This document shows, piece by piece, positions 1-64,000 of a DNA stretch of 64,000 bases. The stretch covers positions 1-64,000 of the forward strand of contig JAJZEC010000001.1 of assembly GCA_021805825.1 (NCBI GenBank), in the 5' to 3' direction. Source of the stretch: Pseudomonadota bacterium. Its GTDB lineage: Bacteria; Pseudomonadota; Gammaproteobacteria; Burkholderiales; Burkholderiaceae_C. The notes under the pieces were generated by a model, which had not been told where the DNA came from, searched no databases, and worked only from the letters and a program-made list of their open reading frames with translations. The position numbers were made by a program, and so were the translations under genes. Numbering within the stretch: the first letter of the stretch is position 1; every line of letters begins with the position of its first letter.

Positions 1-403
1 GAACAAACCCCAAAACCCGGCAAAATAAGGCCCTTCAACAGGGTCGTTCGAGACCCCTCTCGGCACCGGCTCCACTGGCCGATATATGCCGACTCCGGGT
101 GGCCGGATTACGCCGACTCGTGACACCAGGCTGGCGCTCGCCTGGGCGAAGCTCTGAAGAACGGCGCGCCCCATCCGAGCGGCGCCCGCCAATGAATCCC
201 CACGGATGGGCGGAGCGATCCTCCAATGTTCGCTGTCGCACCGACCGTGCGTCGCGGCCTGGCTATTGTGGAAGCTGGCTCGTCATGCGCCCACTCCCAT
301 CGCAGTCCTGTGTGCGACGCCCATGTCGAGGCCGGACACCACGAGCGGATGCGGCAGCAACCCGGCAGGTCCACGATCTTGTCGTCAACTCGAGGAACTC
401 ATC
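1..403. other. Intergenic leader, no gene recognised
   Basis: No reading frame here looks like a real protein; the candidates on both strands are Arg/Ser/Pro-rich shadows. The last 15 bases carry a good ribosome binding site (GAGGA near 392-396) for the SYLF gene. A stretch near 45-95 ends in CCGGCTCCAC and slightly resembles the 3' end of a tRNA or tmRNA, but the T-arm does not fold properly, so it is not called. Confidence 0.5.
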
Positions 404-976
404 ATGCACTCCATGAAATCCATCCATCGGCGCCGAGATCTGGCCCTGGCCAGCGCGGCCGTGCTGGCCATCGGGGCTTGTCAGGTCGTCGCCCATGCCG
501 ACGAGAGCCCGCAGCAGCTCGATCAATCGGCAAGGGCGGCGCTGAGCCTGCTCTACAAGAGCGATCCGGCCGCCAAGGACCTGTCGAAATCCGCCAAGGA
601 AATTCTGGTTTTTCCCAGCATCATCAAGGCCGGGCTGGTGTTCGGAGGCGCCTACGGCGAAGGGGTGCTCTACAAGGGAGACGTTGTCGATGGGTATTAC
701 AACTCGGTGAGCGCTTCCTGGGGCTGGCAAGCCGGCGCCCAGTCCTACGGCTATGTGGTGTTCCTGATGAACGACAAGGCGGTGCACTACGTGCACAGCT
801 CCCATGGCTGGGAAGTCGGCGTCGGCCCGACGATCGCCGTGATGAACAAGGGCGCGGCGGCCAACCTGTCCTCGACCACCCTGCGCAAGGACGCCTATGC
901 CTTCATCTTCGATCAGAAGGGCTTGATGGCCAGCCTGAGCATCGAAGGCACGAAGATCTCGCGCATCAAGCCCTGA
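404..976 (+). CDS. SYLF-domain (YSC84-like) secreted lipid-binding protein
   Basis: 190 residues. The N-terminus (MHSMKSIHRRRD, then a hydrophobic run ending in ADES) looks like a Sec signal peptide, with a Cys near residue 26 that could be lipidated. The rest is a SYLF/YSC84 domain: the conserved run KEILVFPSIIKAGLVFGGAY is followed by the GWQAGAQSYGYVV and KDAYAFIFDQKGLMASLSIEG segments. Family members bind phospholipid and are common, often uncharacterised, periplasmic proteins in proteobacteria. An upstream in-frame start at 206 exists, but the ATG at 404 has GAGGA eight bases before it and gives the signal peptide. The gene stands alone, about 100 bases before cfa on the same strand. A membrane stress role is inferred only. 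Confidence 0.85.
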   Translation: MHSMKSIHRRRDLALASAAVLAIGACQVVAHADESPQQLDQSARAALSLLYKSDPAAKDLSKSAKEILVFPSIIKAGLVFGGAYGEGVLYKGDVVDGYYNSVSASWGWQAGAQSYGYVVFLMNDKAVHYVHSSHGWEVGVGPTIAVMNKGAAANLSSTTLRKDAYAFIFDQKGLMASLSIEGTKISRIKP

Positions 977-1073
977 CAGGCGCCCCGGCACACGAGAATC
1001 CTCGCCAGCAGGTCTTGCAGGGTGCCAGGTCTCGTGATGTTTATGGCTTCGCAAAACCCACCAAGGGTGCATC

Positions 1074-2360
1074 GTGGCACCGTTCAGCCGTCTTCTGCTG
1101 CAATCGGCCGAGCTGCGTCTCGCCGCGCTTCCCCGGTCGTGCGTACTGCACCTTCCCGGAGGCGAGACCCTCGGCCCTACCTCGGCCGACCTGAAGCTCG
1201 TCATCCGTGACATGCGCGCGTTGGCGCACCTTGCGCGCGGCGCCATCGGGCAGCTCGCGCAAGACTACGTCGAGGGGCGGATCGACATCCGCGGCCGGCT
1301 GCGGGACGTGATGGCCGTGGCTCCCGCCTTGCTGGGCATGAATCCCACGAAGGAGGCAGGAGGATTCCTTCAGCGCCTGAGGCGTGCTGCGTGGGAGAAG
1401 ATCTGCCACACACCGGCGCGTGACGCCGAGCAGGTGCGACAACACTATGACTTGTCGGACGAATTCTTCGCGCTGTGGCTGGACCCTCGTCGTGTCTACT
1501 CCTGCGCCTACTTCGAGACCCCTGGAATGAGCCTGGCCTCGGCGCAGGAAGCCAAGCTCGATCTCATCTGCAGGAAGCTTCTCCTGCGCTCCGGCGAGCG
1601 TTTCATCGACATCGGTGCCGGCTGGGGCGCTCTGCTGCTCTGGGCTGCCGAGCATTACGGCGTGGATGCAACGGGCATCACCCTGTCGAAGCATCAGCAC
1701 GCCTATGCCAATCAACGAATCCAGGACCTGGGACTCGGCACACGCGTGCGCATGCTGTTGCAGGACTACCGCGATGTCGACGAGAGCCGTCCCTTCGACA
1801 AGGTGGCCTCGATCGGCATGTGCGAGCATGTAGGGCGCCGCCGCTTGCCGGGCTATTTCGCCAAGATCCGGCGTCTGCTCAAGCCTGGCGGACTGGTGCT
1901 CAACCACGGCATCACGACCGCTGGTACGGACAATGCCCAGCTCGACGCAGGCATGGGCGACTTCATCGAGAAATACATCTTTCCCGGTGGACAACTGGTC
2001 CACGTCGGCGCGATGCTGGAGGCGCTCGCGCGGGGTGGGCTCGAGCCGCTCGACGCCGAATGTCTTCGTCCCCATTACGCCCAGACGCTCTGGCACTGGT
2101 CCGAATCCCTCGAGGCCGAGAACGACTCGGCCCGCCGGATTCTCGGGCCCCGGGGCGACAAGATCCTCCGTGCCTATCGTCTGTACCTCGCTGGGTCGGC
2201 GATGAGCTTCGAACAGGGTTGGCTGTCGCTGTTCCAGATTCTCGGCGCCCACCTCGACGGTCTGATCGAGCCCGACGCGCAGTTGCCGTCCACCATGCGC
2301 GCGAGGCAATGCGCCTACCCCTTCGAGCGTGGGTACATGCAGGCGCCGCATGGCAACTAG
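1074..2360 (+). CDS. cfa: Cyclopropane-fatty-acyl-phospholipid synthase
   Basis: 428 residues, in the family size range. It transfers a methylene group from S-adenosylmethionine to the double bond of unsaturated acyl chains in membrane phospholipid, stiffening membranes under acid, solvent or stationary-phase stress. The SAM-binding motif I is clear (FIDIGAGWGALLLWAAEHYG, about residues 178-197), followed by GITLSKHQ and the CEHVG segment that carries a bicarbonate/active-site region in the family. The start is a GTG with AGGG six bases upstream. Its stop codon overlaps that of the convergent antiporter gene by four bases (CTAG at 2357-2360). It is a soluble enzyme acting at the inner face of the membrane. 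Confidence 0.93.
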   Translation: MAPFSRLLLQSAELRLAALPRSCVLHLPGGETLGPTSADLKLVIRDMRALAHLARGAIGQLAQDYVEGRIDIRGRLRDVMAVAPALLGMNPTKEAGGFLQRLRRAAWEKICHTPARDAEQVRQHYDLSDEFFALWLDPRRVYSCAYFETPGMSLASAQEAKLDLICRKLLLRSGERFIDIGAGWGALLLWAAEHYGVDATGITLSKHQHAYANQRIQDLGLGTRVRMLLQDYRDVDESRPFDKVASIGMCEHVGRRRLPGYFAKIRRLLKPGGLVLNHGITTAGTDNAQLDAGMGDFIEKYIFPGGQLVHVGAMLEALARGGLEPLDAECLRPHYAQTLWHWSESLEAENDSARRILGPRGDKILRAYRLYLAGSAMSFEQGWLSLFQILGAHLDGLIEPDAQLPSTMRARQCAYPFERGYMQAPHGN

Positions 2361-3658
2361 TGTCCTGTCCCGCGCGAATACAAACGTAGCAGCGGCCTCG
2401 CCGTCAGGCCGTGCGCGACGATGGAAGCGGCGACAGTCCACAGCGTGAGGGATACCAGCGTCGTGGCGAGCCGCGGACTCAGGCCGTGGTGCATTGCAAA
2501 CATCAGGTAATACACGGAGCCCACGCCGCGAATTCCGAACCATGCCGTCATTCCAGCCTGGCCACGCGCCAGGCGCTCGCCGACCAGGGCTGGCAGAGTG
2601 GAAAGGGGTCTGAGCACCAGCAAGACCATCGGAATGAACCACCACGATCCGGTGGGAGCTTGCGCGTATCCCAGCATTGCGCCAATCAGAAGGACCAGGG
2701 TCAGTTCCGCCAATTTTTCCAGCTGACCGTTGAACAGCTGCACCGAGTCGCGCATTGTCATGCTCGCGTGATGAGAATGGGTCGATAGGGATTCGTAGGA
2801 ATGGCCAGTGGCACCACCAGGTGCCCCCAATGGAAGCGTGCCCATGGCCGGCCGCTCACGCACTCGCTGTAGGGCCAGTCCACCTACAAAGACCGCGAGA
2901 AAGCCGGACGCATGCAGAAGCTGGGCCAGGCCGAAGGCCGTGCCGATCATGCCGAGGCCGAGGAACACGTCCAGACCCAAGGCCTCATGGTGGTGCACCC
3001 GCAGGTAAGTGACGAGGCGCCCCATCGCCGTTCCGAGCGCTGCTCCGACAGCAATGCCGGCGAGCATGCTCCAAAGCAGATCCACGGCCCACCATCGGAC
3101 CCATGCCGGCCCGCATTCGTGCGCGCCCAGCAACCCCAACCCCAGCATCACGAACGGAAAGGCGGCCCCGTCGTTGAGTCCGCCCTCGCCACTCAGGCTG
3201 AACCCCAGCAGGCCGGGGCTTTGTCCGGACTCGGCCTGCAGCCCGGATGCCAGCACGGGATCCGTAGGTGCAAGAATGCCACCCAGCAAAATGGCCGCAC
3301 CGAGCGGCAGCTTCAGCAGCACGACCCCGACAACCGTGGTCATGGCCACCATGGCCGTCATCGAGACAAAGGCCAGTCGCATCGGCAGCCTCCATCGCCG
3401 GTCGCGAAGCGGCACGCCGAGTTGCAGACCGACCGCGAACAGGGAGATGAGCAAGGCCACCTCGGAGGCGATCTCCAGTTGGGCCGTGTACCGTACGGGA
3501 TCCGGGACGAGCACACCCGTGACTCGCGGACCTAGACACCAACCGACCACCAGGTACAGCATTGCGCTGGTGATCGGAAGCCGGGTCAGCCGTGTACCGC
3601 TCAATTGCAGCAGGAGCAGCAGCACGCCCGCGAACAAGGCCCATTCGGCGAACGACAT
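2357..3658 (-). CDS. CPA1-type cation:proton antiporter
   Basis: 433 residues from the chosen ATG. About twelve hydrophobic segments run through the protein. Two landmarks place it in the monovalent cation:proton antiporter CPA1 (NhaP-like) group: LAPTDPVLAS and the SGEGGLNDGAAFP segment, whose Asn-Asp pair is the ion site of electroneutral exchangers. Expected role: Na+ or K+ for H+ exchange in the inner membrane, for pH and salt control. A start 30 bases further up (3688) is possible, but the ATG at 3658 has GAGGAG seven bases before it. There is no TrkA-type regulatory domain at the C-terminus. It converges on cfa with overlapping stops. The ion cannot be told from sequence. Confidence 0.88.
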   Translation of the reverse strand: MSFAEWALFAGVLLLLLQLSGTRLTRLPITSAMLYLVVGWCLGPRVTGVLVPDPVRYTAQLEIASEVALLISLFAVGLQLGVPLRDRRWRLPMRLAFVSMTAMVAMTTVVGVVLLKLPLGAAILLGGILAPTDPVLASGLQAESGQSPGLLGFSLSGEGGLNDGAAFPFVMLGLGLLGAHECGPAWVRWWAVDLLWSMLAGIAVGAALGTAMGRLVTYLRVHHHEALGLDVFLGLGMIGTAFGLAQLLHASGFLAVFVGGLALQRVRERPAMGTLPLGAPGGATGHSYESLSTHSHHASMTMRDSVQLFNGQLEKLAELTLVLLIGAMLGYAQAPTGSWWFIPMVLLVLRPLSTLPALVGERLARGQAGMTAWFGIRGVGSVYYLMFAMHHGLSPRLATTLVSLTLWTVAASIVAHGLTARPLLRLYSRGTGH

Positions 3659-3768
3659 CGATTCTCCTCGGAACAGCGAAGTTCGCACACCGCCGCGGAT
3701 TCCGACAGTGCCCGGCGGGTCAAGAAGCGCGCAGGGCGCTCCTTGGGGTAGAGTGGGGTGCCGATGTC

Positions 3769-4089
3769 CTACACGCCCCAGACGACGGCCTTCCCTTCAG
3801 CATGGGCCCGCTTCAACATGTCGATGATCGGTCGAGCCCTATGCCGCAGTGTGGGCGTCTGGTCCGCCGACTCGGCGCGTTGCGCGATATCGATGCTGCG
3901 CGCGACTTGGCGTGCGGCGTCATCCTGATGGATGGCGGCCTCGATCGCTTCGATGGCGGCAGGCATGTTCTCGGGCTCGATCGCACCTTGAAGGCTTCCA
4001 GCCAGGCCCATGGCGCGTAACACCTGCTCCCCGCCTTCTTCCGTCATGAGCACATCCCCAGTCGCTCTGGACCGAAATCTGTAGATCAA
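3769..4089 (-). CDS. DUF1840 family protein
   Basis: 106 residues, opening MIYRFRSRATGDVLM and continuing with GGEQVLRAMG and IEPENMPAAIEAIEAAI, the pattern of the DUF1840 family found widely in betaproteobacteria. No function is known. The start is TTG, and TTGA overlaps the stop of the upstream FNR-type regulator gene by four bases, so the two are almost certainly cotranscribed and translationally coupled. The C-terminal helix (HRARPIIDMLKRAHAEGKAVVWGV) is typical of the family. It is soluble, with no signal peptide or membrane segment. Confidence 0.8.
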   Translation of the reverse strand: MIYRFRSRATGDVLMTEEGGEQVLRAMGLAGSLQGAIEPENMPAAIEAIEAAIHQDDAARQVARSIDIAQRAESADQTPTLRHRARPIIDMLKRAHAEGKAVVWGV

Positions 4090-4919
4090 GGGCTTTCTCC
4101 TCGCAGTGCGCTCAACGTCATGCCTGGCCGGGTCTTGGGAACATTATCGATCACAGCATCCGGCATGTTGGCCAAGACCGTCAGCGCTGTCATGCCAAGA
4201 ATTCGAAGCGTGCGCCGCTCGCATCGAATAAGGTCGCGATGGGCCATGTAGGTCAGCGTCCGACTGACCGTCTCCAGTCGGAGCGACAAGTAGTTTCCGA
4301 TGTCCTGTCGGGTCATGGACAGCACGAACATTCCAGCATGCTGTCCGTGCAGCCGTCGCTGCTCCGATTGGCGGATGATGAACCAGGCAACCCGCTCGGT
4401 CGCGTTCAGGCTGCCCAGGGCAAAGATCTCGGAATAGGCCTTTCCCAAGGCATTGAACCGGACCCGATCAACGAGACGCTGAAGCGCGGGGTGTGCCTTG
4501 GCCAGCGCTTCCAGTTTCCCGACGGCGAAGGAGCAGGCGATGCTGTCCTGCAGGGCGGTCAGATCCGTCCGGGGCCTGAGGCCCAGAAGGGGCTCGATTG
4601 CCATGAAATCACCCGCCTCGTGGAGCCCCAATACTTGAACGATACCGGGCCGGATCGAAGCCTCCGCCTTGAAGGCCCCGGATCGCACCATGAACACCCG
4701 GTGTTCCTTTTGCTCATGCGCATAAAGCCGATCTCCCCTGCCTACATGCACGTCCCTGACCCAAACGGACGCGAACTCCGCCTCGAATGGCGGACTCAGG
4801 GCCGACGGGAGACACCACTGGCGCTGAAAGCACGTGGCGCAAGGTGGCTGGGTCCGAGCTTGCATCGCGCTATGCATTCGAGTATCCAGCTTGGGGGGAT
4901 GGGCACAGGACGGATCCAC
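4086..4919 (-). CDS. fnr: FNR-type oxygen-sensing transcription regulator
   Basis: 277 residues from a GTG; ATGs at 4877 and 4865 are alternative starts, and none has a strong ribosome site. It has all four cysteines that hold the oxygen-labile [4Fe-4S] cluster in FNR: C27-x2-C30-x5-C36 (CATCFQRQWC) and C129 in the ALQDSIACSF segment. The cyclic-nucleotide-like sensor domain spans about 45-160. The DNA-reading helix carries E216-x2-S219-R220 (LETVSR), identical to the residues by which FNR reads TTGAT half sites. It should activate anaerobic genes and be switched off by O2. DUF1840 follows it in the same unit. A second, core-genome FNR elsewhere cannot be excluded, so the symbol marks family, not proven orthology. 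Confidence 0.85.
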   Translation of the reverse strand: MDPSCAHPPKLDTRMHSAMQARTQPPCATCFQRQWCLPSALSPPFEAEFASVWVRDVHVGRGDRLYAHEQKEHRVFMVRSGAFKAEASIRPGIVQVLGLHEAGDFMAIEPLLGLRPRTDLTALQDSIACSFAVGKLEALAKAHPALQRLVDRVRFNALGKAYSEIFALGSLNATERVAWFIIRQSEQRRLHGQHAGMFVLSMTRQDIGNYLSLRLETVSRTLTYMAHRDLIRCERRTLRILGMTALTVLANMPDAVIDNVPKTRPGMTLSALRGESP

Positions 4920-5335
4920 ATGGCCAGGCGCGCAGAGACGGTCAAAGCGAGCCCTTTCGTCGACGAGTGCCCGTCGACGCCGGCCAGGGTCATTCGCCCC
5001 CCGCCCCGCATCGGGCGTGCCTTGGCAATAAGTCTAGGCACCGCAATCCTTTCGACCGTGCGCTAGCAAACACAAGCGGCCAAATGTTCCTCTCCTCCTC
5101 ACCGAAAGCCTGTCGCCGCGCGAAATGGAAATCGGGACCGCGGCGGCTCGCCGCGGCCCTGGTGAAACGCGATCATGAGCATGATTCCGGGGCGGCGCAT
5201 GTGCGCCACCGCACGGTGCAAGGTCGAGCCGATCCCTATCCTCGTCAGGTCGGTAGGGTCGATTCGGCCGCACACCGGGCCATTCGACATCGAAAGTGCG
5301 GAATACCGGATGACTGCCCGAGGAGTGCGTCGAAC
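4920..5335. other. Divergent intergenic region between fnr and uspA
   Basis: About 416 bases with no convincing gene. It must hold the promoters of fnr (leftward) and of the universal stress gene (rightward). At 4959-4980 there are two copies of the 8-base palindrome CGTCGACG separated by six bases, able to form a stem. No full TTGAT-N4-ATCAA FNR box was found by eye. Confidence 0.5.
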
Positions 5336-5776
5336 ATGTACCGGAAAATTCTCGTGCCACTGGATGCAGGCTCGCTGGCGCAGCGTTGCGCCGGGCACGC
5401 GCTCGATCTGGCCGCCGAACACCGTGCTGAGTTGCGTTTCCTGAACGTGATGGACGTACACGGATTCATGGGGCCCTATCCCAATATGATCGAGGTGATG
5501 AGTGACGATGCCGTCCGGATGCTGGACGGATGGGTGCAGGAAGCGTCCACGCGGGGCCTTCTGGCGTATTCTGCGATCGAGGAGACGGACAGGCTGCGGG
5601 CAACCATCGCGCAGGTGATCGCAGACGACGCCCGCGCGTGGGGCGCGGACCTGATCGTGTTCGGCCACAAGGAACACGATGGCTTCATGTCGCACTGGCA
5701 GAGCACCATGGCATCGGAGGTCGAGCGCTGCACGACGGCGAGCGTGCTGATCCTACCCACGAATGCGCGCGCGTAG
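5336..5776 (+). CDS. Universal stress protein, UspA family
   Basis: 146 residues forming one Usp fold: MYRKILVPLDAGSLAQRC at the start, HALDLAAEHRAELRFLNVMD, and the C-terminal ADLIVFGHKEHDG and ASVLILP strands. The usual ATP-binding pattern G-x2-G-x9-G(S/T) is not kept: the segment reads GHKEHDGFMSHWQST, so the second glycine and the Gly-Ser pair are missing and nucleotide binding is doubtful. The ATG has AGGAG ten bases upstream. The last 24 bases overlap the convergent small gene that follows. The divergent partner fnr suggests, but does not prove, anaerobic or redox control. Confidence 0.87.
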   Translation: MYRKILVPLDAGSLAQRCAGHALDLAAEHRAELRFLNVMDVHGFMGPYPNMIEVMSDDAVRMLDGWVQEASTRGLLAYSAIEETDRLRATIAQVIADDARAWGADLIVFGHKEHDGFMSHWQSTMASEVERCTTASVLILPTNARA

Positions 5777-6031
5777 CCTCTGCCCGAACCTTCCGCTCTC
5801 GACAGCGCAGGCGAAGTCCCGTACCCAGGTGGTGCCGTCGACGATCGCGTAATCGTGCGAACACCCGGTGGAGATTCGCGTCACGGTCAGCGTTCCTCGC
5901 TGTGCCAGAATCTCGTCGCTCCGTGGGTCGGACATATTGATCTCGCTGAGCTCAATGTCCTGGCGGGCAATGCCTTCCCGAAGCAATTCCATCCGGAATT
6001 CGGCCATTTCCCAAGGCTCGATCAGGGTCAT
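5753..6031 (-). CDS. Hypothetical protein
   Basis: 92 residues from the ATG at 6031 (MTLIEPWEMAEF); an ATG at 6100 would add 23 Arg/Val-rich residues. Neither has a clear ribosome binding site. The sequence is a plausible small soluble protein with an acidic centre (IELSEINMSDPRSDEILAQ) and a possible beta hairpin (GTLTVTRISTG, DYAIVDGTTWVRDF). I do not recognise the family. It overlaps the 3' end of uspA by 24 bases on the other strand and lies about 115 bases beyond the dksA-like gene on the same strand. Confidence 0.55.
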   Translation of the reverse strand: MTLIEPWEMAEFRMELLREGIARQDIELSEINMSDPRSDEILAQRGTLTVTRISTGCSHDYAIVDGTTWVRDFACAVESGRFGQRLRARIRG

Positions 6032-6145
6032 GCACACGATGCGTCTCCCACGTTTCCCGACGCGGTGCCTGACGGTCTCCGGCAAGCCTGGTTGCCACAC
6101 ATGCGCAGGACCCGGGTGTGTGCCGATGCAACGCTCATGGCATCT

Positions 6146-6580
6146 TCAGGCATGGTGGCGCCCGGGCGTGGACTCGAGGCGCGCTTGCTCCTTGAGACTT
6201 CGGGTCGCCGTCGGTCGTGCCATCAGTCGGGCCAGCCTGATGGGCTCGCCGGATTCCTCACAAAGCCCGTAACGGCCGTCATGGAGTCGTTCCAGTGCCT
6301 GGGCGATCGCCAGCAGATGCCGACGTTCGCGCTCGAGCACCCGAAGGTCCAGCGATTGCCCCTCCTCGATCGACGCGCGGTCGGATGGATCGGGAGTCTG
6401 CTCGGGCTCCTGCAGGTGGCTCGCGGTCTCGCGCGCGGACCGCAACATCGCGTCGCGCTCAGCCAGCAACAAGCGCTCGAAAACGGCCAATTGCACGGGT
6501 GTGAACGGGTGCAGGGGCCACGGCGCGCGTTGCCGGGCAGTTCCGCCTGGCGCGGTGGGGGTGTCGGGATGCTGCATCAT
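6146..6580 (-). CDS. DksA/TraR-like RNA polymerase regulator lacking the zinc finger
   Basis: 144 residues. A long helical hairpin (about 25-95) carries the tip motif DPSDRAS, matching the D-x2-D-x-A tip that DksA inserts into the RNA polymerase secondary channel. The C-terminal globular part has the GEPI and LMARPTA segments of the DksA fold, but only one cysteine (GLCEESGEPI) remains of the usual four zinc ligands, as in zinc-independent DksA paralogues of pseudomonads. Expected role: cooperation with or independent action beside ppGpp in tuning transcription in stress, possibly under zinc or oxidative limitation (inference). It is a monocistronic-looking minus-strand gene among stress genes. 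Confidence 0.85.
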   Translation of the reverse strand: MMQHPDTPTAPGGTARQRAPWPLHPFTPVQLAVFERLLLAERDAMLRSARETASHLQEPEQTPDPSDRASIEEGQSLDLRVLERERRHLLAIAQALERLHDGRYGLCEESGEPIRLARLMARPTATRSLKEQARLESTPGRHHA

Positions 6581-6707
6581 GAGGAACCTCGAACGGTTGG
6601 ACTCTGGATGGGTTCGCGCAGCCGGGTCGATGAAGTGTGCGGCCCGGATCGGGAATGCGGATCGCCAGCCAGGCCTCGAGCGAATTCAGGGCCTGGCGGG
6701 CAATGCC

Positions 6708-6890
6708 CTACTTGGAGGGCCGTGCCTTGTCGGGTACGGCAGGGCTGTCGGGCTGTTTCTGCGCAGGCGCCACGGCCTGCCTGTGGATGCCCTCGCGCTG
6801 CGGTTCCGTGGCCGACAGCGGTTTGCTGCCGATGTCGCTACTCTTGACGGAGGCGTCCTTGCTGCTGCTCTTGTCCTGATCGTGGTTCAT
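6708..6890 (-). CDS. Small hydrophilic hypothetical protein
   Basis: 60 residues beginning MNHDQDKSSSKDASVK, rich in Ser, Lys, Asp, Gln and Pro, without hydrophobic core, so probably disordered. The ATG at 6890 is preceded by AAGG seven bases upstream, which is why this start is chosen over longer forms. No known family. It lies between the dksA-like gene and the insertion element. It may be a stress-related disordered protein or a chance frame. Confidence 0.5.
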   Translation of the reverse strand: MNHDQDKSSSKDASVKSSDIGSKPLSATEPQREGIHRQAVAPAQKQPDSPAVPDKARPSK

Positions 6891-7072
6891 CGCTTGACCT
6901 TGGTGAGAACTCGAAGGTCCCGGGCCTGACCCGTGCCCCGGGAGATAGATGGCCGGGGACATGACCCGTGAGGTCGTCCGCGGTTTGCGGGGGGTTCCCG
7001 CCGCCGGTGCACGGAACCGGCTCGTGCGATTGCAGGGTAGGCACCACGCTCTGCGGTGTCGGTGCGATGACC

Positions 7073-7081
7073 AACATTGCC
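7073..7081. repeat. Target site duplication, left copy
   Basis: AACATTGCC directly abuts the outer end of the left inverted repeat. The same nine bases abut the right end at 9216-9224. A perfect 9-bp duplication indicates an integration by a DDE-type transposase that has not decayed. Confidence 0.9.
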
Positions 7082-7109
7082 CTAGCCGTTCTCTCAAAGA
7101 GTTGCTAAG
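7082..7109 (+). repeat. Left terminal inverted repeat (28 bp)
   Basis: Begins CTAGCCGTTCTCTC and ends TTGCTAAG. It matches the reverse complement of 9188-9215 at 27 of 28 positions; the one difference is C here against T there at position 14. It lies 17 bases beyond the transposase stop codon. Confidence 0.93.
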
Positions 7110-7126
7110 CCGCCACGGCCTCCCGC

Positions 7127-9136
7127 TTACGGCCCCTCTCGCACGGCGTGCAGAGGGGCTTTTCCTTGTGGAAGGTCGAACAGTTCCTCCGGCCAACTGG
7201 CTGCCTCGTCGGCCAACGACCGCGTCGTCTGGCCGTCCTTTGGCTTCGCGGGTGCTCGCCGCCTGTCTGGCAAGGGTGGCTCGTAGTAAATAATGTCGTC
7301 TGGCGTAATTCGCCCTTTCGCCAACCCCATTCGCATCGCCGGCGTCTTTCCGTCTTCGCCAACTTCACAGTAATTGAAGTAGACGCGAAAAATCTCGACA
7401 AGCTTTACGAGAACCGCGGGATTATAGGCGCTCTTCCCAAACCAAAGACGGCGCTCAGCGCTAGCACTGATGATTCCGCGCTCGGCAATGGTCAGCGCCC
7501 GGCGAACTTGCATGAAAAACCTGTCGACTGCGGTTAAGGACGCCCGCAGGTAAAGCTTCGCATGACGCTCTAGCTGCTCAGCTCGCTCACGCTCATCAGT
7601 CTTTATCTCGTCAATATCGGTAAGCCAGCAAATCATTTTATCCGGCTCTCGCATATCTGCGACGGGATGCGAAAACCAGCGGTCTTGCCACTGACCTAGG
7701 GGAGTAAGTCGATTGAGCTCCTCTCGGGCAAGTATTTGCATGGCCACCTTCTCCGTCACCTTATTTTCCTGGGCGACCTGCATCAATCGACGCTTGGACT
7801 TACTGACCAGGCTTCTCTTCTTGTCGACGGTCAAGTTCTTGGCAATCGTCACATAGAAGGCATCGGCGGTTCTGTTCCGGACCCGGTTTGGGACGCTCGT
7901 CATAATCGCCGCGCGCAGGCCAGACTCTTGGTCGATAAAAAACCGGATTTTCTGGGCCCTGTGCAGTAGCCGACTCACCAGCTGAATATGGGCGGTCATC
8001 ACACTCTGCTCATGCAGCAGCATGCCTTGAGCGGGGTGCTGTGACCTGGCGGACTCCAGGTCCCCATCCTCGATGTCTGCCCTCTCAAGGGCGTCCTCGT
8101 ACACGGCCTCTACCGCAGCCAGCGCGTCGCCTCGAGCTTCCGCCACCTTGGCCCTTCGGCGGGCCCGCCTGTCCTCTCGGGCAGCCGAGTCCTCCCAGTC
8201 TTGTGGTAGCCAGACTCTCGCATATCTGCGAAAGGGTTTTGAGAGGTGGTGGTCGCCAAACTTTGGAAGTTCTTCTAAGACCGCCTCTCGATTCATCGCT
8301 GGGTCAAAATTCACGTTCACCGCATAAACGTACCCAGTATCCTGGTCCGCACTCGCCAGGGAAAGCATGAGGGTATTTTTTCGATTCTCCTTGTCCGACC
8401 AATTGACGAGCAATTTTTGGCGGTCGACAGAAATGCACCTATAGCCAAGGTTCTCCAGCTCCGTCAATTTGCGTTCGCGCTCCCCAGCGAAAGCCTGGCA
8501 CTGGTCGTAGAAAAAATCGATGCGGTCGTAGAGGATGGTCGGCGATATACCGAGAACCTTGATAATTCTGCGCAGAGGCATGGAATTCATCAGGTGCTCG
8601 AATATGTCGAGGTTGCGATGAGTTTTTCGCTGCCTCTTGGTGGCTCGCCCGCCAAACGTAAAGATTTTTCGACATGCGCCGCACTTGAATCTCGGCGTTC
8701 CGTGGGCATTCACCCCGTATCGGGTATGGAGGCCTGCGCTTTCTTCATCGTCTTTGCCGAATAGCTTGCAGGCTTCGTTTTGACATACTGGTACGCGAGG
8801 GTCGAGGTATTTGCCGATGCGGAGCAGTTCTTCTGCGATAGCAAGATTGCTCTGCATGGGGAAAATCTCGTCGCAGAGCTTGCATCGAAGCGCAGGGAGG
8901 TTTTTACCGGTGGCGCAGACGATGTAATCGCCAGGCGTTGGCGAGGCGCCCTTGGCCCGACGTCGGCCGCGGCCAGTCTCGTTTCGAGGCGGCACGCCGA
9001 AATTGCCGCATCGGGGGTTGCGACAGAAGTTGACTTGGATGCTGCCTGCGGTCGGCGGGTACCGCCACGGCCACTTAGCGGCTCGCGGTTGCTCTTGGCG
9101 CTCCTGGCGCTCCAGAAGCGATTTCACCTTGGACAA
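7127..9136 (-). CDS. Putative transposase with two tandem zinc ribbons
   Basis: 669 residues from a TTG start. Two similar zinc ribbons open the protein: C38-x4-C43 with C85-x2-C88, and C118-x4-C123 with C152-x2-C155; each shows C-x-N-x2-C-x2-F-G then C-x2-C-x2-I-F. A helix-turn-helix-like stretch follows (about 176-205). Candidate catalytic acids are D238 (CISVDRQ) and D402 (FFIDQESGL); the third may be E552 or E561. The C-terminal segment YFNYCEVGEDGKTPAMRMGL resembles the tail of integrase-like transposases. A charged, Arg/Ala-rich insertion lies around 310-365. It is the only gene in an element with terminal repeats and a target duplication, which supports the role; the family assignment remains open. 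Confidence 0.8.
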   Translation of the reverse strand: MSKVKSLLERQERQEQPRAAKWPWRYPPTAGSIQVNFCRNPRCGNFGVPPRNETGRGRRRAKGASPTPGDYIVCATGKNLPALRCKLCDEIFPMQSNLAIAEELLRIGKYLDPRVPVCQNEACKLFGKDDEESAGLHTRYGVNAHGTPRFKCGACRKIFTFGGRATKRQRKTHRNLDIFEHLMNSMPLRRIIKVLGISPTILYDRIDFFYDQCQAFAGERERKLTELENLGYRCISVDRQKLLVNWSDKENRKNTLMLSLASADQDTGYVYAVNVNFDPAMNREAVLEELPKFGDHHLSKPFRRYARVWLPQDWEDSAAREDRRARRRAKVAEARGDALAAVEAVYEDALERADIEDGDLESARSQHPAQGMLLHEQSVMTAHIQLVSRLLHRAQKIRFFIDQESGLRAAIMTSVPNRVRNRTADAFYVTIAKNLTVDKKRSLVSKSKRRLMQVAQENKVTEKVAMQILAREELNRLTPLGQWQDRWFSHPVADMREPDKMICWLTDIDEIKTDERERAEQLERHAKLYLRASLTAVDRFFMQVRRALTIAERGIISASAERRLWFGKSAYNPAVLVKLVEIFRVYFNYCEVGEDGKTPAMRMGLAKGRITPDDIIYYEPPLPDRRRAPAKPKDGQTTRSLADEAASWPEELFDLPQGKAPLHAVREGP
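7132..7163 (+). terminator. Inward-facing terminator-like hairpin, left end of the element
   Basis: GCCCCTCT (7132-7139), one bulged C, GCAC, loop GGC, GTGC, then AGAGGGGC (7152-7159) followed by TTTT. Read rightwards it is a strong stem with a T run and would stop transcripts entering from the left flank, antisense to the transposase. It lies inside the last codons of the transposase gene. Confidence 0.6.
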
Positions 9137-9141
9137 AGAAA

Positions 9142-9164
9142 CGCCCCAGTTGTTGGCTGGGGCG
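9142..9164 (-). promoter_or_regulatory. Hairpin over the transposase ribosome binding site
   Basis: On the minus strand CGCCCCAG, a 7-base loop, CTGGGGCG, then TTTCTTTG. The 3' arm contains the only purine-rich stretch (GGGG) ahead of the TTG start at 9136, and the T-rich tail makes it terminator-like. Transcripts entering from the right flank would either stop or carry a masked ribosome site. Confidence 0.55.
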
Positions 9165-9187
9165 TAGTCTAGGCGGGCCCGGGGGGC

Positions 9188-9215
9188 CTTAGCAACTCTT
9201 TAAGAGAACGGCTAG
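9188..9215 (-). repeat. Right terminal inverted repeat (28 bp)
   Basis: Reverse complement starts CTAGCCGTTCTCTT and ends TTGCTAAG, matching the left repeat with one difference. It starts about 50 bases upstream of the transposase start, so it probably overlaps the promoter. Confidence 0.93.
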
Positions 9216-9224
9216 AACATTGCC
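9216..9224. repeat. Target site duplication, right copy
   Basis: AACATTGCC, identical to 7073-7081. Confidence 0.9.
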
Positions 9225-9412
9225 ATCCCTTTCGCCGGGACGGCATGCGCCAGGCCCGCTGCGCAGGGCGGTGTTCGCTGGCGCACATACACGCGCGGGG
9301 AGCAGGCCATATCTTGGGCCCGTACCTTTCGCGAGTGCCGGGCGGAACCCACCCGGCACTCGGTCTGCCCGGGGTCTCCCGAGCGCTGCCTGACAAGCCG
9401 GAAACACCCATC

Positions 9413-9568
9413 ATGCTCGGTACCGTTCTTCTGATCCTGCTCGTGCTCATGCTGCTCGGAGCCATCCCGGTGTGGCCCCATAGCCGCGGCTGGGGGTACG
9501 TACCCAGCGGCGGAATCGGTCTCGTCGCCGTCGTGATTGTGGTGTTGATCCTGCTGGGTCGGCTTTGA
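9413..9568 (+). CDS. DUF3309 small membrane protein
   Basis: 51 residues: a hydrophobic helix (MLGTVLLILLVLMLLGAIP), a short loop with WPHSRGWGYVPSGG, and a second helix (IGLVAVVIVVLILLGRL). This is the complete, typical form of DUF3309, a family of tiny two-helix inner-membrane proteins of unknown function common near stress genes. It is too short for most gene callers. It is followed 83 bases later by the kinase-like gene on the same strand. Confidence 0.85.
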   Translation: MLGTVLLILLVLMLLGAIPVWPHSRGWGYVPSGGIGLVAVVIVVLILLGRL

Positions 9569-9651
9569 CTCCACGGTGAGCCACGACACATCTGCGCATC
9601 TGCCGGCGTGCCGGTCTTGATGAAACATGCCTGGGCCACAGTGGAGCGGCC

Positions 9652-11259
9652 ATGACCGATGCGACCGATCGCGCCAACTCGCAGGCCGAGCTTGCGCAAC
9701 TGCAGGAAGACATCGAAGCGGCACGCAGGGTACTGAGCCGGCTTCTGCAACAGACGGTCACGGCCAGGATGACCGACCCACGGGTCGACGATTCGCGGGT
9801 GGTCCGCGTCGACGAGGTGCCGCTGCGCACGGCCAAGCTCGGCCAGGGCGGGCCCGCCGGGAAGGCGTCGGGCCAGGCGGAACGCCCGGCGCAGCCAGCG
9901 GTGCGCACGGGTTTGATGCCGCGCCAGAGCTGGCTCGAGCAGATCGCTCCCTGCCTCGCGTTGGCCCGGCGCCACAAGAGGGTGTTCGCGCTGCTCGATG
10001 TGGAACTGGAGCATTTCGCACAAATGCAGTCCGGCATGAGGCCCGAGGCCGCCGAGCTGCTGTTGCGCGAGCTTGCCGATCGTATCCGGGTGCAGGTCCG
10101 GGACTGCGACCTGACGCTCAGCCAGGGCAATGGGCAGTTCCTGGTCGCGCTGATGGAAATCACCAAGCCCGATGACGCTGCCGTGACCGCACGCCGCATC
10201 CAGACAGCCCTGGGTCGTCGAATTCAGGCTGGACAGCGCGAGCTGCGGTTCAGCGCGAGTATCGGCATCGGTGTGTTCCCGGAAAACGGCCAGCGCATGG
10301 AAGACCTGCTCGACGCCGCGGCGCGCTCGAAGCTCAAGGCGCGAGCGCCCGAAGGAAGGGCCCCGCGAGCGGAGCATGATTCCGGCGACGGTGCCGGAGC
10401 AGACTTGCCGTCGGAGCGCCAAACCGTCGGGCAAGGTTGGCGTTCCGATCCGAACACGCGAATGTCCGCCGAGCCGTCGGCCGAGGACGCCTGGCTTCGG
10501 GATGCGAATGAGCGCCTGGTCATGGCCGTCCTGGATGCACGGGAGCTCAGCGACGCCTTGTTGCAGGCGCAGCAGCGGCATGTGGACCTGCTGGCCGTCA
10601 TCGCGGAGGAACTCCGCGATCCACAGGCGCCCGTGCGCGTGGTGGCGTCGTTGCTGGGAAGCACGCAGGTCGACCAGGCTCTGCTGTCCCACGTGCAGTC
10701 CATGCTCGACGAGCAGATGCTGCGCATGCAGCGCATGCTCGAACGCCTGGAGGGGGTGGTGGGCGCTCGCCTGAATCCGTTGACCCTGGCGCGCGAGAGC
10801 ATCGATCTGCGCGACGCGGTTCATAAGGCGGTGCGATCGGCGCAGCCGGCAGTGCGCGCGCGCGGCCAGAACCTGGCCCTTCAGCTCGGCGAACAGCCGC
10901 TGGACGTGATGGGCGACCCGGAACGTCTGATCCAGGTCCTGGCGAACCTGCTCGACAACGCCTCGAAGTATTCGGGGGAGGGCGCGACCATCACCGTTGG
11001 GGGCTCCACGGTGCACGACAGCGTCGTGGTGGAGGTGCGCGACAACGGCATCGGCATGTCTGCGGGCGCGATCTCGAGGATTTTCGCGCCCTTCTGGCAC
11101 GACGCCGAGGCCCTGGCCGTGGACGGCGCCGGAATCGGCCTCGGACTCACGGTCGTGCGCAGGCTGGTCGAGGCCCACGGAGGAACCGTGCAGGCCTTCA
11201 GTGCCGGGCGGGGCCTGGGAAGCCGCTTCGTGGTGACCCTGCCCGGGGCGCCGGCCTGA
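9652..11259 (+). CDS. Degenerate GGDEF plus histidine-kinase-like protein lacking the phosphoacceptor His
   Basis: 535 residues, no membrane segment. Residues about 95-225 have a diguanylate-cyclase fold (SIGIGVFPENGQRMEDLL is intact), but the GGDEF signature is replaced by QGNGQF and the metal-binding region reads LLDVELEHF, so it should not make c-di-GMP. A linker leads to a kinase-like module (about 285-535). The H-box aligns exactly as LLAVIAEELRDPQAP, with Glu319 where the histidine should be. The ATP-binding domain keeps its N box (LLDNASKYS), G1 (DNGIGM) and G2 (GAGIGLGL). It therefore looks like an ATP-binding pseudokinase or signalling scaffold. The ATG at 9652 is the first good start. 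It converges on the kaiC-like gene. Confidence 0.82.
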   Translation: MTDATDRANSQAELAQLQEDIEAARRVLSRLLQQTVTARMTDPRVDDSRVVRVDEVPLRTAKLGQGGPAGKASGQAERPAQPAVRTGLMPRQSWLEQIAPCLALARRHKRVFALLDVELEHFAQMQSGMRPEAAELLLRELADRIRVQVRDCDLTLSQGNGQFLVALMEITKPDDAAVTARRIQTALGRRIQAGQRELRFSASIGIGVFPENGQRMEDLLDAAARSKLKARAPEGRAPRAEHDSGDGAGADLPSERQTVGQGWRSDPNTRMSAEPSAEDAWLRDANERLVMAVLDARELSDALLQAQQRHVDLLAVIAEELRDPQAPVRVVASLLGSTQVDQALLSHVQSMLDEQMLRMQRMLERLEGVVGARLNPLTLARESIDLRDAVHKAVRSAQPAVRARGQNLALQLGEQPLDVMGDPERLIQVLANLLDNASKYSGEGATITVGGSTVHDSVVVEVRDNGIGMSAGAISRIFAPFWHDAEALAVDGAGIGLGLTVVRRLVEAHGGTVQAFSAGRGLGSRFVVTLPGAPA

Positions 11260-11280
11260 CCGAGGCGCAGCGCCCGGGCA

Positions 11281-12738
11281 TCAGTCGGCGCTGCCGTGCC
11301 GGCGGCTGGGACTTCCGCTGAGCAGACCCTCCCTGTCGTGCATGATCTCGCCCACGCGCATGCCGTCGTCGTCGATGGTGAACGCGTGCAAGGCGTCCGA
11401 GTGGGCGCTGGCGCGCACCTTGACCACGGCCATCACGCGCTGCAGACGACTGTCCAGCTCGACATAGCGTTGCACGATGATGACATCGGTGAGAAAGGCG
11501 GCGCCGTAGGGGCTGAATCGCAGGTCGCTGTACCGATCCTCGAGTTCCGAGGTCATCAACACCGTGATTCCGGCGCTGGTCAAGGTGGTCACGAGGCGCA
11601 GCAGCGACTCGCGGAAATCTTCCTGGAAGGTCGGCGCCAGGGCCAGCTCCAGACCCGACAGCGAATCGATGACCACCCGGCTTGCATGGAGCCGATGCAC
11701 CTCGCGCATGAGCTGCACCAGGATCCTGTCGATCGACAGGTTCCCGGACGGGCTGTGAACGATCCCGACTTTGCCGCTGTCGATGAGATCTACGAGCCGG
11801 CTGTTGCGCGACTTGCGCGGATGCTGCTCGAACGCGGCGATCACGCCGGTCTCGCCGCAGCGCGCGCCCTCGGCGAGAAAGGAGGCGGCAAGGATGCTCT
11901 TGCCTGAGCCGGAGGGGCCGGCCACCAGCAGCGAGTATCCGCGCGGCAGCCCGCCGCCGAGCATGTCGTCGAGCCCGGCCACGCCCAGGCTCAGGCGCGG
12001 CGAGTCCGGCGATGTCTCTCGCGCTTGTGCTTCCGACAAGTCAGGGTAGGCAAAAACCTCGATCCCGCTCTTGCCGATGCTGTAGGAGTGCAGGCCCGGC
12101 CGGGTCGCCTGGCCGCGCATTTTCATCACCTCGAGCTTGCGCACCATCGAGTTGCGCTGCACGCTCTGGCGCAACCAGAGCAGCCCGTCTGCCACCGTGA
12201 ATACCGGATTGGCGTCGGCCACGTCCGCGTACTCACCGATCAGGAGGGTCGTGGCCTGCCAGTTGGTCAGCATGGCGCCCAGGCGCTGCACGAACTGTTG
12301 CAAGGACGCGTGCGGGGCCTCGGCTGTATCGGTGGCGAGGATGAGGGAGCGAAACGAGTCGACGAAGATGAAGGCCGGCTTGTGCGCCTCGACCTCGTCG
12401 GCAACGCGCTGCAACACCAGGTCGAGATCGCCCGATGTGGCTTCATCGGCGAGGTTGAAAAAGAAAATCGACCGATTGATCGCTGCGCTGTCGAAGAAGT
12501 CGTAGAGCTGCTGATAGCGCAGCATCTTGAGAGGGGGTTCGCCGAGCACCGTGAAATACAGCGCGGGCCGCTGCGGGCTGGCCCAAGCGAACATGAGCTG
12601 ATGGGACAACGTGGTCTTGCCACAGCCCGGAGGTCCGGCGATGATGTTGAAGGACAGCTCGGGGATGCCTCCGCCCAACACCTCGTCGAGTCCCGGGATG
12701 CGGGTGGGCAGCCGCTCGATGGCAACCTGGTCGGTCAT
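11281..12738 (-). CDS. KaiC-like double-domain RecA-family ATPase
   Basis: 485 residues made of two KaiC domains. Domain 1 has Walker A GPPGCGKT (35-42) and Walker B FIFVDS (123-128). Domain 2 has Walker A GPSGSGKS (274-281) and Walker B RVVIDSL. The acidic pair that follows the first strand in cyanobacterial KaiC is partly lost (LGEPP in domain 1, FEQHP in domain 2), and the Ser431-Thr432 autophosphorylation pair is not recognisable. The ending DALHAFTIDDDGMRVGE is typical of KaiC relatives. No kaiA or kaiB lies nearby, so this is a KaiC-family signalling ATPase, not evidence of a clock. Its ATG follows the stop of the upstream small gene after two bases, indicating coupling. Confidence 0.88.
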   Translation of the reverse strand: MTDQVAIERLPTRIPGLDEVLGGGIPELSFNIIAGPPGCGKTTLSHQLMFAWASPQRPALYFTVLGEPPLKMLRYQQLYDFFDSAAINRSIFFFNLADEATSGDLDLVLQRVADEVEAHKPAFIFVDSFRSLILATDTAEAPHASLQQFVQRLGAMLTNWQATTLLIGEYADVADANPVFTVADGLLWLRQSVQRNSMVRKLEVMKMRGQATRPGLHSYSIGKSGIEVFAYPDLSEAQARETSPDSPRLSLGVAGLDDMLGGGLPRGYSLLVAGPSGSGKSILAASFLAEGARCGETGVIAAFEQHPRKSRNSRLVDLIDSGKVGIVHSPSGNLSIDRILVQLMREVHRLHASRVVIDSLSGLELALAPTFQEDFRESLLRLVTTLTSAGITVLMTSELEDRYSDLRFSPYGAAFLTDVIIVQRYVELDSRLQRVMAVVKVRASAHSDALHAFTIDDDGMRVGEIMHDREGLLSGSPSRRHGSAD

Positions 12739-12740
12739 GG

Positions 12741-13160
12741 TCAAAGGTCCGGTGAACGCCCCTCGCCGGGCGGCAGCGGGTGCACATCGTGCAGCAGCCG
12801 CTCGCTCAGCGCGCTGCCGATCAGGCTGGACAGCAGGGCTTGAAATTGAACAAAAAGGGCAACCCCTCCGGCCGCCGCTTCGGCGGGGCTCTGGCGGGCG
12901 AAGACGGCGCCCAGGGATTGGAGATCGATCGGCCCCGGCGGGCCGGCGCTCAGGGCCTGACGCAGCCAGACATGGGAGGGCCCTGTCAGGTGCAGGCAAC
13001 GCTGCAGCAGGGCCGCCACGCCGGCCCTGCCAATGACCGGGCCGAGCGCGCCGTCGACGCGGGTCCACAGTTCGACCACGGCCTCGGCCACGCGCTGCGC
13101 GTCGTCTCCGCCGCCGCGCAGGAGCGACGCCTCCAAATGTTGCCGCTCATCGATGGTCAA
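12741..13160 (-). CDS. Small protein coupled to the KaiC-like ATPase
   Basis: 139 residues from a TTG at 13160 that has GGGGGGA a few bases upstream; longer versions lack a ribosome site. It is helical, with leucine/alanine-rich stretches (LEASLLRGGG, AVVELWTRVDGALGPVIGRAGVAALLQRC, FVQFQALLSSLIGSALSERLLHDV), and resembles a small helical regulatory or partner protein. I do not recognise a family. The stop codon is two bases from the kaiC-like start (TGA-CC-ATG), so the two proteins are probably made together and may interact. Confidence 0.7.
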   Translation of the reverse strand: MTIDERQHLEASLLRGGGDDAQRVAEAVVELWTRVDGALGPVIGRAGVAALLQRCLHLTGPSHVWLRQALSAGPPGPIDLQSLGAVFARQSPAEAAAGGVALFVQFQALLSSLIGSALSERLLHDVHPLPPGEGRSPDL

Positions 13161-13449
13161 GGCGATCCCCCCAGGGTCGATTGCCCGATGCCGGCCGCAG
13201 CGGCGATTGCCTGGGCGGCGCAAATGGCGCAGGACAAGCATGGGCCCCGACAGCCCTGGCAAATTCTCAATATAGCCTCTGCGCCGGATCCGCACCGTGT
13301 GCTGCCGCACACTGTCTTCGGAACAGTCCCCGAAAAGCCGGCGCCTGCCGGGCGCGACCGTGCGGCGGCGCACAGACATGCCAGGGCGGCCGCGCCAGAC
13401 TGCGACTTTCGGCACCCGCCCGATTCTTGCCCTGACGCAAGCCCATGCC

Positions 13450-13605
13450 ATGCACTTCCACGCTACTCTCGGTCCCGTCGTCTCGCTGATCGCAGGGGTG
13501 CTCATCCTGCTCGTTCCCAGACTGCTGAATTACATCGTGGCGGTCTACCTGATCCTGATGGGACTGCTCGGCATCCTGGCCATGAGCGGTTTTCCCCTGC
13601 GATGA
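13450..13605 (+). CDS. DUF3096 small membrane protein
   Basis: 51 residues: MHFHATLGPVVSLIAGVLI, a VPRLLNYIVAVYLILMGLLG core and a short tail. The PRLLNYIVA-YLI pattern is the hallmark of DUF3096, a two-helix membrane family of unknown role. It is too short for routine calling. About 290 bases of non-coding DNA separate it from the divergent kaiC-associated gene, and 217 from the diguanylate cyclase gene downstream. Confidence 0.85.
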   Translation: MHFHATLGPVVSLIAGVLILLVPRLLNYIVAVYLILMGLLGILAMSGFPLR

Positions 13606-13822
13606 TCGTGCGACCACCTCGGGCGATGCCGATGCTCGCAGCGGTGTATCGCCCGATGGGTCGCTGCTGGAGCCCGAGCGCTGCGCCGCGAAGGTTCATA
13701 ATGGTCCATGCCTGCCGTGGCGGGGGCGCTTGCGAGGGCGTTTCGATACCCCGGCGCAGCCTGGATAGCGCGGCTTCGGCCCGGGCGACGTTGCGCCCCC
13801 GCGCCTGGAGCGTCACGCGACC

Positions 13823-15001
13823 ATGGCGCTGTTCCGACTTCCGAGGGCCTTGAGAAACATGAACGTGGCCAAGCCCCCATCGGCGCAGAACCGGACGGAC
13901 GACGTGGTGGCTGCCAACGAGGCCCTGGTGCTGGCCGCGTTGCGAGCCATGGAGCAAGCCGACGAGGCGATCCTGGCCAGGTTTGAGGCCGAGCGACTGG
14001 GAGGGCTGGATGCGCTGACGCAGATCCCGGGACGCGCCCAGACGCTCGAAGCGCTGGTCCATGCCGTCGCGCAAGCCCGCAGAGGCTCCACGCGCCTGGC
14101 GCTGCTCTTTCTCGACCTGGATCACTTCAAGCGCATCAACGACGAGTGTGGTCACGGCGCCGGCGACGAGGTGCTCAGGACGTTGGCCGTGCGCATGAAA
14201 CAGGTGTTGCGCGAAGCCGACTTCGTCGGGCGTTACGGCGGTGACGAGTTCGTGGTCCTGCTCACCGATGTGGTGCATCCTGCCGACGTCATTGCGATCA
14301 CCGAAAAGCTCGTCGTCGCGCTGTATGAGCCCTTGCGCGTGGGAAGCCATGTACTGCGCGTGACCCCGAGCATCGGTATCGCCCTGTTTCCGGAGGATGC
14401 GAATGCTGGCGAATCGCTCCTCGCCCTGGCCGACGCTGCGATGTATTGCGCCAAGAAGGCTGGGCCCGGCCGCTACGCGTTCAGTCACGGCATCCCGAGC
14501 GAGGCCACCGACAGTCTTCGCGCTCCGCGGGTGTGTGCGCGCAGTCAGGCCGTGTCGGACGCGGAGGACGCCCTGCGGCGCAATGCCGAGCTCGGGTTGC
14601 TCGTGGCGCTGCTGCGCGAGCGCGGGGTGCTTCGAGGGGTTCCCCAACTCGGGAAAATCCTGCGTCAGTCGCTTTCCCGATGGCATGGCTTCAGGACCCG
14701 GGGCGCACGATCCGCCCGGGGATCGGCCTGCATCTGCCCGCGGCTTCTCATGGGCAAGGTCGCGGCAGGGATCCTCCTGTCCCGCGTGTTTTGCAGTGGC
14801 CGGGGCCAGCAGCCGTCGCAACTGCTTCGTCGCATCGGGAGGGCCCCTGCGCGCTTGTCACCCAGGCGCAGGGCCATCCTGTGCAGGGCGCTGCTCGGCG
14901 ACGCAATAGGCCTGGCGCATGAGGACCCATGCGGGATGCGGATTCCAGGGCGCGACATGGCGCCATTGTCTGGACGGCCCGACAGCGCAGGTACCGAATG
15001 A
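13823..15001 (+). CDS. Diguanylate cyclase (GGDEF) with an unusual C-terminal tail
   Basis: 392 residues. The GGDEF domain spans about 62-222, with LFLDLDHFKRIND for metal and GTP binding and an intact active site RYGGDEF (139-143). The inhibitory I-site RxxD (R130-D133) is placed exactly five residues before it, so the enzyme should make c-di-GMP under product feedback. No membrane or sensor domain precedes it; an N-terminal helix (ANEALVLAALRAMEQADEA) may pair with a partner. After residue 222 comes about 170 residues rich in Arg, Ser, Ala and Cys that match no domain I know; this could be a frameshifted or non-homologous tail. Its TGA overlaps the ATG of the Crp-like regulator (ATGA), which argues the frame is really read to the end. 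Confidence 0.83.
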   Translation: MALFRLPRALRNMNVAKPPSAQNRTDDVVAANEALVLAALRAMEQADEAILARFEAERLGGLDALTQIPGRAQTLEALVHAVAQARRGSTRLALLFLDLDHFKRINDECGHGAGDEVLRTLAVRMKQVLREADFVGRYGGDEFVVLLTDVVHPADVIAITEKLVVALYEPLRVGSHVLRVTPSIGIALFPEDANAGESLLALADAAMYCAKKAGPGRYAFSHGIPSEATDSLRAPRVCARSQAVSDAEDALRRNAELGLLVALLRERGVLRGVPQLGKILRQSLSRWHGFRTRGARSARGSACICPRLLMGKVAAGILLSRVFCSGRGQQPSQLLRRIGRAPARLSPRRRAILCRALLGDAIGLAHEDPCGMRIPGRDMAPLSGRPDSAGTE

Positions 15002-15744
15002 ACCAGGTCCGGAAGCTTCGCTGTCCCGAGGGCATGCAAGCGTGCTCGAACGACCTTCTTGCGGCGCTTCCCGAGGTCGACTACCAGCGCTGGCTGCCTC
15101 ACCTCGAACCCGTGGAGCTTGCGCTCGGGAAATCCCTGTACGAGTCCGGGGCGAAACTGACGCACGCCTACTTCCCCTCCACGGCCATCGTGTCCCTGCT
15201 CTACGTGACTGAAGACGGGCATTCAGCCGAACTTGCCGTTGTCGGTCGCGAGGGCGTGGTCGGTATTCCGCTGTTCATGGGTGGCGGATCGACACCGAGC
15301 CGCGGCGTGGTGCAAAGCGCGGGGCGTGCTTTCCGGGTGAGCGCGCAGGCGCTGCTGAGCGAGTTCGATCGCTCGGGCGCTGCCATGCACTTGCTGCTGC
15401 GCTACACACAGGCGCTGATCACGCAGATGACCCAGACCGCCGTCTGCAATCGCCACCATTCCCTCGACCAGCAGCTTTGCCGCTGGTTGCTGTTGAGCCT
15501 GGACCGGCTTTCGGGGCAGGAGATCATCATGACCCAGGAACTCATCGCCAACATGTTGGGCGTGCGGCGCGAGGGCGTGACCGAGGCCGCCCTGAGCCTG
15601 CAGCGCGACGGGCTCATACGGTATTCGCGTGGACATATCCACGTACTCGACCGACTCGGCCTGGAGCGCAGGACCTGCGAGTGCTACCAGGTCGTCAGGC
15701 AGGAATACGAAAGACTCCTGCCCGGCGGCTCCGGGGCGCGTTGA
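14998..15744 (+). CDS. Crp/Fnr-family transcription regulator
   Basis: 248 residues. A cyclic-nucleotide-binding-like domain (about 15-150) contains AELAVVGREGVVGIPLFMGGG and SRGVVQSAGRAFRVSA; a Crp-type helix-turn-helix follows (MTQELIANMLGVRREGVTEA). RYTQALITQMTQTAVCNRHH and the ending RRTCECYQVVRQEYERLLP are typical of a large uncharacterised betaproteobacterial subgroup. It lacks FNR cluster cysteines, so it is not an oxygen sensor of the FNR kind. The ATG overlaps the stop of the diguanylate cyclase gene, so it may respond to or act with c-di-GMP (inference). Confidence 0.88.
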   Translation: MNQVRKLRCPEGMQACSNDLLAALPEVDYQRWLPHLEPVELALGKSLYESGAKLTHAYFPSTAIVSLLYVTEDGHSAELAVVGREGVVGIPLFMGGGSTPSRGVVQSAGRAFRVSAQALLSEFDRSGAAMHLLLRYTQALITQMTQTAVCNRHHSLDQQLCRWLLLSLDRLSGQEIIMTQELIANMLGVRREGVTEAALSLQRDGLIRYSRGHIHVLDRLGLERRTCECYQVVRQEYERLLPGGSGAR

Positions 15745-15883
15745 GCGGCGCCGCGGTGCGGGCCGAGGACGCCCTGCGTGCGCTGGGGCACAGACCGTCC
15801 GGCATGCCATGCGGCATGCTGCGTTTCGCCGACTTGATGGCGGCACCCATGCCGTCCCTGCTGCCGGGCGCCAAGGAGTCTTC

Positions 15884-16672
15884 ATGTTTCACGCATTCGC
15901 ATCGCTGACGCTGCTATGGCTTTTGCTGCTCTTCGTGTTCCTGGCCGCGGCATCGTCACTCAGGATCGTGTACGAATACCAACGAGCCGTCGTGTTCCAG
16001 CTGGGGCGATTCCTGAAGGTCAAGGGGCCAGGGCTCATCGTGATCGTCCCGGGCTTGCAGCGCATGGCTCGCCTGGATCTGCGCACGGTCGTGCACGAAG
16101 TTCCGTCGCAGGACGTGATCTCCCACGACAACGTTTCGGTCAAGGTCGATGCGGTGCTGTACTTCCAGATCGTGGATCCGCAAAAGGCCTTTATCCAGGT
16201 CGAGGACTTTTTCTCGGCGACGAGCAAACTGGCGCAAACGACCCTGCGTGCCGTGCTGGGCCGGCATGACCTGGACGAGATGCTTTCCGAGCGCAAACGC
16301 ATCAACGACGATATCCAGGCGATCCTGGACGCCCAGACCGAAGCCTGGGGCATCAAGGTCACCGTGGTCGAGATTCGCAACATCGAACTCACCGAGGACA
16401 TGGTGCGCGCCATTGCCAAGCAAGCCGAGGCCGAACGCGATCGGCGCGCCAAGGTGATCCACGCCGATGCCGAACTCCAGGCCGCGCAGACCCTGGTCAA
16501 CGCGGCGACCATCCTGGCTTCCGCCCCTGGCGGGATGCAGTTGCGCTACCTGCAGACGCTGGCCGAGATCGGCGCCGAGCAGAATTCGACCATCGTCTTT
16601 CCCATGCCTATCGACCTGATTCGGCCGCTGCTGGCCATCGCGGATCGGCAGGCAGGCGCGAAGGCAGCCTGA
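15884..16672 (+). CDS. Stomatin/slipin-type SPFH membrane protein
   Basis: 262 residues. One N-terminal membrane segment (ASLTLLWLLLLFVFLAAASS) is followed by an SPFH domain: RIVYEYQRAVVFQLGRF, GPGLIVIVPGLQRM, LDLRTVVHEVPSQDVISHDN and LRAVLGRHDLDEMLSERKRI. The C-terminal helix (AIAKQAEAERDRRAKVIHADAE) is the usual oligomerisation coiled coil. Such proteins form rings in lipid microdomains and often pair with an NfeD protease-like partner, which is absent here. The ATG is six bases beyond an excellent AAGGAG. Confidence 0.92.
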   Translation: MFHAFASLTLLWLLLLFVFLAAASSLRIVYEYQRAVVFQLGRFLKVKGPGLIVIVPGLQRMARLDLRTVVHEVPSQDVISHDNVSVKVDAVLYFQIVDPQKAFIQVEDFFSATSKLAQTTLRAVLGRHDLDEMLSERKRINDDIQAILDAQTEAWGIKVTVVEIRNIELTEDMVRAIAKQAEAERDRRAKVIHADAELQAAQTLVNAATILASAPGGMQLRYLQTLAEIGAEQNSTIVFPMPIDLIRPLLAIADRQAGAKAA

Positions 16673-16763
16673 ATCGCCCTGCCCGATGCGCGCCCCGGTG
16701 TCGTCGTATCCGGGAAATCGACGGCCGCCAGGCGCGCGACACGGCGGTCGGCGTCGGCGCGGC

Positions 16764-17402
16764 TCATTCGAATTCCAGATCCTCTTCGCCGGCGATGTTG
16801 ATACCGCTCCACCCTGGCAGGTGCGAGGCCTCGGCGCCGTGGGCGAGGGCCAGAGCCCGGTCGACGGCCGCCGCCGGATCCGCCTTGAGCGATCGTGGCG
16901 AAATATGCCTGCGGAAAAAATTCGCCCACAGGAATTCCGCGAACGGCTCGCCATCCTTCGGGAATCCACCTGAGCTCTTGACGGCCCCTGCGAGGCTGCG
17001 ATACGGATCATCGCCCATCTCGGTGAGATTCCTGGGCAGGTCGCTGAAGGCATGCCTGCGCCCCCGGCGATCGTACGGGTGGACCCATTGCTGATGGTCC
17101 ATGAGGGCCCAGAATTCGTGCCGGCTCAAGGCCGAGAGGTCTTGCATGAGGACGAGCTGGGTAGTCGGCACGCCTTCCAGGATCAGGGCCAGGCCTAGAT
17201 GGTGGTGGTCGATGATGTAGTAACGCCCGTGCGGCCCGCGTACGGCCGGGAACCAATGGCGGGAGAGGTAGCGATCGCGCTGCTGCGGATCGAGCGTGCT
17301 CCAATGTCGGCACTTCTGGCGGACCTCTCCCATGCCCACGGTCATCTGGGTTGGCCTCAGCGCCTTCAAGTCCACCTCGACCAGATGGTGGTAGCGGTTC
17401 AT
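16764..17402 (-). CDS. ParB-like/sulfiredoxin-fold protein (ParBc_2 type)
   Basis: 212 residues. The N-terminal half shows the ParBc_2 pattern: LRPTQMTVGMGEV, a basic stretch, HWFPAVRGPHGRYYIIDHHHLGLAL. The HHH triplet and the preceding Asp mark the putative active site of this ParB/Srx-fold group, suggested to be nucleases or nucleotide-binding proteins. The role is unknown and it is not a chromosome-partitioning ParB. The ATG overlaps the aquaporin stop by four bases (ATGA), giving an aquaporin-ParBc_2 operon. Confidence 0.82.
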   Translation of the reverse strand: MNRYHHLVEVDLKALRPTQMTVGMGEVRQKCRHWSTLDPQQRDRYLSRHWFPAVRGPHGRYYIIDHHHLGLALILEGVPTTQLVLMQDLSALSRHEFWALMDHQQWVHPYDRRGRRHAFSDLPRNLTEMGDDPYRSLAGAVKSSGGFPKDGEPFAEFLWANFFRRHISPRSLKADPAAAVDRALALAHGAEASHLPGWSGINIAGEEDLEFE

Positions 17403-18226
17403 GAACCACCGCCAGGGGGCAGGGCGTCAGGCGGAGTCGGCGTTGCCGGTTCGGGCTCGGCGAGCCCGAGATCGCCCTCGGCCGCCAACGTTCCGGCGGC
17501 GCTGGCCTTGCCCTTGAGAATGGATTCGAAGACGACGGCGATCGACGCACCCAGCAGGGGGCCGACGATATAGATCCAGGTGGTCGACAAATCGCCCCGC
17601 ACGAGGTCCGGCGCCAGGGAACGCACCGGATTCATCGAGGCACCGCTGATCGGCGCGGCCCACAGTCCCGCAAGGGCGATGTACCCCCCCACGGCGAGGG
17701 CGCCGCTCGTGCCGATGTTGCGGGCGCCCGAAGCCGTGCCCAGGATGGTGTTCACCAGGCCGGCGCTCAACACCGTTTCCATGGCGACGGCCTGGATGCT
17801 CGTGATGCCAGGCCCCGGCACAGTGGCGCCGAGCATTCCGCCGGTGCCGAACATGACGCGCAGGAACAGAGCTGCGATAACGCCACCCGCCAACTGTGCC
17901 ATCAGGTAGCCCGGGACTCGCGGCCAGGGGAAGTTGCGCCGCAAGGCGAAGGCCACGGTCACCGCGGGATTCAGGTGCGCGCCACTGACGGTCCCCATGA
18001 AGTAGATGATGGCCATGACCATGAGTCCCGGAGCGATGACTTGAAAGCCCAAGGGGATCGCGTCATGGGTGCGTGCCGCGACCGCTCCCCCGCCGGCAGC
18101 GACCAGCACCAGGAGGAACGTTCCCCAGCACTCCGCGAAGACCCGGCGCCACTCGATCGAGGGATCGACGAAGTCAAGAAGGGAGGCCTCCCGTAGGCTG
18201 TGTCGCGTATTCGCCGTGTCGTTCAT
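17399..18226 (-). CDS. Aquaporin / MIP-family channel
   Basis: 275 residues with six hydrophobic helices and two half-helix motifs: SGAHLNPAVTVAFA and SGASMNPVRSLAPDL. The second has NPV instead of the canonical NPA, a variation seen in some microbial MIP channels. It should pass water or small neutral solutes across the inner membrane. The N-terminal 30 residues are hydrophilic, and the C-terminus ends in a Pro/Glu/Gly-rich tail. The ATG at 18226 has AGGA eight bases upstream; longer frames running up to 19147 have no channel sequence. It is coupled to the ParBc_2 gene downstream. Confidence 0.9.
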   Translation of the reverse strand: MNDTANTRHSLREASLLDFVDPSIEWRRVFAECWGTFLLVLVAAGGGAVAARTHDAIPLGFQVIAPGLMVMAIIYFMGTVSGAHLNPAVTVAFALRRNFPWPRVPGYLMAQLAGGVIAALFLRVMFGTGGMLGATVPGPGITSIQAVAMETVLSAGLVNTILGTASGARNIGTSGALAVGGYIALAGLWAAPISGASMNPVRSLAPDLVRGDLSTTWIYIVGPLLGASIAVVFESILKGKASAAGTLAAEGDLGLAEPEPATPTPPDALPPGGGS

Positions 18227-18682
18227 GAGATTGTCCTCGTCAGGGAGTCGATCTGCCTGGCTGCATGGTGTCCTAGCGTCGGTTGCCGACGAAAGGTGGG
18301 GCCGGGCGTCCCCGACGATTCCGGCTGACCGGCGATCCCGCCGGCAGGCACGCGAACGAAATGGCCGGGATGAGCTCGACAGCACCCTCGCAGGCGGAGC
18401 GAACCAAGAAAATATGCCCGCGCAGGCGCCCGGTCTGTGCGTTGCCGAACATCGCGGCCGGGCTGGCCCTCGGGTCCTGGGGTCAAGGAATCGTCCCTGT
18501 TCAAGACCTCCGGTCCTGATGTCGCTGCGTGCTCGCCCGCCCGCGTCGCACGCGGGTTGACACACGTGGGCTGCATCGCATCGAGCGGCTGTTTCATGCG
18601 CAAGCGCTGCGTGCCAGGCCAAGGCAGCGGGGCTTGTGGGCGCCGATGCAAAGCTGACCCACCCACACCCCCAGTGGCTCAG
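18227..18682. other. Intergenic region upstream of aquaporin, no gene recognised
   Basis: About 450 bases. It contains the small stem CGTCGG-TTG-CCGACG near 18278-18292 in the aquaporin leader. The remaining reading frames are Arg/Ser-rich and look non-coding. It may be scrambled mobile-element DNA, given the recombinase relic that follows. Confidence 0.45.
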
Positions 18683-19162
18683 TGTTCGGTTGGCGCCAAC
18701 AGTGGCGGAGCCTATGTGATCGTCGACCGTACCCGCTGGGGCTGCGTGACCCGAAAGAACCGCGGCGACGCCGCGTGCGCCAAAAGGCTGAAGGTCAGGC
18801 GCAGTGCGGTCGAAGAGTTGCTGCCCGCCGGAATCAAGAAGGACCTGATGTCCGAAGAGGCATGCCAAGTGTTCGAGGACCAGGTAGCCAGGTTGCTGAA
18901 AGCGGGGCGGCATGACCCCCGCGTGGCGAAGCTGGCCACCCAGGCGCTGCGGGCGGCCCGCAAACGCTACAGGCATGGCGTGGCCAGCGTGCTCAAGGTG
19001 CCGAACGCGCAGGTGGCACTGGTGCGTGCCCGGCAGATCGATGCGTCGCGCAGGTAGTTGCTGGCGCGCGTGAACCTGGCCTACGCGGAGGGGGATCTGG
19101 GGACTTCGCCGGGCCTGTTCGGCGCGAGGGCGCTGGATGCGCCGCAACTGGGAGCCCGCTGA
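18683..19162 (+). pseudogene. Serine recombinase, C-terminal fragment
   Basis: About 160 codons resembling the zinc beta-ribbon and C-terminal part of large serine recombinases: YVIVDRTRWGC, NRGDAACAKRLKVRRSAVEE, LLPAGIKKDLMSEEACQVF. The catalytic N-terminal resolvase domain and the Recombinase domain are missing, and an in-frame TAG at 19055-19057 interrupts the remaining frame, which continues to a TGA at 19160-19162. It has no start codon of its own. It is a decayed remnant of an integrated element, 50 bases from tRNA-Thr. Confidence 0.8.
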
Positions 19163-19211
19163 GCGCAGCGCGAGGGGTCGCTGCCAGGGCGAAAGATGTA
19201 ACTAATTGTTA

Positions 19212-19287
19212 TGGTGCCGGTGAAAGGAATCGAACCCTCGACCTTCTCATTACGAATGAGCTGCTCTACCGACTGAGCTACACCGGC
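19212..19287 (-). tRNA. thrW: tRNA-Thr (anticodon CGT)
   Basis: 76 bases including an encoded CCA. The 7-bp acceptor stem GCCGGTG/CACCGGC is perfect. The D-arm reads GCTCAGTCGGTAGAGC, the anticodon loop TTCGTAA gives CGT, and the T-arm contains GGTTCGATTCC. The body closely follows enterobacterial thrW. It marks the change from accessory to core genes. Confidence 0.97.
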
Positions 19288-19302
19288 GACAAACCTTCAA
19301 TG

Positions 19303-20343
19303 CTACCTCATCGGCGGCGGCCTGGAGCCTTCTTCGGCTTCCAGGTGGTACTGCCGCAGGCGCTCGACCTCGTCGCGCGAGCCCAGCATCACCGCGGCGC
19401 GCTGGTGCAGTCCGGTGGGCTGGATGTCCAGGATGCGCTGGCTGCCGGCCACCGCCATGCCGCCTGCCTGCTCGACCAGCATGGCCATCGGGTTGGCCTC
19501 GTACATCAGCCGCAGCCTGCAGGCGAGATTAGGGTAGAGGCGATCCCAGGGGTAGAGGAACACCCCGCCACGCTGCAGGATGCGGTGCACGTCGGCCACC
19601 ATGCTGCCGACCCAGCGCATGTTGAAATCCTTGCCGCGAGGGCCTTCGCGTCCGGCCAGGCATTCGTCGATGTAGCGACGCACGGGGGCCGCCCAGTGGC
19701 GCATGTTGGACATGTTGATCGCGAACTCGGAGGTCGTTTCCGGAATGCGCAGATCCTGCTGGGTGCACACGAAACTGCCCTGATCCGGGTCGAGCGCGAA
19801 GCTGCTGACCCCGTGCCCCAGGCTCAGCACCAGGGTGGTCTGCGGCCCGTAGGTGCAGTAGCCCGCCGCCACCTGGCGATGGCCGGGCTGCAGGAAATGC
19901 TCACCCTGCACCTCGGCCACTCCTTCGTCGAGGTGGAGCACCGAGAAGATGGTGCCGATGGTGACGTTGACCTCGATGTTGCTCGAACCGTCGAGCGGGT
20001 CGAACAGCAGCAGGTATTCGCCCCGCGGGAAGCGGTGGGGAATGGGGTGGATGGTCTCCAGTTCCTCGGAGGCGATGGCCGCCAGGTGGCCCCCCCATTC
20101 GTTGGCTTCGAGCAGCACGTCGTTGGCGATGACGTCCAGCTGCTTCTGCACTTCGCCTTGCACGTTGCTGCTCTGCAGGCTGCCGAGCACGCCGCTGCTG
20201 GCGCCCTTGTCGACCGCCCGGCTGATGCGCTTGCAGGCGCGCGCCACCTGTTCGATCAACAGCCGCAGCGAGGCGGGGATATGGCCATGGGTGCGCTGCT
20301 GTTCGATCAGCCAGCGCGAAAGGCTCACAGAGTGGTCGGACAT
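19303..20343 (-). CDS. fbp: Fructose-1,6-bisphosphatase, class I
   Basis: 346 residues. It hydrolyses fructose-1,6-bisphosphate to fructose-6-phosphate in gluconeogenesis or the Calvin cycle. It shows the metal-site motif [21 protein letters not shown] further upstream, the GRxx-like substrate loop [19 protein letters not shown], and [15 protein letters not shown] near the end. The ATG at 20343 begins the normal N-terminus ([11 protein letters not shown]), although its ribosome site is weak. It lies just inside the core region beside the tRNA and 55 bases downstream of pepN on the same strand. Confidence 0.95.
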
Positions 20344-20398
20344 GGCAGTAGGAAGGGATGCAGGGGCGCGGTTCGATGCCCGCACGGCATTGTCCGGC

Positions 20399-23038
20399 TC
20401 AGGCGAGCGCCTTGTCGAGGATTTCCCTGCAGTCGCTCGACAGCGCCGCATTGCCCGCGAGATCGCGGATGGCCGCCTCTGCGCGCTCGCCGAAGGGCTG
20501 CGCCAGCTTGCGCCAGCGCTCCAGCGCGCGCGCCAGCCGCGCCGCGACCTGCGGGTTGATGGCGTCGAGCGCCAGCACCTGCTCGGCCCAGAAGGTGTAT
20601 CCGGCGCCATCGGCGCGGTGGAAGGCGCCCGGGTTGCCCTGGCAGAAGGCGGAGATCACGCTGCGCGCACGGTTGGGGTTGCGCAGGCTGAAGTCCGGGT
20701 GACGCATCAGGTCGCGGATCTGCTCGACCTGCACGCCCGGAGCCGCGGCCTGCAGCGCGAACCATTTGTCCATCACCAGCGGCTCGGCGGTGAATTGGGT
20801 GGCGAAACGCTGCAGCGCCGGGGTGGCCAGCTCGGCGGCGCTGCCAACGAGTGCTGCCAGTGCGGCAAAGCGATCCGTCATGTTGTCAGCGTCCTTCACG
20901 GCCTGGTAGGCGCGGCCCTGCCACTGCGCGTCGCCGAGCAGGCACAGCGAAGTCAGCGCGAGGTTGCGCAGGCCGCGCCGCGCGGCGCCGGCGACATCCG
21001 GGCGGTAGCCCCCGCTCGGCTCCAGTTCATGCCACAGCCGCTGCCACGCCTCAGCCAGTTCCTGCGCGAGCAGGCGGCGCAACTGCTGCCGCGCCTGGTG
21101 GATGCGCGGCGGATCGATGGAAGCGAGCTGCTCGGCGATGTAGCCCTCACCGGGGAGCGTGAGCAGCAGTTCCTGCAGCGCCGGATCCAGGCGGCTGTCG
21201 TCGAGTACCGCGCGCAAGGCCTGCAGCCAGGCCGTGTCGCATGTCAGCGCTTCGCCACCGGCGGCCGGCAGCAGCCGGGCCAGGGCCAGGCGTTGCGCCG
21301 ATTCCCAGCGGTTGAAGGCATCGGGATCGTGGGCCAGCAGCACCAGGCGCTGCGCATCGTCGAGTCCGTCGTCGAGGATCACCGGGGCGGAGAAGCCGCG
21401 CAGCAGCGACGGCACCGGCGGCTGCTCGACGTTGTGCAGGATGAATTCCCGGCTGGCCTCGCCCAGCACCAGCAAGGCCTCGTCGACGTCGTGCTGCGCG
21501 CCGTCCGGGCGCATGCGCAGCGGCGTGCCGTCGCGCGCCAGCAGCCCCAGGCGCAGCGGGATGAGTTGCGGCTGGTTGCCCGGCCGCACGCTGTCCTGCC
21601 GCACGCGCAGGGTGTAGCTGCGGTTCGCCGGGTCGTACTCCCCGCGCGCCTGCAGCCGCGGCGTTCCCGCCTGCGCGTACCACAACGCGAAGCTCTCGCG
21701 GTGGCGCGCCAGCGCCGAGTCGGGGTTGGCCTCGGCCATCGCCGACAGGAAATCGTCGCAGGTCACGGCCTGGCCGTCGTGGCGGGCGAAGTACTCCCGC
21801 ATGCCGCGGGCGAAGCCCTCGCGCCCCACCAGGGTCTGCATCATGCGCACCACCTCGGCGCCCTTCTCGTAGACCGTCGGGGTGTAGAAATTGTCGATGG
21901 CCACGTAGCTGTCGGGGCGCACCGGGTGGGCCATCGGCCCGGCGTCCTCGGGGAACTGCAGCGCGCGCAGCGCGCGCACGTCCTCGATGCGGCGCACCGC
22001 GCGCGCCGATTCACCACCGGCAGCCGCGGCCAGATCCTGGCTGAACTCCTGGTCGCGGAACACCGTCAGGCCTTCCTTCAGGCTGAGCTGGAACCAGTCG
22101 CGGCAGGTGATGCGGTTGCCCGTCCAGTTGTGGAAGTATTCGTGGCCGACCACCGACTCGATGTTCTGGAAATCGGTGTCCGTCGCGGTCGACGGGTTCG
22201 CCAGCACGTACTTGGTGTTGAAGACGTTCAGGCCCTTGTTCTCCATCGCGCCCATGTTGAAGTCGCTGACCGCGACGATCATGAAGCGATCCAGATCCAG
22301 GCTGAGGCCGAAGCGCTGCTCGTCCCAGGCCTGCGCCAGCACCAGCGAGCGCATGGCATGCTCGGTCTTGTCGAGATCGCCCTCGCGCACGTACACCTGC
22401 AGTACGTGCTCGCGGCCATCGCGGCTGCGCACCCGCTGCTGGCGGCTGACCAGGCGGGCGGCGACGAGGGCGAACAGGTAGCTGGGCTTGGGGAAGGGAT
22501 CCTCCCAGGTGGCCTGCAGACGTCCGTCGTCCAGGCGCCGCTGCTCGAGCAGGTTGCCGTTGCTCAGCAGCACCGGATACTGCGCCGCGTCGGCGCGCAG
22601 CACCACGGTGAATCGGCTCATCACGTCCGGGCGGTCGGGCCAGAAGGTGATGCGCCGGAAACCCTCGGCCTCGCACTGGGTGAAAAAGGCGCCGCCCGAC
22701 ATGTACAGGCCCGACAGGTGGGTGTTGGCCGCCGGGGCGCAGCCATTGGCCACTTCGAGCTCGAACTGTGCGGGCAGCTTGTCCAGCCGGATGCCCGCAC
22801 CGGTCTGCGCGTAGACGTAGGGCTTGCCGTCCACCCGCAGCGATTGCAGGGTGATGTCCTCGCCATCCAGGTGCAGCGGCGCGTCGGCCGGCGCCGCCGG
22901 GTTGCGGCGCACCTGCATGAGGCTGCGCACCCGGGTGCGCTGGGGGTCGAGGTCGAATTCCAGCCGCACGCTGTCGATCGCGTAGGCGGGCGGGGCGTAG
23001 GCCAGGCGGGAAATCACGGGGGCTTGGTCTGTGCGCAT
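20399..23038 (-). CDS. pepN: Aminopeptidase N (M1 metallopeptidase)
   Basis: 879 residues, close to the 870 of the E. coli enzyme. The substrate-binding GAMEN motif and the zinc site GHEYFHNW, with the third ligand Glu in the [13 protein letters not shown] segment, are intact near residues 260-325. It is a cytoplasmic exopeptidase finishing protein turnover. The next gene on the same strand is fbp. Nothing is unusual in the frame. Confidence 0.96.
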
Positions 23039-23081
23039 GGGCGGGGTCGTGCTGCGAGTCGGGCGTTGCCGGGCAGGGCCT

Positions 23082-24186
23082 TCACAGGCCCTGCTTGAGG
23101 CTGGCGGAAATGAAATCGTCGAGATCGCCGTCGAGCACCTTCTGGGTGTTGGAGATCTCGACTCCGGTGCGCAGATCCTTGATGCGGCTCTGGTCGAGCA
23201 CGTAGGAGCGGATCTGGTGCCCCCAGCCTACGTCGCTCTTGCTGTCCTCCAGCTTCTGCTGTTCGGCCTGGCGCTTGCGCAGTTCATGCTCGAACAGCCG
23301 CGAGCGCAGCATCGACCAGGCCTCGGCGCGGTTCTTGTGCTGCGAGCGGTCGTTCTGGCATTGCACCACGATGCCGGTCGGCAGGTGGGTGATCCGCACC
23401 GCCGAATCCGTCTTGTTGATGTGCTGCCCGCCCGCGCCGCTGGCGCGGAAGGTGTCGATGCGCACCTCGGCGGGGTTGATCTCGATGTCGATGGATTCGT
23501 CGACTTCCGGGTAGACGAACACGCTGGCGAAGCTGGTGTGGCGACCGCCCGAGGAATCGAAGGGGCTCTTGCGCACCAGGCGGTGCACGCCGGTTTCCGT
23601 GCGCAGCTTGCCGTAGGCATAGTCGCCCTCGACCTTCAGCGAGGCGCTCTTGATGCCGGCGACGTCGCCCTCGGATTCCTCGAGCACTTCCACCTTGAAG
23701 CCCTGGCGCTCGCAGTAGCGCAGGTACTGCCGCAGCAGCATGGCCGCCCAGTCGCAGGCCTCGGTGCCCCCGGCGCCGGACTGGATGTCCAGGAAGCAGT
23801 TGCCTGCATCCATCGGGTTGGAGAACATGCGGCGGAACTCCAGCTCCTCGACCCGCCCGGCGGTGGCGCGCGTGTCCTCGGCGATCGCGCGCAGGGTGGC
23901 GTCGTCGTTCTCCTCGCTGGACAGCTCGAACAGCCCGGTATGGTCGCCCAGCTCGCGCTCGATGCGCTCGAGGCTCAGCACCACGCCTTCGAGACTGCTG
24001 CGTTCCTTGCCCAGTTCCTGGGCGCGCTTGGGGTCGTTCCAGACTCCGGGATCTTCCAGTGCCGCACTGACCTCGCGCAAGCGCGCCGACTTGGCTTCGT
24101 AGTCAAAGATACCCCCGAAGCAGCCGCGTGCGCTCCGACAGGTCGCGCAGCTGGGAGGCAAGGGCGTTGAGTTGTTCGGCTTCCAT
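23082..24186 (-). CDS. prfB: Peptide chain release factor 2, with programmed +1 frameshift
   Basis: 367 residues after frameshifting. Translation starts at the ATG 24186 and reads 27 codons to an in-frame TGA (24103-24105). The slippery site CTT-TGA-C (24102-24108) with GGGGGT just upstream is the classical autoregulatory signal; shifting forward one base gives Asp and continues to 23082. The protein recognises UGA and UAA stops: SPF codon-recognition tripeptide in [11 protein letters not shown] and the GGQ hydrolysis motif in [13 protein letters not shown] gene caller ignoring the shift would start it wrongly inside. lysS, its usual neighbour, is absent; dnaJ lies upstream. Confidence 0.95.
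24102..24108 (-). promoter_or_regulatory. prfB programmed frameshift site
   Basis: CTTTGAC on the minus strand, preceded by a Shine-Dalgarno-like CGGGGGT. When RF2 is scarce the ribosome slips forward at the UGA and completes RF2, a well-known feedback loop. Confidence 0.95.
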
Positions 24187-24261
24187 GGATATCGATGTCC
24201 GGCGGTTCAGGGGAAAAGGCGCCATTGTCGCACCCACCGCGCCCAGGCCCGATCGGATGGC

Positions 24262-25389
24262 CTACTTGAAGAAGGCGCGCACCTTGTCGGCCCAGCTCTT
24301 GCCGTTCGGGGTGTGGCGGTCGCCGCCGCGCTTGAGCGATTCGTCGAGCTGCTCGAGCAGGCGGCGCTGCTCCTCGTTCAGGCGCACCGGGGTCTCGACC
24401 TCGATGTGGCAGTACAGATCGCCCGGATGCGGGGCATGGATGCCCCGGATGCCCTTGCCCCGCAGCCGCAGCGTCTTGCCCGACTGCGTGCCTTCGGGCA
24501 GGTCGATCTCGGCGCTGCCGCCGAGCGTGGGCACCTCGATGCGTGCGCCCAGCGCCGCCGCCGTCATGCCCACCGGGATGCGGCAGTGCAGGTCGTTGCC
24601 GTCGCGCTCGAACAGGGGGTGCGGCTTGATCTGGATTTCCACGTACAGGTCGCCCGCGGGCCCGCCGCCGAGCCCGGGTTCGCCATTGCCCGTCGACCGG
24701 ATGCGCATGCCGCTGTCGATGCCGGCCGGGATCTGCACCTCCAGCGTCTTCTGCCGCTGCACGCGGCCCTGGCCGCGGCAGCTCGGGCAGGGCTCGGGAA
24801 TGACCTTGCCGCTGCCGCCACAGGTGGCGCAGGTCTGCTGCATCGCGAACGGTCCCATGCGCTGGGTGGTTGCGCCGCTGCCGCCGCAGGATGGGCAGGC
24901 CCTGGGCTTGGTGCCGGGCTTGGCCCCGCTGCCGCCGCAGGTGCCGCAATGATCCCAGCCGGGTATGCGCAGCGACTTGGTGGTGCCGTGCGCAGCCTCC
25001 TCCAGGCTCAGGCTCAGCGAATAGCTGAGGTCGGCGCCACGGTACACCTGAGCGCCACCGCGCTGGCGGGCGCCGCCGAAGATCTCCTCGAAGATGCTTC
25101 CGAAATCGGCGAAGCCGGCGCCACCGCCGAAACCGCCGGCGCCCATGCCGGCCGCCGCGCTGGGGTCGACCCCGGCGTGGCCGTAGCGGTCGTAGGCGGC
25201 GCGCTTCTGCGGGTCGCTGAGCACCTCGTAGGCCTGCTTGGCCTCCTTGAAGCGTTCCTCGCTGTCCTTGTCACCCTGGGTGCGGTCGGGGTGGTACTTC
25301 ATGGCCAGCTTGCGGTAGGCCTTCTTCAGGGCATCGTCGTCGGCGTCACGCGCAACGCCCAGCACTTCGTAGAAATCTCGCTTGGCCAT
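24262..25389 (-). CDS. dnaJ: Chaperone protein DnaJ
   Basis: 375 residues. J domain (1-70) with the HPD motif ([10 protein letters not shown]), a Gly/Phe-rich linker ([15 protein letters not shown]), four zinc-centre repeats ([32 protein letters not shown]) and two client-binding domains. It stimulates DnaK ATPase and delivers substrates. It follows dnaK with 154 bases between, containing a strong stem-loop. Confidence 0.97.
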
Positions 25390-25428
25390 GGTCAGAGCTG
25401 CTGCCGGATGGTGGGCGCAATGGGCGAA

Positions 25429-25455
25429 CGGCAGGGTGCCCGGGGCACCCTGCCG
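25429..25455 (-). other. Perfect 12-bp stem-loop between dnaK and dnaJ
   Basis: CGGCAGGGTGCC, loop CGG, GGCACCCTGCCG. There is no following T run in the direction of transcription, so it is more likely an mRNA processing or stability element, or a partial attenuator lowering dnaJ relative to dnaK, than a full terminator. Confidence 0.65.
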
Positions 25456-25543
25456 ATGGTCTCGGGCAGCGCAGCGTGTCGCGGCCGGGATGCATGATCG
25501 CACACCTCAGACGCGCGCCCGCGGCGCCGCGGGCCGATGCGCA

Positions 25544-27466
<1,923 letters not shown>

Positions 27467-27538
27467 GTTGAACTCCGGGATCTCGTGGTTGTCGTGTTGG
27501 TTTCGGTGCCGGTGGGTGCTGCGGCCCGCTGCTGACGC

Positions 27539-27566
27539 AGATGCAGGCGACGGCGCTGGATTCAAG
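27539..27566 (-). promoter_or_regulatory. Candidate heat-shock (sigma-32) promoter of dnaK
   Basis: CTTGAA (27561-27566), 14 bases, then CTGCATCT (27539-27546), close to the CTTGAA / CCCCATnT consensus. It is about 70 bases upstream of dnaK, within the grpE-dnaK gap. Confidence 0.5.
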
Positions 27567-27605
27567 GGCCTGGTTGCATCGGGGCCATGCCTGCTGCCCC
27601 GGGCT

Positions 27606-28196
27606 TCAGGCGGACTGCGCCGGGGCGGCCGCGGCCACCGAGACCAGCGCCGGGCGCAGCGTGCGTTCGGCCAGTGCGTAGCCCTTCTGCAACACCGAGA
27701 CCACGGTGTTGGCGGGCTGCTCGCTGGGTACCGTGGCAATCGCCTGATGCCGGGTGGGATCGAAGCGTTCGCCGGCCACCGGGTTCAGCTCCTGGATGCG
27801 GCTGCGCTCGAAGGCTCCGCGCAATTGGCTGAGCGTCAGCTCGACGCCGGTCTTCAGCGCCTCGATGCTGCCGCTGGAGTCGGCCAGCGCGGCTTCCAGG
27901 CTGTCCTTCACCGGAAGCAGCTCCTGCGCCATCGACTCGACGGCGAACTTGCGCGCCTTGGCGCCTTCCTCCTCGGCGCGCCGGCGCACGTTCTCGGCTT
28001 CGGCCTTGGCGCGCAGGAACTGATCGCGCAGGGCATCGAGTTCCTCCTGCGCGGCCTTCAGCGCCTGCTCCAGGGGGTCGCCGCCGCCGGCTTGCGCATC
28101 GACCGCAGCCTGCGGCTGCGCGCCGGGCTGGCTGCCGGCCGCGGTGTCCGGGGAAGAGGAGGGGGCCTGGTCGGCGGTAGCTTCGTCGTGGGTCAT
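27606..28196 (-). CDS. grpE: Nucleotide exchange factor GrpE
   Basis: 196 residues: an acidic/Ala/Gln-rich disordered start, a long coiled coil (about 42-110; [29 protein letters not shown]) and the C-terminal beta domain ([29 protein letters not shown]). It releases ADP from DnaK and acts as a thermosensor. The order grpE-dnaK-dnaJ is the usual one. Confidence 0.96.
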
Positions 28197-28246
28197 GGCT
28201 CGGTCGGGAATTCGTGGCGCGCCGTCGTGGCGCGCGTGCGCTCAGG

Positions 28247-28274
28247 ATCTGGGGGCGTCGCGCCGGCTTTCAAG
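28247..28274 (-). promoter_or_regulatory. Heat-shock (sigma-32) promoter of grpE-dnaK-dnaJ
   Basis: CCCTTGAAA with CTTGAAA at 28268-28274, a 13-base spacer, then CCCCAGAT (28247-28254). This is a near match to the sigma-32 consensus, about 50 bases upstream of the grpE start. It overlaps the last codons of the glycosyltransferase gene. Confidence 0.75.
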
Positions 28275-30000
28275 GGGGGTGCACGAAGACCACGCTGTAG
28301 CCGAAATCCACCGCCTGCATGCCACAGGCCAGCCCGCTGTCCAGGAAGCTGTGCAGCCGGCTGCGCGCGACCCAGATCGCGGTCGGCCGGCCCGAGGCCA
28401 CGCTGCGCCGCAGCGCCGCCTGGTCGACGCAGGGCGAGGCGCTCCCGCCGTGGTGACAGCCGAACCACAGGTCGGAGCTCTTGCTGTCGACCACGCGCAG
28501 CGGGCGCAGGCCGTAGAACCACAACGACGCGTCGTGATCCTCGAAAGTCTGCCAGGAATACATCTCGACCCCGCCCGGGTACAGGTCGTGCAGATAGAGG
28601 GCGACCCGTTGCTGCGAGCTCTGCGGGCCCTTGGCTACCTGGAGTTGGGTGGTGAACAGGCTCAGGGCCAGGCCGATGAAGCCGAAGAGCAGCAGGGCGG
28701 CGTCGAGCCTGGCCGCCAGCAGCAGTCCGGCAGCCAGCAGCGACAGCGCCAGCAAGCCGAGGATGAGCAGCCGCAAGGCCGGGCCCATCGAGTCGGGCAG
28801 GCCACTTTGCAGCACCAGCAGGTGCAGTGGCCGGTAGCCGATGGAACCCAGCCACAGCGCCAGCGCGGCCAGGCCGAAGGCCGCGCAGCCCGCCGCCGCC
28901 AGCGGCAGCCAGCGCGCCAGTTGCCCGCGATCCTCGAGGAATTGCAGCCGCATCGCGCCCCACCAGGCGAGCAGGGGAACCACCGGCAGCAGGTAGTAGG
29001 CGCCCTTGTCGCTGGACAGGGAGAAGAACAGCAGCAGGGTCAACGCCGCGTTGCGCGCCCAGATCGCGCTGCGCTCGCGGGGGTCGGCGGCGGCGCCCCG
29101 CGCCCCGCGCAGGGCCAGGCTCAGCAGCAGAGGCGACCACTGGAAGATGCCGACCAGCAGCGTGGGCCCGTAATACCACCAGGGACCGTGGTGGAAATCG
29201 TCGGGGATGCGCGTGCCCAGGAAGCGGTTGATGGTCTCGTTGACCCAGAAGAACCAGGCGAAGCCCGGTTGGCGCCAGGCCGCCAGCAGCTGCCAGGGCA
29301 GGGCCAGCAGCAGGAAGATGGCGATCGACCAGGGGTCGACGTACAGCCGCAGCAGGCGCGCGCGCGACAGCGGCGCGGGCGACAGCAGCAGTTGCACCAG
29401 CCCGACCAGTCCGATCAGGCCCAGCGCCAGCGGCCCCTTGCTGAGCACACCGAGGGCCAGCGGCAGCATGGCCCAGCGCATCAGCGCCGGGCGGTCGCGC
29501 AGCGACGCCAGCATCACCAGCGCGAGCGCGCTCAGCCACCACAGGCTGAGCAAGGGGTCGAACAGGATGGTGCGACTGATCTGCACCCAGCCGAACGCGG
29601 TGCCGCAGACGAGGGCGGCGGTGCGTCCGGCCAGCGGTGCCCGCAGGTGGCGGCCCAGAAGCAGGCAGCCCAGGCTGACCAGCCAGGCCGCTGCGGCGTC
29701 GGGCAGCCGCGCCTGCCAGGCGCCGACGCCGAAGGCCTTGAAGCACAGCGCCATCAGCCAGTACAGCAGCGGAGGCTTCTCGATGTAGGGGACCCCGTCC
29801 AGGTGGGGAATGAGCCAGGAGCCGCCATGGCTCATCGCCAGCGCGATGCTGGCGTACAGGGCTTCGTTGTTGTCGCGTATCGGAGGCTGGCCCAGGCCCC
29901 AGCTCAGGCATGCCCCGACCAGCAGCAGAACCAGGGCGTCGGCCACGCCCTGCGGCAACGCGGGGGACGACGGCCGCCCCGGCATGCGCAGCCGGTTCAC
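28270..30000 (-). CDS. ArnT/PMT-like membrane glycosyltransferase (GT83 type)
   Basis: 576 residues, about twelve membrane helices. The first periplasmic loop has the catalytic acidic pair region DNNEALYASIALAMSHGG followed by the family signature PHLDGVPYIEKPPLLYWLMA. Members transfer sugar from a polyprenyl-phosphate donor to lipid A, protein or glycans; no arn operon is near, so 4-amino-arabinose transfer cannot be assumed. The GTG start overlaps the hemH stop (GTGA). The gene ends exactly where the grpE heat-shock promoter begins. Confidence 0.85.
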   Translation of the reverse strand: MNRLRMPGRPSSPALPQGVADALVLLLVGACLSWGLGQPPIRDNNEALYASIALAMSHGGSWLIPHLDGVPYIEKPPLLYWLMALCFKAFGVGAWQARLPDAAAAWLVSLGCLLLGRHLRAPLAGRTAALVCGTAFGWVQISRTILFDPLLSLWWLSALALVMLASLRDRPALMRWAMLPLALGVLSKGPLALGLIGLVGLVQLLLSPAPLSRARLLRLYVDPWSIAIFLLLALPWQLLAAWRQPGFAWFFWVNETINRFLGTRIPDDFHHGPWWYYGPTLLVGIFQWSPLLLSLALRGARGAAADPRERSAIWARNAALTLLLFFSLSSDKGAYYLLPVVPLLAWWGAMRLQFLEDRGQLARWLPLAAAGCAAFGLAALALWLGSIGYRPLHLLVLQSGLPDSMGPALRLLILGLLALSLLAAGLLLAARLDAALLLFGFIGLALSLFTTQLQVAKGPQSSQQRVALYLHDLYPGGVEMYSWQTFEDHDASLWFYGLRPLRVVDSKSSDLWFGCHHGGSASPCVDQAALRRSVASGRPTAIWVARSRLHSFLDSGLACGMQAVDFGYSVVFVHPP

Positions 30001-31088
30001 CGTGCCTGGGCCGCCGCGGACGCGCGCTGGGCGCTGGCCGCGAGTTCCCCGGCGTCGATGGCATCGCGCGTCGGCCAGCCCTGCAGTTCCTCCTCCACCA
30101 GGTTGGCGAGGGCGCCGACCCATGCAGCCTCGGTGTTCAGGCAGGGGATGTAATGGAATTCGGCGCCGCCGCTGGACAGGAACGCCTGCTTGCCCTCGAT
30201 GGCGATTTCCTCCAGGGTTTCCAGGCAGTCGGCAACGAAGCCCGGGCAGACCACGTCGACGCTGCGCACCCCGGAGCGCGCCAGATCCCGCAGCGTCGGC
30301 TCGGTGTAGGGCTGCAGCCAGGCCTGCGCGCCGAAGCGCGACTGGAAGCACACCTGGTATTGCGCATCCTGCAATTGCAGTTCCTCGGCGAGCAGCCGCG
30401 CGGTCTTCAGGCACTCGCAGTGGTAGGGGTCGCCCTGCTGCAGGGTGCGCTGCGGCATGCCGTGGAAGCTCATCAGCAGGCGCTCGCCGCGGCCGTGCGC
30501 CTGCCAGTGCGCGCGCACCGAGTGCGCCAGCGCGCGCAGGTAGCCCGCATGGTCGGCGAAGTTGCGCCGCCAGCGCAGCGACGGCTGGCGGCGCTTGCCG
30601 CGCAGCCAGTCGCCCACGGCGTCGAGCGCGGTGGCGGTGGTGGCCGCGCTGTACTGGGGGTACAGCGGGATGCCCAGCAGCCGGGTCATCCCCTGTGCGT
30701 GCAGCCGCTCGAGGACGTCGGGGGTCGAGGGCTGTCCATAGCGCATCGCCAGTTCCACCACCAGATGGTGGCCGCGGCGTTGCAGTTCTTCCTGCAGCCG
30801 CGCCTTCAACTGCGCGCCAGCCACCGCCAGCGGTGAGCCGGAATCGCTCCAGATGCGGGCGTACTTGGCCGCCGTCTTCGGCGCGCGCAGCGGCAGGATC
30901 AGGCCATGCAGCAGCGGCAGCCAGAGCAGACGCGGCAGTTCGACCACCCGTGGGTCGGACAGGAATTCGCGCAGGTAGCGCCGCACCGCGCCCGGCGTCG
31001 GCGCATCGGGGGTGCCCAGGTTGAACAGCACCACCGCGGTCAGCGGGGCCTGGCCATGTTCATACGGTTCACTTCGTCGATGAGGCAT
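29997..31088 (-). CDS. hemH: Ferrochelatase
   Basis: 363 residues. It inserts Fe2+ into protoporphyrin IX in the last step of heme synthesis. It has the N-terminal VVLFNLGTPDAPTPGAVRRY, the conserved catalytic His in LLMSFHGMPQRT and the acidic run PGFVADCLETLEEIA with the second active-site acid. Four bases overlap the downstream glycosyltransferase. The last 30 residues are Ala-rich and variable. Confidence 0.95.
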   Translation of the reverse strand: MPHRRSEPYEHGQAPLTAVVLFNLGTPDAPTPGAVRRYLREFLSDPRVVELPRLLWLPLLHGLILPLRAPKTAAKYARIWSDSGSPLAVAGAQLKARLQEELQRRGHHLVVELAMRYGQPSTPDVLERLHAQGMTRLLGIPLYPQYSAATTATALDAVGDWLRGKRRQPSLRWRRNFADHAGYLRALAHSVRAHWQAHGRGERLLMSFHGMPQRTLQQGDPYHCECLKTARLLAEELQLQDAQYQVCFQSRFGAQAWLQPYTEPTLRDLARSGVRSVDVVCPGFVADCLETLEEIAIEGKQAFLSSGGAEFHYIPCLNTEAAWVGALANLVEEELQGWPTRDAIDAGELAASAQRASAAAQAR

Positions 31089-31145
31089 GCTGAGGATGAA
31101 AGAACATGCGCCGCGCAGCGCGGCGTTGCACCAGGCCGACGCGGA

Positions 31146-32060
31146 TCAGCGGTCGAGAACCTCGAACATCACCGTCGGCGCGGTCGGGTCGCTCGGCTTG
31201 GCGCCCAGGCAGATCTCGCCCTGGCCGTGGAGCACGCATTCATTGCGCCGCAGCGCCAGCGCGTTGTCCTGCCCGGCGTAGCGCACCCAGGTGCCGTTGC
31301 TCGACAGGTCGGTGAGCATGAAATAGCTGCCGCGCCATTCGATGCGCGCGTGCTGCCGCGAGACCCGGATGTCGTTGACCACGAATTCGGCCGCCTGCGT
31401 GCGTCCGATGTGGATCACTCCTTGCGCGGCAGGCACTTCCTGCACCACATCGAGCCAGCTCAGGCTCAGCCGCTGCGTGGACGCGGAGATCACCGTCGGC
31501 AGATGGGGCATCGTCTGGCTGTTCTGCCATCCGGCGTCCCATTCGATCTGCTGCACCGGAACCGGCTGCTCGTAGCCGCGCAGGAAGATCGCCCCCAGGT
31601 TGCGCAGCCTGGCCTGCAGGTCGAGCGGCAGGCCTTCCGACACCGCTTCGCCGAGCAGGATCTGGCCCCCGGCGGCCGAGCTCGAGAGCCTGGCGGCGGC
31701 GTTCACCGCATCGCCGAAGCAGTCGCCGGTGGTCAGCACCACCGGGCCTCGGGACAGGCCGATCTTCAGCGGCACGGTCGAGGGCATCCCATGCTGGGTG
31801 CTCCAGGACGCCAGCCGGCGCTGCGCCTCGCAGCTCGCGCGCACCGCCGCGGTGTTGTCGTCGAACACAGCCAGCAGGCCGTCGCCCAGGGTTTTCACGA
31901 CCTGTCCGCGATGCTGCTCGATGGTCTCGCCAGCCGCCTGGGTGACCTGGGTCATCAGGCCCGCCGCCGCGGTGTCGCCCAGCGATTTGTACAAGCCGGT
32001 GCTGCCGACGACGTCGGCGAACACCACGGTGCGTATGACGGGCTTGCGCAGGTTCGACAT
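31146..32060 (-). CDS. Class III adenylate/guanylate cyclase with FHA domain
   Basis: 304 residues, soluble. The cyclase domain (about 8-170) has both metal-binding aspartates (D16 in VVFADVVGS and D60 in [13 protein letters not shown]), the K56 purine-specifying residue of adenylate cyclases and the transition-state Asn/Arg in [12 protein letters not shown] forkhead-associated domain follows (about 215-300): [23 protein letters not shown] and LSSNGTWV. It should make cAMP under control of phosphothreonine recognition, implying a Ser/Thr kinase system elsewhere. It lies alone between hemH and rpoD. Confidence 0.9.
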
Positions 32061-32153
32061 GGGCCCAAGTCTAGCCGTCCGTCGCGTCGCGTGGGGGACG
32101 TCCGGCCGGAACGGGGGGCGCGGCGAACAGGGAGATCACGGTGAAGCGGGAGA

Positions 32154-34439
<2,286 letters not shown>

Positions 34440-34764
34440 GGTCGGTTTCCTCGGAGGCGTTCCTGTGCAGCCGGGCCCGGTGCCGGTCGGGCGCGCTCAT
34501 GCACACGGCAAGCGCATAGCAAGAATAGGCGATGGCGCGGCCTTTCCGTACATCGGACGCCCCGAATCGCGGCGCCGCGTACCGCGGTCGGCCGCATCCA
34601 GCGCGCTTCGAAGCGCTTAGCCGCGGTCGGCCGGAATGCGAACCGGCAAGCATCCCGGCACCCGCCCAGCTTCCCCGTCGACAAGCTTGCTTTGCGCAAA
34701 ACCCCATAGTATAGGCGGGCGGCCGGAATTCAAGTCGCAGCTGCCAGCCCGTCCGCAGCGGTTC
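34440..34764. other. rpoD leader between dnaG and rpoD
   Basis: 325 bases with no gene. It contains the candidate promoter at 34708-34733, giving a long untranslated leader of about 270 bases for rpoD. Confidence 0.5.
34708..34733 (-). promoter_or_regulatory. Candidate internal promoter of rpoD
   Basis: TTGAAT (34728-34733), a short 14-base spacer and TATACT (34708-34713); with TACTAT two bases downstream as the -10 the spacer becomes 16. CTTGAAT also matches a sigma-32 -35 element, and rpoD is heat-induced in other proteobacteria, but the -10 is not sigma-32-like. Confidence 0.4.
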
Positions 34765-36588
34765 TCAAAGGCGGGGCAGCGTGCGCAGGAGTTCGCGCAA
34801 GCGCAGCGAAAGATCGTGGTATTCGTCGCGCGCCTCCTGCCCGTCGAGGCCCTGCTCGACCAGTTGTTGCTGGCGCTTCTTGATCCAGGCCATTTCGATG
34901 CTGTCCAGCGCTCCGCGCAGATCCGGCTGCCATTCGGCTGCGTCGCGCTCGATGAGTTCGGCCGGGCGCAGCGCCTCCGCGGCCTGCAGCAGGTCGGCAC
35001 CGCGCAGGCCTTCCCAGATGCCGGAGGCGGTCGGATGCGCATGTTCATCCAGGTAGGACTCCAGCCAGCGCGCAAGTTCCCCGACCGCCCCGTCGCTGCC
35101 CACCAGCAGGCCACGCTGCGCCTGGCTGGTCTGCTGCCACAGCGCGGGGTGGGCGAGCAGAATGCGCATGGCCGTAGCCGCATGGTCTGCACGCGGGTGC
35201 CGCAACAGGCGCTCGGCGGGGAGGGCGTCGCCGGACTGCGGTCGGCCGCGGCCGCGCGCGGTCGGGGCAGCGGCCAGCAGAGCCTCCGAGGGGGTGCGCA
35301 GGCGTTGCGCGAGCTCCCCGACGATCTGTCCCTTGAGTGCCGACGCAGGCAGCAAGGCCAGCAGCTCGCGGGCGCGCACGCTGGCCTGCGCACGCCCCTC
35401 GGCGGTATCCAGCGCCAGTCCCGAGGCGACATGGTCGAGCAGGAAGACCGACAGCGGAAGGGCCCGCGTCATCTCACGCTCGAAGGCTTCGCGGCCGTGG
35501 CTGCGCACGAAGCTGTCCGGATCGTGTTCCGCCGGCAGGAACAGGAAGCGCGCGGAACGGGTGTCGGCGAGTTCGGGCAGCACCGCCTGCAGCGCGCGCG
35601 CGGCCGCCTTGCGCCCGGCCGCGTCGCCATCGAAGGCAAACACCAGCTGCGGGCAGATGCGGAACAGCTTGCGCACCTGATCCGGAGTGCATGCGGTGCC
35701 CAGCGTGGCCACCACCTGCTCGATGCCATGCTGGGCCAGGCAGATCACGTCCAGGTAGCCCTCGACGACCAGGACCTGGCCGTGGCGCTGCAGCGCCTGG
35801 CGCGCCTCGAACAGACCGTAGAGTTCCTCGCCCTTGTGGAAGACCTCGGTCTCCGGGGAGTTCAGGTACTTGGGCTCTCCCGCATCGAGCACCCGACCGC
35901 CGAAGCCGATGATCTGCCCCTGCAGGTTGCGGATGGGGAAGGTGATGCGGTCGCGCAGCCGGTCGTAGCGCCGCGCGCCGCGGGTGGTCTCGGCGCCTCC
36001 CGCGTCGGCCTCGCGGGCCACCACCAGTCCGGCCTGCACCAGAAGCTCGGACTGGTAGTTGGGGAACGCACGTTCCAGCGCCTGCCAGGCGTCGGGCGCG
36101 TAGCCGAGCCCGAAGCGCGCCGCGGCTCGGCCGCTGAGGCCGCGTCCCTTCAGGTAGGCGATTGCGCGCGGGCTTTCGCGCAGGCGATCCCGGTAGAAGG
36201 CCGAGGCCTGCTCCAGAACTTCCTGCAGACGCTGCCGCTGGCTGCGCTGCTCGGCGGATCTGCGTGCGGTAGCCTCGTCGACCTCGGCCTGCGGCACCTC
36301 GAGCCCGGCCCCGCGCGCGAGCTCGGCCACCGCTTGCGGGAAGTTCAGGCCGGCATGGGCCATGACGAATCCGATGGCGCTGCCATGCGCGCCGCAGCCG
36401 AAGCAATGGTAGAACTGCTTCGACGGGCTGACCGTGAAGGAAGCCGTCTTTTCGCCGTGGAAGGGGCACAATCCCAGGTAGTTGCTCCCGCCTTTGCGCA
36501 ATTTCACGGCGCTACCGATGACGTCGACGATGTCGACGCGATCGAGCAACTGCTGGATGAATTCCTGCGGAATCAGCGACATGCCCAT
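34765..36588 (-). CDS. dnaG: DNA primase
   Basis: 607 residues. N-terminal zinc ribbon (CPFHGEKTASF ... FYHCFGCGAHG), Toprim core with VVEGYLDVICLAQHG and FAFDGDAAGRKAA, and a C-terminal helicase-binding domain. It makes RNA primers at the fork. The start may be ATG 36588 or the third codon (MSLIPQEFI, 36582). adk lies 43 bases upstream on the same strand. Confidence 0.96.
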   Translation of the reverse strand: MGMSLIPQEFIQQLLDRVDIVDVIGSAVKLRKGGSNYLGLCPFHGEKTASFTVSPSKQFYHCFGCGAHGSAIGFVMAHAGLNFPQAVAELARGAGLEVPQAEVDEATARRSAEQRSQRQRLQEVLEQASAFYRDRLRESPRAIAYLKGRGLSGRAAARFGLGYAPDAWQALERAFPNYQSELLVQAGLVVAREADAGGAETTRGARRYDRLRDRITFPIRNLQGQIIGFGGRVLDAGEPKYLNSPETEVFHKGEELYGLFEARQALQRHGQVLVVEGYLDVICLAQHGIEQVVATLGTACTPDQVRKLFRICPQLVFAFDGDAAGRKAAARALQAVLPELADTRSARFLFLPAEHDPDSFVRSHGREAFEREMTRALPLSVFLLDHVASGLALDTAEGRAQASVRARELLALLPASALKGQIVGELAQRLRTPSEALLAAAPTARGRGRPQSGDALPAERLLRHPRADHAATAMRILLAHPALWQQTSQAQRGLLVGSDGAVGELARWLESYLDEHAHPTASGIWEGLRGADLLQAAEALRPAELIERDAAEWQPDLRGALDSIEMAWIKKRQQQLVEQGLDGQEARDEYHDLSLRLRELLRTLPRL

Positions 36589-36631
36589 CCTGCCCGAGAT
36601 GCCGCCGCGGCAGGCGCCGGCCCGCGCCGCT

Positions 36632-37447
<816 letters not shown>

Positions 37448-38263
37448 TCAGTCGCCGCGCTCGGCCAGCAGCTTGCGCACGCGCTGCAGATCCTCGGCGG
37501 TGTCGACCCCGGCGGCTTCGGCATGCTCCACGCACAGCACTGCGATGCGCCAGCCGTGCCAGATGGCGCGCAATTGTTCCAGCGCTTCCTCGGCTTCCAG
37601 CGCGCATGGAGGCAGCGCGGAGAATGCGCGCAGGCTGTGCATGCGGAAGGCGTAGATCCCCAGGTGGCGCAGGAACGGCAGTTGCTGCGGCAGGCTGTCG
37701 GCCGCGCCGCCAGCGTAGCGGTCGCGGCGCCAGGGAATCGGCGCCCGCGAGAACAGCAGCGCGTGCTGGCGTGCATCGAGCACCACCTTGACCACGTTGG
37801 GGTCGCTGATCGCCCGCGCTTCGGTGATCGGATGCGCCGCGGTCGCCATCTGCGCCTGCGCATCGCCATGCAGGCGCAGCGCGCAGCCACGGATCAGCGC
37901 CGGGTCGATCAGCGGCTCGTCCCCCTGCACGTTGACCACGATGGCCTCGTCGTGCAGCCCGAGTCGGGCCGCCGCCTCGGCCACGCGGTCGGTGCCGCTT
38001 GCGTGGTCGCGCGCGGTCAGCATCGCGCGCACACCGTGGGCTGCGCAGACGTCGGCGATCAGCTGGTCATCGGTGGCCACGACGACCAGGCTGGCCCCGC
38101 TGGCCTGGGCCTGGCGCGCCACCCGCACGACCATCGGCAGCCCGGCGATGTCGGCCAGGGGCTTGTCGGGCAGACGGCTGGAGGCGCGGCGCGCGGGAAC
38201 CAGCACCGTGAACGGCGCATCGCCGGCCGGCACGGCAGGCACGGCAGGCACGACCTCAGGCAT
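37448..38263 (-). CDS. kdsB: CMP-Kdo synthetase (3-deoxy-manno-octulosonate cytidylyltransferase)
   Basis: 271 residues. It activates Kdo for lipid A core assembly. It has the nucleotidyltransferase opening [43 protein letters not shown] and HLGIYAFR. The first 13 codons (PAVPAVPAG) come from a 9-base tandem repeat near 38228-38250 and may be a non-conserved extension; the true start could be later. The start overlaps the Trm112 gene by eight bases. Confidence 0.95.
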
Positions 38264-38456
38264 CGGCCGCGGTGCCGTCGGCGGTCGGAGCGCCCAGGGT
38301 GTCGCGCGCCTGGTCGACCAGCATCACCGGAATGCCATCGCGGATCGGGAATGCCAGGTGGTCGCGGGGGCACAGCAGTTCCTGCGCCCGCTGCTCGTGT
38401 TCGAGGGGGCCCTTGCAGATCGGGCAGACGAGCAGGTCAAGCAGACGTGAATCCAT
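38256..38456 (-). CDS. Trm112/YcaR family small protein
   Basis: 66 residues: [20 protein letters not shown] ... [20 protein letters not shown]. The CPxC motif is the first half of the Trm112 zinc fold; the second pair is reduced to a single CP. In eukaryotes Trm112 activates methyltransferases; in bacteria it sits between lpxK and kdsB, as here. It overlaps lpxK by 20 and kdsB by 8 bases. Confidence 0.92.
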
Positions 38457-39477
38457 CGGAAGGCCTCGAGACGGTGCGCCGAAGGCGCTGCAGCAGCCAG
38501 GGAACGAAGCCGGGATCGATCTCCAGGCGCAGTGCCACCGCCCACAGGCGTTGCCGTCCCGGCTGCGCCACTGTGCATTTTAGGGCGTCCTTCTCGGTCA
38601 GCAGCACGCTGCCCGGCAACTCGCGCAGCAAGGACTCCGGGAGCGCACTGTGGTCAGGAGCCGTCGCCGTTCGCTGCAGCGCCACGCCGGCCGAGCGCAG
38701 CATGTCGAAGAACTGCTGCGGGTCGCCGATGGCTGCCGCGGCCGATACCGCGCCGTCCCTGTGCATCGCGGCGAAGGAAGCTGGATCCAGACGGCGCGCA
38801 TCGGCCAGGTTGCGCAGCTCGCCGGGGGCGCGGCGCAGGGCGAAGAAGGGCTGCGGTGAGCTGGCGCGCGCCGTCGGCGGCCCCAGCGTGGCGTCGCGCG
38901 CCCGCGTCCAGCCCTCGCGCAAGGGCCCCGCCGGCAGCGGCCAGCCGTTGCCGGCCCCGCGCGCATCACAGACGACCAGTTCGATGTCGCGCGCCAGAGC
39001 CAGGTGCTGCAGCCCATCGTCGCTGAGCAGCACGTCGACCTCCGGATGCGCGCGCAGCAGCTCCGAGGCCGCGCGCGCGCGGCGCCTGCCCACCCACACC
39101 GGACAGGCGCACAGGCGACGCAGCAACAGGGGTTCGTCGCCGACCTCGGCCGGCGCGCTGTCCGCAAGAACCGGCAAGGGGTCGGGGCCGCCGCGTCGGC
39201 GCCGGTAGCCGCGCGAGACGATGCCCGGTGTCCAGCCCGCTGCGCGCAGCGCGTCGGCCAGGTAGGCCACGACCGGGGTCTTCCCGCTGCCGCCGGCGGT
39301 CAGGTTGCCGACCACGACTACCGGCACCGGTGCGCGCCAGGGTCTGAGCCAGCGGCTGCGCCAGGCCAGGCGGCGCAAGGCGACGGCGCCGGCGAACAGC
39401 AGTCCGAGCGGCAGCAGGCCGCGCGCAAGCCAACCGCGGCGCAGCCACCAGCGCGGCCAGCCGCCGGCAGCGCTCAC
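38437..39477 (-). CDS. lpxK: Tetraacyldisaccharide 4'-kinase
   Basis: 346 residues from a GTG that overlaps the exbD stop (GTGA). It phosphorylates the lipid A precursor DS-1-P at the 4' position. It shows one N-terminal membrane anchor ([16 protein letters not shown]), P-loop [28 protein letters not shown] and the [19 protein letters not shown] segment containing catalytic acids. It faces the cytoplasm at the inner membrane. Confidence 0.95.
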
Positions 39478-39893
39478 GGCTGGGCGCCGCGCTGGGTGGC
39501 GAAGGTCAGGCGGCGCAGCCCGAGCAGGCGCGCCGCTTCCATGACGTTGACCACCGACTGCTGGGTGCTTTGCGCGTCGGCGCTGATGACCACCGTCGGA
39601 TCGTTGCGTCCATGCACCGCAGCGCGCAGCGCGTCGACCAGCGTCGGCAGGTCGCGGCCCGGCAGCCAGTGTCCGTCGACGGCGTAGCGGCCGGCGGCGC
39701 TGACGCCGACGACCACGCTGTGGGGCAGGGTGCGTGCAGGGCTGGAGTCGGCCGTCGGCAGCTCGATGCGCAGTTCGGTGTAGCGCGAATAGGTGGTGGT
39801 GATCATCAGGAAGATCAGGACCACGAGCAGCACGTCGATCAGCGGGATGAGGTTGATCTCCGGGTCGTCCTGGCGCGGGCGCTGGAAATTCAT
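39474..39893 (-). CDS. exbD: ExbD/TolR family biopolymer transport protein
   Basis: 139 residues: a cytoplasmic start (MNFQRPRQDDPEINLIPLID), one membrane helix with the essential Asp at its beginning (PLIDVLLVVLIFLMITTTY) and a periplasmic domain. With ExbB it uses the proton gradient to drive TonB-dependent or related transport. It is coupled to exbB (16 bases) and lpxK (overlap). No tonB is present, so the partner is uncertain. Confidence 0.92.
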   Translation of the reverse strand: MNFQRPRQDDPEINLIPLIDVLLVVLIFLMITTTYSRYTELRIELPTADSSPARTLPHSVVVGVSAAGRYAVDGHWLPGRDLPTLVDALRAAVHGRNDPTVVISADAQSTQQSVVNVMEAARLLGLRRLTFATQRGAQP

Positions 39894-39909
39894 CGACGGG
39901 CTCCGGAGT

Positions 39910-40545
39910 TCAGCCGCGCGGATCCCGCGCGACCTCGAGCTGCGGCTGCAGGTGGGTGGCCAGCCGGCGTGCCGCCTGCTCGAGTTCGATGCCGAAATCG
40001 TCCACCCGGCCGCGGAAGTAGCGGTGGAACATCAGCGAGGGCACGGCGATGATGAGCCCGAAGGCGGTGTTGTACAGGGCCACCGAAATGCCATGTGCCA
40101 GCAGCAGGGGATTGCTGCTGCCCGCGGTCTGCGATCCGAAGATCTCGATCAGGCCGACCACCGTGCCCAGCAGTCCGAGCAGGGGCGCCGCGGAGGCCAC
40201 GGTGCCCAGCGCGTTCAGGTAGCGCTGCAGGCGGTGCATCACCGCACGGCCGGCATTCTCCATGTCCTCGCGCAGGCTTTCGGGGCTGGCATGCGGACGG
40301 CGCGCGGCGCGAAAGCCGGCTGCCAGCACGCTGCCCAGAGGGGAATTGCGTTCCAGCTTGTCGACGGTGTCGGGGGACGGCAGCGAGGCCGTGGACACGG
40401 CCAGCGCCTCGTCCAGCAGGCGCGGCGGCAGCACGCGCGCCCCGCGCAGGGAATTCAGCCGTTCCAGCACGATGGCCAGCGCCGTGATGGAGCACAGGAT
40501 CAGCGGCCAGATCGGCCAGCCGGCAGCTTCGACGATACTGAGCAA
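39910..40545 (-). CDS. exbB: ExbB/MotA/TolQ family proton channel
   Basis: 211 residues from a TTG start, chosen because MLSIVEAAGWPIWPLI matches the family N-terminus and no ATG lies in range; GGGG stands about nine bases upstream. Three membrane helices, with GTVASAAPLLGLLGTVVGLIE and VALYNTAFGLIIAVPSLMF lining the channel. It forms the pentameric stator with ExbD. It is the first gene of the exbB-exbD-lpxK-trm112-kdsB operon. Confidence 0.9.
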   Translation of the reverse strand: MLSIVEAAGWPIWPLILCSITALAIVLERLNSLRGARVLPPRLLDEALAVSTASLPSPDTVDKLERNSPLGSVLAAGFRAARRPHASPESLREDMENAGRAVMHRLQRYLNALGTVASAAPLLGLLGTVVGLIEIFGSQTAGSSNPLLLAHGISVALYNTAFGLIIAVPSLMFHRYFRGRVDDFGIELEQAARRLATHLQPQLEVARDPRG

Positions 40546-40744
40546 GATGGAAACCCCGTCCAGGACAATGCAGCGCTGGGATGATCGCGGCCGGCGCGCG
40601 CCGGCCGCCGACGATGGCGTGGATGGTACCGTGGGGCACCGGGCCCCGCCCACATCTCGGGCGTGGTTATCCCGGAAAACTGTGGATAACAATGTGGGCA
40701 AGCCGTCTCCCCCGCCCCGCGAACGGCCGCAAAGCTTGCGAGGA

Positions 40745-40773
40745 TTTTGTGTGACCAATTTTTGAACACAAAA
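40745..40773. promoter_or_regulatory. Inverted repeat in the AT-rich exbB-xseA divergent region
   Basis: TTTTGTGT, 13 bases, ACACAAAA. It lies in an island of AT-rich DNA (about 40740-40800) in otherwise very GC-rich sequence, between two divergent genes. It could be an operator for either side or the promoter region itself. Confidence 0.45.
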
Positions 40774-40836
40774 AAACATCGACAAAACATATGCTTGCAT
40801 CGAAAGTTCGGGCTGTGCGCGGACGCCACGCGGCAA

Positions 40837-42303
40837 ATGGCCGAAGGACTCGGTTTTGTGGACAGATCGTCCGCGGCGGCCCGCGCCGCCTGGCCGCGCG
40901 GGCCCTCTGTCGAAGCGGTGCCTGCCGTGGCTGAGGCCGTGACCTGGGGCGTGGCGGCCCTGCTGCGGGCGCTGGGTGACGCGCTGTGGGCTCGTTTCGG
41001 GGTGGTCACCGTGCAAGGGGAGATCAGCGGTTTCACGCGTGCCTCCAGCGGCCATTGCTACTTTGCGCTGCGCGAGGAAAGCGCGCAGCTGCGTTGCGTG
41101 ATGTTTCGCCAGCGCGCGTCCCTGGTGGATTTCCCGCTTCGTGATGGGCTGCGCGTCGAGGTGCGGGCCGAAATCGGGCTGTACGAGCCCCGCGGCGACC
41201 TGCAACTGCTGGTCGAGTCGCTGCGCCGGGCGGGCGAAGGCGAACGCATGGAGCAGTTCCTGCGCCTGAAGGAGCGCCTGCGCGCCGAAGGGCTGTTCGA
41301 GCCGCAGCGCAAGCGGGCGCTGCCGCAGCGGGTTCGCCGCGTGGGCATCATCACCTCGCCGCAGGCGGCCGCCTTGCGCGACGTGCTGGTCACGCTGCGA
41401 CGGCGCAGCCCGCAGGTGCGGGCCATCGTCTACCCGTCGAGCGTGCAGGGCGCGGCGGCGCCCGGAGAACTGGTGCGCGCGCTGCGCCTGGCCCAGCAGC
41501 GCGCCGAGGTCGACGTGCTGCTGCTGGTGCGTGGCGGCGGCTCCCTCGAGGATCTCTGGGCCTTCAACGACGAGGGCCTGGCGCGCGCGTTGGCGCAGTC
41601 GAGCATCCCGGTGATCAGTGGCGTCGGCCATGAGACCGACTTCACCATTGCGGACTTCGTCGCCGACCTGCGGGCAGCCACGCCCACCGCGGCGGCGCAG
41701 GCATGCGCTCCCCCCCGCGACGACTTGCTGGCCGATTGCGCGCGGCTGGGGCGCGCCATGCGCCATGCGCTGCAGGTGCGGCTGGCGCGCGAGCAGCAGC
41801 GCATGGACAGGCTGCAATTGCGCCTGCCGCCACCGGCGCGCACCTTGCGCGCTGCCGACGCGCGACTGCAGGAGCTGCGCGCGAGGCTGCGCCAGGCGCT
41901 GCGCGCCGCGCTGCAACAGCGCGCGCAGCGCCTGCTCGGCTGCAGCCAGCGCCTGGCTGCGCAGCCGCCGCAGAGCCTGCAACGCCATGCCGCGGCGCAC
42001 GATGCACTGGCGCGCCGGCTGCACCTGGCATGGCTGCTGGCGCACACGCGGCGGCAGCAGCAGTTGCAGACCCTGGGGGCGCGCTTGCGGGCGCTGGATC
42101 CCTCGGCCACCTTGCGTCGGGGCTACTGGCTGGCCTGGAACGAGGACGGCAGCCTGGTGGACGAGGCCCGAGCCCTGCGGAACGGCCAGCGCCTCGTGCT
42201 GGCCAGCGCGCAATCGGCGGCCAGCGTGCAGCTTCGCGCGGTGACCGAAGTGGAGCATCCGCTGCGCGCACCGCCGCGCACCCGCAACGGGGAATCTTCC
42301 TAG
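40837..42303 (+). CDS. xseA: Exodeoxyribonuclease VII large subunit
   Basis: 488 residues from the ATG at 40837 (MAEGLGFV); an upstream ATG at 40747 is in frame, but its extra residues are not family-like. OB-fold (FGVVTVQGEISGFTRASSGHCYFALRE), nuclease core with RVGIITSPQAAALRDVL, DVLLLVRGGGSLEDLWAFND and PVISGVGHETDFTIADFVAD, then a coiled-coil tail rich in Arg, Leu and Gln. It degrades single-stranded DNA with XseB in repair. It is divergent from exbB and followed by sodB. Confidence 0.93.
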   Translation: MAEGLGFVDRSSAAARAAWPRGPSVEAVPAVAEAVTWGVAALLRALGDALWARFGVVTVQGEISGFTRASSGHCYFALREESAQLRCVMFRQRASLVDFPLRDGLRVEVRAEIGLYEPRGDLQLLVESLRRAGEGERMEQFLRLKERLRAEGLFEPQRKRALPQRVRRVGIITSPQAAALRDVLVTLRRRSPQVRAIVYPSSVQGAAAPGELVRALRLAQQRAEVDVLLLVRGGGSLEDLWAFNDEGLARALAQSSIPVISGVGHETDFTIADFVADLRAATPTAAAQACAPPRDDLLADCARLGRAMRHALQVRLAREQQRMDRLQLRLPPPARTLRAADARLQELRARLRQALRAALQQRAQRLLGCSQRLAAQPPQSLQRHAAAHDALARRLHLAWLLAHTRRQQQLQTLGARLRALDPSATLRRGYWLAWNEDGSLVDEARALRNGQRLVLASAQSAASVQLRAVTEVEHPLRAPPRTRNGESS

Positions 42304-42405
42304 AATCGGCGGCATGCACGCGGCTGCGCATGCCGTCGCGCCGCGCGCACGCGGTTCGGCCCTGCGGCCCCGACCCCTGCGGGCCGGGGCCGCAACCTCG
42401 AAGCT

Positions 42406-42429
42406 CCAACCCCAACCCCAACCCCAACC
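42406..42429 (+). repeat. Short tandem CCAACC repeat upstream of sodB
   Basis: Four hexamer units directly ahead of the sodB ribosome binding site, flanked on both sides by AACCTCGAA (about 42394 and 42426). It may change length by slippage and so alter the sodB leader. Confidence 0.6.
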
Positions 42430-42444
42430 TCGAAAGGCTGCCCG

Positions 42445-43029
42445 ATGCAACATGTCCTTCCCGCCTTGCCCTTCGCTGCGGACGCGCTGGCGCCCCACAT
42501 GTCGCGTGAAACCCTGGAGTTCCACCATGGCAAGCACCACCAGGCCTACGTGACGAATCTGAACAACCTGATCAAGGGCTCCGAATACGAGAATCTGTCG
42601 CTGGAGGACATCATCCGCAAGGCCCCGGCGGGCGGCGTGTTCAACAATGCCGCGCAGGTCTGGAACCATTCCTTCTTCTGGAATTGCCTCAGCCCCGAGG
42701 GCGGCGGCGAGCCGAGCGGGTCGCTGCGCGCGAAGATCGAGGCCAGGTGGTCGAGCGTGGCTGCCTTCAAGGAGTCCTTCCACAAGTCCGCCGTGGGCAA
42801 CTTCGGCTCCGGCTGGACCTGGCTGGTGCAGAAGTCGGACGGTTCGCTGGACATCGTCAACACCAGCAACGCCGGCACCCCGCTGAGCAGTGGAGAGCAG
42901 GCGCTGCTGGCGGTCGATGTCTGGGAGCACGCCTACTACATCGACTACCGCAATCGCCGTCCCGATTTCGTCAGCACCTTCCTGGACAAGCTGGTGAACT
43001 GGAAGTTCGCGCAGTCGCAACTGCGCTGA
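42445..43029 (+). CDS. sodB: Superoxide dismutase [Fe]
   Basis: 194 residues, the standard size. Metal ligands are visible: His in FHHGKHHQAYV, His in WNHSFFWNCL, and the Asp and His in VDVWEHAYYIDYRN. The NNAAQVWNHSFFW segment and GSGWTWLV are typical of iron SODs. It removes superoxide in the cytoplasm. AAAGG stands seven bases before the ATG. The leader carries the hexamer repeat. Confidence 0.96.
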   Translation: MQHVLPALPFAADALAPHMSRETLEFHHGKHHQAYVTNLNNLIKGSEYENLSLEDIIRKAPAGGVFNNAAQVWNHSFFWNCLSPEGGGEPSGSLRAKIEARWSSVAAFKESFHKSAVGNFGSGWTWLVQKSDGSLDIVNTSNAGTPLSSGEQALLAVDVWEHAYYIDYRNRRPDFVSTFLDKLVNWKFAQSQLR

Positions 43030-43048
43030 GCCTGGGGCGCAGGCTCAG
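43026..43048. terminator. Bidirectional hairpin at convergent stops
   Basis: CTGAGCCTG, loop of five, CAGGCTCAG. The stem includes the sodB stop codon and the stop of the DUF192 gene on the other strand. There is no long T run, so termination is probable but weak. Confidence 0.5.
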
Positions 43049-43518
43049 TTGCGCGCCGGCAGCCCGCGCACGCGGGCCCCGGCGCGCACCGCGTGGGCCG
43101 CGAACCAGCCCCGCGGCACCTCCAGCGCATAGGCCACCGGGCCCGCGGAACAGTGCGCATCGAGGCTCAGGGGCCGCATGTCGGCCATGCCGCGAATGGT
43201 TCCGTCGGCCGCGACGAAGGCCACGCTGAGCGGGATGTAGGTGTTCTTCATCCACATGCACACCGGCTGGCTGTGGCGGAACACGAACAGCATTCCCCGA
43301 CCGTCCGGCAGGCCGCGACGTTCCATCAATCCGAACTCGCGCTGCGGTGCCGTGCGCGCGACCTCGGCGCGCAAGGCCTGCCCGCCGACCCGCAGGTTCA
43401 CTTCGGGCAGCCTGGCTGCCGCGGCGCCCAGCGGGAAGAGCAACACCACGGCAAGGGATCGCGCCGCGTGGACGGCGAACGAGCGCAGGGGTGGGCGCAG
43501 GATGGTACGCAGCAACAT
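43045..43518 (-). CDS. DUF192 family secreted protein
   Basis: 157 residues. An N-terminal signal sequence (ending LGAAAARLPE) precedes a DUF192 domain: EVARTAPQREFGLMERRGLP, GMLFVFRHSQPVCMWMKNTYIPLSVAFVAADG and ALEVPRGWFAAHAV. The fold is a small beta barrel of unknown role, often in the periplasm. The start is chosen for its signal peptide; the ribosome site is poor. It is preceded by the terminator of the His/Lys-rich gene. Confidence 0.82.
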   Translation of the reverse strand: MLLRTILRPPLRSFAVHAARSLAVVLLFPLGAAAARLPEVNLRVGGQALRAEVARTAPQREFGLMERRGLPDGRGMLFVFRHSQPVCMWMKNTYIPLSVAFVAADGTIRGMADMRPLSLDAHCSAGPVAYALEVPRGWFAAHAVRAGARVRGLPARN

Positions 43519-43555
43519 GGCGGGCAAGGGCCGAGGAAACGCGTCGGGAGCAGGC

Positions 43556-43581
43556 GAAAAAAAGGCGCCCTGGGGCGCCTT
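43556..43581 (-). terminator. Strong rho-independent terminator
   Basis: On the minus strand AAGGCGCCC-CA-GGGCGCCTT followed by a run of T. It ends the transcript of the His/Lys-rich peptide gene. Confidence 0.88.
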
Positions 43582-43636
43582 GGGGCCATGCGCGCGGCAA
43601 GCCGCCCACATGGCCCGTACGAGCCGCCGAAGAACT

Positions 43637-43807
43637 TTACTTCTTCGCGACCTTCTTGGCCATCGCGTGGTGCTTGACGACCTTGTGGTGCTTGACCATC
43701 TTGTGATGCACGGGCTTCTTGGCGTGGTGCACGGCCGGGGTGGCGGCCTGGGCGAGGGTGGCGGTGGCGAAGAACAGAGCGAACACGGCGGCAATGATCG
43801 TTTTCAT
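43637..43807 (-). CDS. Small secreted His/Lys-rich peptide
   Basis: 56 residues, too short for common gene callers. It has a clear signal peptide (MKTIIAAVFALFFATATLAQ-AA) followed by a mature part made almost only of His, Lys, Val, Met and Ala, with repeating KHHK/VHHK units (PVHHKMVKHHK, VVKHHAMAKK). AAAGG precedes the ATG, and a strong terminator follows. The composition suggests metal binding or acid/membrane interaction, as in acid-shock-like peptides; this is inference. Confidence 0.85.
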   Translation of the reverse strand: MKTIIAAVFALFFATATLAQAATPAVHHAKKPVHHKMVKHHKVVKHHAMAKKVAKK

Positions 43808-43941
43808 GACTGCGAACCTTTCGAGGGAAAAAAGATCGATCCATTGTGGATCACAGCCCTAACGCGGCCAGGGGAAATCCGGTTGACATCCGCCGCAGCG
43901 CGCGCGCCGTCATCGGACGCCGCGGGCCTCGGCCCGGTGTC

Positions 43942-43967
43942 TTGATCCAAGTCTTCTGTCTTATAAA
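43942..43967 (+). promoter_or_regulatory. Candidate icd promoter region
   Basis: TATAAA (43962-43967) with TTGATC (43942-43947) upstream at a short 14-base spacing. AAGTCTT and AAGACTT form an inverted repeat around the -10, which may be an operator. The start of icd is about 60 bases downstream. Confidence 0.35.
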
Positions 43968-44028
43968 AGACTTCGCGAAGGCAGGCCCGGCAGGGCTAGA
44001 ATCCGCGCATCTTCCTCCGGAGCGATCC

Positions 44029-45282
<1,254 letters not shown>

Positions 45283-45516
45283 GCCCTCCTGCGGCCGGGC
45301 CCTGCCCGCGTCGCCCGCCGTGCCCTCGGGCACGGCACGCCCCGGCCGGCGGCCGGGGCCGCCCCCGACCCGGCGCGCCGTCGGCGCGCTGTTTGCGCGG
45401 GGGCAATACGGCGTGTCGCCGGATGCCGGCGACGACACGGATCGCGGACTTTGTCCGACAATGCGGGCGTGGCCGCGGTGGCGGCGCGAACGTGCGTCCG
45501 ATCCTAGAATCCTGAC

Positions 45517-45846
45517 ATGTCCAAACCCCGCAGAGTTCCCGGTTCGAACCCCGGTTCGGCGGCGGTGGTCGAGCGCCAGGAGCGAAGGCTCAAGCCTCCC
45601 CCGCTGTTCCAGGTCGTGATGTTGAACGACGATTTCACACCGATGGAGTTCGTGGTGCTGGTGATCCAGCAGTACTTCTCGAAGGACTTCGAAACGGCAA
45701 CCCAGATTATGCTGAGGGTGCATCAGCATGGCAGGGGAGTCTGCGGGGTGTATGCGAAGGACGTTGCCGCGACCAAGGTCGAACAGGTCATGGCGGCAGC
45801 GCGTCAGGCCGGCCATCCGCTGCAATGCGTGATGGAGGCCGTCTAG
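45517..45846 (+). CDS. clpS: ATP-dependent Clp protease adaptor ClpS
   Basis: 109 residues. It delivers N-degron substrates to ClpAP. The core begins [29 protein letters not shown] forms the N-degron pocket, and [19 protein letters not shown] follows. A 30-residue flexible N-terminus docks on ClpA. Ten bases separate it from clpA. Confidence 0.96.
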
Positions 45847-45855
45847 GAGAGTGTC

Positions 45856-48153
45856 ATGATCGCCCAAGAATTGGAAGTCAGCCTGCACATGGCCTTTGTC
45901 GAGGCCCGGCAGCAGAGGCACGAGTTCATCACCGTCGAGCACCTGCTGCTCGCGCTGCTGGACAACCCCTCGGCCGCCGAGGTGCTGCGCGCCTGCTCGG
46001 CCAATCTGGATGATCTGCGCAAGAGCCTGAGCAACTTCGTGAAGGACAACACCCCGGTGGTGCCCGGAACCGACGAGGTCGACACGCAGCCGACGCTGGG
46101 TTTCCAGCGCGTCATCCAGCGCGCGATCATGCACGTGCAGTCGTCGAGCAACGGCAAGAAGGAGGTCACCGGGGCGAACGTGCTGGTGGCGATCTTCAGC
46201 GAGAAGGATTCGCACGCCGTCTACTACCTGCACCAGCAGGGAGTGACCCGCCTGGACGTGGTCAATTACCTCTCGCACGGCATCCGCAAGAACGACCCGC
46301 TGGAGCCGGCCAAGCCGGCCGCCGCGGCTCCGACCGGCGAGGAGGAGGAACGCGAGGGCAAGGAAACCCCGCTCGACCAGTTCACCCAGAACCTGAATCA
46401 GTTGGCCCGCGACGGCCGCATCGATCCGCTGATCGGCCGCGAGGCCGAGGTCGAGCGGGTGATCCAGGTGCTGTGCCGCCGGCGCAAGAACAACCCGTTG
46501 CTGGTCGGCGAGGCCGGGGTGGGCAAGACCGCCATCGCCGAGGGGCTGGCATGGCGGATCGTGCAGGGGCAGGTGCCGTCCGTGCTCGAGGGCGGCATGG
46601 TGTTTTCGCTGGACATGGGAGCGCTGCTCGCCGGAACCAAGTACCGGGGTGATTTCGAGCAGAGGATCAAGGCGGTGATCAAGCAGATCCGCGAGATGCC
46701 CCATGCGATCCTGTTCATCGACGAAATCCACACCCTGATCGGCGCCGGCGCGGCGTCGGGCGGAACGCTGGATGCATCGAACCTGCTCAAGCCGGCGCTG
46801 ACCTCCGGGCAGCTGCGCTGCATCGGCGCGACCACCTTCACCGAGTACCGGGGCATCTTCGAGAAGGACGCCGCGCTGTCGCGTCGCTTCCAGAAGATCG
46901 ACGTCGTGGAGCCCAGCGTCGAGCAGACGGTGGAGATCCTCAAGGGCCTGAAGTCGCGCTTCGAGGAGCACCACGGCGTCAAGTACGGTGCCGGGGCGCT
47001 GACGGCGGCGGCCGAGCTGTCGGCCAAGTACATCAACGACCGCCACCTGCCCGACAAGGCGATCGACGTCATCGACGAGGCCGGCGCCGCGCAGCGCGTG
47101 CTGCCCAAGAGCCGACAGAAGAAGACCATCGGCAAGGGCGAGATCGAGGACATCGTGTCCAAGATCGCCCGCGTGCCGGTGCACAGCGTGACCTCCGACG
47201 ACCGCTCGAAGTTGCGCAACCTGGAGCGCGACCTGAAGAACGTGGTGTTCGGCCAGGAGGAAGCCATCGGCGCACTCGCGGCGGCGATCAAGATGACCCG
47301 ATCGGGGTTGGGCAAGCCCGACAAGCCGATCGGCTCCTTCCTGTTCAGCGGTCCGACCGGAGTCGGCAAGACCGAGGTTGCGCGCCAGCTGGCCTACGTG
47401 CTGGGCATCGAGCTCGTGCGCTTCGACATGTCGGAATACATGGAGCGCCACACGGTGTCACGTCTGATCGGCGCGCCTCCGGGCTACGTCGGCTTCGACC
47501 AGGGCGGGCTGCTGACCGAGGCGATCAGCAAGCGTCCGCACGCGGTGCTGCTGCTCGACGAGATCGAGAAGGCGCATCCCGACGTGTTCAACGTGCTGCT
47601 GCAGGTGATGGACAACGGCACGCTGACCGACAACAACGGGCGCAAGGCGGATTTCCGCAACGTGATCCTGATCATGACCACCAACGCCGGCGCCGAGGCC
47701 ATGCAGAAGGGGGCGATGGGTTTCACCTCGAGGCGCGAACGCGGCGACGAGATGGTCGACATCAAGCGCATGTTCTCGCCGGAATTCCGCAACCGTCTGG
47801 ACGCGATCATCCACTTCCGCGCGCTCGACCAGGCGATCATCCTGCGCGTGGTCGACAAGTTCCTGCTGCAACTGGAGTCGCAGCTGGCCGAGAAGCGGGT
47901 CGAGGCCACCTTCACCGATGGACTGCGCAAGCACCTGGCGCAGGCCGGCTTCGACCCCCTGATGGGCGCGCGGCCGATGCAGCGCCTGATCCAGGACACC
48001 ATCCGCCGGGCGCTGGCCGACGAACTGCTGTTCGGACGTCTGGTCGACGGCGGACGGGTGACGGTCGACGTCGACGAGAAGGGCGAGGTGCGCCTGGACA
48101 TCGCCGAGCCAGAGCCCAAGCCGCGGCGGCGCGAGGCCGAGGTCGCCCCCTGA
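45856..48153 (+). CDS. clpA: ATP-dependent Clp protease ATP-binding subunit ClpA
   Basis: 765 residues. Clp N domain (1-145), AAA1 with Walker [16 protein letters not shown] and Walker [18 protein letters not shown]2 with [15 protein letters not shown] and [20 protein letters not shown], and the C-terminal D2-small domain. It unfolds substrates for ClpP. AGGAG six bases before the ATG; cotranscribed with clpS. The C-terminus carries an acidic/Lys/Arg tail. Confidence 0.97.
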
Positions 48154-48306
48154 GCGTGGTTCCTGAGGTTGCTCCTGGAAGCCGCGCGGCCAGGGGCGGC
48201 CTGGCTGATGCCCGCATAGCCGGGCGTGAGTCCTTCCTGAAAGCTGCGCGCCGCGGCCGCGCGTAGCCCGCTTGCGCCGCGGCCCGCCGCCGTACACTCT
48301 TCCGTC

Positions 48307-49110
48307 ATGCTCATCCATCCCGACTTCAACCCCATCGCCTTCCACGTGGGGCCGCTGGAAGTCCACTGGTACGGAATCATGTACCTGCTGGGCTTCATCA
48401 CCTTCTGGCTGCTCGCGCGCCGGCGCCTGAAGGATGCTCCCTACGCGAGCTACGGCTGGACCACCCGCGATGTCGAGGACATGCTGTTCGGCGGTGTGCT
48501 GGGGGTCATTCTCGGCGGCCGCCTGGGCTACGTGCTGTTCTACCAGCCGGGCTTCTACTTCCACCACCCGGCGCAGATCGTCGCGGTGTGGGACGGTGGC
48601 ATGTCCTTCCACGGCGGGCTGCTGGGCGTGCTGGTCGCGGCCTGGTGGTTTGCCCGCAAGCGCCGCGTCGGCTGGCTGGAACTGGTGGACTTCATCGCCC
48701 CGATGATTCCTCCGGGGATCGCCTTCGGTCGCATGGGCAACTTCATCAACGGCGAGCTCTGGGGACGTCCGGCGCCCGCGTGGTGGCCGGGGGCGATGGT
48801 CTACCCGGAATCCGGGTCTCTGGTTCCGCGCTACCCCTCGGAACTGTATGAGCTGACCCTCGAAGGCGTCCTGCTGTTCGCGCTGCTCTGGTGGCTGCGC
48901 GCCAAGCCGCGGCCGCGGGGATTCATTGCCGGCTGGTTCGCCCTCGGCTACGGCGTGGCGCGCTTCACGGCCGAATTCTTCCGCCAGCCCGATGCCTTCC
49001 TCGGCTACCTGTGGTTCGGCGCGACGATGGGGCAGCTGCTGTCGATTCCGCTGATCATTCTGGGCATCGGGCTGATCATCTGGTCGCGTCGCCAGCCGCT
49101 GCCGAGCTGA
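48307..49110 (+). CDS. lgt: Prolipoprotein diacylglyceryl transferase
   Basis: 267 residues, seven membrane helices. It transfers diacylglycerol from phosphatidylglycerol to the lipobox Cys of prolipoproteins. It contains VHWYGIMYLLGF, the Lgt signature GRMGNFINGELWGRP and YPSELYELTLEG. About 150 bases without a gene separate it from clpA. Its last 35 bases overlap the convergent PIN gene. Confidence 0.96.
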   Translation: MLIHPDFNPIAFHVGPLEVHWYGIMYLLGFITFWLLARRRLKDAPYASYGWTTRDVEDMLFGGVLGVILGGRLGYVLFYQPGFYFHHPAQIVAVWDGGMSFHGGLLGVLVAAWWFARKRRVGWLELVDFIAPMIPPGIAFGRMGNFINGELWGRPAPAWWPGAMVYPESGSLVPRYPSELYELTLEGVLLFALLWWLRAKPRPRGFIAGWFALGYGVARFTAEFFRQPDAFLGYLWFGATMGQLLSIPLIILGIGLIIWSRRQPLPS

Positions 49111-49561
49111 GCAGCGCGGCCCGCAGCTGCCGCGGGCTCAGGATGCGCAGGCCGCTGCCTGCGGCCACCCCGGCCAGCGACAGCAGCGCCTTGTCGCGGC
49201 TGAGGAGGCAGCCGGGCGCGAGCTGCGCGGCGAGATCGAGGAACATCTGGTCGTCTGGATCCGCGCAGACCCAGGCGCAGCGCGCGGCCGGCTGCAGCAG
49301 CCTGCCATGGACCGCGCAGGCCGCGGCCACGCGCTGACGCAGCGCCTGGGGGGAGGCGCCGCTTCGGCGCAGCACGCCGTCACGCCCGACCACCTCGTCG
49401 ATCTCCTCGCGCATCGGCGTGGTGTAGGCCCAGCAGGCGCGCCCCGCGCGCAGCCAGTCGGCGGGTGTGCGCATCTGCGGGTCGTCGAACACCAGCCAGT
49501 CGAGCACCACGTTGGTGTCGAGCACCCAGGGTTCGGCGGCCTGTGGCATCGGCCGGCTCAT
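49076..49561 (-). CDS. PIN-domain protein
   Basis: 161 residues. PIN nuclease fold with WVLDTNVVLDWLV at the start (first Asp), REEIDEVVGRDGVLRR (second acid), CADPDDQMFLDLAAQL (third and fourth acids) and LLSRDKALLSLA. The acids expected for Mg-dependent RNA cleavage are present. In many betaproteobacteria the lone gene is a putative toxin relative without an adjacent antitoxin; none is visible here. It overlaps lgt by 35 bases. The function is not proven. Confidence 0.87.
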   Translation of the reverse strand: MSRPMPQAAEPWVLDTNVVLDWLVFDDPQMRTPADWLRAGRACWAYTTPMREEIDEVVGRDGVLRRSGASPQALRQRVAAACAVHGRLLQPAARCAWVCADPDDQMFLDLAAQLAPGCLLSRDKALLSLAGVAAGSGLRILSPRQLRAALLSSAAAGDATR

Positions 49562-49595
49562 CGGGGCGCGCGGGCCGTCGGCGTTCGCTCGAGGC

Positions 49596-50435
49596 TCAGC
49601 CCCGAAGCCATCCCACCTGCAGCGCGCCCTTGTACAGCATGTACATGGCCAGGCTCAGCAGAACCAGCGAGAACACCCGCTGCAGCAGGTGTACCGGGAG
49701 GCGGTGGGTCAGGCTCGCGCCCAGCGGAGCCGACAGCACGCTGGTCACCGAGCAGGCCAGCAGCGCCGGCACGTAGACATAGCCCATCGAGTAGGCCGGC
49801 AGGCCTTGCGCGCCCAGTCCGGCCGTCACATAGCCGAGCAGTCCGCCGATGGCGATCAGCAGCCCGGTGGCCGCGCTGGTGCCCACGGCGCTGCGCATCG
49901 GCACCCCGCGCCAGCGCAGGAACGGCACCGTCAGGAAACCCCCGCCGGCGCCGAGCATCGACGACAGCGCACCGATGCCACCGCCGGCGGCCAGCACCAG
50001 CGCGGGCCGCGGAAGGCCCCGCTCGGCGACCTGCGGGCTGTCCGGCCGGGCGCCGTGGAACATGCGCAGTGCCGACAGGCTGACGAAGCCGCCGAAGAAG
50101 ATCGCCAGCCACCCCGAATGCAGATGGCTGGCCAGGTGGGCGCCGACGAAGGTGCCCACGAGGGCGCCCAATCCCAGCCAGCGCACGATGCCCCAGCGCA
50201 CCGCGCCGCGGCTGTGGTGCATGCGCACGCTCGACGAGGCAGTGAACACGATGGTGGTCAGCGACGTGGCGATGGCCATGTGCACCACCAGTTCCGGGGG
50301 AAAGTGCTGGTGGGTGAACATGAAGGTCAGGAAGGGCACCAGCAGCATGCCGCCACCCAATCCCAGCATGCCCGCGAAGCATCCAGTGAAGGTTCCCAAC
50401 AGCATCAGTTCGGCGACAAAGGCGAGCGGCAGCAT
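49596..50435 (-). CDS. TauE/SafE-family sulfite/organic anion permease
   Basis: 279 residues with about eight membrane helices and two family repeats: GCFAGMLGLGGGMLLVPFL and ALSSMLGAGGGFLTVPFLRW. TauE/SafE members export sulfite, sulfoacetate or similar anions. The start at 50435 (MLPLAFVAELML) places the first helix at the N-terminus; an ATG at 50471 is possible. It replaces the 5-formyl-THF cyclo-ligase gene that follows 6S RNA in many proteobacteria. Confidence 0.88.
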   Translation of the reverse strand: MLPLAFVAELMLLGTFTGCFAGMLGLGGGMLLVPFLTFMFTHQHFPPELVVHMAIATSLTTIVFTASSSVRMHHSRGAVRWGIVRWLGLGALVGTFVGAHLASHLHSGWLAIFFGGFVSLSALRMFHGARPDSPQVAERGLPRPALVLAAGGGIGALSSMLGAGGGFLTVPFLRWRGVPMRSAVGTSAATGLLIAIGGLLGYVTAGLGAQGLPAYSMGYVYVPALLACSVTSVLSAPLGASLTHRLPVHLLQRVFSLVLLSLAMYMLYKGALQVGWLRG

Positions 50436-50548
50436 GGCGTCGAGGGTCGGAGCCCGGAGGGCCGGGAACATGGTGTCCGGGGATGCGCGAGGCCGCATCG
50501 CCGGAAGGCGTCGCGCGGCGCGCAGCGCCGTCGCCGGAGTGCGGGGGA

Positions 50549-50721
50549 GTCTGCCCGAACCGCGCCGGCCGTGGATCCCTGAACCCTTCCGGGACAGGTG
50601 GGCGAGGTCACCGCATTTCGGGAGCGTCTGCGCGAGACACTGCGCGCCCATGCGGAATCTTCCAGGCCCGAGGCACAGCGCATCGGTTCAAGAAATGCCT
50701 GGTCGGCGCGGCCAGGCAGAC
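50549..50721 (-). ncRNA. ssrS: 6S RNA
   Basis: About 173 bases just downstream of zapA, the position of ssrS in many proteobacteria. The ends pair: GTCTGCC (50715-50721) with GGCAGAC (50549-50555), a small internal loop, then CCGCGCC with GGCGCGG. A second pairing TTGAACC with GGTTCA flanks the central bubble, and CACGGCCGGCGCGG is typical of the 3' half in betaproteobacteria. A TACAAT -10 box lies seven bases upstream of the 5' end. It mimics open promoter DNA and traps sigma-70 RNA polymerase. Confidence 0.83.
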
Positions 50722-50727
50722 AGTCGC

Positions 50728-50733
50728 ATTGTA
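50728..50733 (-). promoter_or_regulatory. 6S RNA promoter -10 element
   Basis: TACAAT on the minus strand, placing the transcript start near 50721. No good -35 hexamer is seen. Confidence 0.6.
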
Positions 50734-50786
50734 CGGGCAGTGCCGCTGCGCCTGCGCGGGTCGCCTCCCCTTGGGCGGCAGCGGGA

Positions 50787-51104
50787 TCAGAGCAGCTGGC
50801 CGTCTTCGTCCAGCGCGCCGTCCAGGCGCTGATGCAGGCGCTGCAGCCGCGCGGCCAGGTCGGCCGGCATGTCCGCCGGCGCCTTGGCCGCTTGCGCTGC
50901 CAGCAGCTTGGCATGCGCCAGGTTCAGCGCCGCCAGCACCGCGATGCGCTCGCGCGCGCGGATGCGCCCGAGGTCGCGGATGCTGCACATCTCGCGATCC
51001 ACCTCGGCCACCGCCTGGCGCAGCGCATCCTGTTCTCCGGGGGCGCAGGCCAGCACATAGCTCTGGCCCATGATGCTGACCTCCAGCGTTGCCGTCTCGC
51101 TCAT
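50787..51104 (-). CDS. zapA: Cell division protein ZapA
   Basis: 105 residues. ATLEVSIMGQSYVLACAPGE and ALRQAVAEVDREMCSI form the globular head, then a long helix for tetramer formation (RIRARERIAVLAALNLAHAKLLAAQA). It bundles FtsZ filaments. The ATG overlaps the stop of the upstream ZapB-like gene (ATGA). Confidence 0.93.
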   Translation of the reverse strand: MSETATLEVSIMGQSYVLACAPGEQDALRQAVAEVDREMCSIRDLGRIRARERIAVLAALNLAHAKLLAAQAAKAPADMPADLAARLQRLHQRLDGALDEDGQLL

Positions 51105-51349
51105 CGCGTCTCTCCCTGCGCGCCGCCGGGCGCACCCTGCTCCTGCTGCAGCCTCGTCAGCAGATGGTCGACACGGCCGCGTGCCTCGGTCAGCCGCTGG
51201 CGCAGGCTGTCGCGCTCAGCCTGCAACTGTTGCAGATGCTGCTGCAGCAGGGCCTGCGTGCGGCGGGCCTCGGCGTGGCGCAGCACCAGGCGCTCGACCT
51301 TGTCCTGCAGGTCGTCGAGCTGGGAGGTCCAATCGGGGGCAGGGTTCAT
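51101..51349 (-). CDS. ZapB-like coiled-coil protein
   Basis: 82 residues, nearly all coiled coil (LDDLQDKVERLVLRHAEARR, ALLQQHLQQLQAERDSLRQ). It matches the small helical family encoded before zapA in betaproteobacteria (TIGR02449-like) and probably acts with ZapA at the Z-ring. It is translationally coupled to zapA. Confidence 0.85.
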   Translation of the reverse strand: MNPAPDWTSQLDDLQDKVERLVLRHAEARRTQALLQQHLQQLQAERDSLRQRLTEARGRVDHLLTRLQQEQGAPGGAQGETR

Positions 51350-51458
51350 GGCCCGGATTCTAGTGTCCTGTCCTGCACGGAACACGATACCCGGGTGGTT
51401 CGGCGGTCGCGCCCTCCGGCGCGGCTTGCAATACGATGCCGGGGCCTGCCCCCGACCC

Positions 51459-52427
51459 ATGGAACTGTCCGCCGCATTCCGCATCGCCCGCCGCACGGCG
51501 CCCGCGAGCGCCTGGCTCGCGCTGATCGTCGGCGTCCTGCTGCTGGCCGCACTGGCTGCGGAATTGTCGGTGGGCGCCGCCGGTTGGTCCTGGCTCCTGG
51601 TGCGCGAACTGCGCCTGCCGCGCGCGCTGGCCGCGGCCGGCGTCGGCGCCTTGCTGGCCGAGGCCGGTCTGGCCATGCAGCTGGTGTTGCGCAATCCCCT
51701 GGCCGACCCCTACGTGCTGGGCGCCTCTGGCGGCGCCGGGCTGGGCGCGCTGCTGATGCTGGTGCTGTTCGGCGGCATGCTCGGCCTGGGCAGCCTGCTG
51801 GGTGCGCTGGCCGCCCTGGGCCTGCTGCTGCTGCTGGGTCAGCGTGCGCTGGCGGCCACCGACGAGCAGGCGCCGGCGCAGCTGATCCTCGTCGGAGCGA
51901 TGCTGTCGGCCGTGTTCAGCGCCTGCTCGACCCTGACCCTGGCGCTGGTTCCCGATCGGGCCTTGCGCGGTGCGGTGTTCTGGCTCGTCGGCTCGCTGTC
52001 CGGGGCCGGCTGGGGCTGGTTGCTGTGCCTGCTCGCCGGCGTGCTGGCCGGCGTGCTGGGGGCGGCGGCGCGCAGTCTGGATCGTGTCGCGCTGGGGGGC
52101 GAGCAGGCCTGGCTGCTGGGCGAGCCGGTTGGCCGCCTGCGCGTCGGACTGGTGCTGCTGGCCGCGCTGGCCACCGCGGCTGCGGTGGCCCAGGCCGGAG
52201 CCGTGGGTTTCGTCGGCCTGGTCGTTCCGCACGCGTTGCGCCTGTGTGGCGTGCAGCGCATGCGGCAGCAGGCATGGGCGACGCCGCTGCTGGGAGCCGC
52301 GCTGCTGCTGGCCGCCGACGCCCTCGCGCGCGGTGTGGCCAGCCCCTATGAGCTGCCGGTCGGTGCCGTCACGGCCCTCGTCGGCGCGCCCCTGTTCGTC
52401 CTGCTGCTGCTGCGTGGACAGGCCTGA
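51459..52427 (+). CDS. btuC: BtuC/FecCD-family ABC importer permease
   Basis: 322 residues with about ten helices. The signature LRLPRALAAAGVGALLAEAGLAMQ and NPLADPYVLGASGGAGLGAL are those of vitamin B12, heme and siderophore permeases. Its stop overlaps the ATPase start (TGATG). No cobalamin riboswitch was recognised in the 109-base leader. B12 is the likely substrate, given the solute-binding protein nearby, but iron chelates are possible. Confidence 0.86.
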   Translation: MELSAAFRIARRTAPASAWLALIVGVLLLAALAAELSVGAAGWSWLLVRELRLPRALAAAGVGALLAEAGLAMQLVLRNPLADPYVLGASGGAGLGALLMLVLFGGMLGLGSLLGALAALGLLLLLGQRALAATDEQAPAQLILVGAMLSAVFSACSTLTLALVPDRALRGAVFWLVGSLSGAGWGWLLCLLAGVLAGVLGAAARSLDRVALGGEQAWLLGEPVGRLRVGLVLLAALATAAAVAQAGAVGFVGLVVPHALRLCGVQRMRQQAWATPLLGAALLLAADALARGVASPYELPVGAVTALVGAPLFVLLLLRGQA

Positions 52428-53218
52428 TGCACTCCTCCGAGGCGTTGCTGGATCTGCTGCCGCTGCGCCTGCAGGCAGGGGGGCGAGCGCTGTCCGCGGA
52501 ACTGCGGCTGCAGGTGCTTCCGGGGCAGCGCTGGGGGCTCATCGGGCGCAATGGCGCGGGCAAGTCCACCCTGTTGCGCCTGCTGGCCGGCCTGTCTCCG
52601 GCCGGCAGGCAGCAGGTGCGCATCGGCGCACAACGCCTGGATCGCCTGTCGCCGGCGCAACTGGCGCGCCGGCGGGCGTACCTGCCGGCCTTGCCGCACG
52701 ACCGTTTCGGCATTCGCGTGCTCGACGCCGTGCTGCTGGCGCAGCGCGAAGCCGGCGTCGCGCAGGCCCTGCACTGGCTGCAACGGCTCGATGCGCAGGA
52801 TCTGGCGCAGCGTTCGCTGCTCGGCTTGTCCGCCGGCGAACGTCAGCGCGTGGCGCTGGCGCAGGTGCTGGCACAGGAAACCCCCTTGCTGCTGCTGGAC
52901 GAGCCGGCGAGCTTCCAGGATCCACGCCACCAGGCATGGCTGTTGCGGCTGCTGCGCGACCATGTCCCGGCCACTGCTGCGCGCGCGCTGGTGTTCAGCG
53001 CCCACGACGTGAACTGGGTGGCGGCGCTGGCCACCCATGTCCTGGCCTTGCTTCCCGATCTGCGCTGGGTCGCAGGCAGCGCGGGGGAAGTGTTGCGCGC
53101 TGCCACGCTGGAGGCAGCCTACGGCTGCGCCTGGGAACGCGTGGCCGGATCCGCCGGCGACCTCTGGCTGCCCCTGGACAACGGCTCGGTGCTCAGTTGC
53201 CCAGGTGCTGGCGCGTGA
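52427..53218 (+). CDS. btuD: ABC importer ATPase, BtuD-like
   Basis: 263 residues. Walker A GLIGRNGAGKSTLLRLLAG (about 38-56), Q-loop region, signature LGLSAGERQRVALAQVLA, Walker B LLLLDEPAS (the usual Glu is present) and the switch His in VFSAHDVNWV. It powers the BtuC permease. The last 26 bases overlap the convergent binding-protein gene. Confidence 0.92.
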   Translation: MHSSEALLDLLPLRLQAGGRALSAELRLQVLPGQRWGLIGRNGAGKSTLLRLLAGLSPAGRQQVRIGAQRLDRLSPAQLARRRAYLPALPHDRFGIRVLDAVLLAQREAGVAQALHWLQRLDAQDLAQRSLLGLSAGERQRVALAQVLAQETPLLLLDEPASFQDPRHQAWLLRLLRDHVPATAARALVFSAHDVNWVAALATHVLALLPDLRWVAGSAGEVLRAATLEAAYGCAWERVAGSAGDLWLPLDNGSVLSCPGAGA

Positions 53219-54074
53219 GATCGATGGCCTGGCACAGTTGGCGCACGCCGTCGAGCAGTTGCAGGCCCATGCGCGGAAGGCCATCGGGGTCGAGCGAGAC
53301 CAGGCGGGCGTGGCGCACCGCCGACAGACTGCCGAAGCGCCGCCAGGCGTCCAGCGCGCGGGGATTCGGGCTGGCCGATACGATCAGTTGCGGGTCGCGC
53401 GCGAGAACCGCCTCGCGGCTGACCTGGGGCGCAGCGGCGTGCAGGTCGCCGAAGATGTTGACCCCTCCGCACAGCCGGATCGCGCGGTCGATCAACTGTC
53501 CCGCGCCGATGGTCAGCAGCGGTTCCGGCCACGCCTGGTAGAACACCCGCACCGCGGGCTTGCCGCGCTCGGCCAGACGCAGCGCGTGCACATGCCGGAG
53601 ATAGGATCGCGCCCAGGCCCGCGCCACCGGCTCGGTGCCGACGAGTTCGCCGATGCGCTGCACCGTGGAGGCCACGTCGCGCAGCCCGCGGGTTTCGCTC
53701 CAGTACACCGGGATGCCCAGGCGCTGCAGGGCGGCGACCTGGCGCTGTGGTGTGCCGCTGCGCCAGGCCAGGATGAGATCCGGGCGCAGCATCGCCAGCG
53801 CCTCCAGGTCGATCCCGAAGGCGTCGCCCACGGCCGGCAGGCCGCGCATGCCGGGCGGCAGGTCGGGTCCGCGTACCACCCCGACGACCCGCGAAGCCGC
53901 GCCCGCGGCCACGCACAGTTCGACCAGTTGCGGCGACAGCGCGACCACCCGCCGCGCGGGCGCGGCCAGGCGCACGATGCGCCCCTCGTCGTCGCGCACG
54001 ATCGGCTGAGCGGCTGCGGCAGCCGGCCCCAGCGCGAGCAGCGCAGCGCAGCTCAGTGCCTGCCGGCGTCGCAT
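53193..54074 (-). CDS. btuF: Cobalamin-type ABC substrate-binding protein
   Basis: 293 residues. A signal peptide with an arginine cluster (MRRRQALSCAALLALGPAAAAAQ; possible Tat substrate) is followed by the two-lobed helical-backbone fold: RRVVALSPQLVELCVAAGA, GDAFGIDLEALAMLRPDLIL, VYWSETRGLRDV and LIVSASPNPR. It binds corrinoid or similar metal chelate in the periplasm for BtuCD. It is convergent with btuD. The stop-to-nth gap is five bases. Confidence 0.85.
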   Translation of the reverse strand: MRRRQALSCAALLALGPAAAAAQPIVRDDEGRIVRLAAPARRVVALSPQLVELCVAAGAASRVVGVVRGPDLPPGMRGLPAVGDAFGIDLEALAMLRPDLILAWRSGTPQRQVAALQRLGIPVYWSETRGLRDVASTVQRIGELVGTEPVARAWARSYLRHVHALRLAERGKPAVRVFYQAWPEPLLTIGAGQLIDRAIRLCGGVNIFGDLHAAAPQVSREAVLARDPQLIVSASPNPRALDAWRRFGSLSAVRHARLVSLDPDGLPRMGLQLLDGVRQLCQAIDLTRQHLGN

Positions 54075-54079
54075 CCGCC

Positions 54080-54721
54080 TCAGCGCGGTGGCGCGGTCTT
54101 CGGGCGGTACGGACACAGGTCGCTCAACGCGCAGCGCCAGCATTCGGGGCGGCGTGCCTTGCACACATACCGCCCATGCAGGATCAGCCAGTGGTGGGCA
54201 TGCTGCGCGTAGGCCGCGGGCACGAGACGCAGCAGTTCGGTTTCCACCTGCAGCGGCGTCTTGCCGCGCGCCAGACCGAGGCGGGTGGCGACCCGCAGCA
54301 CATGGGTGTCGACGGCCAGCGTGGGCTGGCCGAAGGCGACGTTGAGCACCACGTTGGCGGTCTTGCGCCCGACCCCGGGAAGGGCCTCGAGCTCCTCGCG
54401 CGTGGCCGGCACGCTGCCGTGGTGCTGTTCGACGAGCGCCTGGCTCAGTGCCACCAGGTTGCGCGCCTTGGTGCGGTACAGCCCCAGGGTGCGGATGCAC
54501 TCCGCCACGCGTTCCTCGCCCAGGGCGAGCATGGCCCGTGGCGTCGGCGCGGCCGCGAACAGCGCCGGCGTGGCCTTGTTGACGCCTGCATCGGTGGATT
54601 GCGCCGACAGCACCACCGCGACCAGCAGCTCGAAAGTATTGGCGTAGTGCAGTTCGCTGACCGGATGCGGATTGGCCGCCTGCAGGCGGGCGAACAGGGT
54701 CTCGACCTGGGCAGGCTTCAT
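54080..54721 (-). CDS. nth: Endonuclease III
   Basis: 213 residues. It excises oxidised pyrimidines and cleaves AP sites. Helix-hairpin-helix LPGVGRKTANVVL carries the catalytic Lys, VDTHVLRVATR the catalytic Asp, and the [4Fe-4S] cluster is C-x6-C-x2-C-x5-C (CKARRPECWRCALSDLC). rnfB lies 40 bases upstream, the usual betaproteobacterial pair. Confidence 0.97.
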   Translation of the reverse strand: MKPAQVETLFARLQAANPHPVSELHYANTFELLVAVVLSAQSTDAGVNKATPALFAAAPTPRAMLALGEERVAECIRTLGLYRTKARNLVALSQALVEQHHGSVPATREELEALPGVGRKTANVVLNVAFGQPTLAVDTHVLRVATRLGLARGKTPLQVETELLRLVPAAYAQHAHHWLILHGRYVCKARRPECWRCALSDLCPYRPKTAPPR

Positions 54722-54761
54722 CGCGGGGCGGGCGTGGCGTTGGGCGCGCCCGGCGCCAGGC

Positions 54762-55403
54762 TCAGCATGCCCGCTGCGCCTGGCGCTGCCGGGCACGCTC
54801 GAGCGCGGCCTCGATGCGGGCCTTGGCATGGCCGGGGGCAGGTCGCGCGCCTGCCGGCGGGGCATCCGTCGGCGCCTGCAGCCGCAGCTGCCGCGCCTGG
54901 TAGCGCAGGCGCGACTCCTGCGCCTGAGCCGCGCTCCAGGCCTGCCAGCCCGTGCGCTGCTCGAGGCCGGGCAGAGGAAGCATCCGCAGGCAGTCGGTGG
55001 GGCAGGCCGGCAGGCACAACGCACAGCCGGTGCAGGCGTCGGCCAGCACGCTGTGCATGCGTCGCGGCGCGCCGGCGATGGCGTCCACCGGGCAGGCCTG
55101 TATGCACAGGGTGCAGCCGATGCAGCCGTCTTCCTCGACGCGCGCGACACGCCGCGGCTCCTCGACCCCGCAGCGGGCATCCAGCGGCAGCGCGTCGCGC
55201 CCGGTCAGGCGCGCCAGCCGGCGCACGCCCTCGGCACCGCCCGGGGGGCAGCGGTTGATGGGGGCGCCGGCGGCCACCGCCGCGGCGTAGCTGCGGCAGT
55301 CGTCGTAGCCGCAGCGGCGACATTGGGTCTGCGGCAGCAAGGCGTCGATGGCCTCGACGCGCTGGCGCGCGGGATCCGCGGCTTCGCCGGGCTTCGCGGC
55401 CAT
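54762..55403 (-). CDS. rnfB: RnfB-like electron transport ferredoxin
   Basis: 213 residues. The Fe-S domain C28-x2-C31-x4-C36-x15-C52 ([14 protein letters not shown] ... CPPGG) is followed by two ferredoxin motifs, [12 protein letters not shown] and [12 protein letters not shown]. The N-terminal membrane anchor of true RnfB is absent, as in the short betaproteobacterial forms that stand alone beside nth. The rest of the rnf operon is not here, so a role in redox repair or Fe-S supply is inferred. Confidence 0.88.
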
Positions 55404-55420
55404 CGCCACGCGAGGCGGGT

Positions 55421-56773
55421 TCAGGCGCTGCGGCGTCGGCGGCCCGGATTGGGCGCCACCGCCGCTACCGGCTCCTCGACCGCGGGCGCGGCGGGTGCCT
55501 CGGCGGCCGCGACGGCCGGCGCATCCTGCGCGTCGACGGCGCTGCGGGCGATGAAATCCCGCACCCTGGGGTAGACGAGTTCCCGCCAGCGTCGCCCGGA
55601 GAAGATGCCGTAGTGCCCGGCACGCGGTACCGTGTAGTGACTGCGCGCCTCGGCCGCGATGCCGGTGCACAGGTCGTGCGCGGCCTGCGTCTGGCCGGGG
55701 CCGGCGATGTCGTCGAGTTCCCCCTCGATGGTCATCAGCGCGGTGTCGCCGATGTCCTGCGGACGCACCAGTTCGCCGCGCACCCGCCAGCTCCCCTGGA
55801 CGAGGGCGAATTCCTGGAAGACCGTGCGGATGGTGTCGAGGTAGTAGTCCGCGTCCATGTCGAGCACCGCGTTGTACTCGTCGTAGAAGCGGCGGTGGGC
55901 GTCGGCGTCGTCGTCGTCCCCGCGCACCAGCTGCAGGAAGAAGTCGTAGTGCGACTGCATGTGGCGATCGGGGTTCATCGCCATGAAGCCGGCATGTTGC
56001 AGAAAGCCCGGATAGACCCTGCGCCCGGCACCGGGGTAGTTGACCGGAACGCGGTAGATCACATTGGTCTCGAACCAGCGCAGGCTCTTGTGCGTGGCCA
56101 GGTTGTTCACCGTGGTCGGGGTTCTGCGCGCATCGATCGGGCCGCCCATCATCACCATGCTGCGCGGCGTGCGCTCGCCGGCCGAAGCCATCAGCGAGAT
56201 CGCTCCGAGCACCGGAACCGTCGGCTGGCACACCGAGATCACATGCACATCGGGGCCGATATGGCGGATGAAGTCCTGCACGTAGGCGACGTAGTCGTCG
56301 AGCGGGAAGGGGCCGGCCTCCTTGGGCACCATGCGGGCGTCGACCCAGTCGGTGAGGTAGACCTTGTGGTCGCGCAGCAATGTGCGCACCGTGTCGCGCA
56401 GCAGCGTCGAGTGGTGGCCCGACAGCGGCGCCACGACCAGCACGCTGGGCTGGGCCTGCAGGGTGCGAAGGACTTCGTGGTCGTCGCTGAAGCGCTTGAA
56501 CTTGATCAGGCGACAGAACGGTTTGTCCAGTACCACGTGCTCCTGCACCGCGACATCACGCTCCCCGATGCGCACCGAGGCAATCCCGAACTGGGGTTTC
56601 TCGTAGCTCTTCAGCAGGCGGTGCATGAGCTCGTAGCTCGCCGACACCCGCTGCATGCTCGGCGCCTGCGACAGCGGCCACAGGGGGTTCGTGTAGAACT
56701 TCGACGCCGCCTGCGCGAAATCGGCCAGCGGGCTCAGGATGGCCCGCTGCGACTCATACCAGTCATAGATCAT
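55421..56773 (-). CDS. phaZ: Intracellular polyhydroxyalkanoate depolymerase
   Basis: 450 residues. An alpha/beta-hydrolase with a cysteine nucleophile in [13 protein letters not shown] (the lipase-like box of PhaZ1), [46 protein letters not shown] (acid) and [13 protein letters not shown] (His). It mobilises stored poly-3-hydroxybutyrate granules. The C-terminus adds an Ala/Pro/Val-rich tail. A TACAAT box lies near 56801-56806, and a 14-base palindrome is about 160 bases upstream. Confidence 0.93.
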
Positions 56774-56931
56774 GCAAGTCCCCGATGATGCGCTGCAGCA
56801 ATTGTAATCCCGCGAAGCCTCGCCCGGGTGGGCCGCTCGCATCCGCAGCGCTCGCGCGGGATTCCGTGGCGCCGAGCGTTGCCCCGGTGCCACGCGAAGG
56901 TGCCGCGATACGGATCAGGAGGAAGCGGGTA

Positions 56932-56945
56932 TGCAAGCGCTTGCA
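56932..56945. promoter_or_regulatory. Perfect 14-bp palindrome, LacI-type operator candidate
   Basis: TGCAAGCGCTTGCA with a central CG, the shape of LacI/GalR-family operators. It sits between the end of the aminotransferase gene and the phaZ promoter. Confidence 0.5.
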
Positions 56946-56948
56946 AGC

Positions 56949-58154
56949 TTACTGCATCACCGTGGCCATCGCTCGTGCCACGTAGTCGACGTTGGTGGCG
57001 TTCAAGGCGGCAATGCAGATGCGCCCCGTGGCGACGCCGTAGATGCCGAACTCCGCACGCAGCCTTTCCATCTGCGCGGCGTTCAGCCCGGAGTAGCTGA
57101 ACATGCCGCGCTGGGTCGTGATGAAGTCCAGATCCCGTCCCACGCCATGCGCGCGCAGGCGCTCGACCAGCGCCGCGCGCATGGCGCGGATGCGCTCGCG
57201 CATGTTCCCCAGTTCCTGCTCCCACTGGGCGCGCAGCGCTGGGGTCGACAGCACCATGGTGACGATCTGCGCGCCATGCGTCGGCGGGTTGGAGTAGTTG
57301 GTGCGGATCACCCGCTTGAGTTGCGACTGCACACGCAACGCCTCGTCGCGGCTGGAGCAGACGATGCTCAGCGCGCCCACGCGTTCTCCGTACAGGGAGA
57401 AGCTCTTGGAGAAAGAACTCGACACCAGGAAGCTCATTCCGGCCTCGACCAGCATGCCGATGAGGGAGCCGTCCTCGGCGATCCCTTCCGCGAAACCCTG
57501 GTAGGCCATGTCGACGAAGGGCACCAGCGCGCCGGCCTTCAGCACCTCGATCACCTGCGCCCATTGCGCGCGGTCGAGGTCGTAGCCGGTGGGGTTGTGG
57601 CAGCAGGCATGCAGCACGACGACGGTTCCGGCCGGGGCCTTGCGCAGCGCGTCGAGCATGGATTGCAGCGCCACGCCACGCGCCGCCGCGTCGTAGTATG
57701 GATAGGTCTCCACGCGGAATCCGGCGGCTTCGAACAGCGCGCGGTGGTTCTCCCAGCTAGGGTCGGAGATCAGCACCGTGGTCGACCCCTGCACCCGCTT
57801 GAGGAAATCGGCGCCGATCTTCAGCGCGCCGGTGCCCCCCAGCGCCTGGGCGGTGACCACGCGGCCTTCCTGCAACAGCGCCGAGCCGGCGCCGAAGACC
57901 AGCGACTGCACGGCCTGGTCGTAGGCGGCGATGCCGTCGATCGGCAGGTAGCCGCGCGGCTTCGGGCTTTCGGCGATCAGGTTCTCCGCTTCCTTCACGC
58001 AGGCCAGCAGCGGCAGCTTGCCGTTCTCGTCGGTGTAGACGCCGACGCCCAGGTTGACCTTCGCGGGGTTGGGGTCGGCCTGGAATTGTTCGGTCAGACC
58101 CAGGATCGGGTCGCGTGGAGCCAGTTCCACACTGGCAAACAGGGAAGCGCTCAT
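56949..58154 (-). CDS. tyrB: Aromatic/aspartate aminotransferase, class I
   Basis: 401 residues, PLP-dependent. NLGVGVYTDENGKLPLL, LHACCHNPTGYDL, and the PLP-lysine in SSSFSKSFSLYGERVGAL, with an Arg for substrate carboxylate at RGMFSYSGL. It interconverts aspartate or aromatic amino acids with keto acids. It is divergent from uvrB. tyrB and aspC cannot be told apart by sequence inspection. Confidence 0.92.
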   Translation of the reverse strand: MSASLFASVELAPRDPILGLTEQFQADPNPAKVNLGVGVYTDENGKLPLLACVKEAENLIAESPKPRGYLPIDGIAAYDQAVQSLVFGAGSALLQEGRVVTAQALGGTGALKIGADFLKRVQGSTTVLISDPSWENHRALFEAAGFRVETYPYYDAAARGVALQSMLDALRKAPAGTVVVLHACCHNPTGYDLDRAQWAQVIEVLKAGALVPFVDMAYQGFAEGIAEDGSLIGMLVEAGMSFLVSSSFSKSFSLYGERVGALSIVCSSRDEALRVQSQLKRVIRTNYSNPPTHGAQIVTMVLSTPALRAQWEQELGNMRERIRAMRAALVERLRAHGVGRDLDFITTQRGMFSYSGLNAAQMERLRAEFGIYGVATGRICIAALNATNVDYVARAMATVMQ

Positions 58155-58359
58155 GGGAAGTACGGGGTTGGGGATCGGAAGGTGGGCGTGCCGGCGACGC
58201 CCCTCGGGCGTGGCCGGCCGCGACCACCCGAGCGCCTAAGCGGCGGCCGTGCTGGCGCAGCTGCAGGCGGTGCAACCGGAAATACCGGAAAATGCCCATT
58301 TTAGTCCCCCTTGCGCGGTCGCGGCGCCGCCGCCTCCACCGCACCTTGCGCCTGCTGCC

Positions 58360-60442
<2,083 letters not shown>

Positions 60443-60450
<8 letters not shown>

Positions 60451-61051
60451 TCCATCGTCCCCGATGCCGTGGACTCGTCGCATGTTGCCGCGCTGGCTTC
60501 GCCGAGCGGCGGCGGACGGCGTCCAGGCGCTGCCCGCTTCCGACTACGCGGTGCTCTTCTGTTGCATGGGCAACATCTGCCGCTCGCCGACGGCCGAGGC
60601 GATGCTGCGTGCGCAGGCCGGGCGCGCCGGGCTGCAGCAGTCGCTGCGCGTCGATTCGGCAGGCACGCACGGCTACCACGACGGCGAGCCCCCGGATGCG
60701 CGCGCGCGCAGCCACGCGCTGCGCCGCGGACTGGATCTGAACGCGCTGCGGGCGCGCCGGGTGCGCGTGGAGGACTTCGAGCAATTCGACCTCGTCGTGG
60801 CGATGGATCAGGACAACCTCGAGGCCCTGCGCGCCTTGTGTCCGCAGCCGCTGCAGCACAAGCTGCGGCTGGCCATGAGCTTCGCCCCAGGCGCCGGCAG
60901 CAGCATCGTTCCCGATCCCTACTACGGCGGGCCCGAAGCCTTCGAGCGCGTGCTCGACCTGCTCGACCTGGCCTGCGCCGGGCTGCTCGGCCATGTGCAG
61001 GCGCAACTGCTTCTGCGCCGCCGGCAGGCGCAGCTGGGCGACCGCGGCTGA
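60443..61051 (+). CDS. Low-molecular-weight protein-tyrosine phosphatase
   Basis: 202 residues from ATG 60443; ATGs at 60464 and 60482 give shorter forms. The active site is CMGNICRSP (C-x5-R) and the general acid is in VPDPYYGG. The N-terminal 35 residues exceed the family norm. It removes phosphate from tyrosine or related residues in the cytoplasm. It overlaps uvrB. Confidence 0.92.
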
Positions 61052-61052
61052 G

Positions 61053-62237
61053 CTACATCGCCTCCCGGGCCGGTGCCGCCTGCGGCTGGCGCATCGGGCT
61101 GTGCAACTGGAGTTCGTCCAGCGCGTCCCCGACCTGCGAGCTTTCGCGCTGCAGGTGCAGGGCGATGGCCTGCCGCAGTCGGTGGTCGGCAATCCAGTGC
61201 GCGGAGCTGCACTCCACCGGCAGCAGCCCGCGGGCCATCTTGTGGCTGCCCTGCGCTCCTCCCTCGAACACCTCGAAGCCATGCTCGAGGCAGAATTGCA
61301 GTGGCTGGTAGTAGCACAGCTCGAAGTGCAGCAGCGGCACATGGTGCAGCGCGCCCCAGTACCGACCATAGGCGCGCCGGCTCGACGGGTCGAGCACGAT
61401 CAGCGAGCAGGCGATGTCGCTGCCGTCGAGGCTGGCGACGATGAGCAGCAGGTGCTCGGGCAGGAGTTCCCCCACGCGCAGGAAGAAGTCCAGGTTCAGG
61501 TAGGGCATCGAGCCATGCTCGGCGTAGGTCTGTTCGTAGCAGCGCAGGAACAGCCGCCAGGCCTGCTCGTCAATCTGGCGCCCGCGCAGCCGCCGCAGGC
61601 GCACCCCGGACTGCTCGACCTTGCGCCGTTCCTGGCGCAGCTTCTTGCGCTTGTCATGGCTCATCGCGCCGACGAAGGACTCGAAATCCGGCCACGGTGG
61701 GTTGGCCTGGCTCCAGTGGAACTGCACCGTGCTGCGCAGCAGCAGCCCGGCCTGCTCGCACAGCGCGCGCTCCTGTGGGGTGAGGAACAACAGGTGCAGC
61801 GACGACACCCCCGTGGAGCGCGCCAGTTGCAGCAGTGCGCGCAGCAGCGCGCCGCGTGCGCGCAGGTCGCGTCCCAGCAGGCGTGCCGCCCCCACCGGGG
61901 TGAAGGGGGTGGCCAGCAGCAGCTTGGGGTAGTAGGGCAGGCCGCTGCGCTCGTGGGCGTCGGCCCAGCTCCAGTCGAATACATATTCCCCCATCGAGTG
62001 CCCCTTGGCGTAGACCACGCAGGCGGCGGCCAGCGCGCCGGCGGGGTCGCGCAGGCTCAGCAGCAGCGGCTGCCAGCCGGTGTGCGGGACGGCACAGGAA
62101 CTGCGCTCCAGCGCCGCCAGCCAGGCGTGGCGCTGGAATACCGAGGTTCCAGGGGTGGCGTCGACCAGCGCGTCCCACTGCGCGGCGTCCATCGTGTCCA
62201 CCCCTTCGCCGATGTCGATGCGAAAATCCTCATCCAT
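61053..62237 (-). CDS. FemAB-like GNAT-fold acyltransferase
   Basis: 394 residues. Two GNAT-like halves: FQRHAWLAALE, YVFDWSWADAHERSGLPYYPKLL (a family hallmark), FVGAMSHDKRKKLRQERRKVE and FFLRVGELLPEHLLLIVAS, GRYWGAL and FELCYYQPLQFCLEHGFEVFEGGAQG. It belongs to the PF04339-type peptidoglycan/N-acyltransferase-like group, whose substrate is unknown. Possible ATGs at 62237, 62249 and 62255. The 62237 start overlaps nadE's ATG head to head. Confidence 0.88.
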   Translation of the reverse strand: MDEDFRIDIGEGVDTMDAAQWDALVDATPGTSVFQRHAWLAALERSSCAVPHTGWQPLLLSLRDPAGALAAACVVYAKGHSMGEYVFDWSWADAHERSGLPYYPKLLLATPFTPVGAARLLGRDLRARGALLRALLQLARSTGVSSLHLLFLTPQERALCEQAGLLLRSTVQFHWSQANPPWPDFESFVGAMSHDKRKKLRQERRKVEQSGVRLRRLRGRQIDEQAWRLFLRCYEQTYAEHGSMPYLNLDFFLRVGELLPEHLLLIVASLDGSDIACSLIVLDPSSRRAYGRYWGALHHVPLLHFELCYYQPLQFCLEHGFEVFEGGAQGSHKMARGLLPVECSSAHWIADHRLRQAIALHLQRESSQVGDALDELQLHSPMRQPQAAPAREAM

Positions 62238-63930
62238 GCCATTGTCCATTGCCATTGCCCAATTCAATTCCAAGGTCGGCGATCTCGCCGGGAACAGCCT
62301 TGCCATCGAAGCCCTGGCCGAGCAGGCGCATGCGCAGGGAGCCCGGGTGCTGCTGACCCCGGAGCTGGCCCTCACCGGCTATCCGCCCGAGGATCTGCTG
62401 CTGCGACCGGCCTTCCTGCAGGCGGTGGAGCAGACCCTGCGCCAGCTGGCGCAGCGGCTGCGCCGGCTGCCCGGGCTGGCACTGGTCGTCGGCCACCCCC
62501 ATGTGCCGGGAAACCTGGCCGACGAGCGTACGCCATCGACGCAGCGCCCGCTGCGCTGGAACGCGGCCTCGGTGCTGCGCGACGGCCGCATCGAGGCGTG
62601 CTACGGCAAGCTGGAACTGCCGAACTACCAGGTCTTCGATGAACGACGCTATTTCACCAGCGCCGGTCGGGCCGTGGTGTTCGACTGCGAGGGCGTGCGC
62701 CTGGGCATCAACATCTGCGAGGACGCCTGGTTCGAGGAGGCCCCGCGCCGCGCGCGCGCCGCCGGCGCGCAGGTGCTGCTGGTGCTCAACGCCTCGCCGT
62801 TCCACCTCGGCAAGAGCGCAGAGCGCGAGGCCGTGATGCGCAGGCGCTGTCGCGAGAACCACATGGCGCTGGTGTTCGCGCACGGCGTGGGCGGGCAGGA
62901 CGAACTGGTGTTCGACGGCGGATCCTTCGTGCTCGATGCAGCCGGCGAGCCCTGCCTGCGCGCACCGCAGTTCGAGTCCTGCCTGCCGCTGGCGCGCTTC
63001 GACGGCCCGCGCGCTCTGCCGGGATCGATGGCGCCGCCCGCTTGCCTGCACCAGCAGGCATGGTCCGCGCTGGTCACCGGAACCCGCGACTACGTGAACA
63101 AGAACGGCTTTCCCGGGGTGCTCATCGGGCTGTCCGGCGGTGTCGATTCGGCGCTGGTGCTGGCGATCGCCGTCGATGCCCTCGGCGCCGATCGGGTGCA
63201 CACGGTGATGATGCCCTCGCCGTACACCGCGCCGATCTCCCTCGAGGACGCCAGGGAGATGGCGTGCAGGCTCGGGGTGCGCCACAGCGAGCTCGACATC
63301 GGCCCGATGTTCGACGCCTTCCGTGCCGCGCTGCGCCCGTTGTTGCATGCCCACGAGGGCGACACCACCGAGGAGAACCTGCAGTCGCGCATCCGCGGCG
63401 TGCTGCTGATGGCCTTGTCGAACAACACCGGCTCGATGGTTCTGACCACCGGCAACAAGAGTGAAATGGCCACCGGCTACGCCACCCTGTATGGCGACAT
63501 GGCGGGGGGCTTCGCGGTCATCAAGGACGTGCGCAAGACCCTCGTGTGGGAACTCGCGCGCTGGCGCAACGAGCAGGCGCTGCGGGCCGGTCAGCCGCAG
63601 CCGATCCCTCAGCGCATCATCGAGCGGCCGCCGTCGGCCGAATTGCGCCCCGACCAGCTCGATCAGGACAGCCTGCCGCCCTACGAGGTGCTCGACGCCA
63701 TCCTCGAGGCCTACATGGAAAACGATCAGGGTCTCGACGATCTGCTGGCCCGGGGCATGCCGGCGGCCGACATCCAGCGCGTGCTGCGGTTGCTGCGCCT
63801 GGCCGAGTACAAGAGACGGCAGGCGCCTCCGGGGGTGCGCATCACCTATCGTGCCTTCGGCCGCGACTGGCGCTATCCGATCACTTCCAGCTGGCGCGAG
63901 GACGTATCGACGCCGGCCGCCGAGGGCTGA
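62236..63930 (+). CDS. nadE: Glutamine-dependent NAD+ synthetase
   Basis: 564 residues. The N-terminal nitrilase/glutaminase domain has Glu in LLTPELALTGY, Lys in CYGKLELPNYQVFDERRYF and Cys in INICEDAWFE; ammonia passes to the synthetase domain with the ATP-binding P-loop IGLSGGVDSALVLA. Deamido-NAD+ is amidated to NAD+. The ATG was picked because MPLSIAIAQFNSKVGDL matches the family start. Seventy bases remain to the window end without a gene. Confidence 0.95.
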   Translation: MPLSIAIAQFNSKVGDLAGNSLAIEALAEQAHAQGARVLLTPELALTGYPPEDLLLRPAFLQAVEQTLRQLAQRLRRLPGLALVVGHPHVPGNLADERTPSTQRPLRWNAASVLRDGRIEACYGKLELPNYQVFDERRYFTSAGRAVVFDCEGVRLGINICEDAWFEEAPRRARAAGAQVLLVLNASPFHLGKSAEREAVMRRRCRENHMALVFAHGVGGQDELVFDGGSFVLDAAGEPCLRAPQFESCLPLARFDGPRALPGSMAPPACLHQQAWSALVTGTRDYVNKNGFPGVLIGLSGGVDSALVLAIAVDALGADRVHTVMMPSPYTAPISLEDAREMACRLGVRHSELDIGPMFDAFRAALRPLLHAHEGDTTEENLQSRIRGVLLMALSNNTGSMVLTTGNKSEMATGYATLYGDMAGGFAVIKDVRKTLVWELARWRNEQALRAGQPQPIPQRIIERPPSAELRPDQLDQDSLPPYEVLDAILEAYMENDQGLDDLLARGMPAADIQRVLRLLRLAEYKRRQAPPGVRITYRAFGRDWRYPITSSWREDVSTPAAEG

Positions 63931-64000
63931 ATCGGTTACAGTGGGCAACAGGGCGACGCGGCCTTGGACGGCGCGCGGCCATGCCATCCAGCGAGGAACC

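Follow-up and report, generated by a model that had tools for sequence, protein, structure and literature searches.

A cargo-free insertion element, very likely of an unnamed and widespread transposon family that targets terminator loops

The window analysed here, a 64,000-nucleotide stretch of a Burkholderiales genome, contains a complete insertion element of 2134 bp at positions 7082-9215. Its terminal inverted repeats, located at 7082-7109 on the 3′ side of the transposase gene (CTAGCCGTTCTCTCAAAGAGTTGCTAAG) and at 9188-9215 on the 5′ side, are equal at 27 of 28 bases, and the 9-bp sequence AACATTGCC is found on both sides of the element (7073-7081 and 9216-9224). A single uninterrupted frame on the minus strand (7127-9136) begins with a TTG start codon and encodes a transposase of 669 amino acids. 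This frame leaves 45 bp up to the far end of the element, indicating that the window copy is without cargo. A preliminary description made from the sequence had reported the 28-bp ends, the 9-bp target duplication and the 669-residue protein, and each was recovered exactly as described, the frame having no internal stop. The stress-gene setting of the element, to which that description had drawn attention, plays no visible role.

The same description had called the insertion complete and probably recent, and had proposed a search for empty sites in related genomes. This search located an empty site in a genome of the same genus (G681, contig 46; locus L159), where the joined 1000-nt flanks of the window element align without gaps at 99.6% identity. 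Here the left and right flanks overlap by exactly 9 nt, equivalent to one copy of AACATTGCC, so that both the insertion and the duplication are direct readings. The transposase profile found no match in G681, and among the 28 same-genus genomes searched the whole 600-nt region was present in G681 alone, besides the window's own genome. The empty site rules out chance repeats and an old fossil as explanations, and the exact element ends rule out a wandering coordinate. Thus, the window copy is a complete and recent insertion, as had been supposed. Separately, it was observed that window positions 6001-10500 are 97-99% identical between the window's genome and G681, and that the joined flanks were matched at all in 4 of the 28 genus genomes (the window's own included); judged from these matches, the region around the insertion may have been acquired by horizontal transfer.

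To describe the transposase, the window protein was aligned with relatives from 70 loci of a genome scan, giving 71 members of 559-669 amino acids. Eight cysteines are kept in 71 of 71 members. Cys38, Cys43, Cys85 and Cys88 (within 8873-9025, minus strand) form a proposed first zinc site, whereas Cys118, Cys123, Cys152 and Cys155 (within 8672-8785, minus strand) belong to a stretch that both models and alignment identify as an IS1-like zinc ribbon, followed by a helix-turn-helix. An AlphaFold2 model of the protein (pLDDT 89, pTM 0.88) predicts that the core adopts a DDE-type RNase H fold, the order of strands and helices fitting such a fold in which an insertion precedes the last catalytic helix. 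In this model Asp238 (codon 8423-8425, minus strand; 71/71) lies in the first core strand, Asp402 (7931-7933, minus strand; 68/71) ends the strand formed by residues 396-402, and Asp538 (7523-7525, minus strand; 70/71) sits in the helix behind the insertion domain. Based on this conservation and on the secondary-structure positions, rather than on measured distances, we propose that Asp238-Asp402-Asp538 is probably the catalytic triad. The third acid is the uncertain one: Glu552 (7481-7483, minus strand) is also well kept (64/71) and is the alternative, and the divergent relative L007 has an asparagine at position 538. The window element is probably still functional.

The window protein did not pass the cut-off of any Pfam or NCBIfam model, in keeping with the earlier remark that it has no obvious family, and among the models searched no named family fits. 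Against the NCBIfam IS1 model it scored 28.4 bits (cut-off 100) over residues 137-212 only. Of the IS256 or Mutator-like type it matched only a zinc domain, over 21 residues (17.7 bits against a cut-off of 27), and no IS256 sequence model was reached above its cut-off. Across the 71 members, the IS1 model was matched by 70 and the IS1/IS1595 zinc domain by 68 at E 0.01 or better (the window protein falling below the cut-off for the latter), the IS256-type zinc domain by 64, the IS1249 model by 38 and the ISL3 model by 13 at E 0.01, the last two counts being irrespective of where in the protein the match falls. None of the 11 Pfam families matched by the 71 members at E 0.01 is a catalytic-domain model.

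These model matches, together with the 9-bp duplications that are also made by IS1, bear on whether the family is a divergent branch of IS1 with an enlarged single-ORF transposase, a kinship at which the preliminary description had hinted. The hint holds for the zinc-ribbon and helix-turn-helix region and not for the catalytic domain. Compared by hhalign with a profile of seven IS1-like proteins, the family aligned in the zinc-ribbon/helix-turn-helix columns (probability 93.7) and nowhere else, although this IS1 profile is small, two of its proteins (L111 and L139) being without the last part of the catalytic domain, and a deeper profile could show kinship. Moreover, the best match of the predicted fold in the PDB was the transposase of ISCth4 (E 5.7e-4), which we take to be of the IS256 type, and IS1 structures were absent from the 50 fold matches listed. 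The ISCth4 match is itself weak, the first five rows giving target-normalised TM values of 0.35-0.44 with an rmsd of 9-17 Å. Considering the partial match of the window protein and its single 669-residue frame, membership of IS1 appears improbable. Searching BFVD by fold gave a single match with E at or below 0.001, which was to an IS4-type transposase. A sequence search of solved structures with the single protein gave no match, and the profile matches to solved structures (60 of 147 listed) were zinc-finger proteins aligned to the zinc region, which carry no meaning.

Relatives of the transposase were detected in a broad range of bacteria. A tblastn search identified 21 plasmid records with relatives at 20-39% identity, in which the corresponding region was annotated as a hypothetical protein (eight records), lactate dehydrogenase (four), an insertion element protein (one) or not at all (eight). 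A scan of genome contigs detected 147 relatives. The best 80, which were retained, derive mostly from Pseudomonadota and Thermodesulfobacteriota, many of them metagenome bins, and the labels Nitrospirota, Acidobacteriota, Methylomirabilota, Myxococcota and Bacillota each account for one or two loci. One scan of a viral collection found a single relative. Counting the window's own genome in every case, matches were found in 3 of 300 genomes of the order, in 14 of 299 genomes of the taxonomic family (several being fragments or N-terminal matches only) and in 34 of 398 genomes of the phylum. Among these 34, only six matched near full length over the profile (G000, G344, G349, G849, G987 and G1080), and eight genomes of one genus carried a shorter relative of ~500 amino acids that is probably of the Vibrio type discussed below. 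This is a widespread bacterial transposon family that is rare per genome and easily overlooked. We found no name for it among Pfam and NCBIfam models, and searches of open-licence PMC papers brought up no description of it. In a quick tree the window protein grouped with L012 (support 99) and then with L013 (support 99).

To define the element ends, 92 starting loci (L001-L092) were inspected and 18 were refetched with longer flanks, of which 12 were resolved (L093, L095, L098, L101, L107 and L110 gave no result). Both ends together with a target duplication of 9 bp (31 elements) or 10 bp (16 elements) were found for 47 of the 92 starting loci, the duplication of L018 containing one mismatch. 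Left out of this set were L017 (same element and flanks as L018), L059 (replaced by L100), L054 and L071 (no convincing right end) and elements without a duplication; the other starting loci had only one end, reached the contig end or showed no end. The 47 elements gave the end consensus CnAGCCGtTcnnttAAngTGTTGA, and the two ends of each element agreed at a median of 25 of 26 bp (lowest 15).

The nearest relatives of the window element, L012 and L013, have both ends present and the duplication absent, and L034 and L056 likewise have intact ends and no duplication. The flanks of several such elements resemble half-terminators, with an A-tract or a T-tract, and at L034:3693-6608 the two flanks look like the two halves of a single hairpin stem whose loop sequence differs; elements of this kind are perhaps recombinants between copies. 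In three cases (L041, L042 and L057) the contig as a whole runs from one element end to the other, as expected for a collapsed repeat. At L095, in one Methylomirabilota genome, two family members lie head to tail with their match ends ~175 nt apart.

The search for duplications was blind to hairpins, and testing the duplicated sites for hairpins is therefore independent of how they were found. Centred hairpins, defined as scoring 6 or more with the loop centre within 1 nt of the duplication centre, were present at 33 of the 47 sites and at 1001 (1.2%) of 81,647 control positions taken from the same loci. At a score of 8 or more, they were present at 31 of the 47 sites compared with 120 of the 81,647 control positions (0.15%), and controls restricted to positions outside ORFs gave 192 of 11,900 (1.6%) at score 6. 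This stricter test supersedes an earlier one with a looser centre, in which 23 of 35 sites reached p 0.05 or less. At most positions of the stem, bases paired more often within a site than across different sites (in 9-bp sites, for example, 76% within and 39% across sites at the fifth position from the centre), and A-tracts were located upstream and T-tracts downstream of the stem. By rough ORF calling, 22 of the 29 hairpin sites with sufficient flank have an ORF end 20-60 nt away, while 13 of the 29 are between convergent ORFs and 2 are inside a called ORF. For L047, a flank search of 99 genomes returned ten Pseudomonas loci, and in each of the three examined the hairpin split by the element was uninterrupted after the same gene. 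By these features, the target sites of the family look like intrinsic terminators.

The hairpins could conceivably be a by-product of a transposase that prefers the A-tract, GC-rich and T-tract composition of intergenic DNA that terminators share. In support of this, there are strong A- and T-tracts some 10-17 positions away from the centre, where even unrelated sites show much A-T pairing with one another, and 14 of the 47 sites, that of the window included, fail the centred-hairpin test. However, the GC stem pairs well above the between-site level at most positions, and the duplication is centred on the dyad at far more of the 47 sites than in controls taken 20-60 nt behind ORF ends, where 37 of 1,869 positions (2.0%) had a centred hairpin. 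We consider a preference for composition rather unlikely, and favour the hairpin as the feature to which insertion is directed. Among the failing sites, a hairpin can be seen by eye at L004 and L105, displaced from the centre by a few nt, and an imperfect one at L043 and L070; the remaining ten (L001, which is the window, L005, L006, L008, L018, L026, L030, L033, L073 and L076) are without a hairpin, indicating that hairpins are preferred but not required.

The site occupied by the window copy is an ordinary one without a hairpin (score 1; p 0.64 in the earlier, looser-centred test), and the claim of hairpin targeting for this copy rests on kinship with its relatives. Its location, and the single match to the transposase in the 110-contig genome of the window, could indicate that the copy was placed by another route, being itself inactive or having been mobilised by another transposase. 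Yet its frame is open, none of the eight cysteines or the proposed acids is missing, its repeats and 9-bp duplication are clean, and other members with open frames (e.g. L030 and L033) also occupy sites without hairpins. Placement by another route is thus very improbable, and insertion by its own transposase is the reading retained here.

While 13 of the 47 elements are under 2.3 kb, the other 34 range from 2.4 to 13.6 kb, the extra DNA separating the transposase gene from the far end. A selective scan of the cargo compared 50 proteins with Pfam, among them proteins of L042, L057, L041, L014, L021 and L093, for which no duplication was verified, and 20 entries with PADLOC, leaving out L008, L019, L023, L053, L069 and L084 and covering several others in part. 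As a raw count from this selective scan, 19 of the 34 elements above 2.3 kb matched restriction-modification, toxin-antitoxin or abortive-infection families. In 15 of them the match is to a DNA methylase or restriction family: a D12 methylase with NotI (L016), N6 methylases (L026 and L047, with a specificity subunit matched in L026 and its partner in L047 a BLAST relative), a methylase with a BsuBI/PstI enzyme (L040), a type III system (L099), large single-chain methylases (L103-L106, L104 being called type IIG by PADLOC), type I systems (L108 and L109) and further members of these families (L029, L033, L048 and L094). The four further elements encode HipA (L073 and L074), a Fic protein (L050) and part of AbiEii (L076). 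Elements without a verified duplication carried AbiE (L014), an N-terminal domain of a type I R subunit (L041) and large methylases (L042 and L093). Other cargo included an RND efflux system (L100), a P-type ATPase beside the methylase of L105, an exonuclease (L037) and, by eye, metabolic-looking frames (L097), and the last ten cargo proteins compared with Pfam belonged mostly to unrelated families or to none.

Nearly identical transposases were found with different cargo in two pairs of elements, L014 (AbiE) with L073 (HipA) and L041 with L047, which suggests that cargo may be exchangeable. The cargo operon at L102:3085-7428, within a 6.5-kb element, encodes DUF4268 and DUF6035/DUF7829/DUF7830 proteins together with a NERD nuclease domain; DUF6035 and DUF7830 recur in L050 beside the Fic protein, and the operon is possibly an undescribed defence system.

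We conclude with considerable confidence that the window element is a minimal, cargo-free member of an unnamed and widespread family that targets terminator loops with a 9- or 10-bp stagger. The proposed mechanism would involve one large transposase, in which tandem zinc ribbons and a helix-turn-helix are combined with a DDE-type RNase H core (probably D238-D402-D538), that binds inverted ends of ~23-28 bp of the type C-A/T-AGCCGTT and joins them to target DNA with this stagger. A transposase dimer holding two symmetric ends would attack a target of twofold symmetry, and a terminator hairpin, either extruded or as palindromic duplex, could supply that symmetry while its loop takes the 9-10 bp stagger; the usual target would then be the loop of an intrinsic terminator, cut symmetrically about the dyad. 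The zinc ribbons may recognise the hairpin. With a terminator loop as target, insertion falls just behind genes, which makes the site cheap for the host, and the cargo may owe its expression to read-through. Any DNA lying between the transposase gene and the element's far end would be carried along, in many members as a compact restriction-modification or toxin-antitoxin module.

A relative of the transposase was also observed in Vibrionaceae replicons, where a single frame of ~493 amino acids lies behind deoD in five loci from Photobacterium, Salinivibrio and Vibrio (L009:1468-2949, L174:2989-4455 and the matching stretches of L175, L176 and L177). The deoD gene is annotated in one locus and sequence-matched in the other four. 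Their identity to L009, the copy from Photobacterium, is 50-63%, and in four Salinivibrio records the relative is annotated as lactate dehydrogenase. All eight cysteines are kept, whereas Asp238 is replaced by P, S, K, P and E in the five loci and Asp402 by P in all five, with Asp538 kept in L009 only. This relative looks domesticated, conservation without the catalytic residues indicating a putative host function that is perhaps DNA hairpin binding.

The window copy alone is ordinary, and the larger finding lies in the targets and cargo of its relatives. We tentatively suggest, with somewhat less than even confidence, a wider picture in which an undescribed family lands in terminator loops and shuttles defence and toxin-antitoxin modules, while a catalytically dead Vibrionaceae descendant keeps the hairpin- or terminator-binding part for its host. 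Terminator loops would be a target that does no harm, occurs behind a great many genes and has no fixed sequence. If this picture is correct, modules would be placed behind genes and be expressible by read-through with no gene broken, and terminator loops would be reached by a protein-only route. It would offer one answer to the old question of how unrelated bacteria acquire small restriction-modification and toxin-antitoxin modules from one another, and it may explain the neat placement of such modules between genes.

Transposons that carry cargo and transposons that have preferred targets are known in kind. The family shares with IS1 a zinc-ribbon and helix-turn-helix N-terminal region and duplications of about 9 bp. 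IS1 elements are shorter than 1 kb and have two short, overlapping frames, in contrast to the one frame of 559-669 amino acids found here and the 2134 bp of the window element. IS1595 makes an 8-bp target duplication, unlike the 9 bp (31/47) or 10 bp (16/47) of the present family, and its catalytic domain, presumably Pfam PF12762, was absent from the 11 Pfam families matched by the 71 members, so that membership of IS1595 was rejected.

Regarding expression signals as targets, the IS256/Mutator-like group provides the closest solved fold (ISCth4), albeit as a weak match, and according to Guerillot et al. 2014 (PMC3942029) Mutator-like DDE elements (p-MULT) target sigma-A promoters. These aim at the promoter and the present family at the gene end, both being expression signals. 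REP-targeting insertion sequences (Tobes and Pareja 2006, PMC1525189) insert into extragenic palindromes as the present family does; however, REP targets are repeat families, whereas the hairpin arms used here differ between sites. Group IIC introns are likewise mobile elements aimed at DNA stem-loops (PMC10190682), but they are retroelements with a ribozyme that insert beside the stem, and they lack a DDE transposase.

IS1272/TnSha1, of the IS1182 family, targets hairpins of which several were confirmed as transcription terminators, shows no primary sequence specificity for its target and, as TnSha1, moves a passenger gene (Furi et al. 2016, PMC4923244). Its insertion produces no target duplication and deletes part of the stem, whereas the present family makes a 9-10 bp duplication centred on the loop. 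Membership of IS1182 (IS1272 type) was rejected on the duplications in 47 elements, and an IS1182-type catalytic model was not among the 11 Pfam families of the 71 members. Searches of open-licence PMC papers likewise brought up no description of a terminator-targeting transposon that duplicates its target. As far as those papers show, the transposase family, the centred 9-10 bp loop duplication and the frequent defence cargo are new.
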